From the IMG/VR virus record IMGVR_UViG_3300006805_000106, positions 1-30,535 of that record: a stretch of DNA of 30,535 nucleotides. One strand, 5' to 3'. A program made the translations under genes and the position numbers. Of this stretch, positions 1-30,535 are shown piece by piece (the first letter of the stretch is position 1; each line of letters opens with the position of its first letter). Origin of the DNA: a virus. The notes beneath the pieces are model-generated. The model searched no databases. It was not told the origin of the DNA and worked only from the letters and a program-made list of their open reading frames with translations.

Positions 1-2
1 CG

Positions 3-938
3 CTTGACTTCGTGTGGTTTGACGAGGAGCCGCCCGAGGACATCTACTTCGAGGGCCTGACCCGAACGAACGCTCGCGGCGGCATCGTCACGCTGACATT
101 CACGCCGCTGAAAGGGATGAGCACCGTGGTCCGAAGATTCCTGCAAGAGAAGCCAGCCGCGTCCGCCGTCACGACGATGACGATCCAGGACGCTTTGCAC
201 TACAGCCCGGAGCAGCGCGCGGCGATCATCGCCAGCTACCCGGCGCATGAGCGTGACGCCCGGACGCTGGGCGTGCCGACGCTCGGCTCGGGGCGCATCT
301 TCCCGGTTGCCGACGAGGTTGTGATGGAGCCGCCGGTGTCCATCCCGAGGCACTGGCCGCGCATCGTTGGCATGGACTTTGGGTGGGACCACCCGACCGC
401 TGCGGTGTGGATGGCGTGGGACCGGGACACAGACACGGTGCATCTCTACGATGCCTATCGGGTGCGCGAAGCCACCCCGCTGATTCACAGTGTCGCCATT
501 CGGGCTCGTGGCGACTGGATACCGGTGGCATGGCCGCATGACGGGCTACAGCACGACAAGGGCAGCGGGGAAGCCCTGGCGGCGCAGTATCGCAAGCACG
601 GGGTCGCCATGCTCAAGGACAAGGCGACGCACGCGCCAGCCAAGGGTGAGAAGGAGGGTACTGGCGGGAACGGCGTCGAGGCGGGCCTGATGATGATGCT
701 GGACCGGATGCAGACCGGACGGCTCAAGGTCGCCAAACACCTGCATGACTGGTTCGAGGAATTCCGGCTGTACCACCGCGAAGACGGCAAGGCGGTGAAG
801 CTGGAAGAGGACTTGATGAGCGCCACCCGCTACGGTCTGATGATGCTGCGCCATGCAAAAGTCGGCGGCTCGCCATCACGATCGGTGAAAACGGCACCTT
901 ACCAACCATCTAACCCCATGACCGGCCCCCTCGGATAG
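3..938 (+). CDS. terL: Terminase large subunit, C-terminal part (5' end outside window)
   Basis: This is the ATPase-nuclease motor that packages phage DNA through the portal. The frame is open from base 3, so the gene begins upstream; the GTG at 12 is only an internal valine. The first residues form the Walker B segment (VWFDEEPP, hydrophobic strand then D-E-E), followed by the coupling motif TFTPLKGMS. After a linker comes the RNase H-like nuclease. Its first acid is in GMDFGWDHP (about 370-390), the second in WPHDG (about 533-545), and the last probably in EEDLMSATRY (about 803-832). Downstream genes follow the usual packaging, portal, scaffold and capsid order, which agrees. The N-terminal Walker A part is missing from the window, and the small terminase was not seen. 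The family is clear from the motifs; the exact subfamily is not. Confidence 0.93.
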   Translation, partial: LDFVWFDEEPPEDIYFEGLTRTNARGGIVTLTFTPLKGMSTVVRRFLQEKPAASAVTTMTIQDALHYSPEQRAAIIASYPAHERDARTLGVPTLGSGRIFPVADEVVMEPPVSIPRHWPRIVGMDFGWDHPTAAVWMAWDRDTDTVHLYDAYRVREATPLIHSVAIRARGDWIPVAWPHDGLQHDKGSGEALAAQYRKHGVAMLKDKATHAPAKGEKEGTGGNGVEAGLMMMLDRMQTGRLKVAKHLHDWFEEFRLYHREDGKAVKLEEDLMSATRYGLMMLRHAKVGGSPSRSVKTAPYQPSNPMTGPLG

Positions 939-977
939 GTAAAGTCAAGGCGAGCCAATACACAGCGAGGCGCCGCC

Positions 978-1337
978 ATGGCCGCAGAAGTCGAAGTCAT
1001 CGTCCACGACAGCAAAAGCGGGGTGAAGTGGTACTCCGGCGAGCACTCCGGCGAGTATGAGCAGGTGGCCGCATCGCAGACAAACCAAGTGCTCGGCGGA
1101 ACCGGCGCGGCCGGCGACTACATCGCCAAGCTGGTCCTGATCGTGACAGCCGCCGCGACAGCCGCGGTGTCGATCAAGGACGGCAGCGGTTCGGCGTTCC
1201 AGGTGTTCCCGAACAGTCCCGGCGGCGGTGTCGGCACCTACACCATACCGATCGGCATCCGGTCGGGCTCGGGGGCGTGGGCGGTTACCACTGGCGCAGG
1301 CGTTGCCGTGGTGGCCGTTGGCCGGTTCTCGGGTTGA
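978..1337 (+). CDS. Small structural-type protein of unknown function (119 aa)
   Basis: I do not recognise this protein's family. It starts with ATG behind a GAGG-like ribosome site (CAGCGAGGCG). It is rich in Gly, Ala, Val and Thr with alternating hydrophobic residues, no Cys and no long helix, which suggests a small beta-rich virion protein. The middle (AAATAAVSIKDGSGSAF) and the end (TTGAGVAVVAVGRFSG) look like beta strands with Gly turns. It sits between the large terminase and the portal. A decoration or head-completion role would fit that position but is only inferred. The stop is 9 bases before the GTG of the portal, so the two are probably translated together. Confidence 0.75.
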   Translation: MAAEVEVIVHDSKSGVKWYSGEHSGEYEQVAASQTNQVLGGTGAAGDYIAKLVLIVTAAATAAVSIKDGSGSAFQVFPNSPGGGVGTYTIPIGIRSGSGAWAVTTGAGVAVVAVGRFSG

Positions 1338-1346
1338 TGCCCGCCT

Positions 1347-3722
1347 GTGGTTGACGTAACCACGTTCTCACCGGGCGTTCAGCAGGCGCTGGGTGCCCAG
1401 GACGTTGACCGCGAATCGGCGATGCAGGCCTTCGGGCGGGCCATCGCAACCCTGCGGGATGAGGCCGTTCGCGCACGGCAAACATCGGGGATCGAAACCC
1501 TGTGGATGAAGTACGAGGAAGCCTACCTCGGCATTGACGACAGCAACCGCTCGCAGTTCGGCGGGGCCCGCTGGGCCAAGCCGAACACGATGGCCGCGCC
1601 GGTCACGTCGGACTCAGGCGGCAAGGGCGACCCGACGCGCAGCACGGCCTACGTCCGGCTCACGTCGCGCTACGTCGATGCCGGCGCCGCGAAGATCGGG
1701 GAAATCACCGATCCGGTTGACGACAAGCCGTTCAAGCTCGATCCGACGCCCGTTCCCGACCTGATCGAGGGCAAGGAGGACAAGCGCCAAGTCATGCGCG
1801 ACGGCCAGCCGATCATGCGCAAGCCGGGCCCGGATGACATGCCGGAGCCGGACATGATGGGCGGGCCTTCGCCAGAGCCGCCGGAGTCCGTGCCCCTGAC
1901 CGTGGCTGACCTGGCCCGGTTCGAGAGCGAGAAGGCAGAAAAGGCTGCCGACAAGGCCGCCACCAGAATCTACGATTGGCTGGTGGAGTGCAAGCACTCG
2001 GTCCAGATGGAAAAGGTCCGCGAGGACATGGCTCGCATCGGGACCGGCGTGCTCAAGGGGCCGGTGCCGGAGACCGTCAAGGCCAAGGCCGTTGTGCTCG
2101 ACGAGGCAACCGGAACCGTCTCGCTCAAGATGGTCAAGAAGACCGTCCCCGTGACGCGATGGGTTGACCCGTGGAATCTCTTCCCGTTTGAGGACTGCGG
2201 CGAGAACATCCACGACGGCGGAGGTGTGTTCGAGCGCGATTTCCTGTCGCCAGCATCGCTTCGCAGGCTCAAAGGCCAGCCGAACTACGTCTCGCACCTG
2301 ATTGACCGGGTGCTCGAAGAAGGCCCCGACAAGGCGCTTGTGGAAAGCGCGAACCCCGGCCAGCGGAACAAAGACATTGCGCGCAAGAGGTTCACGGTCT
2401 GGTATTTCTACGGCGAAGTGAGCCGCAGCGATGTGGCGTCGTTCAACCCGGAACTGCACGGTCAACTGGCTGCTCGCGAGAATGACGACGAGAAAGAGCC
2501 GGTCTTTGCCATCGTGACGATGGTGAACGATACCGTCATCAAGCTGGTGCAGAACCCGTTGGAGACAGGATCGTTCCCGTACCACGTCGGGCGCTGGCGT
2601 CGCCGTTCGGGCTCATGGACCGGTGTCGGCGTGGCCGAGCAACTGGACGTGCCGCAGGCCATCGTGAACGGGTCAACGCGTGCGATGTTGAACAACGGCG
2701 GGCAGTCGGCCGGAGTGGTTACGGTGGTCAACCGCAAGATGCTGGAGCCCATGGACTCCGGCGGGTGGACGATGACCCCGGGCAAGATGTTCGGAACCGT
2801 CGAAGGCGACGACGGCATAACGGACGACGTGCGCAAGGCGTTCGCTTTCTTCACCGTGCCGAACGTCACCGGCCCGATCATGTCGATCGCCGAGTACGGG
2901 TTCAAGCTCGCCGAGGAATCGACAAACATCCCCCTCATCAGCCAAGGCCAGAGCGGCAAGACCACGCCAGACACGTTTGGCGGGCAGCAGCTCCAGGACA
3001 ACAACGCTAACCAGTTACTTCGGGCTGTCGGCAAGGGGATCGCCAACGACATCACAAACCCGCTCGTGGACATGATGTACGAATGGCTGCTGCTGGACCC
3101 GGAGGTTCCCAAGGAAGAGAAGGGGGATTTCCAGGTCAACACCAACGCCGCCGCGGCGATGATCGAGCGCGCGATTCAGGACATCACGATCATGCAAATG
3201 GGCGCGATGGTGGTGAACCCGGTTTTCAAGAAGTCCCCGCAGCGGTGGTTCGATGCCATGTGCCGAACCAAGCGCATCGACCCGCGCGAGTTCGACCTGA
3301 CCGAGGAAGAGAAGCGCGAGATGGCTCAGGGCCAGCAGCCGCCCCCGCCGATTGCCGTGGCCCAAATCAACGCCGCGTCACGCGAGAAGGTGGCGCAGAG
3401 CCACGATCAGGCGACGGTGGCGAAGATGAAGGCGGACACGGATCGTGACCAGGTGTACGTGGCTGCCGAGACGGAGCGCACGCGCGCCGAGTCCGAGGGG
3501 CGCATGGCCGAACTGACGATCAAGCGCGAGCTGGCGTTACTCGACTACGCCAACAAGCGCAACATCACGCTGGACAAGGTGAAGGCCGACCTGGCGCAGA
3601 CTGCGATGGAGTTGAATCTCCAGCGCGAACTGTCCGGCAAGGACGGCAAGGGTCCGCAGGTAGCCGATCCTGCGATCGAGCCGGCCGGCCGCGCGCCCGA
3701 GGGGGAGGCGTTTCAGCGATGA
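1347..3722 (+). CDS. Portal protein, unusually long (791 aa)
   Basis: The portal is the dodecameric ring at the capsid vertex through which DNA enters and leaves. The call rests on position (after the terminase, before scaffold and capsid) and on a body typical of podovirus portals: an N-terminal helical part with LWMKYEEAYLGID, a core with RWVDPWNLFPFEDCG and PFHYxGRWRRRSGSW-like segments, then NITNPLVDMMYEWLLLDPE-like clip or stem helices (about residues 570-590). The start is GTG with no clear Shine-Dalgarno sequence, 9 bases after the upstream stop, so reinitiation is likely. From about residue 665 a PPPP stretch leads into some 100 residues of charged coiled coil and a disordered tail. 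Epsilon15-type portals are much shorter; N4-type ones are about this size. The stop overlaps the next ATG (ATGA). Confidence 0.88.
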   Translation: MVDVTTFSPGVQQALGAQDVDRESAMQAFGRAIATLRDEAVRARQTSGIETLWMKYEEAYLGIDDSNRSQFGGARWAKPNTMAAPVTSDSGGKGDPTRSTAYVRLTSRYVDAGAAKIGEITDPVDDKPFKLDPTPVPDLIEGKEDKRQVMRDGQPIMRKPGPDDMPEPDMMGGPSPEPPESVPLTVADLARFESEKAEKAADKAATRIYDWLVECKHSVQMEKVREDMARIGTGVLKGPVPETVKAKAVVLDEATGTVSLKMVKKTVPVTRWVDPWNLFPFEDCGENIHDGGGVFERDFLSPASLRRLKGQPNYVSHLIDRVLEEGPDKALVESANPGQRNKDIARKRFTVWYFYGEVSRSDVASFNPELHGQLAARENDDEKEPVFAIVTMVNDTVIKLVQNPLETGSFPYHVGRWRRRSGSWTGVGVAEQLDVPQAIVNGSTRAMLNNGGQSAGVVTVVNRKMLEPMDSGGWTMTPGKMFGTVEGDDGITDDVRKAFAFFTVPNVTGPIMSIAEYGFKLAEESTNIPLISQGQSGKTTPDTFGGQQLQDNNANQLLRAVGKGIANDITNPLVDMMYEWLLLDPEVPKEEKGDFQVNTNAAAAMIERAIQDITIMQMGAMVVNPVFKKSPQRWFDAMCRTKRIDPREFDLTEEEKREMAQGQQPPPPIAVAQINAASREKVAQSHDQATVAKMKADTDRDQVYVAAETERTRAESEGRMAELTIKRELALLDYANKRNITLDKVKADLAQTAMELNLQRELSGKDGKGPQVADPAIEPAGRAPEGEAFQR

Positions 3723-3967
3723 CCGACGAAGACTTCGCCGCCGCCCAGAACATCAAGTCCCAAATCGCCGCGATCGACGAAGAGCGGCTGATCTGGGCCA
3801 ACCTTGCGCGGGCGGACGGCAACAAGCCGCTGCGCCTGTCGATCGTCATCGACGGCCGGACGATGGTCTACACCCCAAAGCGGGTTGTGGACGCGCTCAA
3901 AGCACAAGCCGTCCCCGGGCTCGACGCCGACATCGCCGCGCTTGAACAGGATTTCGCGGCGCTGTGA
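3719..3967 (+). CDS. Small protein of unknown function (82 aa), coupled to portal
   Basis: I do not recognise this gene. The ATG overlaps the portal stop (ATGA), so translation is probably coupled. The protein is helical at both ends with a short beta-like centre (RLSIVIDGRTMVYTP). It has no Cys and no membrane segment. It lies between the portal and another small gene and ends by a GTGA overlap with it. An accessory role in head assembly is plausible from position only. Confidence 0.72.
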   Translation: MTDEDFAAAQNIKSQIAAIDEERLIWANLARADGNKPLRLSIVIDGRTMVYTPKRVVDALKAQAVPGLDADIAALEQDFAAL

Positions 3968-4191
3968 AGCCCCTGATCCTGACGGCGCGCGAGCGGGCGG
4001 AACCGCTGCTGACGACGCTGATCGAGCACTGGAAGGCCGAGCTTGACGAATTGCGCCGGAAAAACGACAACGCAGAACTGTCTGAAATTCATACAGCCAA
4101 GATTCGCGGCCGTGTTCACCAGTTGAAAATTGCCATTGCTCTCGGCGATGAGCCGAAATTCGGCCCGGACGGTGCTGATTCAGGCACCTGA
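3964..4191 (+). CDS. Small helical protein of unknown function (75 aa)
   Basis: The start is GTG inside the preceding stop (GTGA), which gives translational coupling. The protein is mostly charged helix (ERAEPLLTTLIEHWKAELDE, then KIRGRVHQLKIAIALGDEP), consistent with a small coiled-coil or helical-hairpin protein. I do not recognise the family. It is the last gene before a terminator-like hairpin at 4230-4253, so it may end the portal transcription unit. Confidence 0.72.
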   Translation: MKPLILTARERAEPLLTTLIEHWKAELDELRRKNDNAELSEIHTAKIRGRVHQLKIAIALGDEPKFGPDGADSGT

Positions 4192-4229
4192 AGCCACACC
4201 GACCAGAAAATCCACTGTCCGAAATAACT

Positions 4230-4261
4230 ACACTCCCGCCAAGCGCGGGGTGTTTGCTTTC
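4230..4261 (+). terminator. Probable rho-independent terminator after the portal unit
   Basis: ACAC-T-CCCGC pairs with GCGGG-GTGT around a 5-base loop (CAAGC). This gives a 9-bp stem with one bulged T, followed by the T-rich run TTTGCTTTC. It lies in the only roomy intergenic gap of the first half (4192-4387). The rest of that gap holds no convincing promoter or gene. Confidence 0.65.
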
Positions 4262-4387
4262 TGGACACCCGCAACGAACCTGCCGCCATCCCGCAAGGGC
4301 CGACGGCAAGCGGTGCCCCGATACGACAACGCAACGGGGTGGTCGGCAGCCTTCACCGGCAGCCTATCGAGTGGAGAGCGCGGATAA

Positions 4388-5236
4388 ATGGACTTGGAAG
4401 CACAAGAGCAAGCGAGCGAGAACGACACGGGCAGCGACGCCGCCTTTCTGGCGGGGTTGAACGGAACCGAAAGCGAGCAGACGGGAACGCCGGCCGCCAG
4501 TGGTGACGAAGCCGCCAGCCAACAAGCGACCGAGGAACAGGCGGCGACGCCAGAACCGAAGTACGTCCAGATCACCGAAGAGCAGTGGAACGACCTGACG
4601 CAGCGAGCGGCCAAGATCGACGAGATCGAAGGCCGGACAAAGCAAGGGCTCGACAAGGCATTCGGCTCGATTGGCGGGGTCACGCAGCAGCTCAATGAGC
4701 TTCGCAACGGCGGAAGTGGGATCGACCTGTCGGCGGACGGGTTCAAGAACCTTCGGGAACTTGGATTCGAGGACGTGGCAGAGGCGATTTCCAAGGATTT
4801 GAATGCGGCGCTTGGCAAGCGCGGGTCGGCGGCACCAGCCGCGGCCCCGGCAGCAAGCCAGCCAGCAGTGCCAGACATGAGCGAGTTTGAGGCTCGGGTC
4901 GCAGCGCAGATCGCGGAAGCGCGAGAGCAAGCGGTCAGGGAAACGAACACTGAAATGCTGACGGCAGCACACCCCGATTGGCTCGCGGTGCGCGAGACGC
5001 CAGAGTTTCAGGCGATGGTCAAGGCAAAGCCGGCAGCGTGGCAGGAGGAATTCTGGAACACAACCAAGGCCAGCGTCGTCATCAACGCGTTCAACGAGTT
5101 CAAGCAATCCCGCCGGGCAGCCCCGGCCCCACGACAAAACCGCTTCGCAGCGGCAGAAACACCCAGAGGCGCCGGCGGGCATCCACCGGCGCCATCGTCA
5201 AAAGACCCGTTCCTGCAAGGCCTTGAAGAAGGCTAA
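4388..5236 (+). CDS. Capsid scaffolding protein (282 aa)
   Basis: The scaffold directs assembly of the procapsid and leaves, or is cleaved, before packaging. The call rests on position immediately before the major capsid protein and on composition. The first 60 residues are acidic and disordered (Glu, Gln, Ala, Thr). A helical middle follows (ITEEQWNDLTQRAAKIDEIE), then an Ala/Pro linker, a long helix (EFEARVAAQIAEAREQAV), a W-containing segment and a basic C-terminal tail (FKQSRRAAPAPRQNRF) of the kind that binds coat subunits. The start is ATG behind GGAGAG (about 4373). The hairpin-terminator upstream suggests it begins a separate capsid transcript. Confidence 0.85.
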   Translation: MDLEAQEQASENDTGSDAAFLAGLNGTESEQTGTPAASGDEAASQQATEEQAATPEPKYVQITEEQWNDLTQRAAKIDEIEGRTKQGLDKAFGSIGGVTQQLNELRNGGSGIDLSADGFKNLRELGFEDVAEAISKDLNAALGKRGSAAPAAAPAASQPAVPDMSEFEARVAAQIAEAREQAVRETNTEMLTAAHPDWLAVRETPEFQAMVKAKPAAWQEEFWNTTKASVVINAFNEFKQSRRAAPAPRQNRFAAAETPRGAGGHPPAPSSKDPFLQGLEEG

Positions 5237-5256
5237 GCAGACGCAAGGAGCCTGAA

Positions 5257-6318
5257 ATGGTCATGCAATCCTACGCAACCCAAACCGGCCGGCTGGAGAA
5301 GTACGCCGGCAAGATTCTGAAGCACGCGATGGTTCAGGAGTGCCTGACCCGCGGCGGCCGACAGGTCGAACTGCCGAAGAATTCGAGCAAGACGTACATC
5401 GCCCGTCGGTTCATTCCCTACGGCGGCACGTCCTTGCAGCCGAACCGCTTTTTCCAGGACGGCACCGGCGACCGCGCTGCGGCCATCGTGGCGGCGCACC
5501 TGACGACCGAAGGCGTCACCGGCACGCCGGACAGCATCACGGCGCAGGACGTGACCGTGGTCATGCAGGAGTACTCGTGCCTGTACGGCTTCACGAACCA
5601 GACCTACGACCTGCACGAAGACGACATCCCGAGCGCCGCCGCCGAACAGGTCGGCCAGCGCATGACATTGGTTAACGAGATGATCAACTTCGGCACGGTG
5701 AAGGCCGGCACGAACCAGTTCTACGGCGGAACCGGCACCAGCCGCTCCACCGTGAACGGTGGCATCACGCTGGGCCTGCTGCGCAAGATGCAGAAGTCGC
5801 TCCAGTTGAACCACGGCATGATGGTGACGAAAGTCCTGTCGGCCTCGGGCCTCTACAACTCGTCCGCCGTCGAGCAGGGCTACATCTGCTACGTGTCGGT
5901 CGAACTGGAGCCGGACATCCGCGACCTGACGAACTTCACCCCTGCGGTGAAATACGCCAGCGGAACCCCGATGGCGAACGAACTCGGTACGTGCGAGCGC
6001 ACCCGGTTCATCACGACCCCGGAGTTCCCGGCCATTCAGGACGCGGGCGCAGCGATTGGCGCGACCGGGCTGTACTCGACCACCGGCACCAACATCGACG
6101 TTCATCAGTTCATTCTGGTGGCCGCCGATTCGTGGAGCCAAGTGGCGGTGCGCGGCAAGGGCTCGGTCGATCCGACTTTCCTGCCCCCGGGCCAGAAGAC
6201 CAAGAGCGACCCGCACGGCCAGCGTGGCTACAACGGCGCCATTTGGTACAAGGCGGCGATGGTCGAGAACGACGGATGGCTGGCCGTCGGAAACGTCGGC
6301 GTGGACATCCTGACCTGA
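5257..6318 (+). CDS. Major capsid protein, N4-gp56 family (353 aa)
   Basis: This forms the icosahedral shell and has the HK97 fold in this family. The N-terminus (QTGRLEKYAGKILKHA) and the ARRFIPYGG segment, with the tandem set of VVMQEYSCLYGFTNQTYDLH and AAEQVGQRMTLVNEM, match N4-gp56-type coat proteins. The C-terminal half carries ELGTCERTRFITTPEFP and the final GYNGAIWYKAAMVENDGW, both common near the end of that family. The length is typical. The ATG at 5257 follows AAGGAG with good spacing; a second ATG two codons later cannot be excluded. A strong hairpin follows the stop. Confidence 0.92.
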   Translation: MVMQSYATQTGRLEKYAGKILKHAMVQECLTRGGRQVELPKNSSKTYIARRFIPYGGTSLQPNRFFQDGTGDRAAAIVAAHLTTEGVTGTPDSITAQDVTVVMQEYSCLYGFTNQTYDLHEDDIPSAAAEQVGQRMTLVNEMINFGTVKAGTNQFYGGTGTSRSTVNGGITLGLLRKMQKSLQLNHGMMVTKVLSASGLYNSSAVEQGYICYVSVELEPDIRDLTNFTPAVKYASGTPMANELGTCERTRFITTPEFPAIQDAGAAIGATGLYSTTGTNIDVHQFILVAADSWSQVAVRGKGSVDPTFLPPGQKTKSDPHGQRGYNGAIWYKAAMVENDGWLAVGNVGVDILT

Positions 6319-6325
6319 GCATGAT

Positions 6326-6345
6326 GGCCCGGTGAAAGCCGGGCC
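6326..6345 (+). other. Strong hairpin between capsid gene and next gene
   Basis: GGCCCGG and CCGGGCC form a perfect 7-bp stem around TGAAAG directly after the capsid stop. No T-run follows, so it is not a standard terminator. It could stabilise the 3' end of the abundant capsid message or serve as a processing or partial attenuation site; that role is inferred. Confidence 0.6.
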
Positions 6346-6372
6346 GCCCCAACAACTCGAAGGGAAAACATC

Positions 6373-6873
6373 ATGCAAGACAACGTGAAGATGATCTGCA
6401 CCAGCATGCCGCAGGGTGCGCCTCGCAGGGAGCTGGAGATCATGCTGTCGGCAATCGCCGATCGCATGTCGTCGCAGGCAACGTCCGGCGCTGGGCTCGA
6501 AATCGCGGGCACGACCACGCTCGCGCAGATCGGCTCGGCGACAACCTTCCACGGTGTGGCTGGCGGGGTTCCCGTCACGATCGCCGCTGGGACGGACATG
6601 CCGGCGCTGGTCGGGTCCATCACCGCCAACTCGTTCAATGTCTTCTGCTTCTTCATCGACTCGGCCAGCACTGTGACCGTGGCGATGGGGACTGAAGGCA
6701 CGACGCGGGCGAGGGTGGTCTTCCCGCCGTTCCCGCCGAAGAAGGCACTCGTGGGCTATCTCGTCATCACCCACAGTTCCACGTTCGTTGGCGGCACGAC
6801 GGTTTTGAGCACCGCAACCACGCAGTACGTCAGCCCCGTCGGCGCTTTCGACCCAACGATCTTGATCGGCTGA
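6373..6873 (+). CDS. Capsid-associated protein of unknown function (166 aa)
   Basis: The start ATG follows GAAGGGAAAAC. The N-terminal 35 residues are helical (RRELEIMLSAIADRMS); the rest is beta-rich with many Gly, Thr and Val and no predicted membrane helix. It lies directly after the major capsid gene, where phages of this type usually carry a decoration or minor head protein. That role is inferred from place and composition; the family itself was not recognised. Confidence 0.78.
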   Translation: MQDNVKMICTSMPQGAPRRELEIMLSAIADRMSSQATSGAGLEIAGTTTLAQIGSATTFHGVAGGVPVTIAAGTDMPALVGSITANSFNVFCFFIDSASTVTVAMGTEGTTRARVVFPPFPPKKALVGYLVITHSSTFVGGTTVLSTATTQYVSPVGAFDPTILIG

Positions 6874-6901
6874 TCGCCGACACCACCAGAAGGAAACCAT
6901 C

Positions 6902-7315
6902 ATGACCGCTTTTGTCGTCAACATCCTGGGCCAAACCGCGGCGGGCAACACCGCCCCGGCCGACAGCCCGAAGGCAGCTTTCGGCAAGGTGACGCTCGAC
7001 GCCACCGCGCTGACCGCAACCGAGTACCTGGCCCTCACGGTCGGGTTCACCCCGAAGTACGTGCGTTTCGAGAACGCCACCGATCGCATCATGGTCGAGT
7101 GGTTCGAGGGCATGGCCGAGGACACCTGCATCAAGACAGCCGCCGCCGGCACGCGCACGCTGGAAACGACCAACAAGGGCATCAGCATCGTTGACCGCCC
7201 GACGAGCGCAACCGGCGTGACGGCAACGACCGGCCGCACGGTGCTCATCTCGCAGAACGCGACGCTTGCCGTTGTCGCCGCCAGCAAGGTCTGCTACTGG
7301 ACCGCGCGGGGCTGA
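6902..7315 (+). CDS. Small virion protein of unknown function (137 aa)
   Basis: The ATG is preceded by AGAAGGAAACC, a clear ribosome site. The sequence is beta-rich, with the recognisable stretch PKYVRFENATDRIMVEWFEG followed by KTAAAGTRTLET. I recall this pattern from small conserved proteins near capsid genes of podoviruses, but no function is known to me. It forms a unit with the capsid and the 166-aa gene and is closed by a strong terminator at 7326-7359. Confidence 0.8.
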   Translation: MTAFVVNILGQTAAGNTAPADSPKAAFGKVTLDATALTATEYLALTVGFTPKYVRFENATDRIMVEWFEGMAEDTCIKTAAAGTRTLETTNKGISIVDRPTSATGVTATTGRTVLISQNATLAVVAASKVCYWTARG

Positions 7316-7325
7316 CCCGCCGAGA

Positions 7326-7359
7326 GCCGCCCGGCCGCAATGCCGGGCGGCGTTTTGTT
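7326..7359 (+). terminator. Strong rho-independent terminator ending the capsid unit
   Basis: GCCGCCCGGC and GCCGGGCGGC form a perfect 10-bp G+C stem with the six-base loop CGCAAT, followed at once by GTTTTGTT. This is the clearest terminator in the window. It lies between the capsid cluster and the AT-hook gene, so much of the abundant capsid transcription should stop here. Confidence 0.85.
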
Positions 7360-7377
7360 GCCCAAGGAGAAAACCAG

Positions 7378-7926
7378 ATGCCCCGTCAAGCCAACCCCGC
7401 CGTCGATGGTGGAACCGCTGTTGCCGAAGCCACGAAGCCCGTCGATGCCATCAAGCGCCCAGTCGGACGCCCGCGCAAGGAGGCGCACACCGGCGACATG
7501 AAACTGCGTGATCTGCCGGTCATCGGCGGGAGCGTGCTGGTTCATGAGGGTGAGCCGATCGTGCTGGCGGAGTCATCGGACGCGACCAAGGACTACCTGA
7601 AGGAACTGTCCTTCATGGAAGACGTCATGACCATCCGGCTCGAAAAGACCGGTGAGAAGAACGCTCCGAAGTGGCATCAGTTCTCGGTCAACGGCGTCAC
7701 CGAGTGGGTTCAGCCCGGGATGCCGTGGAAACTCAAGCGCAAGTACGTCGAGGTCATCGCCCGCGCGGTGCCGTGGGACATCCAGACCGAGACCGGCAGC
7801 CCGCAGGACGAGCACCCGAAGAACAACCTGGTGCGCAACCCGCGCTCGCGCTTTCCCTTCAGCGTGATTCACGACCCGTCCCCACGCGGGGCCGAGTGGC
7901 TGACGAAAATCCTGATGGGTTCTTGA
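7378..7926 (+). CDS. AT-hook-containing protein in head-tail region (182 aa)
   Basis: The ATG follows CCAAGGAGAAAA, a strong ribosome site. Residues 26-35 read KRPVGRPRKE, a G-R-P core flanked by basic residues as in the AT-hook that binds the minor groove of AT-rich DNA. The N-terminus before it is disordered. The rest is a compact domain with FSVNGVTEWVQPGMPWKLKR and a C-terminus with FPFSVIHDPSPRG. I do not recognise the globular part. Between the capsid unit and the adaptor gene it is likely a virion or packaging-linked protein. A single short AT-hook can arise by chance, so DNA binding is inferred. Confidence 0.78.
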   Translation: MPRQANPAVDGGTAVAEATKPVDAIKRPVGRPRKEAHTGDMKLRDLPVIGGSVLVHEGEPIVLAESSDATKDYLKELSFMEDVMTIRLEKTGEKNAPKWHQFSVNGVTEWVQPGMPWKLKRKYVEVIARAVPWDIQTETGSPQDEHPKNNLVRNPRSRFPFSVIHDPSPRGAEWLTKILMGS

Positions 7927-7939
7927 CCCTGGCGTCGCG

Positions 7940-8635
7940 GTGGACAACCTCGCCCTCGTCAACCGCGCCCGCAACGAATGCGGGGTCAGCGGCAGCGATC
8001 TTGTGACGCTGCAAACCGGCCTTTCCATGGAGGGCCAGCGGTTCGTGCAATGGGTCAACCAGGCATGGATCGACATTCAGGCAAGCCGCCCGGATTGGCA
8101 GTGGATGCGCAAGGCCGCGACGTTTCAGACTGTTGCAGCACAGGCGGCCTACACCATTGCCGAGATGGGCGTGAGTGACCTTGGAGACTGGAAGCGGAAC
8201 ACGTTTCGCTCCTACCTTACGTCAACCGGTGTGGGAGCCGAGCAGTTCATGAACGATTGGGAGTACTCGGCTTTCCGCGACACGTACCAATTCAGTTCGC
8301 TCAGATCGTCCACGGGCTACCCGCTTGACATGACGATCCAGCCCGACAAGACCATGGCGCTGTGGCCGACGCCGAATGCGGCTTACACGATCAACGGCGA
8401 GTACTACCGCGCGCCGACCGAGTTGTCTGCGGACGACGACGACCCTTCATCGGCAGGCAATGGCCTCCCGGATCGGTTCCACATGCTGATCGTTGGCTAC
8501 GCGATGGAGAGTTACGCCGCCTACGAGTCGGCCCCCGAGGTCGATGAGCGGGCCAAGACGATCATTCGCCGGCACCTGACGCGGCTCATCAACTGGGGGC
8601 TGCCGCCGATGTTCGGGGCGCCTGCGCTGGCGTGA
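7940..8635 (+). CDS. Head-to-tail adaptor protein (231 aa)
   Basis: This probably forms the ring that joins the portal to the short tail. It begins with GTG at 7940 (MDNLALVNRARNECGVSG). The pattern of PDWQWMRK, a W-rich centre (FMNDWEYSAFRDTYQF), GYPLDMTIQPDKTMALWP, then YTINGEYYRAPTELSADDDD and a helical C-terminus matches the adaptor proteins known from SU10-like podoviruses. Its place just before the nozzle gene supports this. The stop overlaps the GTG of the nozzle gene (GTGA), so the two are made in step. No Shine-Dalgarno sequence is obvious at the start. Confidence 0.8.
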   Translation: MDNLALVNRARNECGVSGSDLVTLQTGLSMEGQRFVQWVNQAWIDIQASRPDWQWMRKAATFQTVAAQAAYTIAEMGVSDLGDWKRNTFRSYLTSTGVGAEQFMNDWEYSAFRDTYQFSSLRSSTGYPLDMTIQPDKTMALWPTPNAAYTINGEYYRAPTELSADDDDPSSAGNGLPDRFHMLIVGYAMESYAAYESAPEVDERAKTIIRRHLTRLINWGLPPMFGAPALA

Positions 8636-10698
8636 GGGCCGTTCGGGTTGACTACGATGTCTACCGCCTGCTGGGTGGGCTAGACCAGACGACTCCCACG
8701 ACAAGCCTGCCGCCCGGGGTTGCCCGCGGCGCACTGAATTTCGAGGTCGCCATCACTGGCGGGTACGCCCGCATCGCCGGCTATGAGCGCACCGACGGCC
8801 GGGTGGGTGCGCCGAGCGAGGCCACATTCTCCGCCTTCACCCTCGACAACGCGTCGGCGATAGCTGTCGGCGACGCGTTGGACAACGGCAGCGGCGAGAC
8901 CGGCACCGCAATCGCCGTGGTCGGCAACACCGTGTTCTACACCCAGCAAGTCGGGGCTTTCGCGGTGTCCGACACACTCACGACCGGACAAGTCATCACG
9001 GCACTCGGCTCGGGGCTGCTCACGTCGCAACAGCGGGCGGCCTACACGCTGGCGGCGGCCAATGTCTACCGGGCGCTGATCGGCCCGGTGCCGGGGTCCG
9101 GGGACATCCGCGGGGTCGCCTACATGAGCGGGGTGCTGTACGCGTGGAGAGACAACGCTGGCGCTACCCTGCTTGAGATGTACAAGGCAACCACCTCGGG
9201 ATGGACGAAGATCATTTTCGGTTACGAAGTGTCGTTCACCACCGGATCTGTATCCCCGGTCATTGGCGTTGCCATCGTTCAAGGGGTGGTTTCCGCTGTG
9301 ACGCGGGCCATCTCGCTTGAAAGCGGATCGTGGGGCGCCGGCACTGCGGCGGGGAGGTTCATTGTGGACGCCCCATCAGGCGGGGCCTTCATTGCCGGCG
9401 CACTGACAGGCGGCGGGACTGCTGTATTGAACGCCGGCCTGTCGGGTGGGCTGGTGCAGGCCGTCATCGCATTCCTTCCCGGGGGCCGGGTGCAAACCGA
9501 CACCGCCAACTTCGGCGCTGGCACCACACGCAAGCTCTACGGGTGCGACAACGAGAATCGTGGATTCGAGTTCGACGGGACAACGATGGTGCCGATCAAG
9601 ACCGGCATGACCGTTGACCGGCCAACAAACGTCAAGGTTCACAAGAACCACCTGTTTTTCAGCTTCGGCGCCTCGTTGCAGAGCAGCGCCATCTCCACAC
9701 CCTACGCATGGACCCCGCTGCTTGGTGCGGGGGAGTACCTGGCGAACGATGACATCAAGGCGATTGCCTCTCTGCCCGGGAACGAAACCGTAGGGGCGCT
9801 TGGCGTCTACACGCCGAATTCGACCTTCATCCTTTACGGCACGTCGTTCGGCTCAGGGGGGAATGCGCAACTGGTCGAGTTCAACGGCGGCTCGGGGTGC
9901 GAGTCCTACACCGCCCAGGTGCTTGACCAGACCTACGCCTTGGACGCGACCGGCATCGCCAACATGGCGGTGACGCAGCGGTTCGGGAACTTTCTGTCCA
10001 ACTCGATAACGGCGAACATCCTGCCGTTCATCCGGACGCACCGCGGCACAGCCACGGCTTCGGGGGTCAACCGCGAGCGCTCGCAGTACCGGGTGTTCTA
10101 CGCAAACGGCGACGCCCTGTACCTCACCATGTCAAACGGCAAGCCGCTCGGCGTCATGCCCGTGACTTTCCCGAACCCAGTGACGTGCTGGTGCGAGGGG
10201 CCGAACGACGAGAACGTAGAAATCGGGTTTTTCGGCAGCACGGAGGACGCCCTCGGGGACGCCTACGTGTACCAGATGGACATTGGCCCGAATTTCGACG
10301 GGGCAACGATGCCATTCATGCTGCAACTGAACTTCAACAGCATCAGGAGCCCGCGCGTATTGAAGCGCTACCGCAAGGCGGCGCTGGAAATCAAGAGTTC
10401 CAACCAGGCCGATTTCAGCGTCGGCTACCAGGTCGGGTACGGGGATTCGACTGCCAAGCAGCAGCCGCCGTTGACTACCGCACAGGTGCCTTTTGCGGGG
10501 GCCATCCCCTATGACGCTGGCTACACTTACGACAGCGGGCAGTTCTACGATGGCCGCTCGCTCGGGCCGGTTGAAGTGGAGCTACAGGGGTCGGCGGAAA
10601 ACATCTCGTTTCAAGTGGTGGGGACGACGGCGATTTACAGCCCGTTCACCATCAACACGGTCACGATTCACTACACGCCACGGCGCGGACTCAGATGA
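8632..10698 (+). CDS. Tail nozzle/hub protein (688 aa)
   Basis: The likely role is the tail tube nozzle that closes the tip of a short tail and opens on ejection. The start is GTG within the adaptor stop (GTGA). The N-terminus (YRLLGGLDQTTPTTSLPPG, then GALNFEVAITGGYARIAGYE) is the typical opening of podovirus nozzle proteins. The middle has repeated beta strands with Gly turns, consistent with the beta-propeller known for T7 gp12-like nozzles. RPTNVKVHKNHLFFSFGASL and the C-terminal half with YRKAALEIKSSNQADFSVGY are also characteristic. The protein contains no membrane segment. It is followed by an ATGA overlap with a small fibre-like gene. Confidence 0.82.
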   Translation: MRAVRVDYDVYRLLGGLDQTTPTTSLPPGVARGALNFEVAITGGYARIAGYERTDGRVGAPSEATFSAFTLDNASAIAVGDALDNGSGETGTAIAVVGNTVFYTQQVGAFAVSDTLTTGQVITALGSGLLTSQQRAAYTLAAANVYRALIGPVPGSGDIRGVAYMSGVLYAWRDNAGATLLEMYKATTSGWTKIIFGYEVSFTTGSVSPVIGVAIVQGVVSAVTRAISLESGSWGAGTAAGRFIVDAPSGGAFIAGALTGGGTAVLNAGLSGGLVQAVIAFLPGGRVQTDTANFGAGTTRKLYGCDNENRGFEFDGTTMVPIKTGMTVDRPTNVKVHKNHLFFSFGASLQSSAISTPYAWTPLLGAGEYLANDDIKAIASLPGNETVGALGVYTPNSTFILYGTSFGSGGNAQLVEFNGGSGCESYTAQVLDQTYALDATGIANMAVTQRFGNFLSNSITANILPFIRTHRGTATASGVNRERSQYRVFYANGDALYLTMSNGKPLGVMPVTFPNPVTCWCEGPNDENVEIGFFGSTEDALGDAYVYQMDIGPNFDGATMPFMLQLNFNSIRSPRVLKRYRKAALEIKSSNQADFSVGYQVGYGDSTAKQQPPLTTAQVPFAGAIPYDAGYTYDSGQFYDGRSLGPVEVELQGSAENISFQVVGTTAIYSPFTINTVTIHYTPRRGLR

Positions 10699-11225
10699 GC
10701 AACGAGTATTTCAATGCCACCGGGACGCCATCGACCGATTCGGAAATCCTGTCGGCAAACCTGCGCGGGGAGTATTCCTCGGTGGAGGCGGGATTCGACA
10801 AGATGCCCGCCCTGGCGGCGAACGCGCTGAAGGGCGTTCGCGTGAACGCAGCCTCCGCCGCGTTGGAGGCGTTTGAGTCCGGCGGAACCTACACGCCGAC
10901 CGTTACTGCCGTGCTGAACTGCGGCACGGCGGTTGCCGGGAAGGGCTTTTGGACAAGGGCCGGTAACATTGTCACCTTCGCCGGACTCGCCGGAGTGACT
11001 GCGGCCGGGGCCGGCGCGGTCACGTTCGAGATCAGCCTGCCGGTGTCGTCAAACCTTGCGGCCGATGATCTTTCTGGCTCGCTCAACCCCGTTGCCGGCG
11101 CCGCCACCATGACCCTCGCGTTTGTCTCGCTGAACGCCGCGACTGATCGGATGTTGGTTTCGTACACCAGCTCTGGCGCGGCCGTGCAGTCGGTCAAGTT
11201 TGTGTCCATGTACGAAGTCATCTAA
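10695..11225 (+). CDS. Small fibre-like virion protein (176 aa)
   Basis: The ATG overlaps the nozzle stop (ATGA). The N-terminal 60 residues are a helical attachment-like region (SEILSANLRGEYSSVEAGFD). From GGTYTPTVTAVLNCGTAV onward the sequence has the pattern of a beta-sandwich domain often seen at the ends of phage tail fibres (xRxGNxVTxxG, then SLPVSSN and LSGSLN). It could be a short tail fibre or a trimeric cap on the tail. The role is inferred from this pattern and its place directly after the nozzle gene. Confidence 0.78.
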   Translation: MSNEYFNATGTPSTDSEILSANLRGEYSSVEAGFDKMPALAANALKGVRVNAASAALEAFESGGTYTPTVTAVLNCGTAVAGKGFWTRAGNIVTFAGLAGVTAAGAGAVTFEISLPVSSNLAADDLSGSLNPVAGAATMTLAFVSLNAATDRMLVSYTSSGAAVQSVKFVSMYEVI

Positions 11226-11237
11226 AAAGGGCGTACC

Positions 11238-12323
11238 GTGGCAACAGTCCCCACGCCAACCGTTGCGAAATGGGTCAGCAAGTACCCCGGCATCGTCGGT
11301 GCGCCGAAGGTCGATCCGCTGCCGCAAAGCGCAACCGGCATCGTCGCGGGCATGGACCCGGACGCGTTCAACACCACCGCCCAAGGCTACACCGCGACCA
11401 CCGCGACCGGCAAGGGCTACGACCCGAACACCGCGACCGGCACGCACTGGAAGGTTGATCCGAACCAGACGGTACAAGGCCAGGTTGACCAGATCACGGG
11501 CAAGGATGGGGTGTTGATGCAGCGCGCCGCGACACGCGCCAAGCAAGAGGCGAACGCCAGGGGCCTGATGAATACCAGCATGGCCATCGGCGCGGGGCAA
11601 ACTGCCGTGATCGACGCGGCCATGCCGATTGCCCAGCAGGATGCGAGCACCTACGGCAGTGCGGCCCGGTACAACGCCGACACCGACAACGCCATGAGCA
11701 CGTTCAACGCGGGCGTGAAGAACGACGCCGCCCGGTACGGGGCGGATACGTGGAACGCGATGGAGACGTTCAACGCGGGCTCAAAGAACACCGCCGCGCA
11801 GTGGTCTGCCGGGGCAAAGAACGACGCCGCCGAAGCCTCGGCAGGCCGGGCGCTGTCGGCCAGCACGCAGAACCTGCAAGCGGCAGTACAGCAGTCGCAG
11901 CAGCGCTACGACGGCGCGCTCAAGACCGCGATGCAGAACGCCGACGCGGCAACCCGCGTGCAACTGCAACAGATGGGCGACGACACCCGCGGCCTGTTGA
12001 CCCAGATGGAATCGCAGTACCGGCAGGGCTTGCAGACCAGCCAGTCAATGGCGAACACGTACCAAGGCTTGATCGACAACATCAGCCGCGTGATGCTCGC
12101 GCCTGACTTGGACGGCCCGGCGAAGCAGTCCGCGATCAACACTTTGACGCAGACCTACAACGCCGCACTGAAACAGCAGCAGATCATCTCGGGGCTGGAC
12201 CTCGGGAGCCTGCTGTCGTTCGGCGGCGCCGCGCCAACACCAGCGCCAACACCAGCGCCCGCCCCCGCTCCTGCCCCCGGCCCTGCTCCGTGGCCCGGCG
12301 GCGACTACAGGGAAACGCCATGA
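11238..12323 (+). CDS. Ejection-type virion protein with 22-residue repeats (361 aa)
   Basis: The GTG start follows AAAAAGGGCG. The region HWKVDPNQTVQGQVDQITGK, then LMNTSMAIGAGQTAVIDAA and PIAQQDASTYG, is a pattern I recall from internal virion proteins of podoviruses, though no exact function is known to me. Residues 145-188 hold two 22-residue repeats beginning Y-N/G-A-D-T, with a degenerate third copy. A Gln/Ala-rich helical region follows. The C-terminus is a proline-alanine tail (PTPAPTPAPAPAPAPGPAP) encoded partly by a tandem 12-base repeat. Position at the head of the ejection block supports a role in DNA delivery. The stop overlaps the next ATG. Confidence 0.8.
   Translation: MATVPTPTVAKWVSKYPGIVGAPKVDPLPQSATGIVAGMDPDAFNTTAQGYTATTATGKGYDPNTATGTHWKVDPNQTVQGQVDQITGKDGVLMQRAATRAKQEANARGLMNTSMAIGAGQTAVIDAAMPIAQQDASTYGSAARYNADTDNAMSTFNAGVKNDAARYGADTWNAMETFNAGSKNTAAQWSAGAKNDAAEASAGRALSASTQNLQAAVQQSQQRYDGALKTAMQNADAATRVQLQQMGDDTRGLLTQMESQYRQGLQTSQSMANTYQGLIDNISRVMLAPDLDGPAKQSAINTLTQTYNAALKQQQIISGLDLGSLLSFGGAAPTPAPTPAPAPAPAPGPAPWPGGDYRETP
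11670..11801 (+). repeat. Tandem 66-base coding repeat (2 full copies)
   Basis: Two copies of 66 bases (22 codons) lie head to tail, sharing the exact 15-mer ACGTTCAACGCGGGC at 11700 and 11766. A decayed third copy follows (WSAGAKNDAAE). Spacing by whole codons keeps the protein frame, so the repeat probably extended a helical or fibrous segment. Confidence 0.75.
12231..12254 (+). repeat. Tandem 12-base repeat coding a Pro-Ala tail
   Basis: GCGCCAACACCA occurs twice in tandem and encodes the A-P-T-P unit. Further degenerate copies (GCGCCCGCCCCC) extend it. It is the kind of short repeat that can slip and change copy number. Confidence 0.7.
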
Positions 12324-12685
12324 CCGACCACGACCGATTCTCTGCGTGGATCGGGTGGCCGCAGTCGGCCGCCGAGATGCTACGTGGCTGGGCGATGCAC
12401 CCGCTGGTCATCGCCGGCCAAGTGGCGGGCGTGGCCGCGATGCAGGGAACCGAGATTCACTTCGCCCTCGCGCCCGAGTGGCGCGGCCGGGCCATCACGC
12501 GTCGCACGACACGGGCTTTCCTTGCCCCGCTGCTGGCGATCCGCGGCTACCTCACAACCCGGGCATTCGACCCGACCGAAAGTCAGCGCGCCTTCCTTCG
12601 CAGAATCGGCTTCGTGCTGACCTGGATTGATGGGCTGATCGAGCACTTCGCCATGTGGCGGCTACCGTTTTCAAGGGGAACCTGA
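12320..12685 (+). CDS. GNAT-like protein of unknown role (121 aa)
   Basis: The ATG at 12320 overlaps the previous stop (ATGA) and has AGGGAAACG in front, so it is preferred over an in-frame upstream start at 12290. The stretch IHFALAPEWRGRAITRRTTR resembles the acetyl-CoA-binding loop and helix of GNAT acetyltransferases (R/Q-x-x-G-R), and FLRRIGFVLTWIDGLI resembles the usual final segment with aromatic residues. It is at the lower size limit for a GNAT domain. Small GNAT-like proteins of unknown role occur among phage structural genes. Catalytic activity is uncertain because part of the fold may be missing. Confidence 0.72.
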   Translation: MTDHDRFSAWIGWPQSAAEMLRGWAMHPLVIAGQVAGVAAMQGTEIHFALAPEWRGRAITRRTTRAFLAPLLAIRGYLTTRAFDPTESQRAFLRRIGFVLTWIDGLIEHFAMWRLPFSRGT

Positions 12686-13458
12686 TGCCTATGGCAATCC
12701 CGCTGGCGATGGCGGCCGGCAGCATCTTCGCGGGCGTGAGCGCGGGCGGCCTGATCGGCGGAGCAATGATCGCAGGCGGCGCCATGTCCGCCATCGGCGC
12801 CGTCACCAAGAATCCCAAGCTCACGAAGATCGGCGGGCTGGTGAGCCTTGCCGGTGGCGTGGCTGGCCTTGCATCTGGCGCGTGGGCTTCAGCAGCATCG
12901 GGCCTGGCCGAACAAGCGGCCTTGACTGGCATGGAAGCGGGCGGTGAGCTTGGCGGCATCGGTGGAGGCATGGCGGCGGCCGAACCTGCCGCCACCGGTA
13001 TCGCTGCCCAAGCCGCTCCGGTGGCCGCTGCGCCGCAGGCCCCGACCGGTATCGCCGCGCAGAACCTCGCCGCGCCGACGGCAAGCATTCAGCCGCCGAT
13101 CGCGCAATCCGCCGATGTGGTGGACATCGGTTCTGCCGCTCTACAGCAGCCGGCGGGGCCGAACATGGCGCAAGAAGCATTCCGGTCAAGCGAGTTGAGC
13201 GCGGCTCTGAAGGGCGGCGGCGATGTGTCGTCGTGGAAGTCAGGCGCGGCCGACGTGACGAACTGGATGAAAAACAACAAGGAACTGGTCAACACCGGGG
13301 CTGGGATCGTCAGCGGCGCGATGAAGCAAGCCAGCGATGAAGACCTGTTGCGCGAGCGGTGGAAGGCCGAGGATGCCGCCATCGCGCGACGCCGCGCCGA
13401 GATGAGCAAGTCTGTTGTCGGGCTCAAAGGCCCGGTCTATCAACCGCCGAAGGGCTGA
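12685..13458 (+). CDS. Hydrophobic ejection-type protein (257 aa)
   Basis: The ATG at 12685 overlaps the previous stop (TGATG) and has AAGGGGAA six to ten bases ahead; an in-frame start at 12655 would lie inside the upstream gene and is not favoured. Residues 1-85 are strongly hydrophobic and Gly/Ala-rich (for example AMAAGSIFAGVSAGGLIGGA), with several possible membrane-spanning helices. A long Ala/Pro/Gln linker follows, then a charged helix near the end (LLRERWKAEDAAIARRRAEM). Proteins of this build in podovirus ejection blocks form part of the channel across the host envelope. That role is inferred. Confidence 0.8.
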   Translation: MPMAIPLAMAAGSIFAGVSAGGLIGGAMIAGGAMSAIGAVTKNPKLTKIGGLVSLAGGVAGLASGAWASAASGLAEQAALTGMEAGGELGGIGGGMAAAEPAATGIAAQAAPVAAAPQAPTGIAAQNLAAPTASIQPPIAQSADVVDIGSAALQQPAGPNMAQEAFRSSELSAALKGGGDVSSWKSGAADVTNWMKNNKELVNTGAGIVSGAMKQASDEDLLRERWKAEDAAIARRRAEMSKSVVGLKGPVYQPPKG

Positions 13459-13463
13459 CCATC

Positions 13464-13988
13464 ATGGCCGGAATCGTTGGCGAACCGCCGAAACAAGTCT
13501 CCAGCTCAGCCCCCGCGCCGGGGGGCGACGATCCCATGTCGCACGACGCGATCATGGCCGCAATGCACCTGAGCGACGAACAGCGCGACCCGTTGATGCG
13601 GATCGTCGCCGCGGGGAAAAAGATTTTGTACTCCAAGCAGACTCATCCGATGATGGTCGAGGCCATGCAGGGCGAAGGCCCGACCGAGAAGAAGTTGGCC
13701 GACGGCATCATTGGGCTGATCGGCCTGCTGTGGGGAGAGTCCAAGGGCTCGCTTCCCCCGCAACTCATCATCCCGGCCGCGATGGTGCTGATGGCCGACG
13801 CCGCCGACTTCATGCGCCAAGCTGGCGAGGAGGTCACGCCGGAGCAATTCGGCATGGCAAATGAACTGCTGATCGACGGGTTGCTGAAGCAGGGCGGGGT
13901 TGACCCGGAGAAGCTGGCAGGCGTTGCCGGTGGTCAGGCGGGTGGCCCGTCGATGAGCGCAGCGCCGGCCGAAGGAGCGATGGCATGA
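13464..13988 (+). CDS. Conserved-looking virion protein of unknown function (174 aa)
   Basis: The ATG at 13464 follows GAAGGGCTGACC; the in-frame start at 13359 lies inside the preceding gene and is rejected. The core (RIVAAGKKILYSKQTHPMMV, then KLADGIIGLIGLLWGESKG and LIIPAAMVLMADAADFM) has two hydrophobic helices and resembles small proteins accompanying ejection proteins. Ends are disordered and Gly/Pro/Ala-rich. No catalytic motif is visible. It may be membrane-active or assist the larger ejection proteins, judging by place. The stop overlaps the next ATG (ATGA). Confidence 0.75.
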   Translation: MAGIVGEPPKQVSSSAPAPGGDDPMSHDAIMAAMHLSDEQRDPLMRIVAAGKKILYSKQTHPMMVEAMQGEGPTEKKLADGIIGLIGLLWGESKGSLPPQLIIPAAMVLMADAADFMRQAGEEVTPEQFGMANELLIDGLLKQGGVDPEKLAGVAGGQAGGPSMSAAPAEGAMA

Positions 13989-15184
13989 GCTTCGCAGGAA
14001 TCGCGGCGGCAGGGCTTGGCGGCGGGGCAAACGCCGTCGGCAGTATCACGGCAGGCTACATCGACCAGGACCGCAGGCTCGAATCGGCCCAGGTACTCGC
14101 CGACATCGACACCCAGCGCCAGATGCGCCTGACCGAGTACAACGCCAAGGTCGGCCGGCAGTCGGCGCAGGACGTGCGCGCCGACGCGCTTGCCTTCGAT
14201 ACCGCGAACGTCGATGCCCGCAACGACATCGCCAAGAAGACCGGCATCGCCGCCGGAGCTACCGCCCGTGCCGTCAAGATAGCCGACCTGTCCGACCCGA
14301 CGTTGCCCGCGCTTGAGCGCAAGAAGGCGGATGAAGATGCCGCCGCCGCAACTACCCGCGACGCGACCAAGACAAAATCCCTGGCTGGCGACAAGGAGTA
14401 CATGGCCGCCGTCGGCGCAATCAAGTTGGCCGACCCGCAGGTTGCCGCTCAGATCGCGGCCTCCCGTGCAAGCGCCGCGAGTTCCTACGCCAGCGCCGCC
14501 GAATCCGGCGAACGCGCGAAGGGCGTGAAGTTGGCGAACGCTGACAAGGTGAAGCTGGACGGGCTGTACGACGAGGCCACCCGCATCCTGTCCGACGCCA
14601 CGCTCGATGACACCAAGCGCGCCGCCGAACTGGCGAAGGTCGAGCGCCAGATCGTGATGATGAAGTCCAAGACCGGGCAGGCCGCAGCGCGCGATCCGGA
14701 ACTGGATACGCAGACCGTGACCGAGGAAAAGATGAACCCGGACGGCACCATCACGAAGGTGGTCCGCAAGGAGGTTCGCCGGCCGGGCGCCACCGCCGCG
14801 CCACCGGCAACACCCGGCGCGCCACCGGTCGGCGCGGAGGTTGACGGCTTCCGCTTCAAGGGCGGCAACCCGCGCGACAAGGCAAGTTGGGAGCCCGTCG
14901 GCGCGACCAAGCCGAAGGGAATCGCTGCCGCGCCGACCCCGGAGCCAACGCCCTACGTCCCGCCTGCCGATTCACCAGTCGGCAAGGCGCGGGCCAGGAA
15001 CGACGCCATCGCGGCCGAGCGCCAAGCCGCCGCCGCCGCGCAGAATCAGGCGGCCCTCGAAGCCGCCGCCGCGCTTCCGCCGGGCGACCGCCGCGCAGCC
15101 GCCAAGTTTCAGGCAGGCCCGATGTTCTCGCTGCTGCCGATCGACCAGCAGCGCGCCATCTCCGCGCTTGTGAACGGCCGCTGA
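13985..15184 (+). CDS. Coiled-coil ejection-type protein (399 aa)
   Basis: The ATG lies in an ATGA overlap with the gene before. The first 25 residues are Gly/Ala-rich and hydrophobic (SFAGIAAAGLGGGANAVGSI). A long Ala-rich coiled coil follows (DQDRRLESAQVLADIDTQRQ to about residue 240), then a Pro-rich linker, GFRFKGGNPRDKASWEPVG, and a C-terminal helical part. The layout (hydrophobic N-terminus, long helix, disordered tail) fits internal virion proteins ejected with the DNA. No enzyme motif was seen. It is one base away from the next gene, so both are surely co-translated. Confidence 0.78.
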   Translation: MSFAGIAAAGLGGGANAVGSITAGYIDQDRRLESAQVLADIDTQRQMRLTEYNAKVGRQSAQDVRADALAFDTANVDARNDIAKKTGIAAGATARAVKIADLSDPTLPALERKKADEDAAAATTRDATKTKSLAGDKEYMAAVGAIKLADPQVAAQIAASRASAASSYASAAESGERAKGVKLANADKVKLDGLYDEATRILSDATLDDTKRAAELAKVERQIVMMKSKTGQAAARDPELDTQTVTEEKMNPDGTITKVVRKEVRRPGATAAPPATPGAPPVGAEVDGFRFKGGNPRDKASWEPVGATKPKGIAAAPTPEPTPYVPPADSPVGKARARNDAIAAERQAAAAAQNQAALEAAAALPPGDRRAAAKFQAGPMFSLLPIDQQRAISALVNGR

Positions 15185-15185
15185 C

Positions 15186-17498
15186 ATGCAGCCCTGGGAA
15201 CGGGATTGGTCGCAAAGCGGCAGCGGCGCCAGCCGCGCCCCGTGGGAGCGCGAATGGGCTCCGGCGCCCGAGCCGGCCAAGCGCGGCATCGCGGCCGTCG
15301 CCAATGACACCGTGATTGAGGCTGCCAACGCCGCCGCTGGTGCCGTGAGTGCGGGCGCGAACTTCTTCAGCCCCGGAAACCGCGTCTCGCAGTACATCGA
15401 CGAGAACATCATCAAGGCCGGGGAGGAAGCGCAGAGCGACGTTGCCAAGGCGTCGCGTCGGCAGTTTCAGGAAGAAGTCGCCAACGCCGACGGCTTCATT
15501 GGCGAGCTTGGCGCCGTTGGCCGCAAGATCGCCCGCGATCCGCTTCTGACTGCGGCGCAGGCGGCTGGGTCGTTCGCGGTTCCGGGTTTCGCCGTCAAGG
15601 GGGCTGGAATGCTCGCTCGCGGCGCGGGGGCGACCGGGGCGGGCATCGCGCGGGCGGGGCTGGCTGGTGGCGCAGCCGCCGGTGCGGCGTTGGCTGGCGG
15701 CGACGCTGCCGGCCAAGCCTACCAACTGGCTATCGAGGCCGGGGCGACCGAGGAACAAGCAACAGCCGCCGCCCGGCAGGCGTCCGCCGTCCCGGCCGTT
15801 GTCGGCGGTGCCGGTGGCCTCGTTGGCGCCGAGCGACTGCTTGCCGGCGCGGGCGGGATGAAGGGCGGGATCGTCGCCAGAGCGCTCAAGACGGCGGGCG
15901 TCGAGGGCCTGCAAGAAGGCTTCGAGGAAGGCGTCACGCAGTACGAAGGCCAGCGCGCCGCGATGCCGTATGACGCCAGCATCGACCCTTGGAAGGGGGT
16001 TGGCGCAGCGGCGGGCATGGGTGCCGCAATGGGCGGCGGTATCGGCGCGGCCACGGGCGCGCTGACGAAGCCGCGCGAGCCCGACCCTGTGACAAAGGGA
16101 ATCAACGAGATTGCCGCCGCTCCGACCGTGGACGACGCGATCAACGCGTTCGCCGACAGTGTGAGCGGCAAACCGGCCGCGCCGACTTTTGGCGACCGCA
16201 TCGCTTCGGTCAAGGCCGACGCCTCGCGCGAGACGATGGCCGCCCTGCGCGAAAAGTACGGACCGGATTCGGCCACGGAATTCCTCAACAGCCTTGCCCA
16301 GGCGCAGAACCCGCGCGTTCCGACAGAGGTTCGTGAGAAGCACCTGCAAGCCGTCGAGACGATGCTGTTCGAGCTGCGCGCCACGCGCGAGCCGGAGGCA
16401 CCCGCCCCGTTGGCGCTGACCGGGCCTGACGCGCAGCCCGCAATTGGCTACGATGGTGCGCCGCCGCAATTGGGCATGGGCAGCACGCCGACCGGGACGA
16501 TGCGCGTCGGGCCGGATGGGCAAGCCTTCCCCGAGACCGCCGCCGACGTGACCGCTGGCCGACAAGATCGCATGGCCCGAGACGGATTGACCGCGCAGGC
16601 CCCGCAAGGCGGCGAGCCCGGAGCCGGCGTGATGGTCGGCGACGGCACGCTCACGCCGGGCGTGGCACGCAAGGAGCCGGTCCCGCAGACCGCGATGGCC
16701 CAAGCGCTGCTGCCGTTGCGGGATCGACTTGAGGCCATGCGCAAGAAGGAGCCAGATGCGCCAACACCGCGACCGACAGCCGGGCCAGTGGCTACCGAAG
16801 TGGCTACGCCGACCCGTGCAGCAGGGGCATCTGAGCCAGCAGGAGGCGGCGCAGTTCTACCGCGCGTGGAGCAAGGCCAAGCCGGGCGAGTCGCTGGACC
16901 TGCCGCCGCGCCTGTGGCCGGCAGCGGAGAAACTGTACTTGTTGGAGCAGGAGCCTCCGACGCAGAGCAGGCACTGACCGGCGCGGGCATCACGCGCCAA
17001 AAGGCCGCCGAGATTCGAGTCCTTGCGCAGCAAGTGATTGATGATCCGGGCGCCGTGAGCTGGCAGAAGGCTCGGGCGAGAGGCGAAATCGCTCGCGCAG
17101 ACAAGCTCGACGAATTGGCCCGGACGCTTGATCTGACCGCCAAGCCCTACGCCGACATGACGCCGGCCGAACAATCGTCCTTCGACGCAGCCAACGGCAT
17201 CACGCCGGGCCGGCGCGCGGAAGTGGCCAAGCAACTCGACGCACAGAATGCCGCGGCCCCGGCATCCCAACAGCCCGCCGCGTCTCCCGGTGCGGCTGTT
17301 GGCCCGGGGGCCGCGGCACCCGCCACCCCCCGCGTCCCGAAGTCGTTCCGCAAGCGGCACAAGGTCAAGACGCGGGTGTTCGACGAGGAAACGGGCGCGC
17401 TTGAAGAACAGGAATCCGACGCCGACACCGCCCTCTTGGCGATCCAAGCCGACATCTCCGAACTGCGCGCGTTTCGGCTGTGCCTGACCGGGGGTTGA
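15186..17498 (+). CDS. Large ejection-type virion protein (770 aa)
   Basis: The start ATG is one base after the previous stop. The N-terminus has two W-rich repeats (PWERDW and PWEREW), a feature I recall at the start of internal virion proteins. Residues about 115-190 are a hydrophobic Gly/Ala stretch (GAGMLARGAGATGAGIARAG) and another occurs near residues 275-300. The middle is helical (ALREKYGPDSATEFLNSLAQ). From about residue 520 to 600 the protein becomes Ala/Pro/Gly low-complexity, with codons unlike the rest; here a second ORF is nested in the +1 frame (16756-16977). The C-terminus (KSFRKRHKVKTRVFDEETG, then DISELRAFRLCLTGG) is a compact conserved-looking domain. A role in DNA delivery is inferred. 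Confidence 0.82.
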   Translation: MQPWERDWSQSGSGASRAPWEREWAPAPEPAKRGIAAVANDTVIEAANAAAGAVSAGANFFSPGNRVSQYIDENIIKAGEEAQSDVAKASRRQFQEEVANADGFIGELGAVGRKIARDPLLTAAQAAGSFAVPGFAVKGAGMLARGAGATGAGIARAGLAGGAAAGAALAGGDAAGQAYQLAIEAGATEEQATAAARQASAVPAVVGGAGGLVGAERLLAGAGGMKGGIVARALKTAGVEGLQEGFEEGVTQYEGQRAAMPYDASIDPWKGVGAAAGMGAAMGGGIGAATGALTKPREPDPVTKGINEIAAAPTVDDAINAFADSVSGKPAAPTFGDRIASVKADASRETMAALREKYGPDSATEFLNSLAQAQNPRVPTEVREKHLQAVETMLFELRATREPEAPAPLALTGPDAQPAIGYDGAPPQLGMGSTPTGTMRVGPDGQAFPETAADVTAGRQDRMARDGLTAQAPQGGEPGAGVMVGDGTLTPGVARKEPVPQTAMAQALLPLRDRLEAMRKKEPDAPTPRPTAGPVATEVATPTRAAGASEPAGGGAVLPRVEQGQAGRVAGPAAAPVAGSGETVLVGAGASDAEQALTGAGITRQKAAEIRVLAQQVIDDPGAVSWQKARARGEIARADKLDELARTLDLTAKPYADMTPAEQSSFDAANGITPGRRAEVAKQLDAQNAAAPASQQPAASPGAAVGPGAAAPATPRVPKSFRKRHKVKTRVFDEETGALEEQESDADTALLAIQADISELRAFRLCLTGG
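16756..16977 (+). CDS. Candidate overprinted gene in +1 frame (73 aa)
   Basis: The ORF lies wholly inside the 770-aa ejection protein gene. It starts with ATG four bases after a perfect AAGGAG (16746-16751). It encodes a protein-like sequence with tryptophans (RQPGQWLPKWLRRPVQQGHL, then AAQFYRAWSKAKPGESLDL and LWPAAEKLYLLEQE). Hand counts give G/C at the third position in about 64 of 73 codons, as in normal genes here. The enclosing frame over the same bases has only about 35 of 74 and reads as low-complexity Ala/Pro/Gly. Ordinary shadow frames in this genome are Arg/Ser/Thr-rich and look quite different. The function is unknown. Confidence 0.6.
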   Translation: MRQHRDRQPGQWLPKWLRRPVQQGHLSQQEAAQFYRAWSKAKPGESLDLPPRLWPAAEKLYLLEQEPPTQSRH

Positions 17499-17501
17499 CA
17501 C

Positions 17502-17774
17502 ATGCCTATCACCGTCCCCCGCAAGGTCGCTCCGATAGCCGAAGCGCAGAAGCCGCTTCCGCCGGCCGCTGCCGCGCTGACCGTGGCCGATGTTGTGGCA
17601 ATGATGGACGCCAGAGACGCAATGTGGCGCGAGCAAATCTCAGCGCTTGAGAGTGCGTTTGCGTCCGCCATGTCTGCGCTTCCAAAGCCGGCCCCTCGCA
17701 CAGGGAGCGACATCAAGTTCAAGTACGACGAGCGCGGGATTGTGACCGGCGCTGAAATCATCCCGAAGGAGTGA
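17502..17774 (+). CDS. Small protein of unknown function (90 aa)
   Basis: The ATG is three bases after the previous stop, with GGGG about 6 bases before it. It has a Pro/Ala-rich N-terminus, a central helix (VADVVAMMDARDAMWREQIS) that probably forms a coiled coil, and a short beta hairpin at the end (IKFKYDERGIVTGAEIIPKE). I do not recognise the family. It separates the ejection block from the appendage block and could belong to either. Confidence 0.72.
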   Translation: MPITVPRKVAPIAEAQKPLPPAAAALTVADVVAMMDARDAMWREQISALESAFASAMSALPKPAPRTGSDIKFKYDERGIVTGAEIIPKE

Positions 17775-17777
17775 ACC

Positions 17778-18218
17778 ATGCCGAAAAGCACCGACGCCTG
17801 CAACCGCGTCTTGAACCTGATGTATTCCGCGACGCCGTGGCCGACCGTGGCCGACAACGCCGCCGCGACGCCGTTGGCAAACACGTATGTGGCGCTGCAC
17901 GATGCAACGCTGACGCCGGCCACCAACTCGCAAGCCGAGAACGAGTCGGCGTACACCAACTACGCACGGGTGGCCCGCGCAAGATCGACGGGCTACACCG
18001 CTGCGGCGGGTGGGTCGATCAACAACGCGGCCCTCATGCAGTTCCCGCAGTCGGGCGCTACCGGCGGCACCCTGCATTCCGTGAGCACAGGCACAACGGT
18101 CAGCGGCGCGACCCCGGTGTGGCACTACGGCCCGCTGAATTCGCCCATCACCATCGGCGCAGCGGCCAGCATCACCCCGCAGTTCTTGGCCGGCGCGCTG
18201 GTCATCACCGAGACGTGA
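17778..18218 (+). CDS. Beta-rich virion/appendage protein (146 aa)
   Basis: The ATG follows GAAGGAGTGAACC, a strong ribosome site within the previous gene's end. The sequence after residue 35 (NTYVALHDATLTPAT, ESAYTNYARVARARSTGYT, NNAALMQFPQSG, then FLAGALVITET at the end) is a pattern I recall from small phage tail-associated proteins common in prophages. The function is not known to me. It contains no membrane helix. The stop shares bases with the next ATG (TGATG). Confidence 0.8.
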   Translation: MPKSTDACNRVLNLMYSATPWPTVADNAAATPLANTYVALHDATLTPATNSQAENESAYTNYARVARARSTGYTAAAGGSINNAALMQFPQSGATGGTLHSVSTGTTVSGATPVWHYGPLNSPITIGAAASITPQFLAGALVITET

Positions 18219-18445
18219 TGTTCGAGCGCTACCCCTACCTCTACAACTGCGCCGAGTGCGGCGCAAAGGTCAAGGTCAAGCCCGAAGGAGTCAAGCGAAC
18301 ATGCAGCCACACGACAGCAGCAATCAACGCCCCGAGGAAAAGCCTGCTGACGGGCGACGGGACGATGAACGGGGTTCCGTACCGGATGCGCCTGGAGTGG
18401 CACCTCCGCAAGTTCCTGACGCGGGTAACGGGGCGGTGTGTCTGA
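18218..18445 (+). CDS. Small zinc-ribbon protein (75 aa)
   Basis: The ATG overlaps the previous stop (TGATG). Near the N-terminus C11 and C14 (NCAECGAK) pair with C29 and H31 (RTCSH), a C-x2-C...C-x-H set expected to bind one zinc ion. The rest is basic (KSLLTGDG, then YRMRLEWHLRKFLTRVTGR), consistent with nucleic-acid or protein binding. G/C-ending codons dominate, as expected for a real gene here. A small zinc ribbon in a run of appendage genes is unusual. The actual partner cannot be read from the sequence. Confidence 0.75.
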   Translation: MFERYPYLYNCAECGAKVKVKPEGVKRTCSHTTAAINAPRKSLLTGDGTMNGVPYRMRLEWHLRKFLTRVTGRCV

Positions 18446-18483
18446 GCGCAACCCTTCGCGGTAAGGGCGGGGCTGCGGCGTGA
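18301..18483 (+). CDS. Possible overlapping ORF (60 aa), doubtful
   Basis: An ATG ten bases after AAGGAG (18285-18290) opens a different frame within the zinc-ribbon gene. Its stop overlaps the GTG start of the next gene (GTGA), so its translation would bridge the 34-base gap and deliver ribosomes there. The product is hydrophilic and disordered (Asp, Pro, Arg, Gly). Its codons are less G/C-ending than those of the zinc-ribbon frame, which argues against it. It may act only as a coupling frame. Confidence 0.3.
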   Translation: MQPHDSSNQRPEEKPADGRRDDERGSVPDAPGVAPPQVPDAGNGAVCLSATLRGKGGAAA

Positions 18484-19364
18484 GCGGGTTCCGCAGCGTC
18501 GGCGAATATGCTGCTGCTGACGAAGCCGGGCAGTGCTGGCTCACGCAGTTTCGCAAGACCGTTGCCTCGGCCGCGACCACGACGAACGCCTGGATCGACT
18601 ACAGCTACTTCGCGGGCAGCCCGGCCGCGAACTTCTACGCATCGGCCCCGGTTGTCTCGGCGGTAGTTGAAGCCTCGCGCGGCATCTACGTGCCCACGGT
18701 GGCGCCAGCGACTCAACACCTTCAGCGGCTCAACGTGATGACCGCCAACACCGCGACGGCAGTCAACGCGCGCCAGCGGCTGATTCTGTGTGACTACCTG
18801 CTCTACTACCCGTTCATCGACACCGATGCCGTTGGCGAACAGCAGGACATGGAGAACACGGTTACCCTGCCGCGCTACACCAGCGGGCGCGTGGTGGCGG
18901 TGGCGCAGTCGGCGGCATCGACTATCGGCACCTTCACCTTCACCTACACCAATCAGGACGGCACGGCGGGGCGGGTGAGCCCCACAATCAGAACCTTCGC
19001 CGTGGCCGGTGGCGGGCAGATCGTCACCGCGAACGGTGCGGGCGCGAGCTTCAACCCGTACTGCGGGCTGGCGGCGGGCGACTCTGCGGTGCGCTCGATT
19101 GAGTCGGTCACGTTCACGGCTGCGGGCGGCGGGCTGATGGCGCTTGTCATCGTCAAGCCGCTGCACAACGGCTACGTCACGCAAGAGTGCCGCACGACGA
19201 CAGGCGTGGCCTTTGGCGCGGCTGACGAATTCATGTCCGTCATCCACTCTGCCGGCGCACCGCAGATCAAGGATGGCGCGGTGCTTAACTTCTTTGCCGA
19301 GGGGACAGCCGGCTCGCTGGCGTCGTCGCAACTCGTCGGCACCATCGAAACACTCTGGAACTGA
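18480..19364 (+). CDS. Appendage-type virion protein, paralogue A (294 aa)
   Basis: The start is GTG at 18480. The protein is beta-rich, with an aromatic N-terminal third (NAWIDYSYFAGSPAANFYAS, then LILCDYLLYYPFIDTD). Its second half has NPYCGLAAGDSAVRSIESV, VIVKPL and QIKDGAVLNFF, all of which recur in the next gene, so the two are tandem relatives. No signal peptide or long membrane segment is visible. Position after the ejection block and before another Gly/Ala-rich structural gene suggests a receptor-binding or tail-appendage protein. That function is inferred. Confidence 0.78.
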   Translation: MSGFRSVGEYAAADEAGQCWLTQFRKTVASAATTTNAWIDYSYFAGSPAANFYASAPVVSAVVEASRGIYVPTVAPATQHLQRLNVMTANTATAVNARQRLILCDYLLYYPFIDTDAVGEQQDMENTVTLPRYTSGRVVAVAQSAASTIGTFTFTYTNQDGTAGRVSPTIRTFAVAGGGQIVTANGAGASFNPYCGLAAGDSAVRSIESVTFTAAGGGLMALVIVKPLHNGYVTQECRTTTGVAFGAADEFMSVIHSAGAPQIKDGAVLNFFAEGTAGSLASSQLVGTIETLWN

Positions 19365-19373
19365 AAGAACATC

Positions 19374-20270
19374 ATGGGCTGGACCTCACAAGACGACCTC
19401 ATCACGCAACTGACGGTCAACGGCAAGGGCGATACCGTCACCATGACGAAGACGCTCAACGCCGCCGGTACGGCTGGCTCGTGGACGCTGCTGGCGCCGC
19501 ACAACGGCTGGCCGATTGCCGGCACCTTCGCGGGCGCGAGCCTGACCTACGTTCCGCTGGATGACACCACGGCGCAGGGCGCGATCTATCACGGCGGCAA
19601 CGTGTCCACGGCCACCAAGCACTTCCTGACCGCTGGCGGGTGCGTGGTCGCGGCGGCTGGCGCACCCTGGTACATCATGGCGATTGATCTGGTGGGCTAC
19701 GTGCCGCTGCTGACCACGGACGTATCGACCATAGGCACCAAGACCTGCACGATGACGGCAATCGGGTCAGGCGGTGGCACCGGGGACCGCTATGCAAACG
19801 GGCAGGGGCTGCGCCTGTTCCTGGCCGGCTTCACCGCAATGGGCGCCAACGCGCCAACCTGCATCGTCAACTACCTCGACACCGGTGGCGGCGCCGGGGC
19901 CACGACCACGTTCACCTCGACGGCATCCATGACCATCGGCGGGGTCTTGAACACTGGCGCAGCCGCGAACAAGTACAACCCGTTTCTTCCGCTCGCCGCG
20001 GGCGACACAGGGGTCAGCGACATCGTGTCGGTCGTATGGGCGGGCACCGCGCACGCCTCGGGCTCGGTTGCTGTGTGCTTGGCAAAGCCGCTATGGTGCC
20101 TGCCGCTGCCGGCCACGGGCCTTTACAGCAAGATGGATCTCGTCAACGCGCTGCCGTCCATGCGCCAGATCAAGGACGGCGCGAATATCCACTTCTTGCT
20201 GTTCCAGACCGGCGCGACCACTTCGGCCGGCACCGTGAACATCGACTTCGACTACGGCTACGGCGGCTGA
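19374..20270 (+). CDS. Appendage-type virion protein, paralogue B (298 aa)
   Basis: The ATG is nine bases after the previous stop; the ribosome site is weak (GAAAGAACATC). The protein is Gly/Thr/Ala-rich and beta-rich. The stretch NPFLPLAAGDTGVSDIVSVV, followed by CLAKPL and QIKDGANIHFLLFQTG, aligns with the same order of motifs in the preceding gene. The N-terminal half differs (GWTSQDDLITQLTVNGKGDT), which suggests a shared C-terminal domain with separate heads, or fast divergence. It may be part of the same appendage. No enzyme motif was seen. Confidence 0.78.
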   Translation: MGWTSQDDLITQLTVNGKGDTVTMTKTLNAAGTAGSWTLLAPHNGWPIAGTFAGASLTYVPLDDTTAQGAIYHGGNVSTATKHFLTAGGCVVAAAGAPWYIMAIDLVGYVPLLTTDVSTIGTKTCTMTAIGSGGGTGDRYANGQGLRLFLAGFTAMGANAPTCIVNYLDTGGGAGATTTFTSTASMTIGGVLNTGAAANKYNPFLPLAAGDTGVSDIVSVVWAGTAHASGSVAVCLAKPLWCLPLPATGLYSKMDLVNALPSMRQIKDGANIHFLLFQTGATTSAGTVNIDFDYGYGG

Positions 20271-20271
20271 C

Positions 20272-21204
20272 ATGGCCCTGTGCAGCAACGGCGTGACGTT
20301 CTTCGGGACAGGCATCCGGCGCTACGGCGCCACTGCCTACTTGAGCGCGTACCCGTCCGCCCAGCACGGCGACATGAGACAAGCCGGCCCGATGCGCAAC
20401 CTCACGGCCGGCGAAGGGATCACTGACGAGCTTGTCGGGTTGCCCTCGGGCTACCGGCACCCCGCCGCGTGGATGATGCCGCAGAAGCCCGGCGCCATCT
20501 CGGCGCGGAACACGCTGATTGGCGCTGGCGCGGCGGCGGCCACCGCGCAGAGCGGATACAACATTGACGCCACCATCGCGGGCTCGGGCACCATCCCCGG
20601 CTGCGACATTGGCCTGATCGTGAGCATTGCTGCCGTCCTCACGGCCAGCGGCGGCATCAGCAGCGCCGCGACCGAAGCGCTGGCCGGGCTGGTCGCAACC
20701 TTGACCGGCTCGGGGGACGTGACGGCCACGGCCTCGGGGCTGGCGGCGCTCGGCGCGGCTCTGACTGGCGCGGGCAGCGTGAGCGCCGGCAACACCGCGC
20801 TTATGGACATCACCGCGACCATCCGGGGCTACAGCGACCTGACGCTCGAAGGCATGCGCGATGCGGTGTGGAGCGCTCAGTCGGTGCTCTACAACGAGGC
20901 CGGCACGATGGGCGAGAAGCTGAACAACGCCGCCAGCGCGGGCGACCCGTGGGGCACGGCACTTCCGGGCGCCTACGCCGTTGGCAGCGCGGGCTACATC
21001 GTCGGCACGTACCTCGACGCAGCCGTCAGCGCGGGCGGACTGTCGGTTGATGAAGCCGCGCAACTGTTCGACGTGTGGCAGCGACTCGGGCTCGATCCTG
21101 ACAACCCGATGGTCACAACCGCGACCAGCATCGAAGCCGGCGGAGTGACGCAGGCCATCGACGAGACGGCCGGGCCGACCATCACCGTGACCCGCGCGCT
21201 GTGA
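20272..21204 (+). CDS. Repeat-containing virion protein (310 aa)
   Basis: The ATG is one base after the previous stop. The N-terminus (GVTFFGTGIRRYGATAYLSA) is compact. Residues about 100-183 hold four imperfect repeats of 20-23 residues of the type L-T-G-S-G-x-V/I-x-A, rich in Ala and Leu, expected to stack as short beta or helical units. The region after them (NEAGTMGEKLNNAASAGDPW and AVGSAGYIVGTYLD) is a pattern I recall from phage structural proteins. The C-terminus ends TITVTRAL, with the stop overlapping the next GTG. It is probably a tail or appendage component; that role is inferred. Confidence 0.78.
   Translation: MALCSNGVTFFGTGIRRYGATAYLSAYPSAQHGDMRQAGPMRNLTAGEGITDELVGLPSGYRHPAAWMMPQKPGAISARNTLIGAGAAAATAQSGYNIDATIAGSGTIPGCDIGLIVSIAAVLTASGGISSAATEALAGLVATLTGSGDVTATASGLAALGAALTGAGSVSAGNTALMDITATIRGYSDLTLEGMRDAVWSAQSVLYNEAGTMGEKLNNAASAGDPWGTALPGAYAVGSAGYIVGTYLDAAVSAGGLSVDEAAQLFDVWQRLGLDPDNPMVTTATSIEAGGVTQAIDETAGPTITVTRAL
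20569..20820 (+). repeat. Four imperfect LTGSG-type coding repeats
   Basis: Residues 100-183 of the 310-aa protein repeat every 20-23 residues: IAGSGTI, LTASGGI, LTGSGDV and LTGAGSV each open a unit that ends in an Ala/Leu-rich stretch. The repeats are clearer in protein than in DNA, so they are old or under protein-level selection. Confidence 0.6.
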
Positions 21205-21488
21205 TTACCGCACGCCGTGCCGCACTGCTGGGCCTGACGGTCCCGCTGTCGGCCATCATGACCGCGGTGCTCGGGCTGTGGCCCGAGGAAAATGATGAAG
21301 TCGTTGTCGTCCCGCCGTTCAACGGCGACCCCAAGGGCGGGGGAGATGGCCGGCGGCGGGGCGAGCGCAAAGCCGCGCCCCGAAGCGACAAAGCCGACGA
21401 GTGGATTGCAGAACAGCGCCGAATCGCGCGGGCGAACAGGCTGGCGATTGCGATAATCGTCGCCATTGCCGAGCGGGAGTTTGCATGA
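21201..21488 (+). CDS. Small membrane-anchored protein coupled to the giant gene (95 aa)
   Basis: The GTG start lies in the previous stop (GTGA), and its own stop overlaps the giant gene's ATG (ATGA). Residues about 8-27 (ALLGLTVPLSAIMTAVLGLW) form a likely membrane helix, followed by an acidic and Pro segment (ENDEVVVVPPFNGD), a Gly/Arg-rich linker (KGGGDGRRRGERK) and a C-terminal helix (RRIARANRLAIAIIVAIAER). I do not recognise the family. Strict coupling on both sides suggests it is made in step with the giant protein and perhaps works with it; this is inferred. Confidence 0.72.
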   Translation: MITARRAALLGLTVPLSAIMTAVLGLWPEENDEVVVVPPFNGDPKGGGDGRRRGERKAAPRSDKADEWIAEQRRIARANRLAIAIIVAIAEREFA

Positions 21489-24400
21489 GCAGAGCGGGAA
21501 CGTGTGTGCTTCGACACTTCGGGAAGAAGTCGCCCATTGCCGCGTATCGGGCGGACATGGAGGCCGACGTTTCCGAGCTTGTCTCCGACGGCATGGAGCA
21601 GGATGCCGCATGGCTGCAAGTTGTTGACGCCAAGTTGGCCGAGCTGACGGGCGAGCAAACCAGAATCTCGCAAGAAGTCGCCGACGCCTACGCCAAGACC
21701 CCGGCGGGCAAGCCACTTGCCGCGGCCCCGACGACGCAACCGGCGCCAGATGGCGGAACTGCTGCGCCGACGGTGGTCGCGGCACCAGAGAAGCCCCGCA
21801 TCTTCAAGAGCCGCAAGAACGCCGAAGCCGAGAAGAAGCGCCTGGGCAACGAGAACCGCATCCAGAAGGTCAAGGGCGGCTACGTCCTGCGCAAGAAGAC
21901 CGACAAGGAACTGGCCGCAGAGGTCAAGGGCAGCGCTCGCCTGAAGCGCGGCAAGGGCGACACCTTGCTTGGCCGGATCGCGCAACTCGGCGGCTTGAAC
22001 ATGGGAGCCAAGGCCGACACCATCGGCCAGGGGAACAAGAACGCTGGCGGGAAGATGGTGTTTCGGGTTGATGGCCGGCGCATCGACGAACTGGCCGGGC
22101 TGCTGCACGACGAAGGGTTCATCCCGCAAGACGAGTTCGACGATGACGGCGGCGTGCGCTGGCTTGAGGCGGCGATAGAGGCGGAGGTCGCCGGGCGGCG
22201 CACGCACTACAGCCAGAACGACGAAGATTGGATGGAGGCCGCAGTCCGGGCCGCGCAGGGCGAGTCGCCCGACTACGAGGCCAACGGCGTCACCGACGAG
22301 GCCCTGGCCGAAGCTGCGTACTTCGAGGCCACGCGCCGCGAACAGGAGGCGGTTGACGCTATCGCTGATGCGGTTTTCGACGCACAATCCGATGACGACG
22401 CAATCGAGGCATTCTGGTCCTCGCTCGCCGAAGTTGAAGCCGAGGAACAACGCTATGGGCAAGCCGACTCTGACGCCGAAGATGCAACAAGCGATCGCCA
22501 AACTCCGGGCGCTGCCGAAAGCCGAGCGCAGCAAGGTGCTGGCGATGGCGCGGGCGGTGCTGAAGGACAAGCCCGCTACGAAGTAGGGCGATCGCTCACG
22601 CGCGAGCAGCGCAAGAAGGTTCTTGGCACTCTGGTCGATGTCTACAAGGCCAAGGGCGCCCCGCGCGAGCAGAAGGGAATCGGCCGCGGCGGCAACGAGC
22701 GATACGGCTACGTCCACTCGCCTGAACTGTTCGAGAAGTCGGACATCACCGGCGCGATGGTGCGCTACCACGTCACCCTGCCCGATGGCCGCATCGCGCA
22801 CCCGAGCGAACTGTTCCCCGACTTCACCCAAGCTCAGATCGACACCGCGCTGATCGAGCAGGCTGCGGCCGAAAAGCAGGACGCGGCCAGCCAAAAGGAA
22901 GTCGAGGAACGCGCAGATCGCCGCGGCAAGGACACCGACGCAGCGGCGCGCGCCGACTTTTTCGCCCGAAACGCTGAGGTCAACGCGCGGGCCGCCGATC
23001 TTATGGTGCTCACGAAGGGCGGTAAGTTCTTCGCCACCACGGCCGACGATGCCGCGCACATCACGCGACTCAAGCGCGCCGGGTGGGCTGAAGGACTGGC
23101 CGAAACCGGGCTGACGCTCGAAGCGCAGACCCCCGCCGATCTACGCGCCAAAGCCGAGCGCGAAGCCGCCGCACTCGAAACCGAAGCCAAGCAGAAAGCC
23201 GCCGAACAAAAGCGCCTCGCCAAAGAGGCCGAAGCCCGCGAAGTGAACGACCGCGCCCGGCAGGATGCCAGCGCAGACAACTTCGTGCTCGGGCAGGACG
23301 CGAACGATGCGCTGTCGGGGCAGTCGGATATCTTCAGTCAGCCGGCGCCGGTAGCCGAAGAGCCCGCGCCTGCGGAACTCGATGCCATTGACGAGCGCAT
23401 CGCCGCCGCTGAAGCCGCCGGGGTCACGCTGTCGGTTGAGGACAAGGACAACATCCGCGCGGCGTTGGAAAAGGCCGACGGACTGCGCGCCAAGGCCGGC
23501 GGCATCTCGCGCGCCAACGACCCGATGCGCGATTCATTCCCGCTGGGTGGCGGGTTCGGCCGTGGTTCCGAGCGCAGCCGCGACCGCAAGATCGACGCAT
23601 CGGTGAAGCGCGCCGTCGGGGCCGTGGCCGCGTTCAACAAGGCCGACCAAGCCGAGAAGTACGCCGAGGCGCTGCTGGGTGGCAAGGGCACCGCGGCCGA
23701 CCTGATGCTCCGGGCGGCGCGCACGCTGGAAACGCGGCGCCTGCTGGTGACGAAGCTGCTGGAGTGGAAGAAGGGCGACAAGATCGGCCCGGTCACGATC
23801 GAGCGCATCAACAAGGACCGCGACGGCTACCCGGCGACGTACACGATCTCCGGCGACGGCATCATCAAGGGCGTGATGGACAAGGTGGATGTCGCCCGCG
23901 AGATGTTCGGCGGCGACAAGGACGCCTTCAGGAACATGGTCGACGACGTGCTTGGCGGCAAGCCGCCCACGCCCACGCCGCAGCAGCGCCTTGAGGCAAC
24001 GCGGGCCGAACCGCCGAAGTCCGCGGTGGACGCCTTCAAGGAAATCATGAGCCGGCTGTACGACGGCACGCTGCCGCTCGACGAGTTCAAGGCCGCATTC
24101 ACGCGCCTGGTGGGCGACGAGGCCGGCACGCGCGCCGCACTCAACGCGATGACGAAGGACGAGTTGATCCGCATGTTCGGCATCCGCCGCGACGACGGGA
24201 AGAAGGCCGAGCTTGTCGATACCGCCTACGGCGCGATGCTCAACGGCTTTGCGCTGGGCAAGTCCTACGGCAGCAACAGCTACGTCCTCAGCAGCACCGC
24301 GTCAGCCGTCGCGTACAAGGCGCGTCAAGCCGCGGCGCTGCGCGAACTGGTGGCCAACCAGACCGCCGAGGATCTGGCGACGTTCGCCGCCGAGGTCAAG

Positions 24401-27400
24401 GCCGAGCGCGAGGAACGCGCGTCGAAGCGCGAGGCCATGAAGGCGTCGATCGAGAACCCGAAGACGCTCGACGACTTCAAGCGCTTCATGTCCTACCACC
24501 AGCAGGACGGCAAGACGTACAAGGAAGCGCGCTTCATGCTCACGCCCGAGCAGCGCGCGACGTTCGATGAACTGGCGGGCGAGTCCACGCGCAGCAGCCG
24601 CAAGCAGACCACCGACGCCGAACGAGCGACGGTTCGCGTCGCCGGGCAGACTGTTGACGGCGACATCATCGCCACCAAGCACACCCGCGACGGGCACGAC
24701 CTCTACGTGGTGCGCTTGGCCGAACGCGTCAGCGCCGAGGATTACCGCACGCTGCTGGCCGGCGCCAAGCGCATCGGCGGCAACTATTCCAGTTACCGCG
24801 GCAATGGTGCCGTGCCGGGCTTTCAGTTCCGTACCCGCGAGCAGGCCGAGGCATTCCGCACGCTGGCCGGCGGCGACAACGCCCCGGCGCAGGAAGCCGC
24901 GCAGGAACGCCGCGACGCCTTCGCCGACGACCGCAGCCAGACCGCATCGCAACGCCTGGCGGAGATGGCAGACAGGCTGGAGGAACGCGCCGACGAAAGC
25001 CTGTCGCGCGAGCGCAAGACCAACACCCAGCGCCGGGCCGGGCAAGCCGCGAGCGCCGAAGTGAGCGCCAACGCCGAGAAGGCGATGGGCCGGACGATGC
25101 GCAACCTGGCCAATGCGATCGACGCTGGCCGCGCGAAGTTCCTCGACCGCGTGCGCCAGAAGGTGCAGGTGGAACTGTTGCAGCGCTTGGTGGCCAACGC
25201 CCAAGGCGATTACCTGCGGGCGCGCTACCCGGCCTACATCGACCAGGAAAAGCACAAGGGCGAGCGCCCGACCGGCGAGACGGCCGACTACGCCGACTTC
25301 CCCACGTTCACCGCCTACCGCTCCGACCTGGCGAGCCTGGGCCGGCAACTGCTGGAAGTGGACGGGACGAAGCTGTTCGGCCAGCGGCTGATGAAGGTGG
25401 CCGACGACGTGACCGATGCCTACCTGACGTTCGCCAAGACCGAGCCGCGCGTGAAGGTGTTCAGTGCGGCCGGCGGCGGCGCGGCAGTGATGCCGACGAT
25501 GGACGCAGCGAATGCCGCCATCGTGCGCAGCGGCTACAAGGGCAAGGCCATCGCGTTCCAGATCAAGCGCGGGCAGTACGGCGTCATCATGTCGCCAAGC
25601 GCGGCCATCGAGCAAGGCATCTGGAAGGGCGACGGCGACAAGCGCATCTCGCTCGACCCGGAGTTCGGCGCCGAGCTGGTGGAGAAGATCGGCCGCGCGA
25701 ACCGCCGTGGCGCCCGCGTGTCGGTGCCCTGGCAGTTCGAGACGGCGCACGACCGGCGCAAGGCCCTGGCCCGCATGGGCATCGAGACGCCGGCGGAAAT
25801 GCGCGCCGCGCTGCGCGAGTTCATCGGCTTGCGCGAACAGGCGGCCGAGCCCGACAAGGTGAAGGCGATGGAGCGGGCCATGATCGGCCGCCGCAATGAT
25901 GGGCTGGACTTCTTCCCTACGCCGGGCGGCACCGCTGACGCGATGATCGAGGCCGCGGCGGTCGAGCCCGGCATGCGCGTGCTGGAACCGAGCGCCGGCA
26001 TGGGCCACATTGCCGAGCGCCTACGTGCGGCCGGCGTCGAGCCCGAGGTCGGCGAAGTGTCGAATGCCCGCATCGAACTGCTTGAGGCCAAGGGCTTCAA
26101 CGTGGTGGCGCGCGATTTCCTCGATTTCAACGACGCGAACCAAGATGCCCGCGGGTTCACCTACGGCGACGTGTTCCGCGCGCCGGATGGCACGCTGGGT
26201 ATTCTGCGTGGCAGCAACGGTCTCGGCGGCGACCGCGTGGGCCTGGCCCCGCTCGACGCGAGCGGCCAGCCCGACATGCGCCGCAGCCGATGGGAAACTT
26301 TCGGCGACCTGGAGCCGGTCGAGAAGCGGGGCGTCGGCAGCGGCTACGACCGAATCCTGATGAACCCGCCATTCAGCGACGGCCGCGACATCCAGCACGT
26401 TCGCCACGCCTACAGCCTACTGAAGCCGGGCGGGCGCTTGGTGGCGCTGATGGGCGAGTCAGCTTTCACGAACCAGAACAAGCGCGCGGCCGAGTTTCGT
26501 GAGTGGCTGGAGTCGGTGGGCGGCACTGAGGAAAAACTGGCCGAAGGCACGTTCAACGACTCGAACCTGCCGGTCAACACCGGCGCGAATGCGCGCATGG
26601 TGGTGATCGAGAAGCCGGGAAGCAGGAGCGAACAACTCTCCATTGACGCCGCCCCCGCCAGCGCGCAAGATGCCGCCAATGGACAAGCCCCCGACGACCA
26701 GCGAGCCCTCTTCGACATCTTCGCCCGGCGCATTGCCGCCACCTACGGAGGCGCCCGTGCTGGAATGCTTTACGCTCGCCCTGCGGGAAGCGGAGGCGCG
26801 GCTGTCAGCGGAAGAACTCTTCAGTCGATTGCAAACGTCGCCAAAGCCATCTTCGGGCATGAAGTCGTCTATGTAGGGTTCAAAGGAACCCCGTTCTTCA
26901 ATGGCGCCGTCAGCGACGCCATCCCCAACACGATCTTCCTGAACGCGGATTCGCAGCGCCCGCTGCTGGCCGTGCTCGGGCACGAACTGCTGCACAAGCT
27001 GCGCGCGTCCGATGAAGTGGCCTACCGCACGCTGGCCAGCCGGTTGAACCGCCTGCTGAAAGGCGAGAGCCGCTACCGCGACAAGCTCGAAGCCGCGTAC
27101 AGGGCGGCAGGCCTGACACTGCCGATCAACTGGGCCGAAGAACTGCACGCCGACGTGGTGGGCGATTTCTTCACCGACCCGCAGTTCTGGCGCGACATGG
27201 CCGGCGAACAGCCCCGGCTGTTCAAGCGCGTGGCCGACGCGGTGCTCAAGTTCCTTGACGACGTTGCGCAGAAGATCGGCAACCTGCGGCCGTTCGGGAC
27301 GGAACAGTACCTGAAGGACATCAACGACGCCCGCGCCGCGGTGGTCGAGGCGATGCAGGGCTTTAGCAAGTCGCAGGGCGAGGTGGCTTCGGCGGCCGAC

Positions 27401-30400
27401 GCGATCCAGGCCGAGCACTACAGCATCGCCGACAAAAACGGTGGCATCATCCGTGTTGTACCGATCCAATTGGGCGATGGGCCGAACTGGGTTGTCACAA
27501 GGAACCTACCAAATGGACAGCACCACCTTGGCTACTTCAAGTCCGAATCCGAAGCCAATGAGGCCGCCGAGCGCGAGCGAGTCGAAGCCAAGCGAGCCGC
27601 CGGCCAAGGGTCGCGCTGGTGGGTTCCGAATCCAGCCGAGCCCGTTCAATCAGCGGGTGGAGGCAGGCTCGACAGCCTGGGCCGCGTCAGAGCGCTGAAA
27701 GCGACGCTCGACGCGCAAGCGCAGAGCATCAAGACGCGGGCCGACGGCCTGCAACTGGAGCAGATGGCAGACCGCGCCGGGTTCTGCTACAAACTCGCCG
27801 CCGAAGCGTCGGCCGCAGGGCTCGGCGATATGGTCATCGGCCGGGCGGACAACGACGGCAGCCCGGAGTGGCATGCCGTTGTGATGCGCGACGGCATGAC
27901 TTACGACCCGACGTTCGGCAAGTGGTTCGAGCCGGGCATCTATGAAGCTCTCGGGTTCCGCGCGCACACGACGCTGACGCCGCAGGCTGTGCGCGACTAC
28001 ATCTCCACAAGCGGCGGCTTTGCGCCTGATGCGCGGCGGCTGAAGTTGGATGCCGGCGACATTCAATTCAGCATCGCCGACCAGAACATCCGCACCGCTC
28101 AAGACCTGATCGACGCGAAGCAGCCCCGCCCGGAGCGCGTCCGGTCCTTCATGAAGTCGGCCAACGACGCTATGCGCAAGTTCGTGCTCGGCGCCTACAC
28201 CCGCGACCAGATCGCCGACATCTACGGCAAGGAAATTCCCCCGGTCAAGGAGTACGACGACCTGACCCGCGCGATGGAGAACGAGCGCTCGAAGATGGCG
28301 AGCGATGCCGACGACCTGTACACCAAGTGGGCGAAGATCAACCCCGAAGTGAACGACCGGCTGGCGAAGGTCATGCTCGAATCGACCGTGGCCGGGGTTC
28401 ACCCGGACGGCCCATTCTCGACGGAAGCCGAAGCCGGAAGCTGGCGCGAGACGCAACTGCGGCTGGCCAACAAGAAGCGCTCGCAGGACTACGGCCGGCT
28501 GCGCAACGAGTTCAAGGCCCTGCCGCCAGAGGCGCAGGCCATGTACAAGCAGGTGCGCGACTTCCACGCTGGAGTTCTGGCGAAGCTGCGCAAGGGGCTG
28601 GAGGACCGCATCATGCGTCAGGTGGACGACAGCGCCATCCGCGCCGCCGTGCTCACCAGCATCCGCGAGAAGTTCGACGGCTACCTCGGCGAAGGCCCGT
28701 ACTTCCCCCTGTCCCGCTTTGGCGACTACCTTGTGATCGCCGAGAAGGGCGATGATCGGTTCGTCGCCAGCTACGCCACGTCCGGGGAATCGGCCGCTGC
28801 CGCGCGCCGGCTCAAGGCCGAGGGCTACACCGTCAAGCAGCGCGTCGCCAAGGAGTACAGCCGCGCGATGGATGGCTCTGCCGGGAAGTTCATCGGCGAC
28901 GTGCTGATGGCCGTGGACAAACTCGACTTTGACGAGGCCGCCGTCGGCACGCGCGACGTGAAGGCGCAGTTGATGGACGACATCAACCAACTCGCCATTG
29001 CTGCTTTGCCTGACCTGTCCTATCGCAAGCACTTCATGCACCGCACGGGCACGCCGGGCTTCAGCAACGACGTGATGCGGGGGCTCGCATCAAGCACGTT
29101 CCACGCGGCCAGCCACATCGCCCGGTTGAACCACGGCGACAAGATGACTTCGGCGCTGGAGGGGGCCTACACCGCCATCGACAACGCGCCCGAGGGCGAC
29201 TTCGAGTTGCACACGCAGGTCTTGAACGAGTTGACCAAGCGCCACGAGGCGATGCTGAATCCGAACACGCATCCGATCGCTTCGATGCTGAATCAGGTCG
29301 GCTTTGTGATGTACCTCGGCGCGAGCCCGGCAGCCGGGATCATCAACGCCTTGCAGCCCATGATGGTGACGATGCCGTACCTCGGGGCGCGGTACGGGTT
29401 CGGCAAGTCGAACGCGACGATGACGAAGGCTTATGCCGACATCTTGGGCGGATCGAAGTTCAACCGCGCGAGCGGCTGGCGCGCGGCCGACAGCAAGAAT
29501 CTCTCGGCCAGCGAAGTTGCGATGATGAAGCAACTTGAGGACGAGGGCGCCATCGACCTGACGCAGGCGCACGAGTTGGCACAAGCAACGTCGCGCGACA
29601 CCGGCAACGTCGCCCACACCAAGGCCGCCTTCGCGATGAGCCGGGCGATGAAGATCGTTGCGTGGACGTTCCACATCCCTGAAGTGATGAACCGGCAAGT
29701 GACCGCCCTGTCGGCCTACCGGCTGGAGATGCAGAAGTCGGGCGACGACGCGAAGGCCAAAGAGGCGGCGCGGACGGCGATCGACCGCACGCAGTTCAAT
29801 TACACATCATCAAATCGCGCACGCTACATGCAGGGCAACGTCGCCCGCGTGCTGCTCCAGTTCAAGCAGTACGCGCAGAACATGACGTACCTGCTTGGCC
29901 GGGCGGCGCACGAGGCACTGAAGGGCGAGACGCCGGAGGCCCGCAGCATCGCCCGCAAGCAACTTGTGGCGACGATGGGCGTGACGTGGGCCATGGCCGG
30001 GGCGCTTGGCCTGCCGGGCATTGGCTCCGTCATGGGCCTGATGGGCATGTTCGTCTCGGCGATGGACGATGACGATGAGCCGTGGGATTGGAAGGTCGAG
30101 ATGCGCAACGCGCTGGCCGACACGGTGGGCAAGGACGCGGGAGAAGTCATCTCGCACGGCATTCCTCGGGCGTTGATGCCGTGGGATGTGGCAAGCCGCG
30201 TGGGCATGGGCGATATGTGGTGGCGCTCCAACGATCGAGAGGGCCAGAACCCCCGCGAAGCGTGGGCGGCAGACATGCAGAACCTGCTGGGGCCGAGCGC
30301 GGGGACGATGATGGGCCTCTACACCGCGGCGGACCAGATGGCCCGCGGCAACTGGTCGAAGGCCGTCGAGGCGATGGTGCCGAAGGCGATCCGCGATCCG

Positions 30401-30535
30401 CTCAAGGCGATCCGCGAAGGCGCTCAAGGGGTGTCGAACTACAACGGCGAGCCCTTGATGGACCTGACCGGCATGGAAACGCTTGGCCGGTTCATCGGCT
30501 TCGCCCCCGCGCGCGCTGGCGAGATGTTCGAGGCC
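21485..30535 (+). CDS. Giant PLxRFG polyvalent virion protein (3017+ codons, runs off window)
   Basis: I translated one uninterrupted frame from the ATG (ATGA overlap with the gene before) to the last base, without a stop. Order of parts: a helical N-terminus and Pro/Ala linker (1-100); a domain with DTLLGRIAQLGGLNM and MVFRVDGRRIDELAGLL (about 105-245); an acidic region holding a nested ORF; a region with ERYGYVHSPELFEKSD (about 365-460); a charged coiled coil ending QSDIF (about 613); helical regions; GGNYSSYRGNGAVPGFQF (about 1100); an adenine methyltransferase (about 1470-1715); a zinc metallopeptidase (about 1735-1975); a Cys-His-Asp domain (about 2040-2190); and the PLxRFG tail (2200 onward). 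Large polyvalent proteins of this type, such as P1 DarB in part, are packaged and injected to protect the DNA. The 3' end and any further domains are outside. Confidence 0.9.
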   Translation, partial: MSRAGTCVLRHFGKKSPIAAYRADMEADVSELVSDGMEQDAAWLQVVDAKLAELTGEQTRISQEVADAYAKTPAGKPLAAAPTTQPAPDGGTAAPTVVAAPEKPRIFKSRKNAEAEKKRLGNENRIQKVKGGYVLRKKTDKELAAEVKGSARLKRGKGDTLLGRIAQLGGLNMGAKADTIGQGNKNAGGKMVFRVDGRRIDELAGLLHDEGFIPQDEFDDDGGVRWLEAAIEAEVAGRRTHYSQNDEDWMEAAVRAAQGESPDYEANGVTDEALAEAAYFEATRREQEAVDAIADAVFDAQSDDDAIEAFWSSLAEVEAEEQRYGQADSDAEDATSDRQTPGAAESRAQQGAGDGAGGAEGQARYEVGRSLTREQRKKVLGTLVDVYKAKGAPREQKGIGRGGNERYGYVHSPELFEKSDITGAMVRYHVTLPDGRIAHPSELFPDFTQAQIDTALIEQAAAEKQDAASQKEVEERADRRGKDTDAAARADFFARNAEVNARAADLMVLTKGGKFFATTADDAAHITRLKRAGWAEGLAETGLTLEAQTPADLRAKAEREAAALETEAKQKAAEQKRLAKEAEAREVNDRARQDASADNFVLGQDANDALSGQSDIFSQPAPVAEEPAPAELDAIDERIAAAEAAGVTLSVEDKDNIRAALEKADGLRAKAGGISRANDPMRDSFPLGGGFGRGSERSRDRKIDASVKRAVGAVAAFNKADQAEKYAEALLGGKGTAADLMLRAARTLETRRLLVTKLLEWKKGDKIGPVTIERINKDRDGYPATYTISGDGIIKGVMDKVDVAREMFGGDKDAFRNMVDDVLGGKPPTPTPQQRLEATRAEPPKSAVDAFKEIMSRLYDGTLPLDEFKAAFTRLVGDEAGTRAALNAMTKDELIRMFGIRRDDGKKAELVDTAYGAMLNGFALGKSYGSNSYVLSSTASAVAYKARQAAALRELVANQTAEDLATFAAEVKAEREERASKREAMKASIENPKTLDDFKRFMSYHQQDGKTYKEARFMLTPEQRATFDELAGESTRSSRKQTTDAERATVRVAGQTVDGDIIATKHTRDGHDLYVVRLAERVSAEDYRTLLAGAKRIGGNYSSYRGNGAVPGFQFRTREQAEAFRTLAGGDNAPAQEAAQERRDAFADDRSQTASQRLAEMADRLEERADESLSRERKTNTQRRAGQAASAEVSANAEKAMGRTMRNLANAIDAGRAKFLDRVRQKVQVELLQRLVANAQGDYLRARYPAYIDQEKHKGERPTGETADYADFPTFTAYRSDLASLGRQLLEVDGTKLFGQRLMKVADDVTDAYLTFAKTEPRVKVFSAAGGGAAVMPTMDAANAAIVRSGYKGKAIAFQIKRGQYGVIMSPSAAIEQGIWKGDGDKRISLDPEFGAELVEKIGRANRRGARVSVPWQFETAHDRRKALARMGIETPAEMRAALREFIGLREQAAEPDKVKAMERAMIGRRNDGLDFFPTPGGTADAMIEAAAVEPGMRVLEPSAGMGHIAERLRAAGVEPEVGEVSNARIELLEAKGFNVVARDFLDFNDANQDARGFTYGDVFRAPDGTLGILRGSNGLGGDRVGLAPLDASGQPDMRRSRWETFGDLEPVEKRGVGSGYDRILMNPPFSDGRDIQHVRHAYSLLKPGGRLVALMGESAFTNQNKRAAEFREWLESVGGTEEKLAEGTFNDSNLPVNTGANARMVVIEKPGSRSEQLSIDAAPASAQDAANGQAPDDQRALFDIFARRIAATYGGARAGMLYARPAGSGGAAVSGRTLQSIANVAKAIFGHEVVYVGFKGTPFFNGAVSDAIPNTIFLNADSQRPLLAVLGHELLHKLRASDEVAYRTLASRLNRLLKGESRYRDKLEAAYRAAGLTLPINWAEELHADVVGDFFTDPQFWRDMAGEQPRLFKRVADAVLKFLDDVAQKIGNLRPFGTEQYLKDINDARAAVVEAMQGFSKSQGEVASAADAIQAEHYSIADKNGGIIRVVPIQLGDGPNWVVTRNLPNGQHHLGYFKSESEANEAAERERVEAKRAAGQGSRWWVPNPAEPVQSAGGGRLDSLGRVRALKATLDAQAQSIKTRADGLQLEQMADRAGFCYKLAAEASAAGLGDMVIGRADNDGSPEWHAVVMRDGMTYDPTFGKWFEPGIYEALGFRAHTTLTPQAVRDYISTSGGFAPDARRLKLDAGDIQFSIADQNIRTAQDLIDAKQPRPERVRSFMKSANDAMRKFVLGAYTRDQIADIYGKEIPPVKEYDDLTRAMENERSKMASDADDLYTKWAKINPEVNDRLAKVMLESTVAGVHPDGPFSTEAEAGSWRETQLRLANKKRSQDYGRLRNEFKALPPEAQAMYKQVRDFHAGVLAKLRKGLEDRIMRQVDDSAIRAAVLTSIREKFDGYLGEGPYFPLSRFGDYLVIAEKGDDRFVASYATSGESAAAARRLKAEGYTVKQRVAKEYSRAMDGSAGKFIGDVLMAVDKLDFDEAAVGTRDVKAQLMDDINQLAIAALPDLSYRKHFMHRTGTPGFSNDVMRGLASSTFHAASHIARLNHGDKMTSALEGAYTAIDNAPEGDFELHTQVLNELTKRHEAMLNPNTHPIASMLNQVGFVMYLGASPAAGIINALQPMMVTMPYLGARYGFGKSNATMTKAYADILGGSKFNRASGWRAADSKNLSASEVAMMKQLEDEGAIDLTQAHELAQATSRDTGNVAHTKAAFAMSRAMKIVAWTFHIPEVMNRQVTALSAYRLEMQKSGDDAKAKEAARTAIDRTQFNYTSSNRARYMQGNVARVLLQFKQYAQNMTYLLGRAAHEALKGETPEARSIARKQLVATMGVTWAMAGALGLPGIGSVMGLMGMFVSAMDDDDEPWDWKVEMRNALADTVGKDAGEVISHGIPRALMPWDVASRVGMGDMWWRSNDREGQNPREAWAADMQNLLGPSAGTMMGLYTAADQMARGNWSKAVEAMVPKAIRDPLKAIREGAQGVSNYNGEPLMDLTGMETLGRFIGFAPARAGEMFEA
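22455..22586 (+). CDS. Candidate overprinted small gene in +1 frame (43 aa)
   Basis: Inside the giant gene, GAGGA (22442-22446) stands eight bases before an ATG that opens a +1 frame. The product is a basic amphipathic helix (TPKMQQAIAKLRALPKAERS, then LAMARAVLKDKPATK). About 37 of its 43 codons end in G or C. The enclosing frame has only about 20 of 44 and reads as a disordered Gln/Gly/Ala stretch. This inversion suggests selection on the nested frame. The function is unknown. Confidence 0.5.
   Translation: MGKPTLTPKMQQAIAKLRALPKAERSKVLAMARAVLKDKPATK
25890..26640 (+). other. DarB-like N6-adenine methyltransferase module of the giant protein
   Basis: FFPTPGGTADAMIEAA leads into the SAM-binding motif VLEPSAGMGH (residues 1499-1508), then RDFLDFND (about 1543-1550) and the catalytic ILMNPPFSDG with N1627-P-P-F1630. 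KPGGRLVALMGE follows. All motifs of a gamma-type DNA adenine methyltransferase are intact. About 65 residues are inserted between FLDFND and NPPF. P1 DarB carries such a domain and protects DNA from type I restriction; the same role is inferred here. Confidence 0.85.
26685..27415 (+). other. Zinc metallopeptidase module of the giant protein
   Basis: GHELLHKL gives the HExxH motif (H1833, E1834, H1837). WAEELHADVVGDFF follows about 46 residues later and supplies a likely third zinc ligand in the E1885/E1886 pair. The module begins near IFARRIAATYGG and ends before YSIAD. It may cleave host proteins after injection or process the giant protein itself; neither can be read from the sequence. Confidence 0.75.
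26757..26876 (+). CDS. Possible overprinted small ORF in +1 frame (39 aa)
   Basis: GGAGG (26747-26751) lies five bases before a GTG that opens a +1 frame within the metallopeptidase module. The product (VLECFTLALREAEARLSAEE and so on) is a plausible helix. G/C-ending codons number about 26 of 39, against about 20 of 40 for the enclosing frame. That frame is itself a sensible protein here, so the case is weaker than for the two other nested ORFs. Confidence 0.33.
   Translation: MLECFTLALREAEARLSAEELFSRLQTSPKPSSGMKSSM
27660..28066 (+). other. Candidate Cys-His-Asp (papain/transglutaminase-like) module
   Basis: Within the giant protein, GFCYKLAAEA (C2101), WHAVVM (H2130) and TYDPTFGKW (D2141) occur in the order and spacing of a small papain-like or transglutaminase-like fold. 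The module lies between the linkers YSIAD (1979-1983) and FSIAD (2195-2199). It could be a protease, deamidase or transglutaminase acting on host targets. The assignment rests on the triad and local patterns only. Confidence 0.5.
28080..30535 (+). other. PLxRFG tail region of the giant protein
   Basis: PLSRFG at 28706-28723 (residues 2408-2413) matches the signature that names this class. After it come HFMHRTGTPGFSNDVMRGLA, a hydrophobic segment (VGFVMYLGASPAAGIINALQ, about 2605-2640), YTSSNRARYMQGNVARVLLQ with FKQYAQNMTYLLGR, and a second hydrophobic stretch (about 2826-2865) ending in DDDDEPWDW. These are hallmarks of the C-terminal part of PLxRFG proteins, which probably contact membrane or other virion proteins. 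Confidence 0.88.

What the first reader, a model, noticed from the sequence alone, without database searches (positions are those of the whole stretch)
16756..16977. Overprinted 73-aa gene inside a large ejection protein
Over these bases the nested +1 frame, not the enclosing one, carries the phage's normal codon signature (about 88% G/C at third positions against about 47%). It is preceded by AAGGAG at 4 bases and encodes a tryptophan-containing, non-repetitive protein. The enclosing frame here is low-complexity Ala/Pro/Gly, which can tolerate being dictated by another frame. Before and after, the enclosing frame is normal, so a sequencing frameshift is unlikely.
Basis: partly seen in the sequence, partly recalled or inferred. 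Interest (0 to 1): 0.8.

Follow-up and report, generated by a model that had tools for sequence, protein, structure and literature searches.

The report
Out-of-frame coding patch in phage gene
A patch of about 200 bases inside a large phage gene carries the phage's coding signature in the wrong reading frame; it could be a small hidden gene, but it fits at least as well a stretch whose reading frame was shifted and later restored, and no relative was found to decide.

Summary
The reading-frame anomaly is real. Over 16816-16953 the +1 frame, not the enclosing 770-aa frame, carries the phage's codon signature: +34.8 bits, where the best of 16,313 comparable gene windows reaches -4.8. The ORF ATG 16756 to TGA 16977 and its AAGGAG at 4 bases are there. 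High G/C at +1 third positions follows automatically from the Ala/Pro/Gly protein (expected 0.867, seen 0.877); only the enclosing frame's low third-position G/C (0.49, expected 0.80) is informative. And the +1 signal does not run from ATG to stop: the first 20 codons (16757-16817) score worse than any gene start in the window, and their best frame is the third one (+2). The frame path 0, +2, +1, 0 is what compensated small indels leave, and normal flanks do not argue against that. I put compensated frameshifting at about 0.42 and a genuine nested gene at about 0.35 in total (73 aa from ATG 16756, or 53 aa from GTG 16816, where the +1 signal starts). Searches of viral, phage, plasmid and prokaryotic collections found no relative covering the patch, so neither reading is proved. 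'Ejection protein' is also only inferred.

The parts
15186..17498 (+). Enclosing ORF, 770 aa. Residues 26-295 match phrog_18222 (function unknown); the remainder is an orphan. Role as ejection protein inferred from position only.
16746..16751 (+). AAGGAG, Shine-Dalgarno-like, 4 bases before ATG 16756
   Evidence: the only such motif among 54 alternative-frame starts tested
16756..16977 (+).
   Evidence: no relative found
16757..16817 (+). Stretch whose best-scoring coding frame is +2 (ANTATDSRASGYRSGYADP), not the enclosing frame and not +1; the +2 frame has no start codon of its own and stops at TGA 16832-16834
   Evidence: +14.5 bits over enclosing, +18.1 over +1
16816..16953 (+). Core with unmistakable +1-frame coding signature (VQQGHLSQQEAAQFYRAWSKAKPGESLDLPPRLWPAAEKLYLLEQE); begins at a GTG codon in that frame
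   Evidence: +34.8 bits, GC by codon position 0.71/0.42/0.93, 1 rare codon of 45
16954..17498 (+). Enclosing frame is again the normal coding frame

Best explanation
The patch is DNA that was selected as protein code in a frame other than the one the large ORF now uses. The most likely history is a set of small, mutually compensating indels inside one large virion or polyvalent-type protein gene. The inferred original reading runs in the enclosing frame to about 16757, in the +2 frame to about 16816, in the +1 frame to about 16953, then in the enclosing frame again: three shifts of the same sign adding up to three bases. A pair of opposite shifts bounding only 16816-16953 is the simpler version. 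Today's ribosome reads straight through in the enclosing frame and makes an Ala/Gly/Pro linker, which is what off-frame G+C-rich code looks like. Shown: the frame-specific codon signatures and their limits. Inferred: the indels, their order, and that the product tolerates the new linker.
For: The +1 signature is limited to 16816-16953 and is bounded on both sides inside the nested ORF. The stretch 16757-16817 is best in the third frame, abuts the +1 core within about 2 bases, and scores like normal code there (-1.749 bits/base; true-frame mean -1.769), while the enclosing (-1.987) and +1 (-2.047) frames are poor. The path 0, +2, +1, 0 is the best Viterbi path for switch penalties from 7 to 12 bits. 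The enclosing segment has the base pattern of an off-frame reading (G/C 0.93/0.71/0.42 by codon position). With the +1 residues held fixed, the enclosing frame stays open in 42% of synonymous resamplings, so an open read-through needs no explanation.
Against: The AAGGAG-ATG at the right place would be a coincidence of roughly 5-15% (my estimate). The +1 codons of the core are intact (1 rare of 45), so the shifts would have to be very recent. Three same-sign indels within 200 bases is a demanding history; if only two occurred, the +2 stretch is chance (four other +2 gains of 13 bits or more exist in about 19 kb of genes). No relative with the unshifted protein was found.
Confidence: 0.42

Rival explanations
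1. One reading: a 73-aa gene nested in the +1 frame, translated from ATG 16756 by internal initiation at AAGGAG, with the large protein's linker dictated by it. By codon usage the small frame would be the older of the two, so the linker, not the small gene, would be the overprinted newcomer.
For: ATG with AAGGAG at 4 bases, unique among 54 alternative-frame starts. Core +1 signature of 34.8 bits. The single-sequence model of the product is helical (pLDDT 71.5, pTM 0.52), while a same-frame control ORF from the same gene gives pLDDT 68.0, pTM 0.15 and one helix.
Against: The first 20 codons score below every real gene start and are beaten by 18 bits in another frame. There is no +1 signal in 16954-16974. 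No relative in any collection searched. One control fold is a weak comparison.
Confidence: 0.2
2. A smaller nested gene of 53 aa starts at GTG 16816 in the +1 frame and ends at TGA 16977.
For: The +1 signature begins at 16815-16817, at that GTG. The phage uses GTG at several gene starts, and only 5 of 19 genes have a strong Shine-Dalgarno motif by the same criterion.
Against: No Shine-Dalgarno motif before GTG 16816. Leaves the +2 signature of 16757-16817 unexplained. No relatives.
Confidence: 0.15
3. Operon fusion or insertion: the patch brings together the tail of one reading frame (+2, ending at TGA 16832) and the start of another gene (+1, from GTG 16816), and one small indel or a roughly 200-base insert now lets the enclosing frame run through them. 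The small gene may or may not still be made.
For: Explains both alternative-frame stretches with one event; the stop/start overlap of about 19 bases is ordinary for phage operons. In this window the frame one base out of phase with gene 17778-18218 is open by chance over a 224-codon ORF.
Against: The downstream part has no good start codon of its own near 16954; the next in that frame are GTG 16914 and GTG 17031. No relative shows separate genes.
Confidence: 0.12
4. Assembly or sequencing error: two or three single-base errors in the patch.
For: A second contig of what appears to be the same virus (L006) differs from the window by one C in a C-run at 7929 and by no substitution over 11,270 bases.
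Against: That contig does not reach the patch. The one difference falls between genes, as a natural variant would. All other plus-strand genes are intact, and the patch holds only one homopolymer of four (GGGG at 16824).
Confidence: 0.08

Closest known systems
Compensatory frameshifting mutations within one gene (PMC8935012 for animals; PMC8127213 for RNA viruses)
   Same: A segment read in a new frame between normal flanks, in a poorly conserved part of the protein.
   Different: The published cases rest on alignments of relatives and on pairs of indels; here there is no relative, and three same-sign shifts are the best-scoring path.
Internal overlapping (overprinted) genes of viruses (review PMC8227390)
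   Same: A +1 internal overlap, the commoner kind; an orphan product; codon usage of the two frames differs.
   Different: Here the small frame has the genome-like codon usage, so it would be the ancestral one and the linker the newcomer. No conservation or expression evidence.
phrog_18222 proteins / large polyvalent-type phage proteins
   Same: The N-terminal 270 residues of the enclosing protein match at 45-46% identity; one relative carries LPD38.
   Different: Relatives are about 2,100 aa and share nothing with residues 280-770, so they do not cover the patch.

Membership tests
Overlapping (overprinted) gene pair | Two open frames over the same bases, the inner one with start and stop | tested here: met
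Overlapping (overprinted) gene pair | Coding signature of the inner frame over the whole inner ORF | tested here: not met
   Present only in 16816-16953; absent in 16757-16817 and 16954-16974. Met for the 53-aa version except its last 7 codons.
Overlapping (overprinted) gene pair | Conservation of the inner frame in relatives | tested here: inconclusive
   No relative covers the patch
Overlapping (overprinted) gene pair | The inner product is made | not testable with these tools
   Needs ribosome profiling or mass spectrometry
Compensated frameshift segment | Abrupt change of best coding frame and return, with open reading in the present frame | tested here: met
Compensated frameshift segment | A relative that reads the segment in the unshifted frame | tested here: inconclusive
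   Searches with the joined reading found none
Phage ejection protein (enclosing ORF) | Homology to an experimentally defined ejection protein | tested here: inconclusive
   Only phrog_18222, function unknown, and no Pfam hit; its position after virion genes is suggestive only

The most novel reading that the evidence does not exclude
A functional orphan small protein (53 or 73 aa) is encoded inside a large virion-type protein gene, and the small gene is the older one: the big protein's Ala/Gly/Pro linker arose by reading an existing gene out of frame.
Probability: 0.33. Interest if true: 0.55.

Novelty: new member of a known kind. Interest (0 to 1): 0.36.

Why it matters
If a nested gene, it would be an internal overlap in a larger dsDNA phage and a case where the linker is the overprinted part. 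If compensated frameshifting, it is a fresh example of how phage linker sequence is made, and a warning that an alternative-frame codon signature is not by itself evidence of an overlapping gene.

Tried and rejected
Homology for the 73-aa product: phages, plasmids, viral contigs, genome contigs, PHROGs, Pfam, NCBIfam and PDB sequences gave nothing; the best PDB-sequence hit (E 0.03, antibody chains) is chance. A degenerate motif scan (W...KPG....LPPR) gave 9 contigs, all chance on inspection. The related phage G009 (capsid protein 54% identical, similar gene order) has a 2,878-aa protein at the corresponding position with no significant similarity to either frame. Fold searches gave no significant hit; the best viral match, A8HNW3 (E 0.65, TM 0.68), could not be identified. 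Programmed frameshifting was considered and set aside: I saw no slippery heptamer near 16757 (reading). RNA element: none in Rfam. The GC3 of the +1 frame was rejected as evidence. Two of my own training genes proved mis-called (17771-18445, truly 17778-18218; and 13359-13988, which I retrained from 13467) and were corrected before the final statistics.

Full report
What is there. The window is a 30.5-kb virus record of a podovirus-like phage with an N4 gp56-type capsid protein. ORF 15186-17498 (770 aa) follows the virion genes. Its residues 26-295 match phrog_18222, and its first 270 residues match about 2,100-aa proteins in four viral contigs at 45-46% identity, one of which has the polyvalent-protein domain LPD38. 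Residues 280-770 have no match. 'Ejection protein' is therefore an inference from position.

The anomaly. Within 16756-16977 the +1 frame is open for 73 codons from an ATG with AAGGAG at 4 bases. GC3 is 0.88 in the +1 frame and 0.49 in the enclosing frame. Resampling synonymous codons for the enclosing protein gave GC3 of 0.798 (sd 0.046) and never 0.486 in 200,000 draws, so the enclosing frame did not choose these codons. The same resampling gave a +1 GC3 of 0.867 and an open +1 frame in 75% of draws, so those two features carry little weight.

Limits of the signal. With a 3-periodic model trained on the window's own genes, 16816-16953 favours +1 over enclosing by 34.8 bits; over 16,313 gene windows of that length the best is -4.8. 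In 16757-16817 the +1 frame is worse than the enclosing frame, and the third frame (+2) scores like normal code: +14.5 bits over enclosing (about 1 of 18,007 windows) and +18.1 over +1 (none of 18,007; maximum 10.6). Among 23 gene starts none scores as low as the first 20 codons after ATG 16756, and none is beaten by another frame. From 16954 the enclosing frame is best again. The best Viterbi path therefore steps 0, +2, +1, 0 for a wide range of penalties; at the strictest penalty tried (15 bits) only the +1 core 16815-16953 remains.

Reading. All models agree that 16816-16953 was shaped as +1 code. A frame that rotates by the same step three times and comes home is what small compensating indels leave. 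A pair of indels bounding only the +1 core is the simpler version, with the +2 stretch then a coincidence of roughly 2% (my estimate from the four or so comparable +2 gains in about 19 kb). A nested gene explains the Shine-Dalgarno motif and the intact +1 codons better. Its start would be ATG 16756, with a poor first 20 codons, or GTG 16816, where the signal begins but without a Shine-Dalgarno motif. The +1 product is predicted as a small helical protein (pLDDT 71.5, pTM 0.52; matched control 68.0 and 0.15). That is equally expected if it was once part of the large protein.

Why it is undecided. No sequence covering the patch was found by tblastn in phages or plasmids, in eight scans of the viral collection and two of the genome collection, or in the related genome G009. 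The one near-identical contig, L006, ends at window position 11270.

Comparison with the known. Internal +1 overlaps are a known kind, and codon usage is a standard way to tell the older frame (PMC8227390); by that test the small frame would be the older one here. Compensatory frameshifts within genes are also a known kind (PMC8935012; PMC8127213). Either way this is a member of a known kind, not a new category.

Weights. Compensated frameshift 0.42; nested gene from ATG 0.20; from GTG 0.15; fused operon or insertion 0.12; assembly error 0.08; the rest unexplained. These are judgements, not computed posteriors.

Noticed in passing
21401-30535, + strand: One ORF of at least 3,045 aa runs off the right end of the window. 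It matches LPD39 (large polyvalent protein), several giant phage protein families, DNA methyltransferase families and a DarB-like antirestriction family. A constant codon phase over 9 kb supports it.
   Followed up: partly
17771-18445 against 17778-18218, + strand: The longer ORF is spurious; the coding signal (113 bits) belongs to 17778-18218 (146 aa) in the +1 frame. It shows how easily an out-of-phase frame stays open in this phage.
   Followed up: yes
7927-7929 and L006: L006 is 100% identical in protein over the shared genes and differs from the window by a single C (CC against CCC) in 11,270 bases, between two genes.
   Followed up: partly
L012 13030 onward (genome G009): A related phage with similar gene order has a 2,878-aa protein with a Pfam inorganic pyrophosphatase domain (PF18823) at the position of the window's 770-aa ORF.
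   Followed up: partly
16787-16811: A short tandem near-repeat (AGTGGCTACCGA / AGTGGCTACGCC, period 12) lies inside the ambiguous stretch 16757-16817 (read).
   Followed up: no
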